Below, in pieces: positions 1 to 64,000 of a stretch of 64,000 nucleotides of DNA; the first letter of the stretch is position 1, and every line of letters begins with the position of its first letter. Both the position numbers and the translations under genes were made by a program. A model generated the notes under the pieces. That model searched no databases, was not told the DNA's origin, and saw nothing but the letters and a program-made list of their open reading frames with translations. Source of the DNA: Sphingobacteruim zhuxiongii (GTDB lineage Bacteria > Bacteroidota > Bacteroidia > Sphingobacteriales > Sphingobacteriaceae); the NCBI RefSeq assembly GCF_009557615.1, contig NZ_CP045652.1, positions 4,030,001 to 4,094,000 on the forward strand, given 5' to 3'.

Positions 1-1336
1 CGACCCCTGTTTGCAATGGTTGGGACAACCAGTAGGTGTCTACTCCGCGTTCAACTTCCGCTCTTCTTGCCGAATAACGTTGATCCAATATAAGTTGGTT
101 TTCCGGTCGTGCGGAATAATACAATCCTCCTTGTCTCTCGAGCTCAAGTTTGTCCTTTGCATTTAACAGGTTATACGATGTTAAATCTGGGGCTGTTACC
201 TGCAAGGTTGTACTGTAGTTTAAGTTAAGCTTCCCAGGTTGAGGTTGTTTAGTCTCGACTACAATAACACCGTTTGCGGCACGCGAACCATATGCAGAAG
301 TTGCTACAGCATCTTTAAGTATTGTTATCTTCTCAATCCTGTTGATATCCAAGTCATATATTTTTGTTAAGCTGACTTCAAACCCGTCTAACATAAATAA
401 TGGCATACTTGGATTGGATTGGTAAGCCGCCATAAAATCCGCTCCCGACAAGTCCGAACTGGATATATCTCCCTGTCCCGGAAAATTATTGGTACCACGT
501 AATGTAATGTTCGGCAACCTATTCGGATCCGATCCGAACTCTAAATTGTCGGGTACTCTGACCGCTGGATCGAGAACCTTCAATGCGTCAAAAACATTCA
601 AGGCATTGATATTTCTCAACTGCTGCCCAGAAACTGCTGTCGCTGCTCCTGTAAAATTCTCTGTCGGCCGATTGAAAAGTCCGGTCACTGTAATTTCCTC
701 CACAGCGGCCTCTAATGCTGAGAGATGAAATGTTTTTACTTGCTCAGCTATTTGAGACACTTTGAACTTTAATGGCTTATATCCTAGATACGATATCTCG
801 AGCACATCCCCAATGTCTGCTAAAATTTCGAATTCTCCAGCATGGTTACTTTTAGTTTTTCGATCTGTATTTGCGATCGAAATACTTGCTCCAGGCATAA
901 CTCCCCCATTCTCATCAAGCACTTTACCCTTGAATAAACGTTGAATAGCAACGCTCGTTTTTTCAGCAGGAGCTTTTCTCTTCATTGCAAGGGAGATTGA
1001 TTTCCCTTTTCGTTCAAAAGTAAACTGCGTTTCTTCGAAAAGTAAAGTCAATGCTTTTTCTAATTCAACCTCGCGAATCGAAAGATTAATGTTTTTAATA
1101 TCATCGATATGATGATCAGCATAAATAAATGTTGCGCCACTTTGTTTGGTTAATTCAAGGAGCGCTTTCTTCATTGTTGCATTTTGAAGATGCAAAGTTA
1201 CTTTTTGACCAAAGCCATTGGCCATCACAGTAAACATGGAAACGAAGAACAGTAAAAAGGTTAATTTCATGTATAATAAAAATACGTTCACAGGTTGTCT
1301 ATCCCGGAGGACAGCATGTCGTTTTTTATTGTTCAT
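1..1336 (-). CDS. SusC/RagA-type TonB-dependent outer-membrane receptor (partial, cut by left edge)
   Basis: The first 445 codons of a SusC-like receptor are present; the beta-barrel lies beyond the window. From the ATG at 1336 there is a short basic stretch, a hydrophobic signal segment, then a secretin/TonB short N-terminal (STN) domain at about residues 45-115. A carboxypeptidase-regulatory-like beta-sandwich and a TonB plug follow, with the SusC hallmark VLKDAV/YGSRAANGVI region near residues 345-365. STN-bearing receptors usually signal to a FecR anti-sigma factor, and one lies directly upstream at 1530-2645. Expected role: energy-dependent uptake of an oligomeric nutrient (glycan or peptide) across the outer membrane. 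The substrate cannot be told. A SusD partner, if any, is outside the window. Confidence 0.9.
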   Translation of the reverse strand, partial: MNNKKRHAVLRDRQPVNVFLLYMKLTFLLFFVSMFTVMANGFGQKVTLHLQNATMKKALLELTKQSGATFIYADHHIDDIKNINLSIREVELEKALTLLFEETQFTFERKGKSISLAMKRKAPAEKTSVAIQRLFKGKVLDENGGVMPGASISIANTDRKTKSNHAGEFEILADIGDVLEISYLGYKPLKFKVSQIAEQVKTFHLSALEAAVEEITVTGLFNRPTENFTGAATAVSGQQLRNINALNVFDALKVLDPAVRVPDNLEFGSDPNRLPNITLRGTNNFPGQGDISSSDLSGADFMAAYQSNPSMPLFMLDGFEVSLTKIYDLDINRIEKITILKDAVATSAYGSRAANGVIVVETKQPQPGKLNLNYSTTLQVTAPDLTSYNLLNAKDKLELERQGGLYYSARPENQLILDQRYSARRAEVERGVDTYWLSQPLQTGV

Positions 1337-1468
1337 TAAGTTTTCATAATAGAACAATACGGTGGAATACGAAAATTAAGAAATGCTGTAACACATCGCT
1401 CAATATTCCTTATCTTGTATTGTCGGGTTAAAAAAATAGGTTGAAAATCTCATTATTGACCAGGCTAT

Positions 1469-1500
1469 ACTGCTGTAGGTGTTGCAAGCGCCTCAGCAGT
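1469..1500. terminator. Hairpin between fecR and susC
   Basis: A strong inverted repeat of about 12 base pairs: arms ACTGCTG and CAGCAGT, with inner AGGTG/CGCCT pairing. It lies in the 193-base gap after the FecR gene and before the SusC start. On the minus strand it is not followed by a T tract, so it could be an attenuator or an mRNA-stabilising structure rather than a simple terminator. Confidence 0.4.
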
Positions 1501-1529
1501 TCTTATTTACCCATCAATGGTTTTTTAGG

Positions 1530-2645
1530 TTAATCTACAGTACTTACCCTCCTTTCCTTGACTTTAAAATTGATTTGGGTATTTAATGTTATTGCTTCTA
1601 ACACGGTCGCTAAGGGTACATCTCTTGGAATCATTGCCGATAGCTTTTTATCCTTATGTCTCCCCATATCGACCTCGATATCATACCAACGTGCTAGTTG
1701 AACTCCAAATTCGGCTAGGGTTAAATCTTGAACGACATATACGCCATCTTTCCAAGAGCTAATTGTTTCTAAAGGAACTTCTTGAACGCTAATTACATGT
1801 TGATCGGAGACGACAGCCTGCTGACCTGGTTTTAATATTTTTGAACCTTGTCCGGTACTTCCAATAATTTTTAGACTACCTTCTTGAAGAGTCGTATACT
1901 GGTATTTTTGATTTTCATAGGCTTGCACATTAAACGAAGTTCCTAAAACTTGAATCTGCTGCTTAGATGTCTCTACTACAAATGGTTTTCGGCTATCTTT
2001 CGCAACCGCTAAGAAGACTTCCCCTGTCAGTTGAACCTCTCGTTTATCCTCAGAAAACTCGGAAGGATACGAGATGCTAGACGCTGCATTTAGCCATGCT
2101 TTCGTCCCATCTGGAAGAATAGCCTCAAACTGTCCAGCATTGGGCGTCTTTAGGGTGATTTGGCGAATTTGGTCCTTCGTGTTAATCGTCTGACCATTTC
2201 CATAGTGTAACTGACCATTTAGACTAATGAGGCTATCATGCTCACCATTTATCGCAATATTTTCACTGCCGTCGAGGATCAAGATTGCTCTATTTTTACC
2301 AGGCAAAATTTCCTTCGCGATTTGAAGACTTTCTTTTTGTATGGCTTTGGGATCTTTTTTGAACCAAAAAAATAACCCTAGGGAAATACACAATACCGCT
2401 GCCGCAGCGATACTTGTTAGTTTCCACCAGCTTAATCTCCCGCTATTTTGCTTAGCACTATTGGTTCCTATTCTACGTTGAAGGTCAATTAAATCCGTAA
2501 CAAGGTCTAAATCTGACGGCAAGTCGCTATTTTGCTCAACTCGAAGGTAAAAATCGTTAAGCCAAGCTAACTCCTCAGCGCTACATGTCCCGCTTTTATA
2601 TTTATCAAGAATTCGGTCTATCTTCGTCCTTTGTTCGTCTGTCAT
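1530..2645 (-). CDS. FecR-family anti-sigma factor
   Basis: A 371-residue inner-membrane anti-sigma regulator. The cytoplasmic N-terminus (about 1-70) should bind the sigma factor. One membrane helix lies at about 73-92 (AAAAVLCISLGLFFW), and the periplasmic FecR beta domain follows (ILPDGTKAWLNAASSISYPSEF and GEVFLAV motifs near 175-210). A C-terminal DUF4974-like region (about 300-365) should contact the STN domain of the receptor. The gene sits 56 bases downstream of the ECF sigma gene and upstream of the STN-containing SusC. This is the classic sigma/FecR/receptor cell-surface signalling unit. Confidence 0.93.
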   Translation of the reverse strand: MTDEQRTKIDRILDKYKSGTCSAEELAWLNDFYLRVEQNSDLPSDLDLVTDLIDLQRRIGTNSAKQNSGRLSWWKLTSIAAAAVLCISLGLFFWFKKDPKAIQKESLQIAKEILPGKNRAILILDGSENIAINGEHDSLISLNGQLHYGNGQTINTKDQIRQITLKTPNAGQFEAILPDGTKAWLNAASSISYPSEFSEDKREVQLTGEVFLAVAKDSRKPFVVETSKQQIQVLGTSFNVQAYENQKYQYTTLQEGSLKIIGSTGQGSKILKPGQQAVVSDQHVISVQEVPLETISSWKDGVYVVQDLTLAEFGVQLARWYDIEVDMGRHKDKKLSAMIPRDVPLATVLEAITLNTQINFKVKERRVSTVD

Positions 2646-2701
2646 TCTATTGCCTATTACAAAAGTTCAGACGGTTGAAAGCAAGAGAGAGGGGGGGTGT
2701 T

Positions 2702-3289
2702 TTAAAAATATTTTAGGAAGAGTACAAATATCATCCAAAGGGATGCTCCTACTTTAAAACGAAGTGCCCGTAAGGCTTCTTTAATATATCCGCGAACAGT
2801 ATGTTCCGATAACTGTAACTCTTGAGCGATCTCCCTATAGGTTAGGTATTGATTTCTGCTCATTTCGAATATTTGCCTTACTCGTGGAGGTAATTGCTTA
2901 AGTGTATTTTCAATTTGCTCAGCGAGCATTTTTTCTTGCAATAGCTCCACAATATTGCCATTAGATACTGTCGATTCGAGGGTAAGACTAGCAAGATATT
3001 TATTCCTATTTTTTTCTTTTGCCCAAACGTCGATAACGCGATTGCGAACACTGGTATAAAGATAATTAGACAGGGTTGTTTCAATATTCAGGACCTGCCT
3101 ATTCTTCCAAATCGCTGCAAAAAGGTCTTGCACAATATCTTTCGCTAATTCTCTATCGCCTATCTTTTTGTAGGCATGAACATACAATAGGGCATAATAA
3201 TATCTGAAAATCTGTTCAAATGATTCTTCATCTCCTGCTTGCAGACGCTTCAGCAGTTCCTTTTCATCGCTAAGGAAATGAATTGACAT
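2702..3289 (-). CDS. ECF RNA polymerase sigma factor (RpoE/FecI-like)
   Basis: A 195-residue sigma-70-family protein of the Bacteroidota ECF type that accompanies FecR/SusC. Region 2 (DEESFEQIFRYYYALLYVHAYK, DIVQDLFAAIW) spans about residues 19-65. Region 4 has the helix-turn-helix YREIAQELQLSEHTVRGYI at about 150-170. The short hydrophobic C-terminal tail is common in this group. First gene of the sigma-FecR pair. It probably directs transcription of the downstream SusC gene when the receptor is occupied. Confidence 0.93.
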   Translation of the reverse strand: MSIHFLSDEKELLKRLQAGDEESFEQIFRYYYALLYVHAYKKIGDRELAKDIVQDLFAAIWKNRQVLNIETTLSNYLYTSVRNRVIDVWAKEKNRNKYLASLTLESTVSNGNIVELLQEKMLAEQIENTLKQLPPRVRQIFEMSRNQYLTYREIAQELQLSEHTVRGYIKEALRALRFKVGASLWMIFVLFLKYF

Positions 3290-3399
3290 GGAGTTTAGCT
3301 AAATTTTTCGCTAATAAAAGGAATATATGTGATAAAATCAAACAATATAACGTTCGTTATCAAATAGAATTGAGCTGTAAAAGCACAGAAAATCATATT

Positions 3400-4029
3400 C
3401 TAGATTAACTTATTTTCTGCTGCAATTTTCACGAGCTCTATCATATTTTTAGCTTTAAATTTCTGCATGAGATTCCTTCGATGAGTCTCCACTGTCATCA
3501 CAGAAATAAAAAGTTTATCGGCAATATGTGTGGAAGTTCGTCCGTCCGCAATTGCTACCAATATTTGATGTTCTCGTTTGGTTAGCCTAGGTAATTCGAT
3601 GACTGGTGTGGCCGGTTTCAACATAATTTTCTTTACTTCCTGACTCAAGGCAACTTCCCCTTGTTTGGCAAGTTCTATACATGAAATAATCTCTTGGGGA
3701 TCGGCATTCTTTAAAATATAACCATTCCCGCCGTTTTCTAAAAATTTAAAGATAATACCACGCTCGGCCTGATTACTAATCCCCAAAACTATGGCACGAG
3801 GTGCTTTTTGCTTGATTTTCTTACAAAAATCTAAACCGTTGCCATCGTTCAGTACGATATCCAGCAGAACGACGTCAACAGGATTTTCAGCAATAAAATC
3901 TAAGGCCGCGATTCCTTTTGTAAAAGAAAAAATTTGAAATCTATTCTGTCGTGTAAGGAGCGCCTTCAATCCCTCTAATATCATAGGATGATCATCGACG
4001 ATAACGATTGAAGATCTATTAAAATCCAT
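3400..4029 (-). CDS. NarL/LuxR-type response regulator
   Basis: A 209-residue two-component regulator. The receiver domain (about 6-122) has the acidic pair D12/D13, the phospho-acceptor D57 (VVLLDIVL) and a switch lysine near K107. The C-terminal LuxR helix-turn-helix (about 145-205) carries LTKREHQILVAIADG and MTVETHRRNLMQKF. The start overlaps the end of the histidine-kinase gene by 11 bases, so the two are translationally coupled cognate partners. Targets are unknown. The neighbouring sigma/FecR/SusC genes are candidates by position only. Confidence 0.92.
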   Translation of the reverse strand: MDFNRSSIVIVDDHPMILEGLKALLTRQNRFQIFSFTKGIAALDFIAENPVDVVLLDIVLNDGNGLDFCKKIKQKAPRAIVLGISNQAERGIIFKFLENGGNGYILKNADPQEIISCIELAKQGEVALSQEVKKIMLKPATPVIELPRLTKREHQILVAIADGRTSTHIADKLFISVMTVETHRRNLMQKFKAKNMIELVKIAAENKLI

Positions 4030-5983
4030 ATGCTTCTACATTTATAGTTGTTCCTGCTCCTTTTTCAGAAGACAGTTCAAATTTTGCATTAATTAATTTT
4101 GCTCTATTCTCCATATTTGCAATTCCTTGACCATAGCTTACTTCCGACAGGTCAAAACCCACTCCATCGTCTTCAATCGTCAAATCAAGCCTATTCTCAT
4201 CTTGGCTAACTTGTATGATGACCATACTGGCCTGCGCATATTTAATCACATTGCTTAAGGCTTCTTGTGCAATTCGGTAAAATGCAAGCTGAATTTTGAA
4301 TGGAATTCCCTCATTCAAATTATACGATTCAAATTGTATGTTGAAGTCCGGTCTACTCATTGATTCAGCAAGTTCTTCCAAGGCGACATCTAAGCCTAAA
4401 TTCTTTAGGGTTTCTGGCATCAAATTCCTAGATATCCGACGCATTTCAACAATTGATTTATCGATCTTTTCTACGATCTCTTTTGTTGGCGTATGCGCTG
4501 AGGCGGAAATCGACATCCGTATATTAGCTAACATCCCACCCATGCTATCGTGAAGATCTTGTGCGATGCGCTGCCTTTCTTGTTCCTCTCCTTTTATTAT
4601 TGCTTCTGCCGCATCTAATCGACGCTCCTTCTCTAATCGTATTCTTTCTTGATGATGTACTTCTTGGGTTTGTTGGTTAATTTTCTTCTGCTTTCTATAG
4701 GTTGTAAAAATCAACAGCCCTATAGCAATACTTAACCCTAATGCAATCGCAAGTAAAGAGATTCTTAAATTTCGATTATTTACTTGCAGCTGATGTTCCT
4801 GCTTTTCGGCTTTCAACTCATCAATTGTTTTTTCTTTTTGAGCCGTTTGAAGTAGCACTTCAAGCTCGTTCATTTTCTCAATGAGTTTTTGCTGTTGCAA
4901 GCTATCACTGAGATTGCTAGATTTAGTGAGCCATTGGAAGGCTTGTTTATAATCGCCCATCGCTTGATTTACTAAAGCCAGCTGAGTAAAGGTCGTTTTT
5001 CGATTGATCGGCTCTTTAACTAGTATATTATCATTGAGAATTTGTTCCAATTGCCACCGAGCTTTTGGATAATCCTTTTGCATCAAAAAAACGTTATACA
5101 TCCTGAAATATAGCATTTGGAGTATCTTCTGTTGACCTTTAGCTCTTGCCATTTCAATACCTTTCTCCAAACTCCCAATTGCCTTTGGATAATCCTGTCT
5201 TGTTGTATGAAGCATTGCTTGCTGATAGTAGAAGTTAGGATAATGTTGCGATGTGGGATAAGGATTTATGAGTTGAGCCGCATTTTCTAATGCGTTTTGC
5301 GCAGACTTACTATCCGGTTTATAGCAATAATTACTAACCAGATTTAGATAGGTTATTAGATGAACTGTACTCTTTTCCGGCAGTTTTTCTAGCTCTACTA
5401 AAGCCTTATCATGGTATTGTTGTGCTTTATCGAATTGACCAACCGACATAAAAGTCAATCCCAATTGGGTATAATAGTAGGCAAGCGCTTCCAAGTTTTT
5501 AGTTTTCTCACTAATTGGAATACAATATTCCGTCAACGCTTTGACCATTTCTTGATACCCCTTATCGTCAATATCTAAATAGGCCTTCTGGTAAATAGCC
5601 TTCATTCGAACTTCTGAATTGGGGCTAGATCCTTCTAGTAGGTTAATCGCTTGATCGAATAGACTCTTTGCTTTAGATTTTTCCCCATGATATAATTCTA
5701 TTAGTCCCAAATAATAGTCGATTTCGCCATCAGGCAAACTAAATCTTCGACTTGAATGCCTCCCCTCTTCTACAGCGGTTGCAGCCTTTGTACTATCAGA
5801 TACGGACCAGAATTCGGCTAGACGAAGAAATGACCGAGACTTAGCAGAATCAACTTGACTTGTTTTGATATGGGTATGTAATGATTCAACATATTTATTT
5901 TCATCCAATGGAACGAGATGCTGTCCAACTAGTGTTTGGCTAGTACAAAGAAAGAAGGCAAATAGGTAGTAATATTTCAACAT
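4019..5983 (-). CDS. TPR-containing sensor histidine kinase (HisKA_3/NarX type)
   Basis: A sensor kinase of about 654 residues. The frame is open to an ATG at 6037, but the start at 5983 gives a clean signal peptide (MLKYYYLFAFFLCTS...GQ) and is preferred. A periplasmic array of tetratricopeptide repeats fills about residues 60-370. A coiled coil, a single membrane helix (LRISLLAIALGLSIAIGLLIF) and another coiled coil follow. The HisKA_3 dimerisation helix carries the phospho-acceptor histidine (RIAQDLHDSMGGML). The HATPase_c domain shows the N box (EALSNVIKYAQ), DDGVGFD and GIANMENRAK. It should phosphorylate the response regulator at 3400-4029. Confidence 0.92.
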   Translation of the reverse strand: MLKYYYLFAFFLCTSQTLVGQHLVPLDENKYVESLHTHIKTSQVDSAKSRSFLRLAEFWSVSDSTKAATAVEEGRHSSRRFSLPDGEIDYYLGLIELYHGEKSKAKSLFDQAINLLEGSSPNSEVRMKAIYQKAYLDIDDKGYQEMVKALTEYCIPISEKTKNLEALAYYYTQLGLTFMSVGQFDKAQQYHDKALVELEKLPEKSTVHLITYLNLVSNYCYKPDSKSAQNALENAAQLINPYPTSQHYPNFYYQQAMLHTTRQDYPKAIGSLEKGIEMARAKGQQKILQMLYFRMYNVFLMQKDYPKARWQLEQILNDNILVKEPINRKTTFTQLALVNQAMGDYKQAFQWLTKSSNLSDSLQQQKLIEKMNELEVLLQTAQKEKTIDELKAEKQEHQLQVNNRNLRISLLAIALGLSIAIGLLIFTTYRKQKKINQQTQEVHHQERIRLEKERRLDAAEAIIKGEEQERQRIAQDLHDSMGGMLANIRMSISASAHTPTKEIVEKIDKSIVEMRRISRNLMPETLKNLGLDVALEELAESMSRPDFNIQFESYNLNEGIPFKIQLAFYRIAQEALSNVIKYAQASMVIIQVSQDENRLDLTIEDDGVGFDLSEVSYGQGIANMENRAKLINAKFELSSEKGAGTTINVEAYGF

Positions 5984-6147
5984 TGAGGGTTTAGGATAAT
6001 TGGCAAATATCGACATAAAAAGGCATGCAAACCCCAACGATTCAAAAAATAACGGAAAACCATTAGATAAAGTTCAGGGTATTCAACGATTGTTTGGGGC
6101 TTAGTTTATGTGGAGATTTGTGTTTTTGACGAACTAAAAATGTTGTT

Positions 6148-6612
6148 ATGACTAAGATGAAAATGAAAATTGCGCTTATAGGTTGTTTATCCTTAATAAG
6201 CTTTGGAACACTTACAACAAGTTGCGGTAAGGACGACAATAATCCAGAAGAACTTCCAAATGGCAACATTGAGGCAGCCGTTGGAACCTATAAAGGCAAG
6301 CTGTATGCACGTGTTCATCCAAATGAACAAAGAAAAACTTGGTATGATGCAATTGTAATCGTTAGCAAGGAAGGTTCGAATAAACTGAAGATTTCTGCAA
6401 AAACTGGTCAAGAGTACTCAGCAGTTACATCGAAGACATTCACCGTTGAAACAGGTGCATTTTTCGGCACCAACACGCAAGACATTGTTTCTCTTACCGG
6501 TAGCATGGAAGGAATGTTTTCTTTCTACGGCTCTAATAAAACGATAGTGGTAACGACAGATCAACAAGCTAGTTCGGATATCGATTTTGAATTCGAAGGC
6601 ACAAAACAGTAA
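6148..6612 (+). CDS. Small secreted lipoprotein, unknown function
   Basis: A 154-residue protein with a signal peptide and lipobox ending at C26 (GTLTTSC), followed by acidic residues typical of Bacteroidota surface lipoproteins (GKDDNNPEE). The remainder looks like a single beta-rich domain ending in DFEFEGTKQ. I do not recognise a named family; resemblance to small lipocalin-like lipoproteins is only an impression. An internal ATG at 6157 is an alternative start. It is a lone plus-strand gene between minus-strand genes and is followed by a hairpin terminator at 6691-6745. Confidence 0.75.
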   Translation: MTKMKMKIALIGCLSLISFGTLTTSCGKDDNNPEELPNGNIEAAVGTYKGKLYARVHPNEQRKTWYDAIVIVSKEGSNKLKISAKTGQEYSAVTSKTFTVETGAFFGTNTQDIVSLTGSMEGMFSFYGSNKTIVVTTDQQASSDIDFEFEGTKQ

Positions 6613-6690
6613 ATCCAATTTGGATCGTATCGATGCATAGCGTCGAATCTTTAATTTCGACACTCTTTTTTAATCGAAAACGCAAGATTT

Positions 6691-6745
6691 GCTGCAATAA
6701 AAAAAAAGATTGCTTAAAAAATTGATCTTTTTATTGCAGCTTTTT
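6691..6745 (+). terminator. Rho-independent terminator between convergent genes
   Basis: The inverted repeat GCTGCAATAAAAA...TTTTTATTGCAGC spans 6691-6740 and is followed by TTTTT on the plus strand. It lies after the lipoprotein gene ending at 6612 and just beyond the stop of the convergent gene ending at 6747. The stem can also form on the minus strand. Confidence 0.7.
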
Positions 6746-6746
6746 C

Positions 6747-8246
6747 CTAATAACATATTCTCATATCAACAGCCCGATCCATCTCAAATAAGCTTTTTCT
6801 TTCTAAACTTTTCGAATCAAAATCATACAAATAAAATGACCCTTTTTTTTGTTGCACTGCGTTATCTTTGTACGTGGCAATCCCAATTTTATTTCCTTCA
6901 GATTTATTATTTACAGCGAATTTAAACGATACAATATCCCCGGTTTCATCTTCCGGCAAGGTAAGATAAGGTTGAAATATCAACTCTCTTTTGGGAAATC
7001 TATAGATTGTACGTTCGAGTGCGAAATACCAATAATCATCTTTCAAAATAAATCCCTTACCGTTTGCCAAGATCTCCGATTCATTGAAGTAAATAACTTC
7101 AAGCCGCTCAGGAGAGAGTCCTCGAGAAGTAGTTTCCAATAGACCAACGAGATTACCCTCTTTCAATAAGTAGAACCAGGTGGGCTGATGATCATCAATG
7201 GTCGCGATAGCCATACTGGTTTTTCCTTCGGTTAGGTATGGAAAATATTGCTTATCATCACTATTATTCCAATAAAGACCGCCTCCAGTCAAACCGTTAT
7301 CGAAGACTCGAATAAGTCCATTTTTGCTATCATAACCACTTATAAAGTATCCTTTCAACTGCGATGATCCAGTATAGATAACGTCTTTCTCTCCAAAATT
7401 ATAGTCCAATGGATCTTGCCAATAGCTGTCACCGCTGAATAAGCCATCTTTAAAATTATAGCATTTGCCGCCAATTAAAACGATTCCATCAAATTTATCT
7501 ACGTTTAGACTACTAAAATGGTCACTTTGATAATAAGTCGGTTTTAGGAGTTTATCATTAGGAATCGTTCCACTGCTCGGAATTACAAATGAGGTTCCCA
7601 GGGTATTAAAGTCTAAGGCTATCATCGGATATTCGCCTTGTTCAGTCACAATTAATAGCCTCTTATAATCAAAGCTGCTATCTGTTTGTACGTTATACGA
7701 TACTTCCAAGTTAACAGGTTTTGTTCCAAAAGAACCTTTATCGAAGCCGCTAATTGAAACGGGCGCTTTACTAGAATCCCTTGAAAACATGAACAACTTA
7801 GTTTGGTTTAGTTCATTTTCTGTCAACACGTAGCTTCCTGTACCGACACTTGCTAAGACTAGCACTTCAAATGTAAAGCTGTAGGTGAGTCCCGTCTGCT
7901 TGTCCAATACAATAAATTTTCCAACATATTTTCCTGGCAATAGCGACCCTGAATTAATACGTAACTGCTTATCCGTTGATATAGTATCCTGCTCTAAAAT
8001 CCACCAAAAGTTTAAATCTTTGTCGTTCACTTGCTGTAGTGTTCCAGCAATTTTGGGTGCAATATTGATGTTCTCATTTTTATCCACAATGATACGAGAA
8101 CCTTCAAAATTTCCTCCCTTGTCATTTTGAATCTCTAATCTGTTGATCTCTTGATACTGATAGTTTCCGTGGTCCTTTGCACAGGAACAGATGATGAGCA
8201 ACAAGATAAAAAGCGACGATAATATGCAGAATGCCTTTTGTTTCAT
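6747..8246 (-). CDS. PKD-like family lipoprotein of a SusCD locus
   Basis: A 499-residue surface lipoprotein with a lipobox at C22 (LIICSC). The N-terminal PKD-like/Ig-like domain (about 30-130) holds PGKYVGKFIVLDKQTGLTYS-type strands. A large C-terminal region of repeated beta-blade-like segments resembles the PKD-like lipoproteins that close many SusCD operons in Sphingobacteriales. It is the last gene of the six-gene operon, 10 bases after the DUF4843 gene. Likely role: an accessory surface protein that binds or presents the substrate for the SusC/SusD pair. No catalytic motif is visible. Confidence 0.8.
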   Translation of the reverse strand: MKQKAFCILSSLFILLLIICSCAKDHGNYQYQEINRLEIQNDKGGNFEGSRIIVDKNENINIAPKIAGTLQQVNDKDLNFWWILEQDTISTDKQLRINSGSLLPGKYVGKFIVLDKQTGLTYSFTFEVLVLASVGTGSYVLTENELNQTKLFMFSRDSSKAPVSISGFDKGSFGTKPVNLEVSYNVQTDSSFDYKRLLIVTEQGEYPMIALDFNTLGTSFVIPSSGTIPNDKLLKPTYYQSDHFSSLNVDKFDGIVLIGGKCYNFKDGLFSGDSYWQDPLDYNFGEKDVIYTGSSQLKGYFISGYDSKNGLIRVFDNGLTGGGLYWNNSDDKQYFPYLTEGKTSMAIATIDDHQPTWFYLLKEGNLVGLLETTSRGLSPERLEVIYFNESEILANGKGFILKDDYWYFALERTIYRFPKRELIFQPYLTLPEDETGDIVSFKFAVNNKSEGNKIGIATYKDNAVQQKKGSFYLYDFDSKSLERKSLFEMDRAVDMRICY

Positions 8247-8256
8247 AATAGTATGA

Positions 8257-9021
8257 TTACGGAAGCTTTATACGCGATTTAGAGGAGTCGTTATTTGGAT
8301 AAATAACATTTTTTTCGAAATATTCCTTCAACTCGCTTAAGTAAAAAAAGGTAATCGGATATTGAATTTGGATTGGAAAAGCTGGCATATTGTTCCAAGC
8401 GAAATTTGGCTGATCACCAATATTCATAGGTACTGATTTGTCTAGTCCAATTTTATAAATTTTTATCCATTGCTGATAAACCTCCGGATAATAATCTCCA
8501 AAAAACTGACCCCAATTTTGCCACCAGTACGGTTTTAGAAGTTGATCGGATATCAGAATCTTGATCTTGGACTTTTCCATCTGTCCCTCGCTAAAAAACT
8601 CGTTATTAGAAATCCTTAATGTTAAGTTGTAGATTTTCTGCTTCATTGATGGCTCTCTGGCTATCTTAACAAAAAGTGTATCCGTGAATCGATCCGCGCC
8701 TATCATAGGTTTTTGAATTTCAACTAAATCTAGATCAATATTCGTTTCAAACTCATCTACGGTCACATGGATCGCTCTATTAAAGGATTGCTTTTGCCCA
8801 ACTAAAGACAGGGGAATAGCAATAATCTTTGTTTTCATTGCTGCCGCTTCATGTGCAAAAGAAAAATCCAATGAATCCAAGCGTTTACTAATACTCCCTG
8901 CATTGACTTGGGGAACATTAAAGTGAACAAAAGTTAGACGTTCCTCTAATGGTAGCAGCTGCTGCTTTTTACAAGACAAGAAAATGAGTAGCAGCGATAC
9001 CGAACAAATAATTCTAATCAT
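8257..9021 (-). CDS. DUF4843-type lipoprotein
   Basis: A 254-residue lipoprotein (lipobox at C17, IFLSC). An N-terminal beta-sandwich part carries IPLSLVG and NLTLRISNNEFF segments. The C-terminal part is aromatic-rich (LLKPYWWQNWGQFFGDYYPE), as in DUF4843 proteins. These are nearly always encoded just after SusD in Sphingobacteriales, as here (3 bases after SusD stops). Function is not established. By position it is an outer-membrane accessory of the SusC/SusD import complex. Confidence 0.8.
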   Translation of the reverse strand: MIRIICSVSLLLIFLSCKKQQLLPLEERLTFVHFNVPQVNAGSISKRLDSLDFSFAHEAAAMKTKIIAIPLSLVGQKQSFNRAIHVTVDEFETNIDLDLVEIQKPMIGADRFTDTLFVKIAREPSMKQKIYNLTLRISNNEFFSEGQMEKSKIKILISDQLLKPYWWQNWGQFFGDYYPEVYQQWIKIYKIGLDKSVPMNIGDQPNFAWNNMPAFPIQIQYPITFFYLSELKEYFEKNVIYPNNDSSKSRIKLP

Positions 9022-9024
9022 AAT

Positions 9025-10485
9025 CTATAAATTCTCCTCTGCAGGGATTGGCCAAACAAATTTCTCTATACTAGGCGACATGGTTCCCTGCGCACGATAT
9101 ATCGGATGAAACCATTTTTTATAGTGTAAAAACAAAACGCCTTCTCCGATATATTCTCTTCGAATTTCATCTAAAAGCAATTCTTGCAGGACAGAAGTCG
9201 GCATATTAATCGACCAATCTATAGGATCAATAGTACGACTTTGTCTAACGAGGTTCAAGTAATCCAAGGCGAGTTTTGGATCCGTTTGTAAAAATGCTTC
9301 GCATAAAATAAAATATAGCTCAGGAAGGCTGATTAATTGTGCAATTTGATACTGATCAGGCGCAACATTAGAATCAGCCAATGATAAGTCAAATAGCTTG
9401 TAGAAAGTTTCGTAAGGCGTCCACCATAGATATCTGATATCATTCGTGTTTCCAGACCCTCCAGCAAAGAGCCCTCTTAACAAGGTTTCATAAGCTGTTT
9501 TTAACTTCATCCGAGGGTTGCTAACGTCATACAAGTAGCCACTGGTCATTTCGTTCATCCGCCTAATCTGCAAGCCCCACAAACTCTCCATATTAAAACG
9601 TATATCTTTGTCTGGAGGGTTTCCATATTGGTCCCATATATTTAGGAATCGCGCTGTTTTTTCGTCTTTCAAAGAAACTAGGAGTGCGCTCGCAACTTCC
9701 GCAGCTTTTACATGGTTGCCCTGCCAACTGTACTTACGACAAAGCAATGCTTGGGCAGCATAGATGTTTAAATGTTGTTTTCTTCGATCTGTGATAAAAT
9801 TGTAAGGGCCTGATTGTTCTAATTCTTCTTCAAGCACGGCGCTTGTCAAAATAGGATCGTCTTTCATTAATGCAATAGCTTGCAGCAGGTCTTGCTCTAC
9901 CAACGACAGATATGTGCTATTCAAAACGGGTTCCGTCTTTTGAATCTTCGTATCGGTATAGTAGGGTAGTGTCTTTTTATCAACCCCTTGTTGAGACATT
10001 ACTGGTCCAAAAAGTCTAAAAAGCTCAAAGTGAAAAAAAGCTCTTAAAGCAAGGATTTCTCCTTTCAAAAGTTCATAGTCCGGGTCTGATTTGATGCTGT
10101 CCACATGCTCCAATAAGGTATTACATTGGCGAATGAGCATATATAGATCCGACCATATTTGAAATATTCTCTTTTTGGTTTGATCATTATCATAAGAAAA
10201 ATTGTAGTCGCTATGGTATATATGGTTGTTGGGCACTTCCCAGTATCCGGCCAAAACATCCAACATCCCAAACTCCAATTCTCTCCCATACAAACTCGCA
10301 TCGCCCATTGTTGCGTATATTCCAGTAAGAATCTTAACAAATCCTTGTTTACTTTTCAAGGATTCATCAAGCGTTAGCTGCTCTGGAGCATTCACATCAA
10401 TCCATTTACTACAGCTCAGGATTAGGAAAACCGTTGTGCAGAAAAGCCCTCGAAGAGCAAATTTCAATGTTTTAAATTTTCTCAT
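9025..10485 (-). CDS. RagB/SusD-family nutrient-binding lipoprotein
   Basis: A 486-residue SusD-like surface lipoprotein (lipobox at C25, LILSC). It has the family layout: a TPR-like helical core with the N-terminal LTLDESLKSKQGFVKILTGIY segment, the RAFFHFELFRLFGPV motif near residues 150-165, and a C-terminal EIRREYIGEGVLFLHYKKW signature. It forms the lid of the SusC channel and captures substrate. The gene starts on the base after the SusC stop codon, indicating tight coupling. Confidence 0.95.
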   Translation of the reverse strand: MRKFKTLKFALRGLFCTTVFLILSCSKWIDVNAPEQLTLDESLKSKQGFVKILTGIYATMGDASLYGRELEFGMLDVLAGYWEVPNNHIYHSDYNFSYDNDQTKKRIFQIWSDLYMLIRQCNTLLEHVDSIKSDPDYELLKGEILALRAFFHFELFRLFGPVMSQQGVDKKTLPYYTDTKIQKTEPVLNSTYLSLVEQDLLQAIALMKDDPILTSAVLEEELEQSGPYNFITDRRKQHLNIYAAQALLCRKYSWQGNHVKAAEVASALLVSLKDEKTARFLNIWDQYGNPPDKDIRFNMESLWGLQIRRMNEMTSGYLYDVSNPRMKLKTAYETLLRGLFAGGSGNTNDIRYLWWTPYETFYKLFDLSLADSNVAPDQYQIAQLISLPELYFILCEAFLQTDPKLALDYLNLVRQSRTIDPIDWSINMPTSVLQELLLDEIRREYIGEGVLFLHYKKWFHPIYRAQGTMSPSIEKFVWPIPAEENL

Positions 10486-13400
10486 CTAGAATTGTGTTAA
10501 AAGACCAAAATTGAACGATCGACTCATTGGATAATTTAAACCACGCTCCATGTTCACCGTACTGCTCAGCAATAAATCATTTGCCGCCATTTGTAAACGA
10601 AGTCCTTTTAAACGATATCTTTCGATTAAGCGCAGCGGCACATCATAATTGAACAGGATAGAACTCAGTCTTATATAACTTTCCTTTTCAACAAACCGGC
10701 TACTTAGATAGCTTGGGTCAGCATCACCGATGTTTTTAAATTTTGTCACATCGCCAGGTGCTATCCATCGACTTTGTAAAGCGCGCAGATCGGTATTCAA
10801 CCAGGGATCTTGATTTTCCACCCTAGTTGCACTGGTATAGTTGTAAACTTGACCTCCCAAAGAATAGTATAGATAGGCTTGTAAGGACAAGGCTTTATAG
10901 TTCATACTCAAGTGCATTGTTCCAAAGACTATCGCCTCTTTATTTCCGATGACAACGATATCATCTGTACGCCATTGATCGGTTATACGATTCGTTTTAG
11001 AAAGGAAATATTCTTTACCTGTTGCTGGATCAATGCCAAGTGACTGAACGCCTTTTAGATTCAAAAGTGACTCTCCGACTTGGTACAATTCTGTTTGATT
11101 GTAATTGCCAAAGCGGTCCAAGGTCATATTAGTGACGTTCATATTCTTTAGCTCCTCGGAAAGCTGCAGTAACTTCCCTCGATTTCTGACTGCAGTTAAT
11201 GAGAATTCTGTGGAGATTGTTTTATCTTGACTTTCATAAAACCTAAGGTACATTTCCGACTCAAAACCTGCATTTTTTACTTTTCCGATATTTTCATAGT
11301 AGCCGTTTCCCGGAATCCCTATAGACGGAGCCGTGGTAATCAATGATACCATCCGATTGGTGTTTTTCGAATATAGAAAGAACGACAGGCGTAACCTGTC
11401 CTGTAGCAAACTGGTTCTTGTTCCCAAACTTGTGGAGCTAATCTTCGGCCATTTCAAATTTGGATTCCCCTGATTATTGTAGAGATACCCAATTTCCAAT
11501 AGATATTGCCGTTGTTCTGCATTTAGATAACTAGAGGTTGTCATATTGTTCAAAAATGCATCGGTACCTGCGACCCCAGTATTCACAAAAAGAAGCATAT
11601 CGGTTATCCATTCCATATTTGAAAGCAGCTTACTCTTCAAATTATAAGCGGTTCCTAAACTCCAAAATTGGCCATAAGGATTGTTTTGGCCGAATTTCGA
11701 AGACCCATCCATGCGATAAGAAAAATCCATAAAATAGGCGTTCTGAAATGAATAAGCACCAGTAACTATACCACTAACAAGTCTATTTTTGTTGGCCATA
11801 CTAAATGGAGTACTACTCATCGCAGTAATAGACTGCATATCACTCGGTAGCTCTTGATCATGACTTAAGCCGATCATATTTCTTCCACGCTCCAATGCAT
11901 CCGCAGACCGTGCTTCTGAAACGAGATTTACCTGAAAGGAATGCGCTGCGATACGACGATTATAGCCTAGATTGACATTTGCAGTAATATAATTCCCATT
12001 AGAGGTTGAATACCGATATAACCCTTTATTCGAATTATCTTTATCCACGTACTGAGTATTTAAAGGCGAGATAAATTTCTCTGCCCCATCCCATAAACGC
12101 TCGTAGTTTATATTTGACTTCAGGGAAAAATTCTCATTTATCTTGTAGGAAATAAAAACACTTTGGGAATACAGCTGTCTTTTTATTTCGTCTTTGTAGG
12201 GCAGCAAAGCATTACTTAACGGGTTGTATTTTAATGCGCTAAGGGTTTCATCGGGGTAGCTTGCAATTAGTGATCCGCGATTATCCAGCAGTCGTTGATA
12301 GGGATTCATGAGCGCATAATCTTGAAAATTTCCGAATGGTGACTCATAACCAGTTCGATATTCATAGTTACTTGACGACCAAATTTCCAAACCAGTAAAT
12401 GGTCTATATACCAAATTCAGCTGGGCGCCAGACCGATCACGCCTAGATCCTTTCATGACAGCATTTAAGCGACTCATGTTTCCAGATATACCATAGACAA
12501 ATTTTTGATTCCCCCCTTCTAGACGTAAACTCGCCGAGTTTGATATCTCTTGCTGTAAAGGCTGCTTTAGCCAGTAAGTATCGACACCTTCTAGTACGTT
12601 GGCCAATCGTTGGCTATATAAGTTATCTAGTTTCGTCTGATTAATATTTTGTTGGTTTAGACTTTCTCCCAGAGCAGCTTTGTGTCGATATTTACCGGCG
12701 AAACTCTCAAATTCCAACTTCTCACTCGCGTTCATCAAATTATAGTCTGAGAGATCTGCGCCTGTTAAAGACAGACGATAATCTAAGGAAATTTTTATAT
12801 CCCCCGGCTTTGGTTTCTTTGTTTCTACGAGTAAAACGCCATTTCCACCACGCGATCCATAAAGGACCATGGAACTTACGTCTTTCAAAAGCACGATTCT
12901 TTCGATACGATTGATGTCTAAGTCGTATAGTCGCTCTAAAGTCACTTCAAACCCATCGAGTATAATTAATGGAGAATTTACTACATAATTACCCACGTTA
13001 TTGATTCCTCGAACAGTGATTTGAGGGATTTGATTGGGGTTTCCTCCATTGAATATATCATCCTGTATCTTGAATGCCGGCTCGATAGCTTCAATAATCT
13101 TTAGTGTATTATTGGAGTTGAAATTACGAAGCTCATTTTGCGAAATTATGGAGGCTGCGCCGGTGAAACTACTCATCTTGCGCTGTGAATAGCCTGTATT
13201 GATATCGAGAGAATCTAAAGCGAAGCTAAGTTGTTGAAGTTCTATACGAAGTGATTTCTGACCATTGATTTTTAGATGGCTACTTTGATAGCCAAGCATG
13301 GAAAAACTCAGCTCTGGATCATCAACATACTCTATTTCAAAACGTCCATATTGATCTGAAGCAGCAACATTTCTGTTTTCGGATATATTCCTAATGGATA

Positions 13401-13848
13401 CACCCGAGAGCGGTTCTCCTAAATGGTTAAAAATCTGACCTGATAACTTTGACTTCTTAACAGATGCTTTCACGCGATCGCTTATTTCTCGCTTTCTCTC
13501 TGCAGTCAATTTTCGAATAATAACTATTTTTCCGTCAACGAACATGTCTATCTCACTCTTATCTGAAAGCCTGAGTAAAACATTGGAAAGCTCCATATTA
13601 TGAACTCGAAAATCAAATTTGTTCGCGTTCCTCAATAGATTCAAATCCCCAAGCATGTCTATTTTCACTTGCTGTTGGATACGATCAAAAATATCAACGA
13701 GTGACTTATTTTTGACATCTAATGATATACGTTGCGCCACGCAGGGCATAGATAGAAAGAGGCAAAACACCACAACGCAATAAACTGCTTTACAGCTCAT
13801 TGCCTTGCGAACCCTGTATTTCAAGCTGATGATATTCCCCCTTATCAT
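10486..13848 (-). CDS. SusC/RagA TonB-linked outer-membrane receptor with STN domain
   Basis: A 1120-residue transporter. The order is a signal peptide (about 17-40), an STN signalling domain (about 42-112, ISLDVKNKSLVDIFDRIQQQ), a linker, a CarboxypepD_reg-like domain (about 133-210), a plug with the SusC signature (VLLKDVSSMVLYGSRGGNGVLLVETK, about 318-345), then a 22-strand barrel ending in an aromatic residue (FGLLTQF). The STN domain fits with the co-transcribed FecR 13 bases upstream. Substrate unknown; no glycoside hydrolase is adjacent, so a peptide or small-glycan ligand is as likely as a polysaccharide. Confidence 0.95.
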   Translation of the reverse strand: MIRGNIISLKYRVRKAMSCKAVYCVVVFCLFLSMPCVAQRISLDVKNKSLVDIFDRIQQQVKIDMLGDLNLLRNANKFDFRVHNMELSNVLLRLSDKSEIDMFVDGKIVIIRKLTAERKREISDRVKASVKKSKLSGQIFNHLGEPLSGVSIRNISENRNVAASDQYGRFEIEYVDDPELSFSMLGYQSSHLKINGQKSLRIELQQLSFALDSLDINTGYSQRKMSSFTGAASIISQNELRNFNSNNTLKIIEAIEPAFKIQDDIFNGGNPNQIPQITVRGINNVGNYVVNSPLIILDGFEVTLERLYDLDINRIERIVLLKDVSSMVLYGSRGGNGVLLVETKKPKPGDIKISLDYRLSLTGADLSDYNLMNASEKLEFESFAGKYRHKAALGESLNQQNINQTKLDNLYSQRLANVLEGVDTYWLKQPLQQEISNSASLRLEGGNQKFVYGISGNMSRLNAVMKGSRRDRSGAQLNLVYRPFTGLEIWSSSNYEYRTGYESPFGNFQDYALMNPYQRLLDNRGSLIASYPDETLSALKYNPLSNALLPYKDEIKRQLYSQSVFISYKINENFSLKSNINYERLWDGAEKFISPLNTQYVDKDNSNKGLYRYSTSNGNYITANVNLGYNRRIAAHSFQVNLVSEARSADALERGRNMIGLSHDQELPSDMQSITAMSSTPFSMANKNRLVSGIVTGAYSFQNAYFMDFSYRMDGSSKFGQNNPYGQFWSLGTAYNLKSKLLSNMEWITDMLLFVNTGVAGTDAFLNNMTTSSYLNAEQRQYLLEIGYLYNNQGNPNLKWPKISSTSLGTRTSLLQDRLRLSFFLYSKNTNRMVSLITTAPSIGIPGNGYYENIGKVKNAGFESEMYLRFYESQDKTISTEFSLTAVRNRGKLLQLSEELKNMNVTNMTLDRFGNYNQTELYQVGESLLNLKGVQSLGIDPATGKEYFLSKTNRITDQWRTDDIVVIGNKEAIVFGTMHLSMNYKALSLQAYLYYSLGGQVYNYTSATRVENQDPWLNTDLRALQSRWIAPGDVTKFKNIGDADPSYLSSRFVEKESYIRLSSILFNYDVPLRLIERYRLKGLRLQMAANDLLLSSTVNMERGLNYPMSRSFNFGLLTQF

Positions 13849-13861
13849 TTTCTTTTTACAG

Positions 13862-14974
13862 TTATTTAGATTGGTCTGTTATATAGATCTTATTCTGTTT
13901 TAATGCATATGAAATTGGTATTACTTTGTTAATGGCATCTAGCACTTCTTTTAATGACAGTCTTCGACTGAGCATTCCATACAACTGGCGATTAGCTAGC
14001 TCAGGCTCTATTTGAATTTCTACCTCATACCATTCACTTAATATGCTGGTAAACTCTCCTAAATTATATTGCGTTAGATTAAATCGGTCATCTTTCCAAG
14101 CAAGTATACTCGTTGGATTATCCATAACGACCACTTGACTTCCATTGAAAAACTCGTTTGGAGACATCACAATTGGTTCGGAGATTAATGAAGTATCATC
14201 TGCATGTTTGGTTAATGCAATTTTTCCTTTTTCTAGGTAAATCTGACTAAGCTTTCCAAATTTAGCGTTGAATTCTGTCCCGAGTACTTCAATATCTTTC
14301 TCTTTACCAAGTACACGGAAAGTTGCTGGCCCAGCCTCGTTGTTTTTAGCGATAATACGGAAATAAGCTTCTCCATCCAATCGAACCCTTCTCATGGATT
14401 CAAAGTCGGAGGGAACTTCCAATTCTGTATTTTCATTGATCCATACTTTTGATCCATCCGAAAGCTCGAAAATCGCCATCCCTCCTTTTAGCGCTTGGAT
14501 GGTAAATTTTAAAACGGCTTGCGAATTTTCTGCAGTACTATGTTTATACTCCCCTGTCGCTAATTTTTGAAATTTATGCCCTTGGCCAGTCCAGGTGTCG
14601 CCAGCTTTCAATTTTGCTAAACTTAGCTTCTCCCCATTATCGAATAATATCTCAACGCCATTAGCTTGTGGCCCTTTAATTTGCGCAATCTCCGTGTATA
14701 CTGCACGTTGTGCCTCAAAATTAAAGAAGAAGTAATTCGCTAATAAAGAGCAAAAAATAAGAACAGAAGCAGCGGCAACCCAGCCCCAGACCTTCGGTTT
14801 AGAATTTGTGCCCTTTATTTTATGATCCAACTCAAGTGCTAACTCATCTAATTTTTCAATTGTTAACTTCTCTCCGGAGTTGAGTTGATTAAACCATTGT
14901 TCTATCAGTAAGCTCTCCTGGGCAGTTGTTTTTCCTTCCGCATATTTCCGTAAGAGTTCTTTTTTATTTTCCAT
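13862..14974 (-). CDS. FecR-family anti-sigma factor
   Basis: A 370-residue membrane anti-sigma factor. It has a cytoplasmic N-terminus (about 1-60), a membrane helix at about 64-85 (VWGWVAAASVLIFCSLLANYFF) and a periplasmic FecR domain (FELSDGSKVWINENTELEVPSDF, DGEAYFRI; about 165-205). The C-terminal DUF4974-like region (about 295-365) ends YALKQNKIYITD. It lies 37 bases after the sigma gene and 13 before SusC, and belongs to the same operon. Confidence 0.93.
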   Translation of the reverse strand: MENKKELLRKYAEGKTTAQESLLIEQWFNQLNSGEKLTIEKLDELALELDHKIKGTNSKPKVWGWVAAASVLIFCSLLANYFFFNFEAQRAVYTEIAQIKGPQANGVEILFDNGEKLSLAKLKAGDTWTGQGHKFQKLATGEYKHSTAENSQAVLKFTIQALKGGMAIFELSDGSKVWINENTELEVPSDFESMRRVRLDGEAYFRIIAKNNEAGPATFRVLGKEKDIEVLGTEFNAKFGKLSQIYLEKGKIALTKHADDTSLISEPIVMSPNEFFNGSQVVVMDNPTSILAWKDDRFNLTQYNLGEFTSILSEWYEVEIQIEPELANRQLYGMLSRRLSLKEVLDAINKVIPISYALKQNKIYITDQSK

Positions 14975-15011
14975 GTCCGGTGAATTCTCGCCTTTCTATT
15001 AACAAAGGACA

Positions 15012-15587
15012 TTAACTAATCAATAGCGAAATTAATAGATATCCAGTATAGCGCGATTTTAAAAATTTTAAGATCTTTGATTTCTCGTTTCGAATGGTCT
15101 TTTCCGTTAAGTTCAGTTCTTCTGCAATTTCTTGATTTTTATAGCCCTGTAAGTGACGCTTAATGATCGTCATGGCATTGGGATTAAACCTGGCTAATTC
15201 CGATTCAATTTCATTCAAAAAGAGTTCTACACGCACTTTGTGGTCCGTCGAATTATCGAAACGATCCATATCATCCACATCAAGTGTATCTAAATACACT
15301 GAATTGTGTTTCGTCTTTCCAATAAAATCGATGATTCTATTTCTCAGCACATGAAATAAATACCAGGATAACTTTTCTTTCTGACCGATCCTATCCCTAT
15401 GCGACCAAATCTTAGCGAATACATCGTGTACAATATCTACTGCAGGGGCAGAACCTACCTTTTTCACGGTGTAACTTATCATCGGTTTTTTGTACCGATC
15501 GTAAAGTACAGTGAAGGCGTGTCTGTTACTTTCCTTCACCAAAAGAAACAATTCTTCATCGGTAAGATTCTCAAGTAAATCTGCCAT
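15012..15587 (-). CDS. ECF RNA polymerase sigma factor
   Basis: A 191-residue sigma factor of the Bacteroidota FecI/RpoE-like type. Region 2 (RHAFTVLYDRYKKPMISYTVKKV, VDIVHDVFAKIW) lies at about 17-75. Region 4 helix-turn-helix (YKNQEIAEELNLTEKTIRN) lies at about 148-168. First gene of the six-gene sigma-FecR-SusC-SusD-DUF4843-PKD operon. It presumably activates that operon once the FecR/receptor complex signals. Confidence 0.93.
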   Translation of the reverse strand: MADLLENLTDEELFLLVKESNRHAFTVLYDRYKKPMISYTVKKVGSAPAVDIVHDVFAKIWSHRDRIGQKEKLSWYLFHVLRNRIIDFIGKTKHNSVYLDTLDVDDMDRFDNSTDHKVRVELFLNEIESELARFNPNAMTIIKRHLQGYKNQEIAEELNLTEKTIRNEKSKILKFLKSRYTGYLLISLLIS

Positions 15588-15803
15588 ATTTTTTCAAGGT
15601 AGTGCCCAAATATATCTATAAAAATGATAAAACCTATAGTCAACAATTATCAAGACTGAACAATTTGAAAAACTCGTAAAGGTATTATAATGCCGCCTGA
15701 CGGGCGTTATGTCAACATTTTGCTACAAAATTCCACAGATTCGATACCATATCCTGTTATAACGTGTAACACTCGGGACAATTCAATAATACGATCGTGT
15801 TAG

Positions 15804-15831
15804 TTGTTGATTGGGCTGGCTAATCGGTTTG
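15804..15831 (+). promoter_or_regulatory. Possible Bacteroidota sigma-A promoter for the peptide/fimbrillin operon
   Basis: TTG at 15804-15806 and TCGGTTTG at 15824-15831 resemble the -33 TTG and -7 TAnnTTTG elements with a 17-base gap, one mismatch in the -7 box. It lies 20 bases upstream of the ATG at 15851. By-eye match only. Confidence 0.3.
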
Positions 15832-15850
15832 ATAAAAATATAAAAAAATT

Positions 15851-16054
15851 ATGGAAGAATTAAAAATAACACAAGATCAAGTATCAGCGAAACGAAAATA
15901 CAAGTCTCCTAGAGTCAGCATGGAGATCATCGTACTAGAGCATAGCATTGCTGCCGGATCAAATAATGTTAGTGTGGGCGGACCACAGGACTCATCACAA
16001 CCCGAAATCATTGATCAGGGTTTAGACGAGCGTACTTATGATATGGAATTTTAA
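15851..16054 (+). CDS. Short fimbrillin-associated peptide (locus A)
   Basis: A 67-residue, highly polar protein with no signal peptide or membrane helix. It aligns gap-free with the 51-residue peptide at 56697-56852. Identical positions here are Y17, P20, I26, L29, E30, I33, A34, A35, S37 and N39 (core LEHSIAAGSNN). The tail after the core is acidic and Gly/Ser/Gln-rich and ends DMEF; the other peptide ends NGDF. As in locus B, the next gene (31 bases on) encodes a fimbrillin-family lipoprotein. The conserved front part and divergent tail resemble the leader/core pattern of modified peptides, but that is inference. Function unknown. Confidence 0.8.
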   Translation: MEELKITQDQVSAKRKYKSPRVSMEIIVLEHSIAAGSNNVSVGGPQDSSQPEIIDQGLDERTYDMEF

Positions 16055-16085
16055 CTTTTACTTCAATTTGAAATAGATATTACCA

Positions 16086-17669
16086 ATGAAAAAACATATA
16101 TACTTTCTATTTATATTATTTACTACCGGTACGCTTACGGTGAGCTGCAACAAGCAGGAATCTTCTCCAGCTATTGCACAGGCCGAAGGTGTTGAGATTA
16201 TCGTTCATGGAATTAAGGACGCATTATTACAAGACAACAACGCTCCTGCGGCTGCTAAAGCTAGTTTAATTCGCAATGGATTGAGTAGTACTGAGCACGC
16301 TGACGGGCAGACCGATTTCGATGGATTCAGCTGGGAATTATCGGCAGAGAGCAACGCCTCGGCGAGTCGTTTACAGAGTACTAACGCAACGGTTTCAAAC
16401 GCTGGAAATAAATCTGCACTGAAAGCTGCAATGGGTCGTCGTAGTATGGATACAGGGAAAAAGTTCCGCATCCTCTTCTACGAAGTGCAAAATGGCAATG
16501 AAGTGTACAAAGCTTCTGCAGAAATTACAGTTTCTTCGACCCGGCATATTGAAAAATTATTTAATAACGTCACATACAAATGGTACGCTTACTCTTACGA
16601 TGATGCAGCAGCTATCCCTTTGCCTAGCGACACCAACAATCCACAAATCCCTACAAGAACGAATGCTCCATTGCTATACGATAGTGGGACTTTCACAACA
16701 ACTCCTGGTAATACTTCAAAAGTAGATATCGAATTTGAGCATCAAATTTCTAAAGTTGAGGTAAAAGTTGATGCACAGCAAATGTATGCAAACAACTTTG
16801 TGACGCTGACAGCCAATTTTGTTGCGCTACCTTTAGTTACAAAATCCTTTGGTGTGAAAAGTGGTGCTTTAGGAACTGCTATTTTAAATACGACTACAAC
16901 AAACGAAACGATCACTTTTGCTGCCGATGGTTCAAACGCAATTCAGAAATCAACGAATGCCCTGTATACAGCAGCAGCTTTACCTTCCTTTTCAGTGAAT
17001 TTTACCAATGTGGTCTATAACAAGACAGGGATGAATATTACCCTTATTCGCCCAACGTTACCACAACTTGCACTTATTACGGGCTTTAACAGCGATGTTA
17101 AACTTATAAAAAGAGCCTTGGTTAATCTAAAATACAAAGGTGGTGTGATCGGTGATAAGGAGTGGGCACAAGGAATTTTATACTATGATCCAACCGACCC
17201 AGGAAATCCATATAAAATTTCTGAACCCTTTATGACAGGAACAACGCATCCATGTAATTATTATTGGAACTGGAACTCCTTAAAACCGCGTAGCATTACA
17301 GGCAATAAAACTACTGAATTTGGTGACCCTTGTCGGGAAGTATTTCCAAAAAATTCCTGGAGAACACCAACGCGACAAGACTTTACCGGCTTAAATGTAG
17401 CTATTGCGAATGTACCCAACAATGGTGCTGTATACTTCGATGCTCAAAATGGTGAACGCGTTTATTTCCATGAGGCGGGATGGATTACTAACAATAATTG
17501 TTCGGTATCCAATACGAATGATGGTATGTACTGGTCGAGTGAGGCATACAGTACTGCAAACGGCTATGTATTGGAAATCGACGAACGCGGTGGAACTGGC
17601 GCGGGTAACGAGATCGCTCATTATTCAAAAATATACGGCATGAGCATCAAATGTGTTCGTCAGTATTAA
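16086..17669 (+). CDS. Fimbrillin-family surface lipoprotein (locus A)
   Basis: A 527-residue lipoprotein with lipobox C21 (GTLTVSC). The N-terminal half shows fimbrillin/Mfa-like features: the YKWYAYSYDD segment (about 161-170), the DIEFEHQISKVEVKVDA strand typical of Fim/Mfa proteins (about 215-232), and a second beta domain. The C-terminal third carries a conserved block (NPYKISEPF, FGDPCREVFP, WRTPTRQDF) also seen in the paralogue at 54865-56676 (NPYRFYATN, RQDPCAQVYP, WRQPTADDL). It is probably a cell-surface adhesin or pilus-tip subunit. Cotranscribed with the short peptide upstream and followed by a strong terminator. Confidence 0.82.
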   Translation: MKKHIYFLFILFTTGTLTVSCNKQESSPAIAQAEGVEIIVHGIKDALLQDNNAPAAAKASLIRNGLSSTEHADGQTDFDGFSWELSAESNASASRLQSTNATVSNAGNKSALKAAMGRRSMDTGKKFRILFYEVQNGNEVYKASAEITVSSTRHIEKLFNNVTYKWYAYSYDDAAAIPLPSDTNNPQIPTRTNAPLLYDSGTFTTTPGNTSKVDIEFEHQISKVEVKVDAQQMYANNFVTLTANFVALPLVTKSFGVKSGALGTAILNTTTTNETITFAADGSNAIQKSTNALYTAAALPSFSVNFTNVVYNKTGMNITLIRPTLPQLALITGFNSDVKLIKRALVNLKYKGGVIGDKEWAQGILYYDPTDPGNPYKISEPFMTGTTHPCNYYWNWNSLKPRSITGNKTTEFGDPCREVFPKNSWRTPTRQDFTGLNVAIANVPNNGAVYFDAQNGERVYFHEAGWITNNNCSVSNTNDGMYWSSEAYSTANGYVLEIDERGGTGAGNEIAHYSKIYGMSIKCVRQY

Positions 17670-17720
17670 GATAATTTTAAAACAACCTCTTTGTTTTAAT
17701 AGTGTGATGTGTAAGAATTT

Positions 17721-17763
17721 GAAGGCAATCCCTCCCAGGGAGCCTTCATCTTCTTTATTTATT
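17721..17763 (+). terminator. Rho-independent terminator after the fimbrillin gene
   Basis: The hairpin GAAGGC...GCCTTC with inner TCCCT/AGGGA pairing at 17721-17747 is followed by a T-rich run (ATCTTCTTTATTTATTT). It lies 51 bases after the fimbrillin stop codon and before the convergent TonB receptor gene. Confidence 0.75.
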
Positions 17764-17846
17764 TAGTGACGAATCACGGTACTATCATGTTTATAAAAGG
17801 CTGAACATTTATAGACCGTGATTTTTAATTTGCATTGGACGTAAGA

Positions 17847-20441
17847 TTACCTCCAACTATATCTTAAAGTCAATCCAAAAGTTCTAGGATCCCCCACAAC
17901 GCCTGCATAATGTCCATAGTTACCTGGCGCTGCTAGAAGCTGTTCATAATAGTCCTTGTTTGCTAAATTTCTACTCCATGCAATGACAGATAAGCCGTTT
18001 GTTGCACGGAAACCAATACGCGCATTAATCAGTGTATAGGCATCAATATTTAAGTATTTTGACGGAGAAGGACTCGATGAGAATTTCGATCTATAGAACG
18101 CATCGAGACCCAAGAAATAATTTCCTTGAAGGCTCAGGAAATTCCCTTTTGTGCTTACTTCGGGAGCAATGGTCCATGAATATTTTGATATACCTGGCAA
18201 TTCTCCGCCAGATACGTTTTTGTATGCTTGTGCCCCTCCCACTTCTTCGAGCGGTACAGGTGCATTTTCAAATGAAACATATTTACCATCCGTATAAGCG
18301 AAAGCTGCATTGACACTTAGAAATTGAGTTACTCGGAAACTACCGTCTAATTCTAAACCTTTTACGCTTACTTTTTCCGCATTAGCGAGGTATCCACGAT
18401 TCACTCCAGGATCTGGCGTTTGCACTTGAATTTGATAATCTTTAATATTCGATTGATAAATCGTTAGATTCAGGAAAGTTCGAGGACTTGGGCTTGTCTT
18501 TACTCCAAATTCATAATGATTTACAGACTCTGGCTTTACCTCGGCCAACTCTGTAGCTACTTTCCCGTCGATTACAGGTAATCCACCGACATTGATTCCA
18601 ATAGGTTTATAACTTTTTGAATAGGTCGCAAACGCATTATAATTTTTATTGAATTTATACTGTAATGATAATTGACCCGAAAGATTCCCAGCCTGGGCAT
18701 CTACATCAAACTGCTGATCAGCATATATACTATTGACCGCCGCTAATTGGGCATCCGTATAAGCGATATCGTTATCGATATACTTTACACGATTATAATG
18801 GGCAACTTTCTTATCATAATTATACCTAAGGCCCGGAAGAAAGTGGATTTTATCAGTAATAGCCCAATCAAATTGACCGAACACGGCCAAACTCGTGCTC
18901 TTTATTCCATAATTTGTTCGAATTCCAACCCTATCAATCAAACCGGGGCCCCATTGCGTATCGGTGGCTTTACTTTGTTGAAAACGCCACAACGCTTCGC
19001 CCGCTTCCTCGGTATGAACAGGATCGGTTTTTAAATCTTGCCATAAACCAAAAACACCTACAACAGCGCTTAATTTATCGCTTATGTCCCCGGAATACCT
19101 AAATTCTTGTGACCATTGATCGTGCAGCGAGTTTCCGGAGGAGATCGTATATACCGGAATCCCAAGATAATCCCGGTCATTTAAGGGAACCCAATTCCAG
19201 TAACGCCAAGCTGATGTTGATGTTAAAGTTCCGTTACCAATCTTATAATCGATATTTAAAGAAGCACCACCCAATTCATTGTCTGCTTTGGATCGAGTAT
19301 CTAAATCAACTTTTCTCTCAAATGCGCTTTTATACGGGATTGAATAGCCAAGATCTTTGATGATACTATTAAATTGTCGATATGCTGATCGCTGATTCTC
19401 AACAACACCTGCGAGAGCCCAACCATATCCGTTCGGCTTTTGTTTAGTGAGGTCCCCTGTTAGGGTTATCTTTAAGTCTTCATTCGGCGTGAACAATAAC
19501 TGCCCTCGTACGCCAAGGTTATTGATATCATTAATCTTGCTATCTGTATTTACGTTATATAACAAACCGTCTCGTTGAGTACCAGAAAGAGAGATTCTCG
19601 CCGCTAATTTATCTTTAACGATTGGTCCGGTTAACGATGCCTTTGCTTGTATATAGCCATAATTCCCATAGCTCAATTCAAAATTCGCTCCCGGCAGAAA
19701 GGATGGAAGACGAGATGTAATGTTGAAAGCTCCTGCCGTAGTATTTTTGCCAAACAAAGTTCCTTGGGGGCCACGCAATACTTCGATCTGCTGGATATCG
19801 ATAAAATCCAACGCTGTTGCAGCGGGGCGTGCCAGATATACACCGTCTAAATAAAATCCTACTCCAGGATCAATCCCGTCGTTAGTCAAACCATAGGTAG
19901 ATCCTAATCCGCGTATATTTAATGTGGTGTTTCGAGCGTTTGAAGAATATAGCTGAACTGTAGGAACCACTTCTTTAATACGGTTTACGTTAAAGGCACC
20001 GGCATCTTCAATTGTACTTGCTCTTACGATGGAAATCGGAATTGGAATATCTTGGATCTGCTCGGTTCGACGCCTTGAGGTCACCAAGATCTGTTCCAAG
20101 TTATTACTCGATGGCTTTAATTCTATGGTTACTGGCGAGTTATCAATGACTTTCTTTTGGGACTCATATCCAAGGTAAGAAACTATAATCGTTAGTGGGA
20201 GTTTTTGACCGGTAACAAATTGAAACTTACCATCTCGATCCGTCTTTACCTGATGGGTAACGGCAGCCAACTGAACGGTTACGCCTGCGATTGGCTCTTT
20301 CGTCTGGGAATCGATGACCGTTCCCGCTAGCGAGGCATTAATGATTGGTTTTGGATCATTCTGCTGGCCATGAACAGAGAACGCACCTCCTATGAGCAAG
20401 GATAGGGCTAGCAAGAAGGAAAAGGTCGGTTGAAATTTCAT
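17847..20441 (-). CDS. TonB-dependent receptor (non-SusC type)
   Basis: About 864 residues from the ATG at 20441, which starts a clean signal peptide (MKFQPTFSFLLALSLLIGGAF...HGQ); the frame extends further upstream but without a better start. It has a CarboxypepD_reg-like domain (about 35-115), a TonB plug (about 125-235, RRTEQIQDIPIPISIVRAS, QIEVLRGPQGTLFGKNTTAGAF) and a beta barrel ending LTLRYSW. It resembles siderophore or small-molecule receptors rather than SusC: no SusD partner and a classical RGPQGTLFG plug motif. Ligand unknown. It is the last chromosomal gene before the conjugative element. Confidence 0.93.
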   Translation of the reverse strand: MKFQPTFSFLLALSLLIGGAFSVHGQQNDPKPIINASLAGTVIDSQTKEPIAGVTVQLAAVTHQVKTDRDGKFQFVTGQKLPLTIIVSYLGYESQKKVIDNSPVTIELKPSSNNLEQILVTSRRRTEQIQDIPIPISIVRASTIEDAGAFNVNRIKEVVPTVQLYSSNARNTTLNIRGLGSTYGLTNDGIDPGVGFYLDGVYLARPAATALDFIDIQQIEVLRGPQGTLFGKNTTAGAFNITSRLPSFLPGANFELSYGNYGYIQAKASLTGPIVKDKLAARISLSGTQRDGLLYNVNTDSKINDINNLGVRGQLLFTPNEDLKITLTGDLTKQKPNGYGWALAGVVENQRSAYRQFNSIIKDLGYSIPYKSAFERKVDLDTRSKADNELGGASLNIDYKIGNGTLTSTSAWRYWNWVPLNDRDYLGIPVYTISSGNSLHDQWSQEFRYSGDISDKLSAVVGVFGLWQDLKTDPVHTEEAGEALWRFQQSKATDTQWGPGLIDRVGIRTNYGIKSTSLAVFGQFDWAITDKIHFLPGLRYNYDKKVAHYNRVKYIDNDIAYTDAQLAAVNSIYADQQFDVDAQAGNLSGQLSLQYKFNKNYNAFATYSKSYKPIGINVGGLPVIDGKVATELAEVKPESVNHYEFGVKTSPSPRTFLNLTIYQSNIKDYQIQVQTPDPGVNRGYLANAEKVSVKGLELDGSFRVTQFLSVNAAFAYTDGKYVSFENAPVPLEEVGGAQAYKNVSGGELPGISKYSWTIAPEVSTKGNFLSLQGNYFLGLDAFYRSKFSSSPSPSKYLNIDAYTLINARIGFRATNGLSVIAWSRNLANKDYYEQLLAAPGNYGHYAGVVGDPRTFGLTLRYSWR

Positions 20442-20542
20442 ATCGTTTATTGTTTGATAAAATAGGGCGTTTCCAAATTCGAGAACAAACTCCCCTGAAT
20501 GAGCAAACCCTTGATCGTGCAAATATAAAAATTAAAATCATA

Positions 20543-20818
20543 ATGTATACTAACTATATAGAATTAATATACTATTTAGAAAAAACTAATAATTCCATCC
20601 CATTCAGCGCGCTATTGTGGCTGCTTAATGAATTTGAGCTGCATTTCCTTTAAGATTTCTGGCGGCTATCAAAGAGATTTCACGGAACTGATAAGACGAT
20701 TGTTCCACGACAATTAGTAGATGCTGCGATGAATTTGAAACTACGAATCTGCTGTTTAGCGGACCAATTATTCCAAAATGCCAAAAAGGCGGATTGCCTT
20801 AAACAATCAACCTTTTAA
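20543..20818 (+). pseudogene. Possible interrupted small ORF at the element boundary
   Basis: One plus-strand frame is open from an ATG at 20543 to a TAA at 20651-20653 (36 residues, ending ELHFL), then continues in the same frame for 54 further codons (starting DFWRLSKRFHG) to a TAA at 20816-20818. The joined reading frame looks protein-like but matches no family I recognise. The gap between the TonB receptor and the tra operon (20442-20840) holds nothing else obvious. It could be a decayed gene at the left edge of the conjugative element, or chance. Confidence 0.25.
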
Positions 20819-20840
20819 ATAGATGGGGAAATCGGGGCCT

Positions 20841-21185
20841 CTAGAAAAAGTATATTTGACTCGCTTGATCATTACGGAAGGAGGGAATGTAACTTAGGTA
20901 TCCCAATTCGTTCAAGTCCGCTATACATTGATAATACGCCGAGATGGAAACGCGCGCAGAGGCCGCCCCCTGACGGGCGAAAATCCTTAGCGGGTGCGCA
21001 TATGCTCCCCATGCCCAGCGTTCAAGCAGAGCCAAGTAGACTGCAAGATGAGATTTGCCCACCCGATGGTCTCGCCGGATACAGAGAAAAAACTCATGCA
21101 GTACGCGTGCAACAATTGCGGAATGTTCTAATTTAGCGGATGCCTTTGGATCGAACACTTTTCTTTGGTTTTTCGAGTGACACAT
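20841..21185 (-). CDS. Winged-helix-like protein of conjugative element
   Basis: About 114 residues if started at the ATG at 21185; the frame is open further upstream, but that part overlaps the preceding gene and looks like its shadow. The segment SHLAVYLALLERWAW...SAYYQCIADLNELGYLSYIPS resembles the winged-helix DNA-binding proteins found in many Bacteroidota mobile elements. The preceding HEFFLCIRRDHRVGKS segment leads into it. It overlaps the upstream DUF3945-like gene by about 53 bases and would be the last gene of the tra-side operon. Likely role: replication or regulation of the element. Confidence 0.6.
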   Translation of the reverse strand: MCHSKNQRKVFDPKASAKLEHSAIVARVLHEFFLCIRRDHRVGKSHLAVYLALLERWAWGAYAHPLRIFARQGAASARVSISAYYQCIADLNELGYLSYIPSFRNDQASQIYFF

Positions 21186-21930
21186 CTTTTTCATGCTTGT
21201 TTGCTTTGGTTTCCATATCATTCGTCTTTTCCAACTCCTGCTGTTTTTCTGACGTTTTCGCAGGAACTGGGTTGCTAACAAATTCCAAGCGCTGATCACC
21301 ATCATATAGGGCTAAAGATTTGAATTTAGGATTCGCCTGGATGGATACTGTGCGTTCTTGGTCGTGCAGAAGAAAAGTCACTTCATGGCGATTTCCGCGC
21401 TCGAGTGAATTGATTAAAAGCGATTTGCTCTCGTCATACTGCAACTCAGCAATGGGAAGCTTTTCTAACGCTGCTTTTAAATCAAAGCCGTAGTTTTCGT
21501 GGTATTGATTAAACTTACGGTTACCTGCTAGATCAACGGTCTTGAAGTCCAGCTGCACCCAAGCGCTATAACGCTGAGCTTGCTTGTTCGTCAATTCTTT
21601 ATGTACCGCTCGGCCATGCAGCAGGTTATACGCTTCTTTTAGGGTATAGCGATCGCGGCCATTCACCCGAAAATATTGCGAAACCTGCTGCTCGCTTTGC
21701 CGATTCTCAAGCTCGAGCTTATAACCATTAAAAAAATACATATCGCTTTGCTGCGATTTCGAATAATGCAATTCGGCACGTACATACTCTCGCTCGTCTT
21801 GGCGCTGAAACTGGAGTACAAATTTAGACTCTCCTGTTTTTATTGCTTTTTTTAACGCGGCATCCATGGATTCACCGAATCCACTGTACAATAATTGCTC
21901 CTGCAGATATTCATAGTTCTTCTGATTCAT
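21133..21930 (-). CDS. DUF3945/DUF4099-like conjugative element protein
   Basis: A 265-residue hydrophilic, probably cytoplasmic protein. The segment YTLKEAYNLLHGRAVHKELTNK...YSAWVQLDFK (about 95-135) and the following KFNQYHENYGFDLKAALEKLPI region resemble proteins (DUF3945 group) encoded beside topoisomerase and mobilization genes in Bacteroidota ICEs. The C-terminal 45 residues are Lys/Glu-rich and disordered-looking. It follows traN by 10 bases, in place of the expected traO/P/Q genes. Function unknown; a DNA-processing accessory is plausible. Confidence 0.6.
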   Translation of the reverse strand: MNQKNYEYLQEQLLYSGFGESMDAALKKAIKTGESKFVLQFQRQDEREYVRAELHYSKSQQSDMYFFNGYKLELENRQSEQQVSQYFRVNGRDRYTLKEAYNLLHGRAVHKELTNKQAQRYSAWVQLDFKTVDLAGNRKFNQYHENYGFDLKAALEKLPIAELQYDESKSLLINSLERGNRHEVTFLLHDQERTVSIQANPKFKSLALYDGDQRLEFVSNPVPAKTSEKQQELEKTNDMETKANKHEKDVSLEKPKKSVRSKGIR

Positions 21931-21940
21931 AGCGATTTTT

Positions 21941-22813
21941 TTAGTATTGGATTAATGGAATAGCTTGTTGAAGATGTTTATTTTTGATGCGGAACTGTAT
22001 ATGGCGGCTTCCACCCTGTTCCCCTAGCCGCACTTGTATGTGTTTCCCCTTGGCGAGTGTCATTTTCGGATAGACGAGCACCAAGGATGTTGATGAGCGA
22101 CTTGCTACACGGCCTAAGGAACCTGAAACATAGGACGGAGAGAGCTCGATTTCTTGAAATGCTGTGCGTTTTGCTCGTTTACTATCACGCAGACTCAGCG
22201 ACAAGCGCTCCACATCATAGGGAATATAGCTCCTATTGCGAATGGAAAAATGAAAGTACATATGTTCGCCTCGAATAAACAGACCGCGCAAAACAATTTC
22301 GATTTGTTGGGATTGCCGCGTTAAACTAAGCGAAGGATCGATGCACTGTGAGGCTTGCTGTGCATTGGCGGTGAAATCCGCGTAGGAACTTTGCCCGTAC
22401 GCCTCCGGCTGCTCCCTGCGCCGCGGGGGATGTGCGGCGATGGGATACCCGACTGATTTTGGATGGGCACAATAGGCGACTGTGATGCAGTGCAGCACGC
22501 CGTTTTGACAGAGTACGCTCAGATTGGTCGTTAAAAAATCCGCCTTTGCAGCTTTCAATTGCAATAGGTCCTGAGCAAAATCGGATCGCTGCGCGAGCAA
22601 ATCTGCGCTTCCACGATCCACCTGCGCGATGGGCTGCTCGAAAGCTAGGCTGGTGGTCTGCTGTTCATTTAGATAAATCGTATCGGTATGCATAAATAAC
22701 TGCGTAGGCATCTTTTGCTGTGCAATGCTGACCGAAATTGCTAACCCGAATATGGACAGAATTTTAACGGTTATCAGGCGTAAATTTTTAAAATTTGGCT
22801 TCATCATTTTCAT
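21941..22813 (-). CDS. traN: Conjugative transposon protein TraN (VirB9-like)
   Basis: A 290-residue exported protein: signal peptide (about 14-32), then the TraN/DUF4138 pattern with an N-terminal beta part, a variable low-complexity linker (about 125-150) and a C-terminal beta-sandwich (FIRGEHMYFHFSIRNRSYIPYDVERLSLSLRD, about 195-230). TraN is the outer core-complex component of the Bacteroidota conjugation machine and works with TraM and TraK. Its start overlaps the end of traM by 26 bases. Gene order M-N is conserved with CTnDOT. Confidence 0.88.
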   Translation of the reverse strand: MKMMKPNFKNLRLITVKILSIFGLAISVSIAQQKMPTQLFMHTDTIYLNEQQTTSLAFEQPIAQVDRGSADLLAQRSDFAQDLLQLKAAKADFLTTNLSVLCQNGVLHCITVAYCAHPKSVGYPIAAHPPRRREQPEAYGQSSYADFTANAQQASQCIDPSLSLTRQSQQIEIVLRGLFIRGEHMYFHFSIRNRSYIPYDVERLSLSLRDSKRAKRTAFQEIELSPSYVSGSLGRVASRSSTSLVLVYPKMTLAKGKHIQVRLGEQGGSRHIQFRIKNKHLQQAIPLIQY

Positions 22814-23996
22814 ATTTTAGCATTAATTGATAGTCGGCTTGAAGGACAACCTGAATTCTTCTTGCTTTTTTAGCGAAGAGCGACTTTGCTGCCTGGAGAC
22901 CGGCATTAGCGGCGTCAAGGGCTAAAGTCTTCGACATCGACTCCCCTAGGCTTAGCGACTGGACGGATTGCTCAGCCGAACGAACGATCACCTGCTGTTC
23001 GATAAGGTCTGGGATATAGATCCCCATGAGGCCATCCATATCGTGTGCGATTAACTTCACAGGTACAATCCCCGCCGCGGTTCTTAACTGATCTACACGG
23101 ATTTGTATCCGCTCGGCATTAATCTGGGCAGTACCATACAAGTAACTACCTTTAGCTATTCGCAGTCCTGGCAAGGTTAGATCTTCGAGCAATCTCATTT
23201 TCACCGTGGAGCCAGTTGTTATCGCCTGTTTCTCGTGTATCACAACTTTTATCGTATTAACGCGTCCTTGCCTGTCCAAGTTGATTACCGAGAAGAACCC
23301 CAGCGAATTCAGACTATCGGCGCGATTGTTTTCTAAGAAAGAAGCAGGAACCTGACTTCCTTCAGTCGCTACGCTGTTGACTGCGCTGGGCAGCTTCAAG
23401 CCCTCGGTATCCGCGTGCGATGCTGGCTGTTGAATCTGGATGATCTTATCAAGCATTCGGTTAAGCTGATCCAATTCTGGATCTTGTTGAGCGTTCTGCG
23501 GATTTTCTTGAGCTAGTGAATCGAGCATCTTGGAAGCAATTGAATAACCCTGATCCTCATCAATAGCGACTTTATGCATGTCCTCCGTCGAAGGCCTGTT
23601 TACATCTGGATCATGAACAGTCTGCAAATCGCGATCGAGTTCAGCTAACTTATCGTAAAGCTCTCGCTCATAACTTAGTGGACTAGTAGAATCTGCCACG
23701 ATCGCCTCCATAGCTCCGAGTCGATCGCTCCAGCCCACATCCGCTTGCTTTTCAGTTTCCGCATTCTTTTGGTAATGTTCCCATTTCGTCATCTTATCCT
23801 GGCGATTTAAGTTGGAGGCAGGCAGCTGGAGCAGCCCACCGATCCCCTGACTTGCTTCAGCCGAATGCAGCGGCTTTCCGCCTCCTAAGATTAAAAAGAC
23901 CAGCATCAATAATGGGATCAAAACCAAGGGCAGAAGCAAGAGCAGCTTGCGATGATGATGCCCTTGCAGCGCTCCGTTTTTTTTGTTTTCTTCCAT
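22788..23996 (-). CDS. traM: Conjugative transposon protein TraM (VirB10-like)
   Basis: A 402-residue protein with a short cytoplasmic N-terminus, one membrane helix (about 19-42, LLLLPLVLIPLLMLVFLIL), a long coiled/Pro-poor periplasmic linker, and a C-terminal TraM domain (about 225-390). The domain includes VKMRLLEDLTLPGLRIAKGSYLYGTAQI, the part equivalent to the VirB10 beta-barrel of the core complex. It bridges inner and outer membranes and is flanked by the TraL-like and TraN genes. Confidence 0.9.
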   Translation of the reverse strand: MEENKKNGALQGHHHRKLLLLLPLVLIPLLMLVFLILGGGKPLHSAEASQGIGGLLQLPASNLNRQDKMTKWEHYQKNAETEKQADVGWSDRLGAMEAIVADSTSPLSYERELYDKLAELDRDLQTVHDPDVNRPSTEDMHKVAIDEDQGYSIASKMLDSLAQENPQNAQQDPELDQLNRMLDKIIQIQQPASHADTEGLKLPSAVNSVATEGSQVPASFLENNRADSLNSLGFFSVINLDRQGRVNTIKVVIHEKQAITTGSTVKMRLLEDLTLPGLRIAKGSYLYGTAQINAERIQIRVDQLRTAAGIVPVKLIAHDMDGLMGIYIPDLIEQQVIVRSAEQSVQSLSLGESMSKTLALDAANAGLQAAKSLFAKKARRIQVVLQADYQLMLKYENDEAKF

Positions 23997-24004
23997 AGTG
24001 CATT

Positions 24005-24406
24005 TTAGTTATAGTGATACAATAAGTTTCTTGCGCTATCTAACAGACCTGGACGTCTTTCCATGATGCTATCGTAGGTCTTTTTCCCTTGCGGGCTACT
24101 GTTTAAACTGTCCATATACCTGCAGAAAGCACGAATCCGAAAATTCTCGGGAGCCTCCGCTCGGAGTTGGAATCGGTGTTCTGCCGACTGCTGTAGAGCC
24201 ACGCCCGTAGCGCGCTGCAGCGATGCATATTCCCATGGATATAATCGACTATCCAAAACCACATAAAGGAATAAACCCAGCAAAAGCAATGCGAACGCTG
24301 CCCGCGCTACCCCAGCGCTGCCGAATCGGTTTTCTTGTTTGAAATTCCACCGTATTCGCCTGCTCAAGCGACTCATTAGTTGAATGAACTTTGATCCTGC
24401 CTGCAT
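24005..24406 (-). CDS. TraL-position small membrane protein
   Basis: A 133-residue protein with a basic N-terminus, one membrane helix (about 32-50, ARAAFALLLLGLFLYVVL) and a helical periplasmic tail. It sits between traK and traM, exactly where CTnDOT-type elements encode the small protein TraL. Sequence similarity to TraL cannot be judged by eye, so the name rests on position and topology. Its first base is shared with the end of traK. Confidence 0.65.
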   Translation of the reverse strand: MQAGSKFIQLMSRLSRRIRWNFKQENRFGSAGVARAAFALLLLGLFLYVVLDSRLYPWEYASLQRATGVALQQSAEHRFQLRAEAPENFRIRAFCRYMDSLNSSPQGKKTYDSIMERRPGLLDSARNLLYHYN

Positions 24407-25026
24407 TAATTCCTTGTTTGTGTGGAGAGATCTTGATTCAGTATGGTTTTCCAGCGTTCGATCAAAAATCCATGCGGATTATTATCGCTTCGAGATATTT
24501 GCCTTAATTGACCTTCGGTGATCAATCGGCGATTCGTGAAACTTTTAGGTCTTACGATCTGCTGGGTAGCAAAACATCGGAATTTCAAGGGATATACGTC
24601 CTCATCCAGCTGAACACTATCGACTTGGATGGTTTGATTAACATTTCCAGAGATTACACTGGAGTAAAACCCATTTTCTTGCAGGTCATCATAAACCCGC
24701 TTGGCGGTGATATCGGCCAAATACAAGGCTTTCTGGAGACTCCGCTTAATGGCATTCTCATCGGGGTCGAGGGTAAAAAAATACTGATGGAAGCAGGCCA
24801 CATGGTGCCTAGCTTCCACCGATAGGTTATCGCGTGTGGAGCTGGCGAATGCTGGAATCGCCTGACTTCCAGCTAGCACGTAAATACGATCTTGCGTGCG
24901 TGAAATCAGCCGGTATCCCAATAAAAATGCCGTAGTGAGCATCGAAAAGCAGCAAACAATCACCCAAAGTGCCAGACTACGCAGCTGCTGGAAGGCCGTA
25001 TCGATATGCTTAATTTTTGTAAACAT
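24406..25026 (-). CDS. traK: Conjugative transposon protein TraK (VirB8-like)
   Basis: A 206-residue bitopic protein with an N-terminal cytoplasmic stretch, a membrane helix at about 15-38 (LALWVIVCCFSMLTTAFLLGY) and a periplasmic domain. HHVACFHQYFFTLDPDENAIKRSL (about 73-97) is the most recognisable TraK segment. The C-terminus has YPLKFRCFATQQIVRPKSFTNRRLITEGQL. It is a scaffold of the conjugative secretion channel. The order J-K-L-M-N is conserved. Confidence 0.9.
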   Translation of the reverse strand: MFTKIKHIDTAFQQLRSLALWVIVCCFSMLTTAFLLGYRLISRTQDRIYVLAGSQAIPAFASSTRDNLSVEARHHVACFHQYFFTLDPDENAIKRSLQKALYLADITAKRVYDDLQENGFYSSVISGNVNQTIQVDSVQLDEDVYPLKFRCFATQQIVRPKSFTNRRLITEGQLRQISRSDNNPHGFLIERWKTILNQDLSTQTRN

Positions 25027-25043
25027 CGTTGATGGTTTTAGTA

Positions 25044-26240
25044 TTACGTATCGCCCTTAATTTGATCTTTCATATAGGAGGAATTATTCTGGTTGGTTTG
25101 ATGCGGCGAACGATCGCTCGCTGCGGATCGGGAATTAGCGTCGAGGATTTCTGGGCTGGCTCGATTCATTCCACTGAATGCAACACCTACCAGACCCCCC
25201 ACAGCAGCCCCGCCGGTCGTTGCAGCACTGTGAAAAACAGTATTCGTCTGACGACCAAACGAATCACTCCCAGCACCAACGGATACGATATATCCAGCCA
25301 CTGTGGGCACTGTAAAGTAGCCGACGATACCAATGATTAAAAAGATGAGATAGGCGATATCAATGCGACTAAAAAAAGTGTCGCCAGTTGCTTCAAGCTG
25401 TGCTAGATCCACCTTCAGCATATTCTCTTGAATTCGGGCGATGATACTGCCAAAGATATTCGCTACAGGAAGCCACAGAAAAACGTGAAGGTAGCGCGCT
25501 ATCCAGTTTTGCAACAGGTGGGTAAACCCGTCAAATACGGACAAGCCCAGCGCTAAGGGACCCAAGATCGCAAGCACAATCAGCTGAAAGGTGCGCAAGG
25601 TATTTATGCAAAGCGCGGCGGATTCGAAAAGAATTTGCAGCAATTCACTAAGCCATTCTTTTATCGAATTGCGGAAGTTATAAGAAGCCTTGGCCATGGC
25701 GAAGCGGAGGTCGTTGCCAACCCCCTCCAGCATGCCTTCCCCAGAAGCGCTTTCATCATACGTATAGGTATACCATCTGTCTCGATCGCCTTGACCATCC
25801 TGCCCAACATAGAGTTGCCAGGCATCGGTCTTTTTCAGTTGATTTTCTTTAATGATCAGCAGTTCCTGGATCGCTTTGTTGGAGTTACCAACCATGTTTC
25901 TTGTCACCTCAACTGTGGGTTGCATGATCGCATTAATCAAGGCCACGATCGCAGGAAAAAAAAGAATACAGAATCCTAGCACGAAGGGTCTAAACAGTGG
26001 ATAGAAATCTATCGGCTCGGCGCGGGCAATGTGTCGCCACACGCGTGAGCCAATATACCAGAGTGCGGCAAAGCCTGCAATTGATTGGGCTACACCAATT
26101 AGCCCTCGACATAGGGGCAGCATCTGCTGGTATAGTTGATCGAGCACCTGTTGCAAGCTGGCAATCTCCTGCCCAGATCCCTGTGCGAAAAGAAACCTAG
26201 GTAACAAAAAAATAAAAATGCATATAATTCGATTTATCAT
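25044..26240 (-). CDS. traJ: Conjugative transposon protein TraJ (VirB6-like channel)
   Basis: A 398-residue polytopic inner-membrane protein with a signal sequence (about 1-19) and several hydrophobic segments: GLIGVAQSIAGFAALWYIGS, FVLGFCILFFPAIVALINAIM, FQLIVLAILGPLALGLSVF, AYLIFLIIGIVGYFTVPTVA. The cytoplasmic C-terminus is polar (SPHQTNQNNSS). This is the layout of TraJ/VirB6 proteins, which form the inner-membrane channel for DNA. It lies 17 bases upstream of traK. Confidence 0.88.
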   Translation of the reverse strand: MINRIICIFIFLLPRFLFAQGSGQEIASLQQVLDQLYQQMLPLCRGLIGVAQSIAGFAALWYIGSRVWRHIARAEPIDFYPLFRPFVLGFCILFFPAIVALINAIMQPTVEVTRNMVGNSNKAIQELLIIKENQLKKTDAWQLYVGQDGQGDRDRWYTYTYDESASGEGMLEGVGNDLRFAMAKASYNFRNSIKEWLSELLQILFESAALCINTLRTFQLIVLAILGPLALGLSVFDGFTHLLQNWIARYLHVFLWLPVANIFGSIIARIQENMLKVDLAQLEATGDTFFSRIDIAYLIFLIIGIVGYFTVPTVAGYIVSVGAGSDSFGRQTNTVFHSAATTGGAAVGGLVGVAFSGMNRASPEILDANSRSAASDRSPHQTNQNNSSYMKDQIKGDT

Positions 26241-26258
26241 GTCGTTTGATGTTTGATT

Positions 26259-26900
26259 TTAGTGAAAACTAGGAGAAGCATAAAGCTGCCCTGTAGATCG
26301 CAAATCACGTATTTCTTTAAGGCGTTGCATCCTCAACAAGTGGTTTTGCGCATTGAACGCTCTTAGGAATTGTAGACCTTGCAGTTGCTTATCCAGCAGA
26401 TCATCAATGGCCAAAAGGCGCTCTGCCTCACTCATACGCAGACTCCCGTCTGTTAACAGAACCCTTAGCTCTTCCAAGTTCAAAAGGCTCTCTCGGCCGA
26501 GTCGATTATATATTTTTAGCAGGTAGTCCATTTCTTTGGCACTGAAACAATCACTTTGTTGAAATACTTGATAAGATCGTTTAGCCTGTTTTAAGGTTTC
26601 TATTTGAGCGCTAACTAATTTTGCTACGCCCTGGTATCCTCGAACAGTAGGGCTCACCTTCAACAGGCCATTTAAAAACGATTCATGTAACTCGAAGTTT
26701 CCTTGCGTGAGATCCTTCACTTGACCATAGCCCGCAATCAGCATGCGGTAACCTTGCTTCATCTGCTTGAGCACCTCCCTAAATTGTGCAAGCTTCTCCA
26801 CATTAAGTAGCAACTGGGTAATTTCCTGTGTTTGGGCGCTGATCGGACTTACCGCCACGAGCGACAGGACAAGAAAGAGCAAAGTTATCAAGGTTCTCAT
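26259..26900 (-). CDS. TraI-like (DUF4141/TerB-annotated) conjugation protein, copy 3
   Basis: A 213-residue exported, almost wholly helical protein with a signal peptide (about 1-22, ending SAQ). Central motif: KQMKQGYRMLIAGYGQVKDLTQGNFELHESFLNGLL. The C-terminus has LSRMSEAERLLAIDD-type and HLLRMQRLKEIRDLRS segments. It is one of three tandem paralogues between traG and traJ, where CTnDOT encodes TraI. The family is often annotated as TerB-related or DUF4141; it may be a VirB5-like pilus or adhesin component. This copy is closest to the canonical form. Confidence 0.75.
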   Translation of the reverse strand: MRTLITLLFLVLSLVAVSPISAQTQEITQLLLNVEKLAQFREVLKQMKQGYRMLIAGYGQVKDLTQGNFELHESFLNGLLKVSPTVRGYQGVAKLVSAQIETLKQAKRSYQVFQQSDCFSAKEMDYLLKIYNRLGRESLLNLEELRVLLTDGSLRMSEAERLLAIDDLLDKQLQGLQFLRAFNAQNHLLRMQRLKEIRDLRSTGQLYASPSFH

Positions 26901-27553
26901 GGTCTCCTCTCCTCACTAAGTTGTATCTTGCGAAGACGCGCAGATTCGACTTGCTTGCGATATCGATCGGTGGACATCATTTTCCAATCTCGGTAAAACC
27001 GGTTTGCGAGGTGATTAGATGATGCCATCTCTTGCAGCAAGCTTACAATTTCCTGTAATCGCTGTTGATCATTTAAAGCTCGCGGTCCATCCTTAGCGAG
27101 TAGCAAAAGCCGCTGCTGAAATTCTCGCGTCTGCAGCATCAGCCGCCGAGACATCGCAGCGATGTGCTCCACCTCCTTCCTAGTTAAGGTATGCTCTTGC
27201 CGTATTAATCGCTGCAAACTGTTTACATGTGTGAGTCGCTCTTTTTGGAGCCTCCTAAATTGCTCGAGCAAGGCTTGGGGTACAGCAGGCAACATGCCAG
27301 CGACCTCAGCATCGTAAAAATGCCTATGCAGGAACTGTTCCCCTTGTTTCCACTTTGCTAAACTCGCTAAGCCCGAGTTCATCAGCTCATACCCGGACTT
27401 GATGTACCGCTTATAAACTGTACTAGCGGCGATCTGCTCCAGCAAATATTTAGTTTGCGTGCGTTTTTGTTTAATCCATTCCGCGGTAGTCTGCGCACGC
27501 AAGCCCAGACTCAAGGCACAACAAACCATTGCTAAAAAGAGAGGTGTTTTCAT
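26897..27553 (-). CDS. TraI-like helical exported protein, copy 2
   Basis: A 218-residue exported helical protein with a signal peptide ending at LRAQ (about residue 21). It shares with its neighbours a YKRYIKSGYELMNSGLASLAKWKQGEQFLHRHFYDAEV-like block and a C-terminal long helix (about 165-215). More divergent than copy 3. It overlaps copy 3 by 4 bases, so the two are translationally coupled. Role by association: structural part of the conjugative apparatus. Confidence 0.7.
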   Translation of the reverse strand: MKTPLFLAMVCCALSLGLRAQTTAEWIKQKRTQTKYLLEQIAASTVYKRYIKSGYELMNSGLASLAKWKQGEQFLHRHFYDAEVAGMLPAVPQALLEQFRRLQKERLTHVNSLQRLIRQEHTLTRKEVEHIAAMSRRLMLQTREFQQRLLLLAKDGPRALNDQQRLQEIVSLLQEMASSNHLANRFYRDWKMMSTDRYRKQVESARLRKIQLSEERRP

Positions 27554-27564
27554 GGTATTGGAAT

Positions 27565-28242
27565 TTATTGCAGGTTATAAAGATTTTTTAACTGATTGAG
27601 CTCATGCTTTTGTTTCGCTCTATGGATACGCAGTAAGGCATTCTGGTTATTAAATTCTTTCATATCCAAATAGTGCTGTTGAATCTTAGCCTGAGCTTGT
27701 TGCATGAGGGTCAAACGCTCCGCATCGGACATTTGCGTACGCAAAGATTTGACGAGCAATGCTAGCAGTTCAAGATTTTCTAGGCAACTTTTGAGCATGC
27801 CCCGATACACACGCTGCATATGGTCCTTTTCTTGAATGCTGAACAAGGTGTCGGACTCCAAATTTCTCCAAGTCGTTTGGTATGCTGTAAGCATCGTTCG
27901 CTGCTGCTTCAGCAGCTCTGCTACTCGTCCATAAGAAGCTAAGATTGCTTTCACTTGTGTTAGCTCTTGGTAGTAATTTTCATACAGATCGCGCTGGCGC
28001 TGGGACCAATCGGCGATCTCCTGTAATCGGATCTTGGACAATAAATTTTCAATTTGCTTCCGCGCATTTTGCAACCAAATCGTCTGATTCTGGAGGCGCT
28101 GAATGCGTAAGTCGGCCGCTTTAATAACACGTTTTATGCCTGCCTTGATAATTTCAGCAATCGCCAGTTGACTATATCCTTGTGATGGGGTTATCAGGAA
28201 CAAAGAGCACGCAAGGAGTATTTTTAACAGGGTCCCTCTCAT
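27565..28242 (-). CDS. TraI-like helical exported protein, copy 1
   Basis: A 225-residue exported helical protein with a signal peptide (about 1-24). It has the family features LRIQRLQNQTIWLQNARKQIENLLSK (about 45-70), MSDAERLTLMQQAQAKIQQHY and NALLRIHRAKQKHELNQLKNLY at the C-terminus. First of three tandem paralogues after traG. Tandem copies suggest either duplication with specialisation or distinct subunits of one structure. Confidence 0.72.
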   Translation of the reverse strand: MRGTLLKILLACSLFLITPSQGYSQLAIAEIIKAGIKRVIKAADLRIQRLQNQTIWLQNARKQIENLLSKIRLQEIADWSQRQRDLYENYYQELTQVKAILASYGRVAELLKQQRTMLTAYQTTWRNLESDTLFSIQEKDHMQRVYRGMLKSCLENLELLALLVKSLRTQMSDAERLTLMQQAQAKIQQHYLDMKEFNNQNALLRIHRAKQKHELNQLKNLYNLQ

Positions 28243-28251
28243 AACATATGC

Positions 28252-30729
28252 TTAAAAGTTTATCTCTCTATTTCGTATGGCTTGCGCTAAAGCGCGAAGT
28301 CCACCATTGAAATCACCTCCAGATCGCTCTATGTATTCGGCCAGTAGAAGTTTTTCCTTTTGTTCTGTGGAAAACACCAAATACTCTTCTAAGGAAACTT
28401 CGGTGCGGTACACTTTACTAAGCTGTCCTCCCAAACTAATAAAGACTTCTTTGTATTTAAGTTTTGGATCATTCGAACGGTTTAGTGAGAGTACTTGTGC
28501 CTTCTCTTTCAGGGTCAGGCCGAGCAACTCTTGGATCTGATCGAACTTATTTTGATACTTACTCTGATCCAGAAGAATTTTACAATCACTGTTATTGATA
28601 ATTGCCTGTTTGACAATGGGCGAAGAGATGATGTCATCCACTTCTTGGGTCACCACAATGGCCTCTCCATAGAACTTTCGAACGGTTTTAAATAGATATT
28701 GAATGTAGCTGGCAAAGCCCTCCTTCATGAGCGCTTTCCAAGCCTCCTCAATCAAAATAACTTTACGTATCCCTTTCAGTTTTCTCATCTTAGAGATGAA
28801 GACCTCCATAATGATGATGGTAACCACAGGAAATAAAATCGGATGGTCTTTTATTTCATCCAATTCAAATACGATAAAACGTTGCTCTAGGAGATCCAGG
28901 TTTTCCTTGGCGTTCAACAAGTAGTCAAACTCACCTCCTTTATAATAGGGGCGCAAGACATAAAGCAAATTATCGATATCGAAGTTATTGACGGAGACCC
29001 CCTCGACTTGCAACTGCTGCAAGTAATCTTTGGCGAGATATTCGTAAAAGGTGTCAAAACACGCAAAACATTGAGGCTGCTGATCCAAGAAATGATAATA
29101 TCCTGTGATTGCATTGGATAGTGCAACATATTCGGAACGCCGATACTTTTCATCATCTTTTTTCCACAGCGCCAGCAGCAGGGCTTTTAGGCTTTCTTTT
29201 TTTTCGGTATCCAGGGTATCACCATCGTTTAGGAAGAAGGGATTGAATTGCAGCGGTTTCCGTTCATTATAGGTGAAATAATACCCACAAAGCATATCGC
29301 AGAGTCCCTTATAGCTATGCCCCACATCAACCAGTACCAAGTGACTCCCTTGTTGGTAATACGTGCGTAGCATGTGATTAGTAAAAAATGATTTTCCACT
29401 TCCTGATGGGCCCAAAATAAATTTATTTCGATTGGAACAAATTCCCAATCTCATGGGCTCATCCGAGATATCTACATGCAATGGGCGACCATTCAGCCGA
29501 TCTCCTAAGCGGATTCCCACTGGGCTTGTCGAGGTTTTGTAGGCGGTTTCTAAATTCAGAAAGCAGGCAGCCTGCTGAATGAAGGTGTCGAACAAGTCAT
29601 TCACAGGTAGGTCAGACGCGTTGCCAGGTATGCCTGCCCAAAATAGCTGCGGCGCTCCAACGGTTTCTAGTTTGCTGAGGGCATCCATTTGCGCAAGTGC
29701 GGATGAAACTTGGTTCTTCAACTCAAATAATTTATCTTTTCGGCTTTCCCAGACCATTAAGTTAAAGTGGGCTCTGATTGGTTGATGCTTTTGACTTAAC
29801 GCTTCATTCAGAAAGTCGTTTGTCGCATCGCGAGCAAGCAAGTTCTGCCGGGAGTATGCCGCGAGCGATTGTAAGCGCAGGCGCTTGCGTTCGAACTTCT
29901 GGATCGTGTTCACCGGGTCTTCAATAACGATATATTGATTGTAGATGTGATTGCAGTTGAGTAGCTGCCCAATACAAGAAACGAATCCAACACCAAGCTT
30001 CGTACGGTCCGTTGAATAGCGTTCGTAGTTTATACGGCTGCCACAAAGCCTTGGCAGGACATCGGTATCTGCTAGACTATAGATTTGACAGTGTTGATCC
30101 CCTACGCGCAAACCCTCCGAGAATGTAATATCTTGAACTTGAGCTTGCTGTTGATTAAAGGAAAGACAGCAATAGGATTCCAGCAGGCCTTTATGCTGGC
30201 TACTACTGAGGATCTCACTGCGCTGCAGGCCTCGACACTTCACTAGGCCACTATCGATTAGGATCTGCTGAAATTGCAAAGCAATACCTTGGAATTCTGC
30301 TAATGCTGAACCATCCACTAGCTGCGGTTGCAAAAAACGTCCGGTTATCAAACTGCTAGTCAAGGAGCTCACCTGTTTCTGCCGTTTTTGGCGTTTGGTT
30401 AACATGAGGAAACATCGGTGCCCGAGGTATGCTCTTTCGTGGAAGTAACGTTCACTGCAGCGATCCAGCGTACTCTGGTGCGCGGCATCAAAATCGCCTT
30501 GGTATTGTTCTTGGGTAAAGCAGTCCTGTTTGTGCAAAATGCTGTTGGCGGGTAGTAATCGAATCGCTTTGATCCAAGTTTGATGGAATGTTTCGTATTC
30601 CAGATCGGAAAGCGTAAAAATCTCAGGAAGATCGAGTTCAAAAACGAAAGTAAGGTCTCCAGCGCGACTAAGGATGCAGTCGTTTTGTACATCCATAATT
30701 GGAAATTTCTCCTGTAAGCTATTGTGCAT
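28252..30729 (-). CDS. traG: TraG-family conjugation ATPase (VirB4-like)
   Basis: About 825 residues from the ATG at 30729, the usual start region (HNSLQEKFPIMDVQNDCIL); an upstream in-frame ATG at 30849 would lie inside the traF gene. It has an N-terminal CagE/VirB4 domain and a C-terminal ATPase with Walker A GPSGSGKSF, Walker B-like VILIEEAWKAL and a QEVDDI region. It powers assembly of the conjugation machine at the inner membrane. It overlaps the end of traF by 11 bases. Length is typical of the family. Confidence 0.95.
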   Translation of the reverse strand: MHNSLQEKFPIMDVQNDCILSRAGDLTFVFELDLPEIFTLSDLEYETFHQTWIKAIRLLPANSILHKQDCFTQEQYQGDFDAAHQSTLDRCSERYFHERAYLGHRCFLMLTKRQKRQKQVSSLTSSLITGRFLQPQLVDGSALAEFQGIALQFQQILIDSGLVKCRGLQRSEILSSSQHKGLLESYCCLSFNQQQAQVQDITFSEGLRVGDQHCQIYSLADTDVLPRLCGSRINYERYSTDRTKLGVGFVSCIGQLLNCNHIYNQYIVIEDPVNTIQKFERKRLRLQSLAAYSRQNLLARDATNDFLNEALSQKHQPIRAHFNLMVWESRKDKLFELKNQVSSALAQMDALSKLETVGAPQLFWAGIPGNASDLPVNDLFDTFIQQAACFLNLETAYKTSTSPVGIRLGDRLNGRPLHVDISDEPMRLGICSNRNKFILGPSGSGKSFFTNHMLRTYYQQGSHLVLVDVGHSYKGLCDMLCGYYFTYNERKPLQFNPFFLNDGDTLDTEKKESLKALLLALWKKDDEKYRRSEYVALSNAITGYYHFLDQQPQCFACFDTFYEYLAKDYLQQLQVEGVSVNNFDIDNLLYVLRPYYKGGEFDYLLNAKENLDLLEQRFIVFELDEIKDHPILFPVVTIIIMEVFISKMRKLKGIRKVILIEEAWKALMKEGFASYIQYLFKTVRKFYGEAIVVTQEVDDIISSPIVKQAIINNSDCKILLDQSKYQNKFDQIQELLGLTLKEKAQVLSLNRSNDPKLKYKEVFISLGGQLSKVYRTEVSLEEYLVFSTEQKEKLLLAEYIERSGGDFNGGLRALAQAIRNREINF

Positions 30730-31072
30730 AAGTCCACTCTTTGGGTTTAAAATATCTATCTGGATGCATAAAAATTCCTCGGGAATTATTGCGTATACTA
30801 TGGGGTATCTTTCTTGCGGCGACGGCTTTGAGCAGTCCAAATCGTCCATATCGACGGCTCATCTGGTGGAGCTTTCCAATCAAAAACGAGCCTACGGACA
30901 TCGCTAAAATCAGGCATATGTAGGGCGAGAATCCGATAAAGAACAAACTAGCACAAAGCAGCATCAAAAGCACCAACCCTATGGCAAGGTAGCTTACATA
31001 CTGTGCTTGAAACCCCTTGAAATATAACGGTTGGTTGATACCTTTATTGATGTAATAGATTGTAGCTGCCAT
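30719..31072 (-). CDS. traF: DUF4133 conjugation protein TraF (VirB3-like)
   Basis: A 117-residue protein starting MAATIYYINKGINQPLYFKG, a characteristic N-terminus of the Bacteroidota TraF/DUF4133 family. Two closely spaced membrane helices follow (about 25-68), then a basic cytoplasmic tail (RRYGRFGLLKAVAARKIP). By size, topology and position directly before the VirB4-like ATPase, it corresponds to VirB3. Confidence 0.92.
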   Translation of the reverse strand: MAATIYYINKGINQPLYFKGFQAQYVSYLAIGLVLLMLLCASLFFIGFSPYICLILAMSVGSFLIGKLHQMSRRYGRFGLLKAVAARKIPHSIRNNSRGIFMHPDRYFKPKEWTYAQ

Positions 31073-31084
31073 TGTTGAGCATGA

Positions 31085-31435
31085 TTAAACACCAAAAAAT
31101 GATTTGATCACGGTGGCAACAATCACTAGAAAGACACAACTTCCAAACCACGCTGCGGCAACTTTACCTGTGTCGGGATCACCATTATTCCACTTTTGAA
31201 AAACTTTAACAGCCCCGATGAGCCCCAATAGGGCGCCCACAGCATACATCAACTTTGTCCCTTGCTCGAAATAGCTTCTTACTTGCTCGTTGGCTGCGCT
31301 AATACCGGCATTTCCATCTTGTGCCCAGGCCGGATACTGGATCATAAGGGTGATCATTAGAAACAACAGATGGAAGGTTAGGCTGGACCAGTTAAATTTT
31401 AAGGCCAAAAATTTAATTTCACTTGTTTTTTTCAT
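31085..31435 (-). CDS. traE: DUF4134 conjugation protein TraE (VirB2-like)
   Basis: About 116 residues from the ATG at 31435 (frame open to 31489). It has a signal segment (LTFHLLFLMITLMIQYPAWAQ) followed by the DUF4134 core GNAGISAANEQVRSYFEQGTKLMYAVGALLGLIGAVKVFQKWNNGDPDTGK, and a second membrane helix at the end. The layout resembles VirB2-type pilins (cleaved signal plus two helices). First recognised core gene of the minus-strand tra operon, 12 bases before traF. Confidence 0.92.
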   Translation of the reverse strand: MKKTSEIKFLALKFNWSSLTFHLLFLMITLMIQYPAWAQDGNAGISAANEQVRSYFEQGTKLMYAVGALLGLIGAVKVFQKWNNGDPDTGKVAAAWFGSCVFLVIVATVIKSFFGV

Positions 31436-31547
31436 ATTGCATGGGATATTAGGTTTACATTTAGCGCTTGCCATCGCCACCGACTCCAATACAAGAGAAA
31501 GGAAGACGAAGTCCGTCAGAGGGAGGGGGCGAGGGCTTCTGCGCTTT

Positions 31548-31973
31548 TTATTTTGGATTCATGCGCCATGCGGTCCCCTGGGGAACTTCTATAGCAAAGC
31601 GCTCGATTGATTTTTCGATTAACTCCATCAGCTCCTCTTTTCCGCTGTTTTCCAACAATTGAGGATATTGTTGCATCAAACCATTCAATACCTCCTTGAA
31701 TTCAAGGCCATCGATCCGCTGCCCGCTATAGGGTTCCAGATAATATTGCAGTTGTTGCATAAATTCTTGCAGAAGTGTTGAATCCGATTCATTGGTTTTT
31801 AAGGCATCAAGATCCGTTCCTGGCGTCTCCAGCATAGGCATTTGATGCGGGAGATCGTATAATGGTTTCTTAACTGCGCGGCGATAGGACATCGCCCAAA
31901 GTGTCAGGTAATACAGGATGAGCAAAATAGCAATGAAGACAAAAAACTCGTTCCAGGAAATGTAATTCAACAT
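31548..31973 (-). CDS. Small membrane protein heading the tra operon
   Basis: About 141 residues from the ATG at 31973, which begins a membrane helix (WNEFFVFIAILLILYYLTLWAM); the frame is open to 32027. A long polar cytoplasmic part follows, containing a helical block (FMQQLQYYLEPYSGQRIDGLEFKEVLNGLMQQYPQLL). Not recognised by name, but small proteins of this topology precede traE in related elements. 112 bases separate it from traE. Confidence 0.65.
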   Translation of the reverse strand: MLNYISWNEFFVFIAILLILYYLTLWAMSYRRAVKKPLYDLPHQMPMLETPGTDLDALKTNESDSTLLQEFMQQLQYYLEPYSGQRIDGLEFKEVLNGLMQQYPQLLENSGKEELMELIEKSIERFAIEVPQGTAWRMNPK

Positions 31974-32058
31974 ATATCTTATCATTAGGTTTAACTGTAA
32001 GTGCAGCTTTAAACATTCAGCTCCCACTCAGCAAAGCATATTTGGGCTTTTGTTGAAT

Positions 32059-32089
32059 CAAAGTAACTCGAATTAAAAATACACGACAA
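32059..32089 (-). promoter_or_regulatory. Possible promoter of the tra operon
   Basis: On the minus strand, TTG (32087-32089) and TTACTTTG (32059-32066) are 20 bases apart. This resembles the Bacteroidota -33 TTG / -7 TAnnTTTG promoter with one mismatch, 86 bases upstream of the first tra gene. By-eye match only. Confidence 0.3.
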
Positions 32090-32160
32090 GTACAAAATGG
32101 CGGTGTACCCTAACTTGTACCTCTAACTAAGGCTAGGCAATAGTCTAAGAAGTCCTCGGC

Positions 32161-33354
32161 TCAATAATTCTGTATTTTAGCAATCATCGCTTCTAAGCGC
32201 TCGATTACCAGCTGCTTGTCACGTGCTTCCGGATCATATGACTTTACACGCATAGAGGATGGGGAAAGTTCGTTGCGAAATGGAGTTGATAGAAAAGGTA
32301 CGATAATCTTATAGACTTGATTTAAAGAGCGCGCATCAACAAGTTTGACCTCATCAATCGCCCGAAAGATCAAGGCTAATTGGTCGCAGCTCAAATTGCA
32401 TCTGAGCCGAACGGGTTCTCGCTGGCTAGGGATAACTTGGGGCCTCGACTGTTCAGCTGTTGCCTGCAGGGGACTTAATTGAGTTTGTAGCTTTTGATTT
32501 AAGAACGTTATTTCGGCTTGAAACCAACTATTAATAAATCGATCCAAGGATTGGTAACTAGGATTTAATGAAATACCGGGCTTTCGATGAAACTGGTTAA
32601 AAGTACGCTGAAGGTTTAAAAAAGTCTCCAATTGTGCTTTGGTATCCCCCATTTCCAGCGTCATTTTTTGCAAGCGCTGGGTCATAATGCTCATAGCCGC
32701 TTTGGAATTAAAATTCAAATAAATCAGCAAACACTCCATGGCAGAAAAAGTAGCATGCTGCATCGTCCAATTCCAATTTTTCAGCGAGCGTAGCAGTAGA
32801 AAGTAGTAATTCAAAGAGGCTTTATTGATGTGGAAATGTAGCTGCTGATTCTTTATAATTCGGCAGCAATGTTTTATCAATTCATCGGCAAGTGGTCCTG
32901 GTGGCAGCGTTTGTTTTATTTCGGAAAACTGCAGTGCGATCTGCTTTATCTGCTTCTTTGCATAGATCTTGGAGATGGAGTTGCGACTTCCTAAAAGACT
33001 GCCAAAGCGCTTTTCAAAATAGATACAAATATCCTCGAGTATATCGATGATTTCATCTATTGTAGGTGCTAGACAGACATACCAGTCCGGTGCGGAACTC
33101 ACTTTCTGATCGATCTGTTCCATTAGCGTTAGTGTTTCTTGGTAATGTTGTGATAAAAATATCTGGAGGTCTCGCTTTCGCCCCTTGGCGATGACGGTCG
33201 TTTTCACGATGAATTGAAATTGTAGAAATTCTTGACGAAGAATGTCACGCGAGGGGATTCCCTGAAATTCATGGCATTCATCGGGGAGAAGTTTGAGCAA
33301 TTGTTGGATGAGTGTATCGAAGTAGTAGAGCGCATATTTTTTTTTCATTTTCAT
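32161..33354 (-). CDS. rteC: RteC-like regulator of conjugative element
   Basis: A 397-residue protein, mostly helical, no signal peptide. The C-terminus (LSCDQLALIFRAIDEVKLVDARSLNQVYKIIVPFLST, then LSPSSMRVKSYDPEARDKQLVIERLEAMI) is the block shared by RteC-domain proteins of Bacteroidota ICEs. In CTnDOT, RteC activates excision genes under control of the RteA/RteB two-component system. Here a LytTR/LytS-type pair lies immediately upstream instead. Longer than CTnDOT RteC, with an extended N-terminal half. Confidence 0.8.
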   Translation of the reverse strand: MKMKKKYALYYFDTLIQQLLKLLPDECHEFQGIPSRDILRQEFLQFQFIVKTTVIAKGRKRDLQIFLSQHYQETLTLMEQIDQKVSSAPDWYVCLAPTIDEIIDILEDICIYFEKRFGSLLGSRNSISKIYAKKQIKQIALQFSEIKQTLPPGPLADELIKHCCRIIKNQQLHFHINKASLNYYFLLLRSLKNWNWTMQHATFSAMECLLIYLNFNSKAAMSIMTQRLQKMTLEMGDTKAQLETFLNLQRTFNQFHRKPGISLNPSYQSLDRFINSWFQAEITFLNQKLQTQLSPLQATAEQSRPQVIPSQREPVRLRCNLSCDQLALIFRAIDEVKLVDARSLNQVYKIIVPFLSTPFRNELSPSSMRVKSYDPEARDKQLVIERLEAMIAKIQNY

Positions 33355-33410
33355 AGGCAGGACATTGGATAGTTCGTTTATAACACTAAGTTTCAGGCAT
33401 AGAAAGCCTA

Positions 33411-33431
33411 TAACTCGTCAAAAAACGAGTT
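33411..33431. terminator. Hairpin after the LytTR regulator gene
   Basis: The inverted repeat AACTCGT (33412-33418) / ACGAGTT (33425-33431) with an A-rich loop lies 29 bases beyond the response-regulator stop codon. No T tract follows on the minus strand, so it is only a weak terminator candidate. Confidence 0.35.
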
Positions 33432-33459
33432 GTAAGTGATCGAGTTTAATAAAGAATTA

Positions 33460-34206
33460 TTAGATTTTGTTAATTTCTAAAAAATCGCGCAGTTCCGGAT
33501 ATTTATAAAGTTTACCCGACCAGATCGGCTCTTTCACGTGATTCAGCCGGATTGATTGATCGATGTAAGAGTGAAAGTAATTGATATTAAATACGGTCGA
33601 TTGGGCGCATCGAATAAAATACTTCATGGGTAATGAATCAATTATTTCTCTAAAGCTTTTGCGACTGATTGCGGGATCCAGACCGTCGTTTTGATAGATC
33701 AGGACAAATCGATCTACCTTTCGTATATAGATGATATCTTTGAAATGCACCATCACGCGCATGTTACGTCGATCGCCAGCTACTTGGAAGAAGTTATAAC
33801 AATGGTCAAGTGAGTCTAAGTTGGTCAGCTCGGGATGGTTCAAAAGCAGATTTTCGTTCAATCGCTGCACACTCCATTTCAACCGCGTTTGCGAAACGGG
33901 TTTGAGCAAAAAATCTATGACGTTACGTTCGAAGCCAGGATCCTCGAATTGAGCAAATGCAGAAAAAATAATCACCTTACAGTGTTTGCGCGGCATGGAG
34001 TTCATGAAAGAAAATCCAGTCATCTTTCCAAGCTCCATATCCAGAAAAACAAGATCGATAGGGTTTACGCGCAAAAAGGTAAGCGCCTTAATTGGGTCGG
34101 TGAAGGTTTTCAGCACTTTTACTGATTCGATTTCATGCATTTTCTCCGTGAGCGCATCAATGCTGCTCTGCTGATCATCGACAATTATAGCTAACCATTG
34201 TTTCAT
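33460..34206 (-). CDS. LytTR-family response regulator
   Basis: A 248-residue regulator. The receiver domain (about 4-120) has D10/D11, phospho-acceptor D56 (LVFLDMEL) and K102 (FLLKPVS). The C-terminal LytTR DNA-binding domain (about 150-245) has VHFKDIIYIRKVDRFVLIY, KSFREIIDSLP and FIRCAQSTVFNINYF. Its partner kinase is the next gene upstream, 17 bases away. In the element it occupies the place where RteA/RteB would be expected, upstream of rteC. Confidence 0.92.
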   Translation of the reverse strand: MKQWLAIIVDDQQSSIDALTEKMHEIESVKVLKTFTDPIKALTFLRVNPIDLVFLDMELGKMTGFSFMNSMPRKHCKVIIFSAFAQFEDPGFERNVIDFLLKPVSQTRLKWSVQRLNENLLLNHPELTNLDSLDHCYNFFQVAGDRRNMRVMVHFKDIIYIRKVDRFVLIYQNDGLDPAISRKSFREIIDSLPMKYFIRCAQSTVFNINYFHSYIDQSIRLNHVKEPIWSGKLYKYPELRDFLEINKI

Positions 34207-34223
34207 TTTATATCTTTGTTTTA

Positions 34224-35261
34224 TTAATCAATACCTACCTTTAAATGCACCCGATAGCCCTTATTTGAGGGACCATATTCCAAAGAAAAATCACTACCAA
34301 AAACAAAGGCTAGGCGTTCTTGCAAGTTTTTCAGACCAACTCCGTGCCCTAAATAGCCTAAATGGAGACGAGGTATTGGATTTTCAATATCGATCAGGTA
34401 GTAACCTTTGTGTACGTGGATTTGAATTTGTACTGCATGATGCTCATCAAAAAGATCGCCGTGTTTATGAATATTCATGCATAGCGTGATTAAACTGGTA
34501 GGCGGTATTAACACGGCATCTAAATTACCCTGCAAATCCCACGATAGATTAAATGGGTGCAGATGTAGGTCTTGTTGAATACGCAAATAGCGTTTGCACA
34601 TTTCCACTTCTTTGGAAAGTAAAATTGTCCGTGGCGCGCCGGGCGAGCAGCTTAACATAAAAAAATGAATCAATGCGTACATCTCGTCAATCTGCTGGGT
34701 TAAATTCAGATCTCGATTTCTTAATTGCATAGACCAAGATTGAAATACGTTCACTAATAGATGCGGCGGAACCTGCTGCGAGAGGTTATTATACGCCAAA
34801 GATTTGCGTAGTGTTTGTTCTTTTAGTAGCGCCTGCAAGTGCCCGACCGTATCTTTGGCCGCCATAAGCCTCCTATTATACTGATAGCCAAGTATGGCCA
34901 GAAAGCTGAAATGGCCAATCAGGACCAAATAAGTCTGGAGGAATTTTCGAATATCAAAATCATCCCTATACATCAAATACTCGCCATAGAGCAAACTCAT
35001 CCCCAGCCAATTGCAGGTAATTGCATAGAGTACCCCTGCCGTTGTGCCATACACCACAACAATTAGAAAGAAGGCAAGAACGTATTTTTTGCACGCGAAA
35101 TAACGTTTTAAGATGTGGGAAAGGGCATAAAATATCAGCATAAACAGTGGAATAGACAAAACGACCGTCATGATGCTAAGCTTCGGATTTCCCAACTTAT
35201 TTAGTAAATAAAAATAGATTGTATAACCTATCCAAAATAGAATATGTGCTCTGGGTTTCAT
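34224..35261 (-). CDS. LytS-like sensor histidine kinase
   Basis: A 345-residue kinase: four membrane helices (about 7-128), then a short coiled linker and a His_kinase domain with the likely phospho-acceptor H167 (QVPPHLLVNVF, the family's N-P-H-F-L-F-N motif in a drifted form). A degenerate ATPase N box (LITLCMNIHKHG) and a G box (GHGVGLKNLQERL) follow. It should phosphorylate the LytTR regulator downstream. No extracytoplasmic sensor domain is visible, so sensing is probably within the membrane. Confidence 0.88.
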   Translation of the reverse strand: MKPRAHILFWIGYTIYFYLLNKLGNPKLSIMTVVLSIPLFMLIFYALSHILKRYFACKKYVLAFFLIVVVYGTTAGVLYAITCNWLGMSLLYGEYLMYRDDFDIRKFLQTYLVLIGHFSFLAILGYQYNRRLMAAKDTVGHLQALLKEQTLRKSLAYNNLSQQVPPHLLVNVFQSWSMQLRNRDLNLTQQIDEMYALIHFFMLSCSPGAPRTILLSKEVEMCKRYLRIQQDLHLHPFNLSWDLQGNLDAVLIPPTSLITLCMNIHKHGDLFDEHHAVQIQIHVHKGYYLIDIENPIPRLHLGYLGHGVGLKNLQERLAFVFGSDFSLEYGPSNKGYRVHLKVGID

Positions 35262-35338
35262 CGGCGAAAATACAAGAACGAAAAATAATAAATTCCCTAT
35301 TAGTTAACTATATGTTTTATTAGTGTTAAATGTAGCTA

Positions 35339-36283
35339 TTAGATATTTATTACGAAAATATTCTGCAATAATTCTTCATATTGTTTTGCGGACAGATGGT
35401 GCTCCCGATAGGTGTATTTATCAAGCATCCTGCCACCGTGTTCGGTAGATATCGGTAGAATCCGGCGAGCCGGTGGCCAGTTTGCGAACGATGATGTCGG
35501 CCGCGAGTAACGATGCAGGTATAGCCAAATCTCCCAAAGTTCAGGATTTTTCTTCAGATAGACTTCGAAATGATAGAATAGACTTACCAGCAAGTCTTGC
35601 TCGCTGCTGCCACCGATAGCATGTATAAGGAGTGAACCTTCAGCCCGAGGGTCTGCGGTATGATCTAACATCAGCATGACTGGTGTCCTTAATATTTTTG
35701 CTAGACGGAGGTAACCCGTACGAACCCCTAGCTGAGCTTGGTGCAGTTTAACCTGATCTAACGCTGCATCAACGGTCTGCTTGGCTCCCTTAAAACCGTC
35801 GGCGAAAACTAAAATATGAAAACCTTTTTCGACCAGCTGCTTAAGTCTAAAAAACAGTTTAGAATCCTCGGCCGCTAGTAAATATAGACGCCCTTTGATT
35901 GGTAACTCTTTAACAAATTTTGAATAATACTGTTGATAGGATTGCAGCACCGCTGTGGATAGTATAAGGCAAATTGAGCATCCGAGGATTAATAACCTCA
36001 AAGGAACAAATTGATAGACCCCGAAATGGAAACTAACCCACATTCGAGGTTTCGACCAATAGTCTTCGGGACCGACATGCTGCCATGCTTTCCAGCCCAA
36101 GGGGATCTCTGGACTCACTCGAGCTCGCTTTTGCGCATATTTTTCCACAGCATCAAAATCGTCAAGATCCTGCTCTGCAGGCCTATAGCCAAGTATATGT
36201 TGAAAGCTTGCGGAACTATAAGCAAAAGATGTCCATCGTGGGATGCTCATTTCCATATAAGCATCTTTTAAAGAGTTTGTCAT
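35339..36283 (-). CDS. Putative lysophospholipid-acyltransferase-like protein (LPLAT/HtrB-like)
   Basis: A 314-residue protein not firmly recognised. It shows a pattern like HtrB/LpxL acyltransferases: an HFG motif at residues 86-88 (FHFGVYQ), FADGFKG at 160-166, and GVRTGYLRLAKILRTPVM at 186-203. These correspond to the H-x-G, P/A-DG and G-x-x-x-A-P blocks of that family. A hydrophobic segment (PLRLLILGCSICLILS) lies between the first two. The usual catalytic H-x4-D/E is not complete, so activity is uncertain. It sits in ICE cargo after a small ORF on the same strand. It could acylate a lipid or a peptide; the substrate is unknown. Confidence 0.5.
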   Translation of the reverse strand: MTNSLKDAYMEMSIPRWTSFAYSSASFQHILGYRPAEQDLDDFDAVEKYAQKRARVSPEIPLGWKAWQHVGPEDYWSKPRMWVSFHFGVYQFVPLRLLILGCSICLILSTAVLQSYQQYYSKFVKELPIKGRLYLLAAEDSKLFFRLKQLVEKGFHILVFADGFKGAKQTVDAALDQVKLHQAQLGVRTGYLRLAKILRTPVMLMLDHTADPRAEGSLLIHAIGGSSEQDLLVSLFYHFEVYLKKNPELWEIWLYLHRYSRPTSSFANWPPARRILPISTEHGGRMLDKYTYREHHLSAKQYEELLQNIFVINI

Positions 36284-36381
36284 TATTCTGTTGCGTTAAA
36301 AACCGACCGTGTTGCTGAAGACTCGTGGTACGAATAAGCCAGTTATTCAGCGTGCATCGGGATACACGCTGAAATTTCAGT

Positions 36382-36552
36382 TTAAAATGGAAACACAATA
36401 TTGCATTTCCGCTCATCCAGATCCTTTTGTGTAAGTTCCAAAAACTCTTCGAAACTAAGAGGTTTATTAGACAACATCTGCACAAAATTCCCGCTTGGAG
36501 TCCATTCCATGTTCAGGTCAATTTTAAGTAAAGTAGTGTTCCGATTTCGCAT
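36382..36552 (-). CDS. Small ORF, unknown
   Basis: 56 codons from the ATG at 36552 (frame open to 36669), ending CNIVFPF. Charged and helical (LSFEEFLELTQKDLDERK), no signal peptide. Composition looks coding, and it lies 98 bases upstream of the acyltransferase-like gene on the same strand. It could be a small partner or precursor peptide. The rest of the 36284-36763 gap shows nothing recognisable. Confidence 0.45.
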   Translation of the reverse strand: MRNRNTTLLKIDLNMEWTPSGNFVQMLSNKPLSFEEFLELTQKDLDERKCNIVFPF

Positions 36553-36763
36553 CGGATTTACGGCTTCCGGCCTAGAAGACTTGCGATCAATCAGCGTAAA
36601 TCTGTAGGAAATATTTAAGCATTCAAAATCTACTGGTGAAAGTAAGCACAAAGGTTGTCGCGACACCACACTTTGCTGGTTTATCCTAAAACCGCGCGAT
36701 ATTAACTCGGTATCACTCGACTTTCACGCATGTAATAAAAAATCTTCGAATACTCTAAGGAAA

Positions 36764-37444
36764 TTGCAGCGGCAAAGAGAGTATCGTATTTCCTTTGACC
36801 TAAGATCGATGATGGATATGGGCCATAACAACAGAGACTTCGCAAGCTTAATGGATAAGTGGGCAACACGGTGCAATCTTCAGGATTCCCACATCCGTTG
36901 GGCACAGCAGAACCTCGAGTATGTGCGCACCAAAAGAGGACAGCGCTTATACCAACAAGGGAAGTATCAAAAAAACATATATATCGTCAGTCGAGGCCTC
37001 ATTGGCAACCTGAACTACAGCGCTGAAAATCGCATCAAGATCCTCAATTTAGCTACCCAACATATGGGCCTGTCCACGACCGTACATATCTACAGCGACA
37101 GGTCAGTAAGCGGGTCGATCGAAGTTTTGCGATCGGGTAGCATCTTTAAACTTTCCTACGCCAGCCTTCGCGCTTGGTTGAATCAAGATGAGTGCATTCA
37201 GGTATTCATATCGATGTTCGAGCGGAAGCAAATCAGGTTTCTTTATTTGTTACGCGAGTCTGCTAGCTGCTCAAAGGCTGCCGATCGCTACCTGCTATTC
37301 CGCAAACATTTACCGGAGTTTAACAATTTGCTCAACCAATATGAGCAAGGGCAGCTGCTGGGCATTTCCAGAGGTACCGTCCAAAAAGTAAAACAGTCCC
37401 TTGATCGGTCTGAAAAATCTGCTGTGAACAAAAAAACGAACTAA
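36764..37444 (+). CDS. Crp/Fnr-like cyclic-nucleotide-binding-fold regulator
   Basis: Up to 226 residues; an internal ATG at 36809 is an equally plausible start. The cupin-like effector domain (about 50-145) has RGQRLYQQGKYQKNIYIVSRGLIGNL. A long dimer helix and a C-terminal helix-turn-helix-like segment follow (GQLLGISRGTVQKVKQSL, about 195-212). This is the build of Bacteroidota Crp-like regulators, which often lack cAMP-binding residues. It lies just upstream, on the same strand, of the MauE and DUF6520 genes and probably regulates them. Confidence 0.75.
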   Translation: MQRQREYRISFDLRSMMDMGHNNRDFASLMDKWATRCNLQDSHIRWAQQNLEYVRTKRGQRLYQQGKYQKNIYIVSRGLIGNLNYSAENRIKILNLATQHMGLSTTVHIYSDRSVSGSIEVLRSGSIFKLSYASLRAWLNQDECIQVFISMFERKQIRFLYLLRESASCSKAADRYLLFRKHLPEFNNLLNQYEQGQLLGISRGTVQKVKQSLDRSEKSAVNKKTN

Positions 37445-37524
37445 ATTCACAACAATTGGACTAACTATGTAGTCAACTAAGAAACCTATTCCCTTCATAT
37501 TTTTAATTTAGGAAATCAAAGATT

Positions 37525-38085
37525 ATGAAAAAGGAAAAATTTACTGCGATTCTATCAGGCACTATTGCTCTGATGTTATTTTATGCTGCTTCAACTAAAC
37601 TATTTAATTATCAACAAGCACAGGCAAGCATGCAAAAACAAATTTTTAGCAGGTCAATCGCAGACTTATTAACCTGGCTTATTCCAAGCATAGAATTTAT
37701 CATTTCCATGCTATTGATCTATACACGCACCAGAATCGTTGGCTTATGGGCATCGATCAGCTTACTGGCAGTTTTTACAGGTTATCTCCTTCTTGCTATG
37801 TCGCGTATTTTTGGATATCGTCCTTGTTCATGCGGTGGAATCATTCAGCAACTCTCTTACGGGGAGCACCTTGTGTTTAACCTTGTTTTTCTATTCCTTT
37901 CCCTGATCGCCCTGTATCTAAAAAAAAAACAAACGCAGGAGCCGAGAACTCTAAATCTACTTCCAATGAAAAAACTGCAGGAATTAGGACCCCTCCTGCT
38001 CGCGATAGAAACAACAATAACGAAGGTGATCAGGGTCCAGGAATCATCTGAGCTTAAATCCGAAGCAAACGCTTCACTAATTTGA
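37525..38085 (+). CDS. MauE/DoxX-family redox-associated membrane protein
   Basis: A 186-residue protein with four membrane helices (about 8-24, 50-66, 72-92, 115-132). A CSCGG motif (C101, C103) follows the third, as in methylamine-utilisation-type MauE proteins. MauE proteins are thought to help disulfide handling in the membrane. The cytoplasmic tail (about 135-186) is longer than usual. The DUF6520 gene begins 6 bases later, and the TlpA-like thioredoxin is convergent just beyond, making a redox set. Confidence 0.85.
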   Translation: MKKEKFTAILSGTIALMLFYAASTKLFNYQQAQASMQKQIFSRSIADLLTWLIPSIEFIISMLLIYTRTRIVGLWASISLLAVFTGYLLLAMSRIFGYRPCSCGGIIQQLSYGEHLVFNLVFLFLSLIALYLKKKQTQEPRTLNLLPMKKLQELGPLLLAIETTITKVIRVQESSELKSEANASLI

Positions 38086-38091
38086 AAAATC

Positions 38092-38364
38092 ATGAAAAAG
38101 CAACTTAAAAATTTCAATCTCCCCATATTAGCGCTCATGCTGATGATGGGTATTACGCTTAGTTTTGCGAGATCGACTTATCAAAGTCCAACGCACTACA
38201 ATACCACCCCAGGACTATCCACACCGGTGTGGGCTGCAATTCCCGCGGACAAATTGGCCATTTGTGATGAGCAAACGGACCGCCTATGTACCGCCGTGTT
38301 GGTTAACGGGAACTTTATTCCCACTGCCAATCGAGGCCTTGCAGTATTAATTGATGCTGAGTAA
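38092..38364 (+). CDS. DUF6520-like small secreted two-cysteine protein
   Basis: A 90-residue protein with a clear signal peptide (about 1-26, ALMLMMGITLSFA) and a mature part of about 64 residues holding exactly two cysteines (C58, C66; ICDEQTDRLC), which could form one disulfide. Length, signal and Cys pattern match the DUF6520 proteins common in Sphingobacteriales and Flavobacteriia beside MauE-type genes. Function unknown. Encoded 6 bases after MauE. Confidence 0.75.
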   Translation: MKKQLKNFNLPILALMLMMGITLSFARSTYQSPTHYNTTPGLSTPVWAAIPADKLAICDEQTDRLCTAVLVNGNFIPTANRGLAVLIDAE

Positions 38365-38372
38365 CCCTAGAA

Positions 38373-38400
38373 GGCATCATGGTATTAATTCCATGATGCC
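38373..38400. terminator. Bidirectional hairpin between convergent genes
   Basis: A perfect 10-base-pair stem (GGCATCATGG / CCATGATGCC) with an 8-base loop lies between the DUF6520 gene (+) and the TlpA-like gene (-). There is no marked T tract, but position and strength fit a shared terminator. Confidence 0.6.
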
Positions 38401-38427
38401 CTGTTCGCTGATTTGATTCTTAAACGC

Positions 38428-39894
38428 TTACAAATAAGACTTGATAACATCAATAAGACATTGCCCATCTTCCTTTTCGGGGTGCGGAAGCTTGCGGGAA
38501 ACAATTCGCCCCTGCCGATCGATTAGAAACAAAAAGGGGTAGGTCCCAAATATATTATACCGTTTTGTGAAGTTCTTTTTGTTATCTCCCTGTCCGGCAT
38601 TCCAATACAGTGTATGATCGGAAACGAAATATTGGCCATTCATTCCTTCGGTTTCATTTGCTTGGGACAAGGGATCAATACTTTGAAGCCATTTGTTCTT
38701 GTCCTTGTCGATGGACAAGCTCACAAAAACCACATCATTCCGATCTCTGAACGCAGATTCCACTTTCGGCAGCGCTTTGGCTACTTGTATGCAAGGTAAA
38801 CAGCCAGTATACCACATATCCACCAATACTATTTTTCCCTTCAAGTCTGCCAATTGTACAGGCTCGTTATGTTGATTCACCAATACGATGCTTTGATCAG
38901 GAACTGTTGGCAGCACAAAATTTCTTTCATAGACCGAAAATAGCGTTTTATACTGCTGGGATTCCACCAATGCCAATGCGGGATAGAAATATGCATGAAA
39001 AGTTGTTCTATTATAAAATAGGAAGTTTACTAAAATTTTATCTCTCAATATTCCCGGGGGGAAGCTACTGCTAAGCCTATCGATCGGATCATAGGCTGTA
39101 TTTTTTGTTAGATTGTCAAACTGATGATCCGCTATTTCCTTATGCATTAAATAATTAGAAAAATACAATGAAGATTTAGTGAGGGTCGTATCGCTAATCT
39201 GCTCCCTTCTATCGTAGAGATATTTCTTATAAATATCCAGCCCGATTTCACCAAAAGCTTTGCTGTGCAGCGCACCAAATTCGTAGAAACTAAAGCACTG
39301 ATAGATGTAGCCCAGCATCAAGCCAAAGTGATCGGCTTCGATAAGTTTTAGGGTTCGGTCATCCACCATTCCCGCGGCTTGATCGATTAAGGATCTCGCC
39401 TGTGCTAATACGGCAAACTTTTCTTTATAGTAGGTTGCTGGATCCTCGGAGAATCCTTTTATCCCTCCGTATTGAAGCTTGCTTAATTGATAAATTAATT
39501 CAAATTTCTTCGCTGCATTCCCCGAGAAGGAAATTTCCTTATGTGAATTGACGTGGATGAAAATGCTATCACCATCTAACAAAAACACCTCTGGAAACCA
39601 GAGTTCATCTAGCAAATAAGGCCGTTTATAAAAATTGATGTTGACATAAGCCAAGTCTCCATTGATGGGAATGTCAAATTTAAATTCACGTTTATTTAAG
39701 GGTTGACTAAACACCGTATCATTATGCGGCGCGAAACCATGACTTCCATCGTTCACAAGCATATTAACGGAAACCACTTCCTCAGGGGAGCCAAAATCCA
39801 TGGTTCCAGATATCACCGCTTTTTTTTGAGCAATGGAGCTGTTTCCTAAGCAGGCGAATGCAATGAATAGGATCATTGATCGTAAGTTTTTCAT
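38428..39894 (-). CDS. TlpA-like thioredoxin-fold protein
   Basis: A 488-residue exported protein (signal peptide about 1-22). An N-terminal beta domain of the kind that precedes TlpA domains in Bacteroidota (about 25-130) is followed by a helical middle and a C-terminal thioredoxin/TlpA domain (about 330-488) with active site WYTGCLPC (C365, C368) and GTYPFLFLIDRQGRI. It is probably a periplasmic disulfide reductase. It is the third gene of the SusC-SusD-TlpA operon, 15 bases after SusD, and convergent with MauE/DUF6520. Confidence 0.9.
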   Translation of the reverse strand: MKNLRSMILFIAFACLGNSSIAQKKAVISGTMDFGSPEEVVSVNMLVNDGSHGFAPHNDTVFSQPLNKREFKFDIPINGDLAYVNINFYKRPYLLDELWFPEVFLLDGDSIFIHVNSHKEISFSGNAAKKFELIYQLSKLQYGGIKGFSEDPATYYKEKFAVLAQARSLIDQAAGMVDDRTLKLIEADHFGLMLGYIYQCFSFYEFGALHSKAFGEIGLDIYKKYLYDRREQISDTTLTKSSLYFSNYLMHKEIADHQFDNLTKNTAYDPIDRLSSSFPPGILRDKILVNFLFYNRTTFHAYFYPALALVESQQYKTLFSVYERNFVLPTVPDQSIVLVNQHNEPVQLADLKGKIVLVDMWYTGCLPCIQVAKALPKVESAFRDRNDVVFVSLSIDKDKNKWLQSIDPLSQANETEGMNGQYFVSDHTLYWNAGQGDNKKNFTKRYNIFGTYPFLFLIDRQGRIVSRKLPHPEKEDGQCLIDVIKSYL

Positions 39895-39909
39895 AAGTAT
39901 AGATTTAAT

Positions 39910-41292
39910 TTAACGAGGATTCTGTTCTAGATGAGCATACATCAATACACGTGGAGGAATCGCCAAGGTATATCTTGGATGCTCAGGTTTCAACGTATAG
40001 CGTTGGCCTTTATGCTGCCTAAAGAGTGTCTTGCTGTAGCTCGGATCGCTATTCAAGCGTCGCAGATCCGCCCATCGCAAGTCGCGGAAAACCAGCTCTT
40101 TGCGACGTTCAGCTAAAATGGAACTCAGGACAACATCCGCCTTCGTACTGACTAAAGGTTCAAATGAACCTTCTTTCCAGCGGTGCTCCAGCAGGTAATT
40201 CAGGTCAGCGAGCGCCCCCTGTAAGTTCCCTAACCGCGCTCTACATTCGGCACGCGTGAGGAGGACTTCATCGATAGCAAGTCCGCTAAATAGCGCTGAG
40301 GAGCCGGTATACTGCCCCTTAAAATGAAAAAGATTCGTTGATTTGGGTTTAAAAAATAGTGCTTTTCTCAAATCATTTGAGGCATACAGCTGATATAAAG
40401 CAGTATCCACACATACTTCTGCAGATGACTGCAAAGTGGCATTGGTATTCATGCTGCTATAGAATAGTACTTCGGGATTAACTCCGACTCCAAGCACGTT
40501 TGAAAAAGGCCTGTTGGCGGAGGGGTTTAGCGAATTATAATTCAGCAGGGAGCTAGAAGTCTCTAAAACGATAGTAGCAAAATGTTCGGATTGTAAAAAA
40601 TCGGCCATAATTAGATGAACTCTAGCAAGCAAGGCATAGGCTGCAGTTTTAGTTGGTCGCGTCATTTTCAATTGAGACAAAGGCAAATATTCGACAGCTA
40701 AGTCTAAGTCTGCTAAAATTTGCTGGTACGTTTCTTTGATCGTAGATCGCTTGGAAGCAAGGCTGATATCCGAACTTAGCCTTAAGGGGATGCCCAAGCT
40801 ATTCTGAGCGGTCGCGTGGGCATAAGGGTTACAAAACAGTTGCGCAATTTGGTAGAATGCGAAGGCGCGGAAGAAATAAGCGCTTCCTCTGATCGATTGA
40901 ACTTCGGTGGAGTTCTCTGGTGCGTCCAAGGTCGCTAAAGTTTCTAGTACAACATTTGCATAAAAAACCTGTTCATAGGGGGTATTCCAATTATTGCTGT
41001 TGTTGGTTTCGCCCGTATAGAAATCTGCTTCCCATAGATAAGCAGAATTAAACGGCGCGGTCATGGAAGCTAAGCCATTATCCGTGATGTAAATATCATC
41101 GGATCCAAACAAACCAAAATTTGGACTAAGATTCATCACCGCATCACTGTTATCCAGTAAGGCTTGCAAATCCTTTAAATTATTGGGTATCGTTAATGAT
41201 TTATCGGGTTTTACGTCCAAAAAATCACGGCTACAGGAACCTAGCAATAAGTGCGAGAACACGATAATCAAAGCAACATTTAAATTTTTCAT
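39910..41292 (-). CDS. RagB/SusD-family lipoprotein
   Basis: A 460-residue SusD-like lipoprotein (lipobox C20, LLLGSC). It has the early FLDVKPDKSLTIPNNLKDLQALLDN segment, SAYFFRAFAFYQIAQLFCNPY (about 130-150) and the C-terminal ERRKELVFRDLRWADLRRLN signature (about 395-415). It pairs with the SusC gene 10 bases upstream. In this SusC/SusD/TlpA arrangement, cargo might be a thiol-containing or peptide ligand; that is inference. Confidence 0.94.
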   Translation of the reverse strand: MKNLNVALIIVFSHLLLGSCSRDFLDVKPDKSLTIPNNLKDLQALLDNSDAVMNLSPNFGLFGSDDIYITDNGLASMTAPFNSAYLWEADFYTGETNNSNNWNTPYEQVFYANVVLETLATLDAPENSTEVQSIRGSAYFFRAFAFYQIAQLFCNPYAHATAQNSLGIPLRLSSDISLASKRSTIKETYQQILADLDLAVEYLPLSQLKMTRPTKTAAYALLARVHLIMADFLQSEHFATIVLETSSSLLNYNSLNPSANRPFSNVLGVGVNPEVLFYSSMNTNATLQSSAEVCVDTALYQLYASNDLRKALFFKPKSTNLFHFKGQYTGSSALFSGLAIDEVLLTRAECRARLGNLQGALADLNYLLEHRWKEGSFEPLVSTKADVVLSSILAERRKELVFRDLRWADLRRLNSDPSYSKTLFRQHKGQRYTLKPEHPRYTLAIPPRVLMYAHLEQNPR

Positions 41293-41302
41293 ATTTCGAG
41301 GA

Positions 41303-44300
41303 TTAAAAATTCAATATCAGTCCAGTGGAAATGGTCCTAGGCAAGGGCGCAGTTTGAAAATCAGGATCGATCCCTTCCTTGTTGGCTACCCAGAGCACCC
41401 CCAAATTATTCGCATAAATAAAAAAGGTCAAATTTTTAAAGGGGAGGTGATTTCCCTCTTTTTTAGTTAACTGATAATCGAACCTAATATCTTGCAAACG
41501 AATATGGTCCGCTCGCCGAGCCAATACATCAGCACTCAAGTAAAATCCAATCGCAGGATCATCCGGCTGATCAGGCAAGGCAGGCACTTGAGTGAAGTTC
41601 TCGTCTCCAGGCTTCTGCCAGCGTAGCGCAAAGTCCCCATGTCCACCCTGCGCAGTGAGCACAGAATAGTAGTTAACGGTGTTTTTACGAAAAAAATAGC
41701 CAAGCCGATAGGCGAGTGCGATGGATAATTGTATCTTTTTGTAAGCGAAGGTATTGCGCAAAGACCCAAACCAAGTTGGTCGCAAAGACCCATTGTAAAT
41801 CAAATCAGATTTTTTGCTTTGGTATAAAATTGCTGTGTAATCTGATGTGACCGTACCATCTAGATAGCCTTTGGGACTTCCGTTCTGCGGGTCAAGTCCT
41901 GCCCAAGCGTAACTATGTAAGGAAAATAAAGGTTTGCCAACAATTGGATACCCCATGTTAACAAAGTCACTTTCATTGACTTCGAAGTTATAATCTGTCA
42001 CTTGTTCATTGATATGAGAAAGAAGAACGTCCGTTTGCCAAGCAAAATCGCCAAGTAGGTTTTTTGAACTTAAGGAGAGATCGAATCCCCAACTCTTAGT
42101 TGCCGCATTATTGGTGGTCACTTTTTGAGCTCCAATGGTTGGGTCAGTATAGCGCTGGGAAATCAGGTCTATTCCTTTTTTAAAAAATAAATCGAAATTT
42201 CCAGACAATCGAGAGCTGAAGCTTTCAAATTCGAGTCCGATGTTATTCACCTGAACACGTTCCCAACGTAGATTGGGATAAGGTGGGTTGGTGATCACCG
42301 CATAAGGCAAGCCGGAATTAATAGGATAACGGTACGCGGTTTCATACCTTGCCGTCAGCAGGGATGAGATATTTTTATAGACATTCCCGTTGTATCCAAA
42401 ACTGTATTTAAGTTTTAGCTTTGAAAACAGGTCTAGTTTCAAGAAATGCTCTTTATGCAGGTTCCAGGCTGCTCCAACAGCATATAAAGGAACGCCTTTT
42501 TGATTTGACTCTACGCCAAAGATATTGCTTTGATCCAATCTAGCACTCGCGTTAAGTAAGTACTTCTGACTAAAGGCGTAGCTCACATGGGCATAATAAG
42601 ATCGGTAGCGATCCGTTAAATCTTTTTGCGAATCGACATACGGAATCTGACTTGATCCCCCATAATTTGAATAATATTGTTGGAAAGGTATAAGGTAGCT
42701 TACTGCCGAAAACGTTCCTTGATCTGCGTTGTACCCGTAGCGGCGCGTCACATCACGCACATTATTTAAATCTTTCATCTCCAGTCCGGCAAAAGCATCT
42801 AATTGGTGAACAGCATGCCAATCCCGATTAAAGTTTAACTGAGCACGAACGTTCTGATTTTTGATTGCTACTGTTCCTAAATCGACAATATCCCCTTTTG
42901 GTATCGCAAAGGACAGATTCCCTGAGTCGTCAATCTGGGTGAAGCTATTTATCAAATTTCGCACATAGTAACTTTGTTCATCCTGTTGATTCACATCCTT
43001 TACGGCAACCTGGTTATATTGAACGAGAACATCCGCCGAGAGCGATGGAGAAAACCTGACATTGGCATTGATTCCAAGTTTGTAATTGGCGCTGGACTTT
43101 TGATTATTATATAGCTCTAATTCATCCAGAGGAAAATATTGCCAATTGAGTAGTCCTTTCTGTTGCGCTTGCTCGATAAAACTATTTCGAAAATTTTTTG
43201 TCACCGCCAGATGATTTCCCTGTGCATCCACAAAGCTCGCGTAGGGATAATACGGTACATTGTTGAATGCATCAAAGATCGTGTAAGTAGGCTTTTCAAC
43301 AGTTCGTGTATAGGCGATGTTTGTCGCTAAAGTCAATCGATCTTTCCAAAGTCTGAAGGATTGATTTGTGCTTACCGTCATCCGCTGGAAACCTGTCTTC
43401 ACTTGGCTATTTAAATTCTTATCATAGCCAGTTGAGAGATAATATGTGTGCTTTTTTGATCCCCCAGATATATTGATCGCATGTTGCTGAGCAAGGGAAT
43501 TTTGATAGAGATATCGCTCGAGCTCACGCCGGTAGTCTACACGTTTTAATTTATCGATTTGTGCTTCCACGTTACTTTCGCTCATCATCCCGTCCCGTTT
43601 AGCAATGAGTAATTCAACGACTGGACTGAGTGCTGAATTGGAAAAAGAAGATTCCTCGCTTGCATAGTATCCTCTATCAAAAAGTAATCGTTCCATCGCA
43701 ATGAAATCCGCCGAACTCATCATGGGCTGATAAAATAAATCAGGCTTTTCGCCGATAGTCCAATTTGATGTGGCCGCAACCTTTGATTCCGTTGACAACT
43801 TGCCTTGTTTGGTCGTGATTACGATAACGCCATTGCCTGCACGCGTTCCCCAAATAGAAGCTGCCGAAGCATCCTTTAAAACACTGATTGATTCGACGTC
43901 GTTTGGGTTGATATCCTTAAGATCACCCTCATAGGGAAAATTATCGACAACAATCAGTGGTTCGGCATTTCCTAGGATCGTACTCTGCCCTCGAATACTC
44001 ATCGAGCTAGTGGAAACATTTGCACCAGATATAGGCGTGTTACGATTGAAGATTAATCCAGGAACAACGTCTTCAATTTTGCTGAGAATGTCGGTACTCA
44101 CCCGACGGTTCAACAGTTCATTTCCAATATGCACGAAGCTTCCTGTGCTTCGCTGAGGTGATACGCGCTGGTAACCAGTACTAAACACCTCGACTTCTTG
44201 GAGCTTATTGATTGAGGGCTGCAAAAAAATATGGAAATCATCAGCAAATACCGAGATGATGGTATCCTTAAAGCCCAGGTGGGCGACGTGGATCACATTT

Positions 44301-44626
44301 TCCGAAAGAAGGCCTCCCAAGGTAAACTCTCCTAGTTTGTCCGTTTTCACTAATTTACTTCCATTGCGAATCGTCACCTGCGAAAGGAATGCGCTATCGG
44401 AAGCAGCGCGAACAGTACCTTTAATTAGGATGTTGCTCTTGGCCCCAGGGTTTTGGGGCTGCTGAGCAACTGATTTACTATTAAACGAACTAAAACAACA
44501 AATCAAAAAAATTAAAATGTAGCAACGCGAGCAACCTGTGGCTAGACAGCATCTACGACAAATTGGTAACAGTAGATTTTTAGCGGATCGAAATCTGCCA
44601 AGGAATAAAAGGTATAGATTTTTCAT
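41303..44626 (-). CDS. SusC/RagA TonB-linked outer-membrane receptor (no STN domain)
   Basis: A 1107-residue transporter. It has an unusually long, Cys-rich basic N-terminus before the signal segment (CYILIFLICCFSSF, about 35-48), then a CarboxypepD_reg-like domain (about 68-150), a plug with SVLKDASAASIWGTRAGNGVIVITTK (about 248-275), and a barrel ending STGLILNF. It lacks the STN domain and has no sigma/FecR neighbours, so it is regulated differently from the other two SusC genes here. First gene of the three-gene operon inside the ICE. Confidence 0.94.
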   Translation of the reverse strand: MKNLYLLFLGRFRSAKNLLLPICRRCCLATGCSRCYILIFLICCFSSFNSKSVAQQPQNPGAKSNILIKGTVRAASDSAFLSQVTIRNGSKLVKTDKLGEFTLGGLLSENVIHVAHLGFKDTIISVFADDFHIFLQPSINKLQEVEVFSTGYQRVSPQRSTGSFVHIGNELLNRRVSTDILSKIEDVVPGLIFNRNTPISGANVSTSSMSIRGQSTILGNAEPLIVVDNFPYEGDLKDINPNDVESISVLKDASAASIWGTRAGNGVIVITTKQGKLSTESKVAATSNWTIGEKPDLFYQPMMSSADFIAMERLLFDRGYYASEESSFSNSALSPVVELLIAKRDGMMSESNVEAQIDKLKRVDYRRELERYLYQNSLAQQHAINISGGSKKHTYYLSTGYDKNLNSQVKTGFQRMTVSTNQSFRLWKDRLTLATNIAYTRTVEKPTYTIFDAFNNVPYYPYASFVDAQGNHLAVTKNFRNSFIEQAQQKGLLNWQYFPLDELELYNNQKSSANYKLGINANVRFSPSLSADVLVQYNQVAVKDVNQQDEQSYYVRNLINSFTQIDDSGNLSFAIPKGDIVDLGTVAIKNQNVRAQLNFNRDWHAVHQLDAFAGLEMKDLNNVRDVTRRYGYNADQGTFSAVSYLIPFQQYYSNYGGSSQIPYVDSQKDLTDRYRSYYAHVSYAFSQKYLLNASARLDQSNIFGVESNQKGVPLYAVGAAWNLHKEHFLKLDLFSKLKLKYSFGYNGNVYKNISSLLTARYETAYRYPINSGLPYAVITNPPYPNLRWERVQVNNIGLEFESFSSRLSGNFDLFFKKGIDLISQRYTDPTIGAQKVTTNNAATKSWGFDLSLSSKNLLGDFAWQTDVLLSHINEQVTDYNFEVNESDFVNMGYPIVGKPLFSLHSYAWAGLDPQNGSPKGYLDGTVTSDYTAILYQSKKSDLIYNGSLRPTWFGSLRNTFAYKKIQLSIALAYRLGYFFRKNTVNYYSVLTAQGGHGDFALRWQKPGDENFTQVPALPDQPDDPAIGFYLSADVLARRADHIRLQDIRFDYQLTKKEGNHLPFKNLTFFIYANNLGVLWVANKEGIDPDFQTAPLPRTISTGLILNF

Positions 44627-45438
44627 CGGTCAATTGGTTTGGTTCTGCAGTGGATTAGAAAATCCGTGCAAAATTTTCTTAGCGAGAATCTGTTAACATC
44701 AAACTCGAAATCTGTTAGATAGCTGATATAATGCCTGTTATCAGATATTTACAAATAACCAGCCACCCCTCAAATCAAATTGATTTAACAAGATTAGATC
44801 ATCCCTTGATACAATGAAAAAAATAGTTTAGATTTATAGTGAATAAGTAAAATCAGTAAACTAGTCTAACCCATTATATTGGGAACGCTCTGCTTTTGCA
44901 TTGCGGGTGACTGGAAACAGGAAATACGGGCCTGATCATTTAGGTTAGGCCCATATCTTCTGTTATTTTGACCGATTTTATTCTGGTGAACAGTATACGT
45001 TCTTGTATAAAGACTTTTTGGAAAACCATTTTTCTGGCCCCTCGGACTGGAAAACTGGTAGATGCCAATTCTTTGGTTTCGTTCTCATAATCAATTGTTT
45101 ATTAGAACGATGCTATCTCTTGATGTCCATTGCAATTATGCAAGGAACGGCCTCACACTTTAGACCCAAGGGGAGCTAACCCTCCATCATCCAACACCAA
45201 AAAAGTGTTTGGTTGATGCCGTCAAAGTTTAACGTGAAGCCGCTCACATGCAATAATTCAAAAGTACGAAACTTTTTTAAAAGCATGGAGCGAACAACAC
45301 GGCATTCTCGACGGAAATTTAGCTCTTTATGGGTCTGAGAAAAACATCGTTTATGACGTTCTACGCCTTCTTGTTGGTTCACTAATACAAATATAATAAA
45401 TATTTAAAACGTACCAAATATTTGGTTCATTTTTTTTT
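44627..45438. other. Intergenic region between cargo operon and mobilization genes
   Basis: About 810 bases without a convincing gene. A hairpin GGGCCT/AGGCCC lies at 44928-44952. A minus-strand frame at 45176-45382 (68 codons) is open but unrecognised. TTGGTTCA occurs twice (45374-45381 and 45422-45429), the second overlapping the palindrome at 45413-45426. The region divides the minus-strand cargo from the plus-strand mob genes, so it probably holds divergent promoters. Confidence 0.5.
45413..45426. promoter_or_regulatory. Palindromic operator candidate upstream of XRE regulator
   Basis: The perfect 14-base palindrome ACCAAATATTTGGT ends 13 bases before the ATG of the XRE regulator at 45439. 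Such a site is well placed for autoregulation by a dimeric helix-turn-helix protein. Confidence 0.45.
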
Positions 45439-45819
45439 ATGAAAAACATTTTTGAGATCACTACAAACAGAGTTGAATTCGAATTAATTTTAAACATCAA
45501 AGTTCTCAGAGAACAAAAAGGGTGGTCGCAAAGGACATTAAGTCGAATGATGGGCTTAAATGAGACTTTTGTCGGGAAATGTGAATCGTTTAATCAACCA
45601 GAGAAGTATAACCTGCGGCACCTTATTACTTTATCTAAAATATTTAATTTGGAAAGATTAGATGATTTCTATTCGAACGGTATACCAAAAGATGAACAGA
45701 TAAAAGTTATTTATCGAAAACTTGCAAAAATAAAAAAGGATGGAACTGAATCTAAAACGTTAGAGGATACAGTAGTCGAGATTGTCCCGATAGTAGGTGT
45801 TTCAAAAAAAAATAAATAG
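45439..45819 (+). CDS. XRE-family helix-turn-helix regulator
   Basis: A 126-residue cytoplasmic protein with an XRE/Cro-type DNA-binding domain (about 18-72): LREQKGWSQRTLSRMMGLNETFVGKCE, then LITLSKIFNLERLDDFYS. The C-terminus is Lys-rich and uncharacterised. First plus-strand gene of the mobilization side, preceded by a palindrome. It likely controls the mob genes or its own expression. Confidence 0.85.
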   Translation: MKNIFEITTNRVEFELILNIKVLREQKGWSQRTLSRMMGLNETFVGKCESFNQPEKYNLRHLITLSKIFNLERLDDFYSNGIPKDEQIKVIYRKLAKIKKDGTESKTLEDTVVEIVPIVGVSKKNK

Positions 45820-46376
45820 CGATTCGAGCTTCAATTAGGATATGATCTATTTGATTACATTTCAAAACTATGGAACTTTTAGATTTGATATATTCCCATG
45901 GAATGCGTATATAACTAAACGCTTACTATTATACGACTATTTCAAAACAATTATCATTCGATAAATAAATCTTTGATATTTCAAATTAGCGTGGAAATTT
46001 TCTGAGAAGACAGTAGTTTTTGTTCGCTACTCGAACACAACAAATGGATAAAGACTAACTGCCCATTTGAATGTATTACATAACACTACTCTCAACGAAG
46101 CATCCCCATACGCCGCTGAAATAATCAATTTAGGCGATTGGAAAATAATCCAACTCTGATAGAGGTTTTACTAGCGCATTTACATTCTAGCGGGAACAGT
46201 AAATTCATATAAATTATTATAGTTCTCAACTATTTTACAGCTTCCACTTCGCTGATACCTATATCAAAAATTCAAGCCCTGACCCTATACCCATTTTAAT
46301 TGGGGACTATTTTTTATTTAGCATATAGATTACTTTTATTTAATCAACAATAGTGTTGTTTAGATAAATAACGCAA
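45820..46376. other. AT-rich gap upstream of mobilization genes; possible oriT zone
   Basis: 557 bases with no gene recognised. A small hairpin TGTTCG/CGAACA with a 5-base loop lies at 46021-46037, and a weak inverted repeat CAACA/TGTTG lies about 25 bases before the primase ATG. In related elements oriT lies near the mob genes, so this gap is a candidate, but no nic consensus was identified. Confidence 0.3.
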
Positions 46377-47288
46377 ATGAGCTCTTCCAAAAACTCAGAT
46401 TTTCTAGAAGAAGTAAAACAGATTGATTTAGTCTATTACCTGTCAAGTTTGGGTTATGAACCAATTCGAATACGAGGAAATGAGTTTTGGTATTTGTCTC
46501 CTCTAAGAATAGAAAAAACGGCCTCTTTCAAAATCAATAGAAAACTAAATAGGTGGTATGACTTTGGTCTTGGCAGAGGCGGAAGTTTGATTGATCTGGG
46601 GATACACCTAGAGAATTGCAGTATTGCAGATGTCATTTCGAAAATAAAAGACAGCAAATTAATTTTTCCGAGAAATCTAACACTTGCCGTACCATTGGAG
46701 TATCGCAAGCAAAATAAAATTGAGATTCTATCGAATACATCGTTACGTTCGGTTGAGCTTTTGGAATATTTACAACATCGGCGTATCGCTATCAGTATTG
46801 CCGATTTGTATTGTCGAGAGTTAACATATCGAGTGAAAAACAACCAATATAAGGCCATCGGATTTGCGAATCGTTCTGGCGGTTTCGAATTAAGAAATCC
46901 TATTACAAAAATATCCACCTCTCCCAAAGATATTAGCCATTTCGCTACTGGAAATCGAGAAATCCAAGTATTTGAAGGCTTTATGGATTTCCTCACCTTT
47001 AGAACACTAAATAAACAGATCGATGATCAGAGTGCCGATTTTCTTATCCTCAATTCCGTCTCATTATTCGAACGAGCAGAACAAGTTCTTGCCACTTACG
47101 ATCGCGTTGGGCTCTTTTTCGATCAGGATGCTGCAGGCAGAGCGTTGACAGAACGCGCTCTTTGCTTAGGTGCAAAATTCTACGATCAAAGCGAATTATA
47201 TCAAGGATACAAAGATCTGAACGATTGGGTGATGGAATACGGTAAACGCCAAACATTACATCCTACCGGGACGCTGCGTATCAAGTGA
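46377..47288 (+). CDS. Mobile-element primase (CHC2-like plus Toprim)
   Basis: A 303-residue protein. The N-terminal DnaG zinc-ribbon-like fold (about 10-85) keeps YLSPLRIEKTASFKINRKLNRWYDFGLGRGGSLIDL but has lost the zinc cysteines. A Toprim domain (about 195-290) shows EGFMDFLTF and VGLFFDQDAAGRA. This cysteine-free arrangement is usual in primases of Bacteroidota mobilizable elements. It probably primes complementary-strand synthesis after transfer. Starts the cluster primase - accessory protein - relaxase - coupling protein. Confidence 0.85.
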   Translation: MSSSKNSDFLEEVKQIDLVYYLSSLGYEPIRIRGNEFWYLSPLRIEKTASFKINRKLNRWYDFGLGRGGSLIDLGIHLENCSIADVISKIKDSKLIFPRNLTLAVPLEYRKQNKIEILSNTSLRSVELLEYLQHRRIAISIADLYCRELTYRVKNNQYKAIGFANRSGGFELRNPITKISTSPKDISHFATGNREIQVFEGFMDFLTFRTLNKQIDDQSADFLILNSVSLFERAEQVLATYDRVGLFFDQDAAGRALTERALCLGAKFYDQSELYQGYKDLNDWVMEYGKRQTLHPTGTLRIK

Positions 47289-47307
47289 GAATCAAAAATG
47301 CTAGCAT

Positions 47308-47673
47308 ATGAGATCCAAGAGCATTAAGAAAACTAAAAAAGATTGTTCGGTCAATATCCGAATAACGTCGTCAGAATATCAGAGGCTCCAAAAGGAATGT
47401 GAAAAGACGATCTACCCCAATTTGTCCGTTTATCTCCGAGGAATGATTTTTCGGAAGCCAACCATCATGCGGATTCGCAATGAATCCATGGACGATATTC
47501 TGATCGAGATTTCAAAAATTCAAAATTCCATTTGCTTGCTGCATGAAGACAACGACGACCTTCAATTTCCCCATACCCAAACACGGTATTGTGGGGAACT
47601 TCAGCCTTCTATTGCTTACCAGATTATCGAGCTTAATGAATTGATCAAAAAACTATTAGCCTTATGTTTGTAA
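47308..47673 (+). CDS. Mobilization accessory protein (MobC/MbpA-like, ribbon-helix-helix)
   Basis: A 121-residue basic protein. The segment VNIRITSSEYQRLQKECEKTIYPNLSVYLRGMIF (about 15-48) is the ribbon-helix-helix signature of relaxosome accessory proteins. The C-terminal part (about 60-121) is helical. It should bind oriT and assist the relaxase. It overlaps the relaxase start by 10 bases. Confidence 0.8.
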   Translation: MRSKSIKKTKKDCSVNIRITSSEYQRLQKECEKTIYPNLSVYLRGMIFRKPTIMRIRNESMDDILIEISKIQNSICLLHEDNDDLQFPHTQTRYCGELQPSIAYQIIELNELIKKLLALCL

Positions 47674-48779
47674 GAGTACACCATGTAAAGAGCTTCCATC
47701 ACGCCTTAACTTATAATGAGCGAAAAGTGCTTGAGGGGAACGCACAATGCCTACAGGCATGCAACTTTCCATTGCTTAGAAATAATTTAACAAAGGAATT
47801 AACGAAGAAATATCTCAACCACTGGGAGGCAAAGAATGTAACATCTCAAATTAAGAGCTTGCATTTCCTTCTGTCCTTCTCACCGAAAAATCAGCATTTA
47901 GATCAAGGTCTTCTCACAGAAATTGCAAGAAATTATATGCGTTTAACGAGCCTTAGCCAACAGCCCTACCTGATCTATCAACACTTTGATACTGCCATCC
48001 CTCACCTACATATAATTTCCACATGCATTGATCAATCTGGAGCAAAAATAAACACAAGTATGTTCGTGTATCGTCGTTCACTGCCTGCTGTGAAAGAGCT
48101 AGTTCGTTTGTACGATCTTCACACAAACAAAATTGTTCCCGCATCATTCCTTGCAAAACAGCCGTCCCCTTGCAAAATTGAATATGGCAGCGTTCCAAGC
48201 AAACAAGCAATTGAAAATATTGTAGACTATTTACTAAAAAATTACTGTGTTTGCGATATCTACAGTTGGACAGCACTGTTAAGCCGTTGGCATATCAAAC
48301 CAATCATTTTAACTCGCGAGCCTCGACAAACTTATGGAATGCTCTATTATATCACGGACGAAAAAAATAAAACAGTTAGTAGCGGAATTCCAGCAAGCAG
48401 GCTGCCGTCAGCTCCCACTTGGCAGAAGCTTTCAACCTATTTCAAGGAAAATGAAAATCGAAAACAAAAAGCAGAAACGACAATCAAAAATGTTTTACTT
48501 TATGCTTCCTGTTCAACCGAGAACTCCTACGCAAGCTTGGCTCGAACCTTAGTAAAAAATGGTATTGTTATCACTCATGCAAAAATCACTAAAGATGAAG
48601 ATCCACTAGCTATCGTCATCAGTTTTGTCGATCGTGTAGCTGTGCGGCTTAGTGAATTAAATCTCGCCATCAGCGTTGAAAACATGTTAAAAATGGCCGA
48701 ACTAAGTGCATCTATCAGCCACGGTAAAAATAAAATTTTCAGGGATACCAACAACATCACCTTGTCAAAAAATGGCTAG
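47664..48779 (+). CDS. Relaxase/mobilization nuclease (MobB-like)
   Basis: A 371-residue relaxase-family protein. The relaxase domain (about 5-150) has an early YNERKV motif with a candidate catalytic tyrosine and the metal-binding histidine block QHFDTAIPHLHII (about 107-120). The C-terminal region (about 190-371) is less conserved. It nicks oriT and leads the DNA strand through the Tra channel. It overlaps the accessory gene before it and the coupling-protein gene after it, so the three are co-translated. Confidence 0.88.
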   Translation: MFVRVHHVKSFHHALTYNERKVLEGNAQCLQACNFPLLRNNLTKELTKKYLNHWEAKNVTSQIKSLHFLLSFSPKNQHLDQGLLTEIARNYMRLTSLSQQPYLIYQHFDTAIPHLHIISTCIDQSGAKINTSMFVYRRSLPAVKELVRLYDLHTNKIVPASFLAKQPSPCKIEYGSVPSKQAIENIVDYLLKNYCVCDIYSWTALLSRWHIKPIILTREPRQTYGMLYYITDEKNKTVSSGIPASRLPSAPTWQKLSTYFKENENRKQKAETTIKNVLLYASCSTENSYASLARTLVKNGIVITHAKITKDEDPLAIVISFVDRVAVRLSELNLAISVENMLKMAELSASISHGKNKIFRDTNNITLSKNG

Positions 48780-50757
48780 CGGAGAAAACATACAAGCATT
48801 AAGAAAGATTGCGGACATGTGCCGAACTATAGCTTTCTGTTTACTACTCGTACATATTTATTATGTGGGGTATGCTGCATTCCAGGAGAAGAACTTGACG
48901 TGGTTGCTTACCGATCGTATAATGCTCGCCATAAAAGAGACGGGGTTACTAAATGAATTTCACCGGCCCAAAATTATATGTCTGATCTTTCTTTTGTGCT
49001 CACTAATTGGTACACAAGGGAGAAAAGAAAAAACCTATCGTTGGTCGGTAGCCTTGATTTGCAGTATATTCGGACTGCTAGTGTTTTTGCTTTGTCCGAT
49101 AGTCCTACATTTCCACTTCAGCGCATTTTTCAATATTTCTAACTATAGTCTACTATGTGTCGCCGGACTGTTGCTATTTATCAAGGGAGTTACCGGAGCT
49201 AGCCGCATTTTAAAAAAACAGCTAATAGAAAAAGATATCTTCAATAGAACTAACCAAACCTTTCCTCAACAAGAAGAGCGAATTGATAATGAGTATTCCA
49301 TTAACCTTCCCGCGGAATATCGTCTGGGAAGGAAGACTCGACGCAGCTGGATCAACATCATCAACCCGTTTCGGGCGTTGCTCGTTTTGGGGAGTCCAGG
49401 TGCAGGAAAATCATACTTCGTCATACGCCATGTCATCTCGCAACACATCCAGAAAGGATTCACCATGTTCATTTACGACTTTAAGTTTGATGATCTCACT
49501 AAAATCGCCTACCATCACTGGAAAATCTCAAAGAAGCGTGCGCATAACGACACAAAGTTTTATTGCATCAATTTCGACGATCTCAACAGAACGCATCGTT
49601 GTAATCCCCTAGAGCCCTCTGCAATGAATGATATTTCCGATGCAGCAGAGTCAGCACGCACTATTCTATTGGGCTTAAATAGGGATTGGATTAAGCGTCA
49701 AGGCGACTTCTTTATCGAATCTTCTATCAACTTACTGACTGCAGTTATTTGGTATCTCAAACGTTATCAAGATGGCGAGTATTGTACATTACCACACGTT
49801 ATTGAGCTCATGCAGCAGGATTACGATCGCCTATTCTCTATGCTCCGTACAAATAAAGAGATCGAAGTCTTGATTAATCCTTTTGTAAACGCTTATCTAA
49901 ATAACGTTATGGAACAGTTGGAAGGTCAAGTTGCTTCAGCAAAAATCGCGCTAGCGAGATTATCTTCGCCGCAACTCTATTATGTGCTTTCGGGCAACGA
50001 TTTTAATCTAGACATCAATAATCCGAATGATCCAAAAGTAATTTGTATGGGAAACAATCCGCAGAAAATCCAAACTTATGGCGCTGTACTGTCCTTGTAC
50101 GTAAACAGGTTAATCAAGCAGGTAAACCGTAAAGGGATGCGAAAATGCAGTTTGGTTTTTGATGAATTTCCGACGATTTATTTAAACAATATCGATAGCC
50201 TCATCGCCACAGCGCGAAGCAATCGTGTTTCGACCTGCCTGGGGCTACAAGATATTAGTCAGCTACGCAAAGATTATGGTCGCGATCTAGCTGACGTTAT
50301 TATGAACATTGTTGGAAATGTTATCAGTGGACAAGTTTCCGGCGAGACATCTAAGCTACTCTCGGAGCGATTTGGAAAAATAATGCAAGACCGTCAAAGT
50401 TTTTCCGTAAACAGCTCCGACACCTCGGTCAGCTATTCCCAACAGCTGGAAATGGCAATCCCTACCTCGACAATTTCTAATTTATCCGCTGGGGAATTTG
50501 TCGGTGTAGTTGCCGATGACCCGCTGACTCCAATCGAACTAAAAGGTTTTCATTCAAAAATCATTAATGATCATCATGCTTTAGCTAACGAGGAGGCGTC
50601 CTACACGGCATTGCCTCTTAGAAACTTCGCAAACGAAGATATCATCCAGCAATCATACTTGCAGATAAAAAGAGAGGTGTTGGAAATTGCATATTCAGAA
50701 ATGGACCGATTGCTCAGCAATCCGGAACTTCAACATCTGGTCATTCGAAAAAACTAA
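48772..50757 (+). CDS. Type IV coupling protein (VirD4/TraD-like; MobC in Bacteroidales naming)
   Basis: About 661 residues from the ATG at 48772, which overlaps the relaxase stop by 8 bases; the frame extends upstream to 48706. Several N-terminal membrane helices (about 15-150) precede a cytoplasmic ATPase with Walker A GSPGAGKSY, Walker B SLVFDEFPTIYL and the coupling-protein block ICMGNNPQK. The C-terminal part includes the QDISQLRKDYG motif. It brings the relaxosome to the secretion channel and pumps DNA. Last gene of the mobilization operon and probably near the right end of the element. Confidence 0.92.
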   Translation: MASGENIQALRKIADMCRTIAFCLLLVHIYYVGYAAFQEKNLTWLLTDRIMLAIKETGLLNEFHRPKIICLIFLLCSLIGTQGRKEKTYRWSVALICSIFGLLVFLLCPIVLHFHFSAFFNISNYSLLCVAGLLLFIKGVTGASRILKKQLIEKDIFNRTNQTFPQQEERIDNEYSINLPAEYRLGRKTRRSWINIINPFRALLVLGSPGAGKSYFVIRHVISQHIQKGFTMFIYDFKFDDLTKIAYHHWKISKKRAHNDTKFYCINFDDLNRTHRCNPLEPSAMNDISDAAESARTILLGLNRDWIKRQGDFFIESSINLLTAVIWYLKRYQDGEYCTLPHVIELMQQDYDRLFSMLRTNKEIEVLINPFVNAYLNNVMEQLEGQVASAKIALARLSSPQLYYVLSGNDFNLDINNPNDPKVICMGNNPQKIQTYGAVLSLYVNRLIKQVNRKGMRKCSLVFDEFPTIYLNNIDSLIATARSNRVSTCLGLQDISQLRKDYGRDLADVIMNIVGNVISGQVSGETSKLLSERFGKIMQDRQSFSVNSSDTSVSYSQQLEMAIPTSTISNLSAGEFVGVVADDPLTPIELKGFHSKIINDHHALANEEASYTALPLRNFANEDIIQQSYLQIKREVLEIAYSEMDRLLSNPELQHLVIRKN

Positions 50758-50773
50758 ACTCAGCCTTTTTTCC

Positions 50774-50790
50774 TCGTCTTAAAAAGACGA
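50774..50790. terminator. Hairpin between convergent genes
   Basis: TCGTCTT/AAGACGA with a 3-base loop, preceded by TTTTTT on the plus strand, lies between the coupling-protein gene (+) and the HprK-like gene (-). It is read on the minus strand without a following T tract. A likely shared terminator, modest support. Confidence 0.45.
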
Positions 50791-50819
50791 AACTTTCACG
50801 ATGTGCTCAAATTAACATG

Positions 50820-51731
50820 CTACCGAACAAGCAAGGGGTCGTCCAGAGCAAAGGAATGAGAGAGTTCTACCGCGCCTTTGTCTGGTAGACATTTTAATTT
50901 GGCCACCTTTACTTGACTAATAATTAGCTCCAAGCTGCTAACCATCTGATTAAAAAGATTTGCGTTCCATCGAATCGCCGAGCAGCTCGGAAGCACTGCT
51001 GTTAGTGCTTGAATCTCTTTTTGTTGCGATAAATCGTTGTAAGATGACTGTTCTAAGCGAACCAGCGCATTCAGGGGGAATTCACTACGACGATAGCAAT
51101 GCGTTTTACCACTCCAGGGTGTGCCAAAGATTAGTACCTGGTTGTCTCCGCAAATACGAATCGCTGGATTATCATCGTTGAGAAGACCAAATTCAGGAAG
51201 GTACTTCATCCATAACCGGGAGTGCGTGCTTTTTCCCGTGCCACTTTTGCCTAAAAAAGCAACCGCAGCGTGGCCATTTTCTACAACTGAAGCATGTATC
51301 AATAGAGTCCTATAAGCTAAACATGCTTGCCCAAAAGCAACCATAATTAACCAACTTAATTTGTTGGTATTAAACAATTCTTCGGCTTCTGGATAAATGA
51401 CGGAACGGCTGAAATCCTTTTCACTACACATTAGCCAGTCGCTCTTTTGCCTGGTCCCTAGAATTGAGGTAAAATAGTTGTCGGAGCTTTCTTCAAATCG
51501 AAAACGTTCCAGCCAAATCACGGATATATCACTCAAGATTTTTCGCGGCGGCAAGTTAGAAATGTTTGTATTTCTTTTAATCGCGATGGTCATCATCGGA
51601 TCGATCTTGGGTGCGGCGCACCTAAACGGCAAAAAGCTGGGCAAAGCCCGATCGATTTCCAGACCCAAATAATCCACGATTTTAATGACATGGTCCGCAA
51701 CACGATAATAAAAAGTTGCATGTATCTCCAT
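50820..51731 (-). CDS. HPr kinase/phosphorylase-like (HprK-related) ATP-binding protein
   Basis: A 303-residue protein. The C-terminal half has the HprK-type P-loop GKSGTGKST (161-169), the acidic NDDNPAI (185-191) and a later PWSGKTH segment, preceded by LIHASVV. The N-terminal half is not the usual HprK domain. HprK-related kinases occur in peptide-modification clusters (for example tailoring kinases of some lasso clusters) and in HprK/PqqD-related systems. It is the last of four tightly spaced genes (8 bases after the ABC gene). Likely substrate: a protein or peptide of the same cluster. Confidence 0.85.
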   Translation of the reverse strand: MEIHATFYYRVADHVIKIVDYLGLEIDRALPSFLPFRCAAPKIDPMMTIAIKRNTNISNLPPRKILSDISVIWLERFRFEESSDNYFTSILGTRQKSDWLMCSEKDFSRSVIYPEAEELFNTNKLSWLIMVAFGQACLAYRTLLIHASVVENGHAAVAFLGKSGTGKSTHSRLWMKYLPEFGLLNDDNPAIRICGDNQVLIFGTPWSGKTHCYRRSEFPLNALVRLEQSSYNDLSQQKEIQALTAVLPSCSAIRWNANLFNQMVSSLELIISQVKVAKLKCLPDKGAVELSHSFALDDPLLVR

Positions 51732-51739
51732 TTTTCTTC

Positions 51740-53383
51740 CTACTGTTTGACGGTCATCGCGTTTTCACGCATTTCCAAAATGTGTTTAAAATATTGCTTT
51801 TGACTGAGATCGTGCGTAACAAAAATTAAAATTTTGTCAGCTCCAATTTCCAGTAGATTTGTAACAAGCTTATGAGCTGTCTGTTGATCCAGAGCAGAAG
51901 TAACCTCGTCGAAGAGCCATACCTTAGCCGGTAGTAAGATTGCTCGAGCGATGGCTAATCGTTGTATCTGTCCTTCCGATAGGCCAAATCCGGATTCTCC
52001 AACAACGGTATCCAGTCCTTCTGGTAAATTCCATACAAATTCGGCGCAAGCCACTCCAAGCGCATGCTTCAATTGAACTTCACTGCTCCAATCATTGCCA
52101 AATAACAAATTTTCCCGGATGGTACCATTAAACAATTTCTCACCTTGGGGAACGAATGCAAAGTTACAACGGTACGTAGCGTTCATGAGTCGATTTTGCG
52201 ACCCTTCTTTTAAGACAATTGCACCTGCTTGCGGATCTATAAGTCCCAGAATTGCTCTTAACATGGTGGACTTGCCCAAGCCACTTGAGCCGAAAACAAG
52301 TGTGGGTTCACCACGCTTAAATAAAAAGCTCAAATTGCACGTTAACAACTTACCCTCCACTTGCAAGGATACATTTGATAGTCTTAGTTCATCGAGCTCA
52401 TTTAAGACACTATGCTCCGCAATTTCCTCGCTAGGTTCATTCAAAAGTTCTTCGAGCCGCTCGACCGAGCTCCCCACGCGAACCAGTGCAGGTAAATAAC
52501 CTACTAAGGTAGCCACAGGCGCTTGCAAGCGAATCACAAGTTGCAAAAATGCGGACATCGTCCCTACGGTGATTAATCCATCATTCAAAGATAATATCCC
52601 CCAAACGAACGTCACAATATAACTGATACTAAACCCCAATCCCCATATTCCTCTGGAAAAAAGAGAAAAGCCAATTAATCGCTTTTTAATACCAAAAATT
52701 TCGCCTTGATCTTTCTCGATGCGCTCCCATCGTGGTTTATCTTGGTTCATCGATCTAATCAACAAGCGCAACCGCAGGTTGTCTTGTATAGTCTTCCCCA
52801 GCTGACTCTCGGCCAGCTTAAGTGATTTTTGAAGATCGCGTAGTTTACGAAAATAGAACTTGGAAAATAATAAAAGCGGAGTGATTAACAGCAATACCGC
52901 TGCTAACCAAGGATCCATCCAGTAAAGAAACCAGGTGGCCGCTACAATTTTAAGGAGACTAATCAGGCAAGCGATAAGCGTTTGCGCAGCAGCAGTCACG
53001 ATCTCCTGGGTGTCGTTTAAAACGCGCACCATTAAGTCTCCAGTATGCTTTTTTTGCCCATCCCAAGGCACAGAAATTTGTTTTTTAAGGACCAGCTTCT
53101 GCAAATCCACTAACATTAAGGCTTTATTACGCTCATTGAGAAACGCAGCAAATTGCATGCAAGCAAACGACAGGATGATACATGAAGCGGTTACCAATAG
53201 CAACATGCTGAGGCTTTCGCTGCCATGATGCACAGCGCGGTCTATCGATCGTTTAGAAAACCAAATAAACGCTAAACTGAATGATAGCCCTAGGAGTTCA
53301 AACAGAAAATAATAAAATAGTTTGTATTTATAGGTCTTAGAAAACCGCAGAATCCAGTGAAGCTGATGTTTTGTTATCATCAC
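51740..53383 (-). CDS. ABC exporter, fused membrane and ATPase domains
   Basis: A 547-residue half transporter: an ABC membrane domain with about six helices (about 20-300) and an ATPase domain (about 335-540). The ATPase has Walker A GSSGLGKST (365-373), signature LSEGQ (468-472), Walker B VWLFDE (488-493) and switch H524. No peptidase C39 domain precedes the membrane part, so any leader removal would need another enzyme. It lies 8 bases after the nucleotidyltransferase gene. By context, it exports the product of the cluster. Confidence 0.92.
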   Translation of the reverse strand: MMITKHQLHWILRFSKTYKYKLFYYFLFELLGLSFSLAFIWFSKRSIDRAVHHGSESLSMLLLVTASCIILSFACMQFAAFLNERNKALMLVDLQKLVLKKQISVPWDGQKKHTGDLMVRVLNDTQEIVTAAAQTLIACLISLLKIVAATWFLYWMDPWLAAVLLLITPLLLFSKFYFRKLRDLQKSLKLAESQLGKTIQDNLRLRLLIRSMNQDKPRWERIEKDQGEIFGIKKRLIGFSLFSRGIWGLGFSISYIVTFVWGILSLNDGLITVGTMSAFLQLVIRLQAPVATLVGYLPALVRVGSSVERLEELLNEPSEEIAEHSVLNELDELRLSNVSLQVEGKLLTCNLSFLFKRGEPTLVFGSSGLGKSTMLRAILGLIDPQAGAIVLKEGSQNRLMNATYRCNFAFVPQGEKLFNGTIRENLLFGNDWSSEVQLKHALGVACAEFVWNLPEGLDTVVGESGFGLSEGQIQRLAIARAILLPAKVWLFDEVTSALDQQTAHKLVTNLLEIGADKILIFVTHDLSQKQYFKHILEMRENAMTVKQ

Positions 53384-53391
53384 TGTTAACT

Positions 53392-54486
53392 TTACTTGAA
53401 CGACTTGATGTACAACTGATAAATTGGAAAACTTAGGGCTTCCATCGGTGCTACGCCTAAAAATCGTCGGAAGTTTTCGAAAAGTCTTTCTTGCCGATCA
53501 ACACGCCCTCCCGGATTATTTTGATCAGGGTGCAAAGGATCAAAGAAGCCAAAATTCCCTGTTCGTAGAATGTGATCTGTCATCCACTCGGCGCCTTTAT
53601 ATGGGATAATAGGGAAAGGTAGATATTCCTCTGGCAGGTGAAACAAATCCACTAACATTCGATGTAATAAATGGGCCCATTTCAGCATGCCAAGTTTAGC
53701 ATACACCTCTCGCAGCCGATCATGATCTAGCCGTTTTCCATAAGAGAAGTATAAGCGGCAAGCGTCACAAAGTTGGCGCAGCCCAATACCGTAGGTTACT
53801 TGATGTTTAAGTATATGTGCATTTACCTGCACAATGTTCAACAAGTCACTTGGTATCTCGACCGATGTATGCCCAAATGTTCGGCTGATAGGGCGCTTCA
53901 GTTCTTCATGAACAAAATCTTCGACAAACGACTGGATGAAAGGGTTACGAAGTTGGACAATACGTCGATGCTGTTCAACTTCAAAGCCCCGCCAATAGAA
54001 TCCACAACTGTATCTATTCTTACTTAGAAGCGATCCTTGGTTTTCAGCAACCAAGTGCTGCGCATCTTCAAAATCATCTTTAAATGGGAAAAACCAATCA
54101 ATATCCCCACTAGTTCGCAAGCTTGGATCTGCATAGTATGTGGAAACTCCATGCCCTTTTTGGAGAACACATCTCAGGCCTTTTTGTTGAAAGAGGTGAT
54201 ACTGTTGAGCAATGGCCTTTTCCATCGCTGCATTTTTCCGTTGCACGCGGTCCACACGAACCAGCCATTTCAACATGATGTCTGCGGGCGGTAATAGCTG
54301 TTCAGGAAGTTGCTGAACAGCAGTGGCAACCATTGCTTCTACGGTTTGATGTATTGACATCTGAAAGACTTCACGCCAATCCTGACCAGATAAATTTTCA
54401 AAGAAAACGGGATTTGGAACTTCTCCCCATAGCGATGCCCGAAGGGCCTCCAACATCGCCTGAGTTGTTGGTCGTGTTAAAATCAT
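53392..54486 (-). CDS. Nucleotidyltransferase-family protein (NTP_transf_5 type)
   Basis: A 364-residue cytoplasmic protein. The Pol-beta-like core is seen at LQKGHG (108-113) and YYADPSLRTSGDIDWFFP (117-134), the K-G and R-x-x-G-D-I-D motifs of the NTP_transf_5 family, with D128 and D130 as likely metal ligands. The rest is helical. Such proteins appear next to PqqD-like and HprK-like genes in peptide or surface-polymer clusters. It could transfer a nucleotide to a peptide or protein; the substrate is not known. Confidence 0.85.
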   Translation of the reverse strand: MILTRPTTQAMLEALRASLWGEVPNPVFFENLSGQDWREVFQMSIHQTVEAMVATAVQQLPEQLLPPADIMLKWLVRVDRVQRKNAAMEKAIAQQYHLFQQKGLRCVLQKGHGVSTYYADPSLRTSGDIDWFFPFKDDFEDAQHLVAENQGSLLSKNRYSCGFYWRGFEVEQHRRIVQLRNPFIQSFVEDFVHEELKRPISRTFGHTSVEIPSDLLNIVQVNAHILKHQVTYGIGLRQLCDACRLYFSYGKRLDHDRLREVYAKLGMLKWAHLLHRMLVDLFHLPEEYLPFPIIPYKGAEWMTDHILRTGNFGFFDPLHPDQNNPGGRVDRQERLFENFRRFLGVAPMEALSFPIYQLYIKSFK

Positions 54487-54491
54487 GTCGC

Positions 54492-54761
54492 TTATTCAAT
54501 AATTACTTGATTGGCTTTCAATTGATTTACCAGTAGCTTAGAATCTCTATGGGCAGTTTCAGCATCAATTTCATACTCTTGCATCAGTAAATTGGCCACA
54601 TCTGCTAAGTCAAAATCTCGTCCTTTTAGTGCTTCCATGAGGAATGCCGAGGTGGCATTAAAGCTAAAAACACGCGACATATCCACGGTACCTTGATCCG
54701 GGTCTACGACAAGGTAATCCTTCCCAACTCTTCTTAATATAAACGGCTCTTTTAGTCTCAT
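54492..54761 (-). CDS. PqqD-family peptide chaperone (RRE-like)
   Basis: 89 residues from the ATG at 54761, the natural start (RLKEPFILRRVGKDYLVVD); the frame is open to 54821 but that extension is not PqqD-like and runs into the terminator zone. The PqqD/RRE winged-helix shape is visible: beta strands, then NATSAFLMEALKGRDF and DLADVANLLMQEYEIDAETAHRDSKLLVNQL. PqqD-type proteins bind leader peptides and present them to modifying enzymes. First gene of the four-gene operon; 5 bases before the nucleotidyltransferase gene. Confidence 0.88.
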   Translation of the reverse strand: MRLKEPFILRRVGKDYLVVDPDQGTVDMSRVFSFNATSAFLMEALKGRDFDLADVANLLMQEYEIDAETAHRDSKLLVNQLKANQVIIE

Positions 54762-54800
54762 ATTAGGATATTTAAATTCATTGCTGCACGGGCAAGAATA

Positions 54801-54841
54801 GAAAAAATTAAAACAGAGCAATCCCTAAAGGAGTTGCTCTG
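54801..54841 (-). terminator. Rho-independent terminator after the fimbrillin gene
   Basis: On the minus strand, CAGAGCAA...TTGCTCTG (54814-54841) is followed by TTTTAATTTTTTC. It ends the peptide-fimbrillin transcript 24 bases after the stop codon and lies just before the PqqD operon, which is thus either read through at a reduced level or has its own promoter. Confidence 0.8.
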
Positions 54842-54864
54842 TCTGAAATAGAATAGATATATTG

Positions 54865-56676
54865 TTAATTACGCACGCAACGAACGTTCTTTAGTGTTGA
54901 AGTTAATACATCAATACCAACCGCGCTTACCAACAATTCTCCAGTACGTTTCGCTCTAACAAATGGCGTTCCTGTAGGAAATCCCAAAACCTCCTGCTGT
55001 TCGGTTGAGGCCAAATGTCCCCAAACACCTAAATTCACCAAACCTAAGATACTCGCTGGCGCATTCGATGCCCAAATAGCGGACTGCGAACCATAGCTAC
55101 CGCCTAAGAGGTTAGCTATCGCTGACAAATCAAGATCCAAGAAACCGTTTGGAAGTACGCCTAAACGTGGCAATTGCCCATTGTAGTAAAAACGTAAATT
55201 ATTGGAACGAGCATCGAACGCGGAATTTGCCACGCTCGTTGTGTTGTATTGCGCATACTTACCTGTAGCACTTCCGTCACCCGGTGTTGATTCCTGAGTT
55301 TCATCCCTTGCTCCCAGCAATTGTCCTACAGAGCTTAATAGGGTCGATAAAAGCCCTTGACCATTCGAAATGCTATATAAATCATCGGCAGTTGGTTGAC
55401 GCCAAACCCCTTGCGGATATACCTGCGCACATGGATCCTGTCTGCTCGCAGCATTCACAAATTGTCCAGGCGTTAGCGCGCCATAGGCAAAATAACTCTT
55501 AGCATCCGATCGCTGCGCATTTGTTGCGTAGAATCGGTAAGGGTTACGTGTACCAGCCGCAAAATAGAGGTTTGAGCGCGACCATCTTACCGGTTGTCCC
55601 GAATTCGAATTAGTTACGGTTGATAAAGCAGATTCTACCAAATTGTAAAGGATACGGTGCGTCTTACCAATTTGAGGTGTTACAGATACTGCCGAGAAAT
55701 TAACTGGTGTTGCCGAAAAAGTTCTCGTGACTGCAGTCTCACCCGCAACTCCATCAGCCGCATGTGCTAACTGAAGCGATGCTACGCTCACAGAAACGGA
55801 ATTCGCTGTGGTTGAATCTACGGTATAAGCGTAAGCTACTTTGCGATCGTTAAAGCCAGTCTCTACGTTGGAAAAACTAGCCCAATTTATCGTTTGCGTA
55901 TGATTTTGCAAATTGGAATATTGTCCAGTGAAGATGTCGATTGTTCCCGACTTCACCGCAAGTCCAGTCACTGCAACCGTAGCACTATTCATATTACCAA
56001 ACATTCCCATTGAATTCAATTCAATTGCCAATCGAGAGGTTTTATGTTTAAAGACGATACCTAGAGGAAGCGCTCCTGTAGCATTTAACGGCACTGATAA
56101 GGTTCCTGCCGCATGCAGCACGTCTTTGCCGCCTGCTAATGCGATTGCGCTGCTACCGCTTGTTACATCTGGAACATCGTCGGTATTGTTATAACTCAAC
56201 GCATACCATTTGTAGTTCTGGCCAGCAACAATAGCAACTTTTCCAGTGGAATTTGCCGTTAAGGCATTGGAGCTTACGAAGGTCCCATCTTCTTTATAAA
56301 GAAAGAGGCGATATTTTACTCCTGGCCCAATCGCTTCAGCACGTGCTGCTCCGCTGTTGGACTTCAAGTTTGTGCCTTGAATTCTTATGCTACTACTTTG
56401 CTCAAGATGGTTGTCGACCGAAACGACGGCATCAAACTCTTCATAGGAGCGTACTAATGGCTTAGACTCGCTCTTCAAAGCCGCTTTTTTGTCTCCCGAA
56501 TTGTCCAAGTTTTCTTGAATTCCCGAGATACTGACGCTTAGTTGCAATTTATCGTTAGTTTCCACTTTTTCGATATCCTTCGACTTATTACAACTTGCCA
56601 CAAACTGGCTGACCATCGCTAATATAAGAGCACTAGCTACTTTATTAGCAAGATTTTTCATTAATACTGATTTCAT
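54865..56676 (-). CDS. Fimbrillin-family surface lipoprotein (locus B)
   Basis: A 603-residue lipoprotein with lipobox C29 (FVASC); an internal ATG at 56661 is an alternative start. It contains the fimbrillin-like YKWYALSYNN segment (about 155-164), FKHKTSRLAIELNSMG (about 207-222) and a C-terminal block paralogous to 16086-17669 (NPYRFYATN, RQDPCAQVYP, WRQPTADDL). The C-terminus is longer than in locus A, with a Gly/Ser-rich stretch near 460. A surface adhesin or pilus-like role is likely. The short peptide gene is 20 bases upstream. Confidence 0.82.
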   Translation of the reverse strand: MKSVLMKNLANKVASALILAMVSQFVASCNKSKDIEKVETNDKLQLSVSISGIQENLDNSGDKKAALKSESKPLVRSYEEFDAVVSVDNHLEQSSSIRIQGTNLKSNSGAARAEAIGPGVKYRLFLYKEDGTFVSSNALTANSTGKVAIVAGQNYKWYALSYNNTDDVPDVTSGSSAIALAGGKDVLHAAGTLSVPLNATGALPLGIVFKHKTSRLAIELNSMGMFGNMNSATVAVTGLAVKSGTIDIFTGQYSNLQNHTQTINWASFSNVETGFNDRKVAYAYTVDSTTANSVSVSVASLQLAHAADGVAGETAVTRTFSATPVNFSAVSVTPQIGKTHRILYNLVESALSTVTNSNSGQPVRWSRSNLYFAAGTRNPYRFYATNAQRSDAKSYFAYGALTPGQFVNAASRQDPCAQVYPQGVWRQPTADDLYSISNGQGLLSTLLSSVGQLLGARDETQESTPGDGSATGKYAQYNTTSVANSAFDARSNNLRFYYNGQLPRLGVLPNGFLDLDLSAIANLLGGSYGSQSAIWASNAPASILGLVNLGVWGHLASTEQQEVLGFPTGTPFVRAKRTGELLVSAVGIDVLTSTLKNVRCVRN

Positions 56677-56696
56677 GATTCAAAAATGTTGATTTA

Positions 56697-56852
56697 TTAA
56701 AAGTCCCCATTTGAACCGCCACCAGTACCACTATCCCAATCGCTAAGCGATTCGGAAGAATTGCCGGAGGCCGCGGCAATACCTTGCTCTAACTCTACGA
56801 TGAACACCTGAAATATCGGTGCTTCGTAAACTTTTTTTACGTTGTTTTCCAT
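56697..56852 (-). CDS. Short fimbrillin-associated peptide (locus B), candidate precursor peptide
   Basis: A 51-residue peptide. Front part: Y9, P12, I18 and the core LEQGIAAASGN (21-31), identical at ten positions, without gaps, to the locus-A peptide at 15851-16054. The tail is Ser/Gly/Asp-rich (DWDSGTGGGSNGDF, 38-51). No signal peptide, cysteine or membrane helix. It precedes the fimbrillin gene by 20 bases and lies upstream of PqqD, nucleotidyltransferase, ABC exporter and HprK-like genes. Conserved front and variable tail suggest leader and core. Modification and export are inference. Confidence 0.8.
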   Translation of the reverse strand: MENNVKKVYEAPIFQVFIVELEQGIAAASGNSSESLSDWDSGTGGGSNGDF

Positions 56853-57284
56853 TATAATACACTTTTGGTTAAAATTTTTAATTTATTTTTTCATGAAGAT
56901 TTTTTTGAATAAATATATTCGGGTTAATTCTATCGTTAATTGTCTGGATGCAATTTCAGGCTAAAAACAAAAAGTAAACGCGTATTTTTTAAATAATCAG
57001 TAATTGGTTCAGTGCTGTCTCTGCATTCATAAGTTTGAACAACAATTTTAATGAAAAGTTTCCAAAATGGCAAGTTTTTTTTATTTTGTAGCGCGCCAAC
57101 CACAGTTATTAACATCTAAAAAGAATATTTACTTAAAAAGAATATAGTTTCCCTAACAACAAATGTTTAGACATGTATACAGTTACATTGGCATCATTCA
57201 AAAAACACGAAGTAATAGAAAATATCACCAGATGATTTTCGTAAGAGAGCTCATCTGGATTGTACGATCAAATTAGACGCCGGG
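56853..57284. other. AT-rich divergent intergenic region
   Basis: 432 bases separating the minus-strand peptide/fimbrillin locus from the plus-strand acyltransferase. It must hold both promoters. No convincing -33/-7 pair, hairpin or small ORF was recognised. Confidence 0.5.
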
Positions 57285-59147
57285 ATGGAACCAAGCATAC
57301 CAAAATTTCTCAAAAAAAGACGTTCTGACTTGGACGCGCTTCGAGCGTTAGCTATCCTCATTGTGTTCGGCTATCATTTAAATATACCTTTCTTGAAAAA
57401 CGGATTTATCGGAGTGGATATTTTTTTCGTGTTGTCGGGCTATTTGACTACCGCAGTGTGTCTTGAAAATCCAAAAAATCTTCGTAAAGAATTAATATCG
57501 TTTTATAAGCGTAGAGCTAACAGGTTAATTCCAGCATTATTCTTTATGCTGCTCTTCTGCGGATTATTAATTTGGATTTTGGTTCCATTAAAAACAATCG
57601 ATTTTGCACAAAACGCATTATTAAGCTTATCGTTTACCTCAAATATTTACTATTACCTCACCTCCGGATATTTTGCCACTAGTTCACAGTTGAACTTTTT
57701 GTTACACAGCTGGTCGCTTTCCCTAGAATTTCAATTTTACCTCTGTTATCCATTACTTATATTCGTTTTCCAAATTAAGGGCAGACAATCCCGCCAACAG
57801 CTTGAAAATCGTTTCCTACTACTCCTATTAATTTCTTTTATTTGTATGTTAATTTTGAGTGTACAAGACGAAAGAGCTGCATTCTATCTTTTGCCCTCAC
57901 GGCTGTGGGAATTTATAAGCGGTGCATTAGCCTTCCTCTCCTATAAACGTGTCGTAAACGGTTTATCCAGTAGATTACGGCAAGTAGGTGCCTTTGTTTG
58001 TTGGTTGATTCTTCTAGCCAACACGCTCCTTGGAGGTCATGTAATTGGGATGGAGGGCTGGCCTTGGATAGTTGCACTCACCGTGCTATCGGTAGTTGGA
58101 ATCATCTTATTTGATGTTCAAGTTTTTGAATCAAATATCATTACTTGGCTTGCGAAAAATTCATACGGAATCTATCTTTGGCACTGGCCACTAATTGTAC
58201 TATGTACATATTTAGGAGTAAGCCTATCCTTCACAGTTTCCGCTGTATTGATCGTGTTAACTATCTTATTTGCAAATGTAAGCTATCAATTCATAGAGTC
58301 TAAAAATCTTTTTACAAACACGAAGCTTCAAATTTTAGGGCTAGTTACTTTAAGTTTAAGCGCGATCTTAGTTCATCCAAAGGCTAAAGATGTTATTATG
58401 AATAGTCAACAACTTCGTGACTTTCAGTTATTACATCAATACAAAACTGAGAAAACACCTTTGCAGTACGGTTTTCTGACTACACATCTACAACACCATG
58501 AACCGTTTAATTTGCTCAATATCACAAGTCGATTAAAGCTATCAGATTCTGGAGGTAACTATTTACTGCTCGGCGACTGCCATGCTGGAATGTTTTCTTA
58601 TACGCTCAAACGTATCGCCCAGCAAAAGGGAATCAATCTAATTGTATTCAGTATGGACGAAACATTCCCTGCATCCAACGCTTTAGGAAAATTTGTTGGC
58701 CCGCAGGATCAAATGAATTATATATTTAACCAGCTCATCCCCTCGCACTACCAAAAACTGGATAAAGTTATCCTAATGGCAGATTACTCCAATTACTCGG
58801 CGAATGAGCTGAAAGCATTCTTTACGCACAATCGATCCTATTTTAGCCAATTCAAACTACCCATCGTATATATAGGGCAAACTAAAAAATATCGGATTGA
58901 GTTTCCGGTAGCCTCATCCCAACATGAGCGTTGGAAAATTCCGTTAGCGCAATATGAGCTATCTGCGCCATATCGTGTGAACAGATTCATCAAAACACTT
59001 CCTGAGATACATTACGTTGATCTGCTAAGCTCTCAATCGAGCAACGCTGGAAAAGACGGTCAACTATTCATGTATGATACCAATCATTACACTATCGGTG
59101 GGACGGAGAGGCTCTCGAAATTACTAGAAACAAGCATTTTCAAATAA
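57285..59147 (+). CDS. Acyltransferase-3/SGNH fusion protein (OafA/YrhL type)
   Basis: A 620-residue membrane enzyme. The N-terminal acyltransferase-3 domain (about 12-365) has DLDALRALAILIVFGYHL, a GVDIFFVLSGYL motif and about ten helices. The C-terminal SGNH domain (about 395-620) has the block-I motif GDCHA (residues 430-434) and the C-terminal DTNHYTIGG. The usual serine of GDSH is a cysteine here (C432, TGC at 58578-58580). AT3-SGNH proteins O-acetylate cell-surface polysaccharides. The acceptor is unknown; the capsule-type gene at 62756-64000 hints at surface glycan. Confidence 0.9.
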   Translation: MEPSIPKFLKKRRSDLDALRALAILIVFGYHLNIPFLKNGFIGVDIFFVLSGYLTTAVCLENPKNLRKELISFYKRRANRLIPALFFMLLFCGLLIWILVPLKTIDFAQNALLSLSFTSNIYYYLTSGYFATSSQLNFLLHSWSLSLEFQFYLCYPLLIFVFQIKGRQSRQQLENRFLLLLLISFICMLILSVQDERAAFYLLPSRLWEFISGALAFLSYKRVVNGLSSRLRQVGAFVCWLILLANTLLGGHVIGMEGWPWIVALTVLSVVGIILFDVQVFESNIITWLAKNSYGIYLWHWPLIVLCTYLGVSLSFTVSAVLIVLTILFANVSYQFIESKNLFTNTKLQILGLVTLSLSAILVHPKAKDVIMNSQQLRDFQLLHQYKTEKTPLQYGFLTTHLQHHEPFNLLNITSRLKLSDSGGNYLLLGDCHAGMFSYTLKRIAQQKGINLIVFSMDETFPASNALGKFVGPQDQMNYIFNQLIPSHYQKLDKVILMADYSNYSANELKAFFTHNRSYFSQFKLPIVYIGQTKKYRIEFPVASSQHERWKIPLAQYELSAPYRVNRFIKTLPEIHYVDLLSSQSSNAGKDGQLFMYDTNHYTIGGTERLSKLLETSIFK

Positions 59148-59462
59148 ACGATAATTATAAAAAACCCTTCCTGACCTAGCAAGAAGGGCCACTTAACCAA
59201 AAGTGTATTATCCAACTTAAAAAAGTTGAATTGCAAGTATACTCAGATGGTCGGTATTAAAAAATAAAATAGATCATTTTTGTGGCGATGATACCACAAA
59301 AAAAAAAGCAAAATCCTAAAATAAGCCGCTTATCTTTTGTTTAAATGAGACTTAGCGATACCAGAACAAACTTGTTAAAATTTGTTAAAAGGACTGGATT
59401 GTAAATTTTCAAGCGTGTATCCACCGTTCCAACAAATACATGCACCTCTCGCCCAGTAAATT
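59148..59462. other. Convergent intergenic region
   Basis: 315 bases. It contains the terminator at 59159-59190 and an inverted repeat TTTTTGTGG/CCACAAAAA at 59277-59302 that has T tracts on the wrong side for either strand. No gene seen. Confidence 0.5.
59159..59190 (-). terminator. Rho-independent terminator between convergent genes
   Basis: On the minus strand a CCCTTC...GAAGGG hairpin (59165-59188) is followed by TTTTTT. It is 275 bases beyond the glutaminyl cyclase stop codon and 18 bases after the AT3/SGNH stop on the other strand. Confidence 0.5.
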
Positions 59463-60512
59463 CTATCGCTCTGTTAACCTCACTTCAAAAAGTTTCGTCC
59501 AGTCTTTACCAGTTACTAAGAAAGTTTTTGTCTCGGCCTTGTACGCAATACCGTTCATCTCATTATCCGCTGACTTTCTTACGCCATCATAAAGGCCAAC
59601 GAAATTAATTACACCCTCTACAACACCGCTAACCGGATCTATGATGACGACTTCGTCCTTAGATTGGTCGTAAATATTAGCATATAATTTGCCTTCCACA
59701 TATTCCAATTCATTGATTTTATCCACTGGACCCTTATCATCAAATATTCGAACTGAAGATGTTTCTTGCAAATTAGTCGGATCTAAAAAATAAATGTTTG
59801 ACGAGCCGTCAGATTTGATAAACTGTTTACCATCGTAGGTCAACCCCCAGCCTTGTTCACTCTTGCCATAGTCGAAAGATTTAATCAACTTGAAATTAGC
59901 TTTATCGTACACAAAGCCTTTCTTATTCAACCAGGTTAGGAAATATATCTTATCTCCGACAACGGTCATTCCCTCTCCAAAGTAAGTTCCATCCCCTTCC
60001 ATCTTTTGAAGAACTTTCCCTGTTGTTAAATCAACTTTTCTCAGAGAACTACGTTCTTCTTTGCCAGTTGATTCGAAGAGCGTACCATGCTCATAAAATA
60101 ATCCTTGCGTAAATGCTGTAGAGTCGTGTGGGAAAGTATTGACCACTTCGAATCCATAGGTCTTCGGTGCCGGTGGAACAACAAGCAAATCACTGTAGGC
60201 TATATCTTCCTTCCCTTCAGCATAAATTTTCGCACTCAATCTTTTGCTCCCAAAACCATGCTTTTCTGTATCAAAAACTACGGAGGATGTATCCCGTTTT
60301 CGGTCAAACACATTTCCGTCGATCGAATAAACCACAGAATCGATCGCGACGTCGTTAAAATTTACTTTAAGTTGTAATTTTTCGCCTTTAAGCACCTTTG
60401 AACCCGACTTGGGATTAACAAATTCAAATTTTCCCTTCTGGGTTTTACATCCATAAATAAACAGGAAGGGTAGCACGACGGCTAAGCCAAGATATTTAAG
60501 TTTAAATTTCAT
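59463..60512 (-). CDS. Glutaminyl-peptide cyclotransferase lipoprotein (plant-type QC)
   Basis: About 349 residues from the ATG at 60512, which starts the signal peptide with lipobox C22 (FIYGC); the frame is open to 60533. An Ig-like N-terminal part (about 30-115) is followed by the five-bladed beta-propeller of plant/bacterial glutaminyl cyclases (about 125-345). Characteristic blocks are HDSTAFTQGLFYE, LFESTGKEERSSLRKVDL, GEGMTV, QGWGLTYDGKQFIKSDGSS, INELEYVEGKLYANIY and NEMNGIA. It converts N-terminal glutamine of exported proteins to pyroglutamate in the periplasm. Single-gene unit. Confidence 0.93.
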   Translation of the reverse strand: MKFKLKYLGLAVVLPFLFIYGCKTQKGKFEFVNPKSGSKVLKGEKLQLKVNFNDVAIDSVVYSIDGNVFDRKRDTSSVVFDTEKHGFGSKRLSAKIYAEGKEDIAYSDLLVVPPAPKTYGFEVVNTFPHDSTAFTQGLFYEHGTLFESTGKEERSSLRKVDLTTGKVLQKMEGDGTYFGEGMTVVGDKIYFLTWLNKKGFVYDKANFKLIKSFDYGKSEQGWGLTYDGKQFIKSDGSSNIYFLDPTNLQETSSVRIFDDKGPVDKINELEYVEGKLYANIYDQSKDEVVIIDPVSGVVEGVINFVGLYDGVRKSADNEMNGIAYKAETKTFLVTGKDWTKLFEVRLTER

Positions 60513-60700
60513 ATTAATAGTTCCAAAATGCATCTTTGATATACCTTAATTTACTTTTTATAAAACGGATCAAACCTGATTTAACCGCTAAAATTATTTC
60601 CAAGTGTAGAGAAATTTACTGAACTCCTTAGTGTGATTTAATCGAAATACTTTGAAGCCAAGTTTTTTTCGCCCAGTCCCTATCTCGCTGCGGAAATTCC

Positions 60701-62689
60701 TTACTTGACGACAATATTTCCTAACAGCTGGCCCAGCAATTGCTCGCCTTCTTTAAGCTTCTGATATTTAGCCAGCAAAATTTGCATGTCGGCATCGTCA
60801 ACAGTGAGCTTTAATTCTTCACGAATGCTTTGCATTTGCACTTCTATTTTATTTTTCTTAACCCTGTAGATAATTTGGATAACCAATGATTTTAACTGAT
60901 CCAATTCTTCAGGCACAAATATCTTTCGCTTATCATCACTCCAACTAGGACTGAGTTCATACCTGTCCACTACAGAATCTACCGCTAGTGTGGATACTTC
61001 AGTGTTTTCATGCGAAAAGAAGAATTTAGCTTCGGGCACTTGGAAATGCTCAGCCTGTTTAATAAACTCGTCGACGATCAACTTACAAGTCTTATCCGTA
61101 ATCTGGATATCATCAAGACTCGCTAATAAATAAGGTGCTACAGGCACGTCACCATCACCCTCCCAGTGAACTAATTCTCGACCATAATTAAGTAGAATTC
61201 GAACTAACTCCTTCTCCAGACGAAGCTCTGCTGACTCTATTTTTGCTGGCTCTACGGAAGGCGCTTCTGCACCCATTGCAGCTAGCATCTCGGCTGGAAA
61301 CCATTCATCTCCGCCGGGAGGTACATTGGGGGTCGATTGAACTTGCTGTTGAGCCTGATTTTCCTTTCGTTCTTTCGAGCGCGCCTTTCCAAGTCTGATT
61401 TTATTAAGTTCAGAGAGAAGCACACGTTCTTCGATGTCTAATAGTGTACTACACTGACGAATGTAAACTGACACCTTAATTTCGTCAGGGATCAATGCAA
61501 TACTTTCGACCACCTCACGGATTACCTCGGCACGCTTTATTGGATCATCTTTCGCGTCACGAAGGAGTATATTCGTCTTATAGAAAACGAAATCTTCTTG
61601 ATTTTTCTCTACATATGCGCGGAATTCACTAGCTCCGTACTTTTGAATGTATGAATCCGGATCATTCCCATCGGGGAAAAGAAGAACTTTCACATTCAAC
61701 CCTTCCTCCAGTAACATATCGGTTCCTCGCAATGAAGCTTTGATACCAGCTTCGTCACCGTCATACAAAATCACAACCTGCTTCGTATATCGAGAAATGA
61801 GCTTGATTTGCCCAGTCGTTAGAGACGTTCCAGATGAAGAAACAACTTGCTCTACCCCTGCTTGATGACAAGAAAGCACATCGGCATATCCTTCAACTAA
61901 AAAACAAACATCATGTTCAAGAATAGCCTTCTTGGCAAGATGTAATCCATAAAGTACATTGGATTTGTGATAAATCTCGCTTTCTGGTGAATTTACATAT
62001 TTAGGAACTGTCTTATCTTTCTTCAGTGTTCGACCACCAAAACCAATAACACGTCCTGTTAAATTATGAATTGGGAAAATTACACGACCTCGAAAGCGGT
62101 CATATAACGACTTGTCGTCTCGTTCAACAGCTAGACCTAGCTCAGTTAAATATTCTTTCGCATAGCCTTCCTTAGCCGCCTCATCGACCAAACTAGTCCA
62201 CGCTTCTGGAGAATATCCTAAGTCGAACTTTTTAATGATGTCATCGCGGTAACCTCTTTCATGAAAATAGCTTAAGCCAATAGATTGACCAAGCTCCGTT
62301 TCCCACAAAGTTTGTTTAAAGTATTTGGATGCCCATTGATTGAATACATAAAGACTCTCTCTTTTATCTTGCGCCGCCAGTTGAGCTGGTGAACGCTCGA
62401 CTTCTTCAATCGGTATATTGTATTTATTTGCCAAATATCGGATTGCCTCGGGATAAGCATATTTCTCATGCTCCATCACAAATTTTAAGGAATCTCCACC
62501 AGCCCCACAGCCGAAACACTTATAAATTCCTTTATTAACCGAAACGTGAAACGAAGGCGTCTTTTCATTATGAAAAGGACAATTTCCAATTAAGGATGTC
62601 CCCCGCTTCTTTAAGTCAACAAAATCCCCAACGACCTCCTCAATTCGAGCGGCGTCTATTACCTTTTCTATCGTTTCTTTTCTGATCAT
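60701..62689 (-). CDS. dnaG: DNA primase DnaG
   Basis: A 662-residue replicative primase. The N-terminal CHC2 zinc ribbon has ligands C37, H40, C58, C61. The RNA polymerase core follows (about 115-240), then the Toprim domain (about 255-345, LVEGYADVLSCHQAG, VVILYDGDEAG). The C-terminal helicase-binding domain (about 490-662) is long and divergent, as is usual in Bacteroidota. It makes RNA primers at the replication fork and loads onto DnaB. A housekeeping gene that marks chromosomal backbone. Confidence 0.97.
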   Translation of the reverse strand: MIRKETIEKVIDAARIEEVVGDFVDLKKRGTSLIGNCPFHNEKTPSFHVSVNKGIYKCFGCGAGGDSLKFVMEHEKYAYPEAIRYLANKYNIPIEEVERSPAQLAAQDKRESLYVFNQWASKYFKQTLWETELGQSIGLSYFHERGYRDDIIKKFDLGYSPEAWTSLVDEAAKEGYAKEYLTELGLAVERDDKSLYDRFRGRVIFPIHNLTGRVIGFGGRTLKKDKTVPKYVNSPESEIYHKSNVLYGLHLAKKAILEHDVCFLVEGYADVLSCHQAGVEQVVSSSGTSLTTGQIKLISRYTKQVVILYDGDEAGIKASLRGTDMLLEEGLNVKVLLFPDGNDPDSYIQKYGASEFRAYVEKNQEDFVFYKTNILLRDAKDDPIKRAEVIREVVESIALIPDEIKVSVYIRQCSTLLDIEERVLLSELNKIRLGKARSKERKENQAQQQVQSTPNVPPGGDEWFPAEMLAAMGAEAPSVEPAKIESAELRLEKELVRILLNYGRELVHWEGDGDVPVAPYLLASLDDIQITDKTCKLIVDEFIKQAEHFQVPEAKFFFSHENTEVSTLAVDSVVDRYELSPSWSDDKRKIFVPEELDQLKSLVIQIIYRVKKNKIEVQMQSIREELKLTVDDADMQILLAKYQKLKEGEQLLGQLLGNIVVK

Positions 62690-62755
62690 CCTTGTTAAAC
62701 AAAGATAACGCTCCTATTGCGAAAGAAAGGTTAAAAGACGCTAATTATTTTCACG

Positions 62756-64000
62756 CTATTTTGTAGCAACATTATCATTGATGTGGTCTAGTTTGGAGAA
62801 TATAGAGTTCTTAGAAATATACTCTGGTACAATTTCCTTAACCAACTCCACCAATAGCATTGGATTATGATCACCAGCAGGTGTAACAACTTGCTTGCAC
62901 AAATACTCGATTTTTTGTCTTTTGACGTCCACATCGTCCGTATTTACGCGGGCAATCATAATTTTGGTATGATGTGTTTTGCTGGTATTTTCATTATCCG
63001 CCAGTAGCTCTTCAAAAATCTTCTCACCTGGACGAAGGCCTGTTATTTCAATATTAATATCTTCAGGATATTTGTACCCTTTAAGACGTATCATACGAAT
63101 TGCTAGGTCGATTATCTTGACTGGTTGACCCATGTCAAAAACATATATCTCACCTCCCTTACCCATTACCGCTGCCTCTTGCACTAATTGACAAGCTTCT
63201 GGTATCGTCATGAAATATCGAGTAATATCTTGATGCGTAACCGTCAATGGTCCACCTTTTTTCAACTGCTTTTCAAATAGAGGGATAACGGAACCATTTG
63301 ATCCGAGTACATTACCGAACCGAGTAACAATATAATTTGTCTTAGAACTCTTATTTAAGCCAGATACATAAATCTCTGCAATTCGTTTAGTGGCTCCCAT
63401 AACGTTGGTTGGATTAACCGCCTTATCTGTCGAGACCATAACGAACTTTTCTGCTCCATACTTGTCCGCCATATCGGCTATGTTCTTCGATCCCCAAACA
63501 TTAGTTAATATCGATTCATACGGATTCTGCTCCATTAAAGGAACATGTTTATAGGCTGCAGCATGGAATACGATTTGTGGTTTGTACTGCTCAAAAACGG
63601 AAGCCATAAACTGGCGATCTCTGACATTGCCCACCATAAATAGTATATTGTCCTTCTGGCAACTACTTTTTAACTCTTGTTGAATATCATACAACGCGGA
63701 CTCAGCCTGATCAATTACGATTAAGTTTCTAAAATCTGCGAATGAAATCTGACGTACTAATTCGGAACCAATAGAACCAGCGCCCCCCGTTACTAAAATG
63801 ACTTTATCCCGCATCATCTCGTGAACTACCGGATTCTCCAATTTGATCGCCTCGCGACCTAATAAATCATCAATTTTTAACGTACGTAATTGTCTTGTTG
63901 CCGCCTTCCCGCTAAGAAGCTTTGCCGAAGTCGGCATAATCTTCAGTTTCACGGGTAGTGGCTCTATTCTAGATGAAATATTCGACAGACGTTCTTTGTT
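62756..64000 (-). CDS. CapD/FlaA1-type nucleotide-sugar dehydratase/epimerase (partial, cut by right edge)
   Basis: The C-terminal 414 codons of a larger protein; the frame stays open to the window end (upstream residues NKERLSNISSRIEPLPVKLK), so the GTG at 63952 is not the true start. An extended SDR domain has VTGGAGSIGSELVRQI, the catalytic STDKAVNPTNVMGATKR block, FGNVLGSNGSVIPLF and GLRPGEKIFEELL. Full-length relatives of about 640 residues have four N-terminal membrane helices and a CoA-binding-like domain. It is a 4,6-dehydratase/epimerase of UDP-GlcNAc-type sugars for surface polysaccharide. It lies 66 bases downstream of dnaG. Confidence 0.9.
   Translation of the reverse strand, partial: NKERLSNISSRIEPLPVKLKIMPTSAKLLSGKAATRQLRTLKIDDLLGREAIKLENPVVHEMMRDKVILVTGGAGSIGSELVRQISFADFRNLIVIDQAESALYDIQQELKSSCQKDNILFMVGNVRDRQFMASVFEQYKPQIVFHAAAYKHVPLMEQNPYESILTNVWGSKNIADMADKYGAEKFVMVSTDKAVNPTNVMGATKRIAEIYVSGLNKSSKTNYIVTRFGNVLGSNGSVIPLFEKQLKKGGPLTVTHQDITRYFMTIPEACQLVQEAAVMGKGGEIYVFDMGQPVKIIDLAIRMIRLKGYKYPEDINIEITGLRPGEKIFEELLADNENTSKTHHTKIMIARVNTDDVDVKRQKIEYLCKQVVTPAGDHNPMLLVELVKEIVPEYISKNSIFSKLDHINDNVATK

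Follow-up and report, generated by a model that had tools for sequence, protein, structure and literature searches.

A lasso-type tailoring and export gene set without B2, proposed to serve fimbrillin-paired leader peptides in Sphingobacterium

Introduction

HprK-like kinases encoded beside a PqqD-like protein are known from the HprK-related kinase systems modelled in NCBIfam and from SynChlorMet (ScmC). The same pairing is part of kinase-type lasso peptide clusters, with which the locus reported here is compared. The HprK-like kinase of the paeninodin cluster is described as phosphorylating the precursor ahead of folding, lasso kinases as needing a His-Lys-Asp-Asp set of residues, and the phosphate of pseudomycoidin as receiving one or two hexoses through the direct or indirect action of a protein annotated as a nucleotidyltransferase (PMC9266682). 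Lasso B1 proteins require a leader with YxxPx(hydrophobic) spacing, and in the bsf cluster the RRE strongly speeds the action of the kinase on the precursor (PMC10368454).

We describe a locus within a 64-kb window (the whole stretch of DNA that was analysed, 64,000 nucleotides) of a genome consisting of one contig of 4,322,926 bases. A description of such a system was not found in the literature searched, which covered fimbrillin, PqqD, RiPP, and lasso topics and included few subscription papers, and the accessible part of a paper on RiPP mining in Bacteroidales (PMC10352776) contains no occurrence of fimbri or nucleotidyltransferase.

Results

Organization of the Locus

A sequence-only reading of the window had described a short peptide gene, a fimbrillin-like lipoprotein gene, a terminator, and a four-gene operon. 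This arrangement was confirmed by coordinates and domain matches, the named genes of the locus lying on the minus strand at the positions originally assigned to them. The features considered here are the following:

56697..56852, minus strand: precursor peptide of 51 aa, with leader Y9-S29 and an acidic, Cys-free core
54865..56676, minus strand: fimbrillin-like lipoprotein of 603 aa, from a family with a FISUMP-type C-terminal part
54811..54844, minus strand: terminator hairpin between the lipoprotein gene and the operon (fold energy)
54492..54761, minus strand: PqqD-like RRE protein of 89 aa (PF05402, E 3.7e-13; start from homologue starts)
53392..54486, minus strand: NTP_transf_5 protein (PF14907, E 2.9e-37; KG...R..GDID motif conserved)
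51740..53383, minus strand: ABC exporter with transmembrane and ATPase domains (Pfam scan)
50820..51731, minus strand: HprK-like kinase (H146, K167, D186, and D187 invariant; model fold)
15851..16054, plus strand: second window peptide of this family, with an uncertain start codon
16086..17669, plus strand: fimbrillin-like lipoprotein of the second peptide, 31 bases downstream of it
4006187..4006618 in genome coordinates, outside the window and about 74 kb from the cluster: S24/signal-peptidase-like protein

The peptide and lipoprotein genes are separated by 20 bases, and the intergenic gaps of the operon, first estimated at 5-8 bases, measured 5, 8, and 8 bases in the order PqqD, NTP_transf_5, ABC, and HprK-like kinase. 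The terminator was borne out by a folding energy of -18.5 kcal/mol (z -5.5) and a U tract, and the hairpin was absent from the output of a simple consensus scan. The start of the PqqD gene, initially placed at a TTG at 54821, was revised, the ATG at 54761 being most likely the true one, with a product of 89 aa as in most relatives.

Enzymes of the Operon and a Candidate Leader Peptidase

The PqqD-like protein scored over the PF05402 cut-off and matched the lasso B1 models of NCBIfam only below cut-off. The NTP_transf_5 protein reached 129 bits against a PF14907 cut-off of 31.2, and its KG...R..GDID motif occupies conserved columns in 34 sequences. No C39 peptidase domain was detected in the ABC protein by the Pfam scan. 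The kinase had no Pfam match at E 0.001, and its NCBIfam matches (HprK_rel_A, HprK_rel_B, and ScmC) were all under the cut-offs; a search of PDB sequences with the kinase profile returned nothing convincing, with the HPr kinase 1ko7 at E 0.35. Among named relatives recovered with the kinase alignment, the top-ranking ones were mostly Sphingobacterium, which is taken to be the genus of the analysed genome. The structural model of the kinase (pLDDT 89) matched the PEPCK/HPr-kinase fold, and the four residues listed above were invariant in 14 homologue rows. The kinase thus appears to keep the His-Lys-Asp-Asp set of lasso kinases, on a presumed equivalence of positions.

The sequence-only reading had also stated that there was no leader peptidase. 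This has to be corrected, since an S24/signal-peptidase-like protein is encoded in exactly the 25 genomes of the genus that carry the kinase, and we regard it as a candidate for this role. Residues S41 and H79 of this family were invariant in 19 rows, and the copy of the analysed genome retains the catalytic Ser and His; two scanned members scored over the PF00717 cut-off, with signal peptidase models of NCBIfam below theirs. Absence of lasso B2, as originally noted, was upheld by a search for PF13471, which gave 0 matches in the one-contig genome and was positive in 2 of 14 control genomes. No lasso C macrolactam synthetase was found among the ten neighbourhood proteins scanned.

The Peptide Family

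A profile built from 17 homologues was searched (E 0.01) in 59 genomes, comprising the analysed one, 35 of the same genus (genus set of 36), and 23 of the same class. Matches were obtained in 30 of the 59, every one within the genus, at 1 to 15 copies per matching genome, with 11 copies in the analysed genome. No Pfam or NCBIfam model describes the family, 35 scanned members giving stray matches in one or two members each. A chance open reading frame was ruled out as an explanation by these genus-wide matches, by the substitution rates given below, and by the controls: 17 matches at E 0.01 in real ORFs versus 0 in 11,932 reversed ORFs and 0 in five shuffled sets.

The leader pattern Y-x2-P-x9-E-x6-S matched 58 of 62 distinct peptides, the others being three Bacteroidales forms one residue shorter and one degenerate copy, and Y9, P12, E22, and S29 were invariant across 35 aligned rows. 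Leader position 6 was I, L, or V in 32 of 38 distinct peptides and Phe in the one of the window. The regular expression used for the 38 distinct pairs set the leader at 21 residues, so that its fixed spacing means only that all 38 fitted this expression. As to membership in the lasso class, a B1-type RRE and a YxxPxL-type leader were both found, and PqqD is predicted to bind the leader. The cores of the 58 motif-fitting peptides are 22-41 residues long, all net negative, without Cys, and with Trp in 55 of them. S29 was the sole Ser or Thr at a fixed position in full-motif peptides, 11 of the 58 cores having neither residue among their final ten positions. None of 38 Sphingobacterium cores ended in Ser, which was present at the C-terminus of one Bacteroidales peptide (L254).

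In an orthologue group from six genomes, which did not include the copy of the window, dN/dS was computed for 15 pairs; ten fell at 0.08-0.15, three at 0, and the remaining two, both with low dS, at 0.21 and 0.31, indicating that this group is under purifying selection. With regard to possible invertible promoters near the pairs, an automatic scan of the upstream regions of 39 peptides, each taken to at most 700 bases, revealed a perfect repeat of at least 14 bases only at L109 (23 bases), which may be a shared promoter sequence since two homologous pairs diverge there; L114 shows an imperfect repeat pair.

The Lipoprotein and Its Pairing With the Peptide

The lipoprotein of the window had no Pfam or NCBIfam family match of its own. 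Among 40 members of its family scanned at E 0.01, Mfa_like_1 was found in 12 and FISUMP in 10. The model of the window copy (pLDDT 82) gave partial fold matches to Bacteroides adhesins and to the Mfa2 anchor (E 2.7e-8 and weaker, TM by target up to 0.50). In an alignment of 46 sequences, the lipobox Cys29 was conserved in all, Cys416 in 40, and Cys600 in 43, a pattern that suggests a lipid anchor and one disulfide. The lipoprotein thus combines the lipobox and the fimbrillin fold by which the type V pilin/fimbrillin superfamily is recognized.

Peptides and lipoproteins were found together almost everywhere. Of 46 well-scoring peptides in mapped loci, 39 had a lipoprotein gene directly downstream on the same strand and the remaining 7 had one within 2 kb in another arrangement; likewise, 20 loci picked around peptides, mostly distant from any PqqD gene, all contained a lipoprotein gene as well. 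The single peptide of G015 had no lipoprotein gene adjoining it. Independent searches for both families, the one for lipoproteins being alignment-based with a threshold of E 1e-10, gave the same verdict on presence for each of the 36 genus genomes, and copy numbers (173 and 179 matches) were correlated over these genomes with r = 0.97.

Peptide distances were also compared with lipoprotein distances in the 38 distinct pairs, giving Mantel r values of 0.68 for the core and 0.42 for the leader, and partial values of 0.62 and 0.25, respectively, all computed without correction for shared ancestry. Since the core tracks the lipoprotein more than the leader does, these values fit a leader constrained by shared enzymes and a core adapted to its own lipoprotein, and joint duplication of the pairs also contributes to the co-variation.

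Co-occurrence Across the Genus

The full-length kinase, PqqD, and the S24 protein were present in an identical set of 25 of the 36 genus genomes, and NTP_transf_5 scored over its cut-off in all 25 and also in G020. The peptide was found in all 25 of these genomes versus 5 of the other 11 (Fisher p 2.4e-4, which is no clean probability because the genomes are related). The link between operon and peptide was to be regarded as coincidental, according to the sequence-only reading, if the operon occurred widely without such peptides, and within the genus every kinase genome carries them. Four of the five peptide genomes without the enzymes have decayed lipoprotein genes or a deletion-scarred operon. 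In G020, a frame that begins as a thioredoxin-like gene and finishes as the kinase gene (L206) represents a deletion scar, the NTP gene being kept. In the draft genomes G002, G015, and G034, open frames of more than 480 aa were found in only 3 of 17 lipoprotein matches, some of which are pieces of one gene, and the kinase genomes had one match that short among the matches listed. The fifth, G009, is a true exception: it carries four peptide/lipoprotein pairs with open frames, and neither kinase, PqqD, nor S24 protein was matched in it by profile searches.

The sequence-only reading as a whole was partly supported. Its central claim, a proposed action of the operon on the peptide and an affiliation of the peptide with the lipoprotein, is supported by the co-occurrence, the near one-to-one pairing, the RRE-type leader pattern, and the lipoprotein decay in three enzyme-less genomes.

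Genomic Neighbourhood and Occurrence Outside the Genus

In 13 of the 25 genomes, the stretches fetched around the kinase, PqqD, or NTP genes included a peptide or lipoprotein gene, and those of the other 12 had neither. In several loci, the S24 protein and an extra DUF5106/thioredoxin-like lipoprotein (about 300 aa) are encoded between the pair and the ABC gene. Wza/Wzc-type polysaccharide genes lie no more than 5 kb from PqqD or the kinase in 20 of the 25 genomes, G007, G010, G012, G013, and G033 being the exceptions, and the second PqqD-NTP-ABC-HprK set of the analysed genome lies just ahead of Wza/Wzc genes (L062). No Wza/Wzc gene was present in the 64-kb window. The order S24-PqqD-NTP-ABC-HprK-Wza-Wzc, adjoining glycosyltransferase-sized genes, recurred in Elizabethkingia, Pedobacter, and a Bacteroidales MAG, among 80 loci retained from at least 538. 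The link of the enzyme set to polysaccharide genes is strong, and since these genes are so often this close, a role of the set in polysaccharide formation is possible.

In a sample of 395 genomes of the phylum, 14 carried the kinase and four of these had a peptide match, three of the four belonging to the genus Sphingobacterium. This phylum-wide peptide search, a weak one with profiles built from genus members, matched 6 of the 395 genomes, those in G241 and G316 falling inside 323-aa frames and not being counted. In 51 named non-Sphingobacterium loci, profile matches were obtained in 9, and a strict motif scan of their 5,095 small ORFs gave 11 matches, 8 of which look real by eye, versus a mean of 1.5 and a maximum of 5 in shuffled controls. 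Full-motif peptides also occur in Bacteroides caecigallinarum (L243) and in a Phocaeicola MAG (L245), where they are encoded between Wzc and a large protein. The large protein of L243 is fimbrillin-like, scoring slightly under the Mfa_like_1 cut-off (24 of 27 bits).

Discussion

We favour, with a probability of about 0.6, the reading that a lasso-type tailoring and export set (A, B1, K, N, and D) lacking B2 serves many fimbrillin-paired leader peptides, the operon being a shared maturation and export set for multi-copy RiPP-like precursors. On the basis of the leader spacing, the residues and fold of the kinase, and the absence of B2, we propose that PqqD, as the RRE, would bind the leader and present the peptide to the HprK-like kinase, which would phosphorylate it. 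The NTP_transf_5 protein would then modify the phosphate by sugar or nucleotide transfer, with sugar addition suggested by the PsmN precedent. The S24/signal-peptidase-like protein, encoded elsewhere, may cut near the invariant leader Ser, after which the ABC protein would export the linear acidic core, and this would associate in the envelope with the lipoprotein encoded beside the peptide. Being the only fixed Ser/Thr, S29 could serve as the phosphate acceptor or, alternatively, directly precede the cleavage site. The products are probably linear acidic peptides, phosphorylated or phosphoglycosylated, destined for fimbrillin-like surface proteins, a chemistry suggested by analogy. Counting against this explanation are the enzyme-less pairs of G009, the location of the S24 gene outside the cluster of the window, the 12 kinase genomes with neither gene of a pair in the fetched stretches, the frequent proximity to polysaccharide genes, the cores' lack of the C-terminal Ser on which lasso kinases act, and the few peptide matches outside the genus.

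The proximity to polysaccharide genes speaks for a rather unlikely alternative, in which the PqqD/NTP/ABC/HprK/S24 set would serve exopolysaccharide assembly, making a primer or modifying an unknown peptide there, and the pairs would be a separate surface system, frequently encoded close by. It is favoured further by the gene order conserved as far as Elizabethkingia, Pedobacter, and Bacteroidales, and by nine genomes with the NTP gene in such a cluster and no PqqD in the fetched stretch. In contrast, the operon of the window directly follows a pair, with no Wza/Wzc gene in the 64 kb; genes of the set are intermixed with pairs in L070, L074, L076, L078, L079, and L082-L085; and the distribution of the enzymes within the genus follows that of the peptides. 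Unlikely as well is that the peptides are leader-guided and simply cut and exported as lipoprotein partners, with the kinase and the NTP_transf_5 protein acting on another substrate. The S24 and ABC genes would suffice for export, and no Ser or Thr is fixed apart from that of the leader, the last ten residues lacking both in some cores; yet the kinase accompanies PqqD and the S24 protein in 25 of 25 genomes, and the bsf RRE strongly accelerates the kinase on its precursor (PMC10368454).

A lasso peptide cluster with its lasso-forming enzymes at another site in the genome seems very improbable for this locus. The accessory set is the same as in kinase-type lasso clusters and PqqD resembles B1 models at sub-cut-off scores, but a distant B2 was rejected by the empty PF13471 search of the one-contig genome, a search capable of finding B2 in two control genomes, and no Sphingobacterium core has the terminal Ser. 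The preferred reading of a B2-less set serving fimbrillin-paired peptides has a bolder extension, which we consider quite unlikely: a new linear RiPP class in which acidic peptides, bearing a phosphodiester-linked sugar added by the kinase and the NTP_transf_5 protein, would dock on fimbrillin-like adhesins or be incorporated into them and would tie them to the exopolysaccharide of the neighbouring Wza/Wzc system, one enzyme set serving a dozen different adhesins. If the preferred reading is true, lasso-type tailoring enzymes would have been reused within a major phylum as a general peptide factory for surface adhesins, a function would be assigned to an unnamed family of small proteins, RiPP chemistry would be linked to type V pilin-like lipoproteins, and the roles of HprK-like kinases and NTP_transf_5 proteins beyond lasso clusters would become open to direct test.

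Compared with described systems, the locus shares with the paeninodin, pseudomycoidin, and bsf (Bradymonas) clusters a precursor with a YxxPx(hydrophobic) leader, a PqqD-type B1, an HprK-like kinase with the His-Lys-Asp-Asp set, an NTP_transf protein, and an ABC exporter. The initial statement that it fits no standard class was therefore too strong: precursor, B1, kinase, nucleotidyltransferase, and transporter are those of kinase-type lasso clusters minus B2, and the gene set is thus not unlike every known class. Unlike phosphorylated or phosphoglycosylated lasso clusters, it belongs to a genome without B2 and with a conserved S24/signal-peptidase-like protein instead, its cores are long and acidic, and each genome has many precursors, nearly all paired with a lipoprotein. 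Known lasso kinases act on a C-terminal Ser; since the cores of this family do not end in Ser (0 of 38), the phosphate acceptor would differ from the lasso precedents. With regard to the HprK-related and ScmC models of NCBIfam, the kinases of the window and of L080 score 14.6-20 bits against cut-offs of 125-200. The lipoproteins resemble type V pilins, Mfa2, and Bacteroides adhesins in the invariant lipobox Cys (46 of 46), the fold match, and the Mfa_like_1 domain (12 of 40), and differ from them in a FISUMP-type C-terminal part with a conserved Cys pair and in the leader-peptide gene that adjoins nearly every lipoprotein copy examined.

Flanks of the peptide and enzyme cluster

Relaxase and type IV secretion system (T4SS) coupling protein genes lie within positions 46377-50757 of the window, and their end is separated by 62 bases from the end of the operon, which is closed by the HprK-like kinase gene. 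Since these genes stop so close to the operon, the peptide and enzyme cluster abuts a mobilisable element. On the peptide side lies an acyltransferase gene, and relatives of its product are also present in polysaccharide-type loci (e.g. L080). The flanking genes are:

47664-48779, relaxase
48706-50757, T4SS coupling protein
57285-59147, Acyltransferase-3/SGNH protein, in divergent orientation relative to the peptide gene

Related loci in other genomes

A different PqqD gene was found in five genomes (loci L120, L122, L128, L129, and L131), where its neighbors encode proteins of approximately 350, 152, and 400 aa; kinase and nucleotidyltransferase genes of the type found in the window operon were absent beside it. 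In Prevotella and Bacteroidales loci (L271, L281, L285, and L282), small YxxP peptides with a similar boundary (...AGS or ...S) were located close to kinase/S24/PqqD genes. Large protein genes follow the Bacteroidota peptides in two further loci:

L243, 14287-15984, large protein
L183, 13910-16096, large protein

Both products look fimbrillin-like at their start, and their C-terminal parts, judged by eye, differ from the FISUMP type and were assigned to no named family by Pfam.

Possible rearrangements

In the same-genus genome G020, which lacks a full-length kinase, one continuous reading frame (L206, 6713-7234) runs from the start of a thioredoxin-like gene into the last part of the kinase gene, as if the intervening genes had been deleted. 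In L114, at 10446-10695 and immediately upstream of a lipoprotein gene, imperfect inverted repeats of 28 nt (86%) and 24 nt (96%), spaced by 180-200 bases, possibly constitute an invertible promoter.
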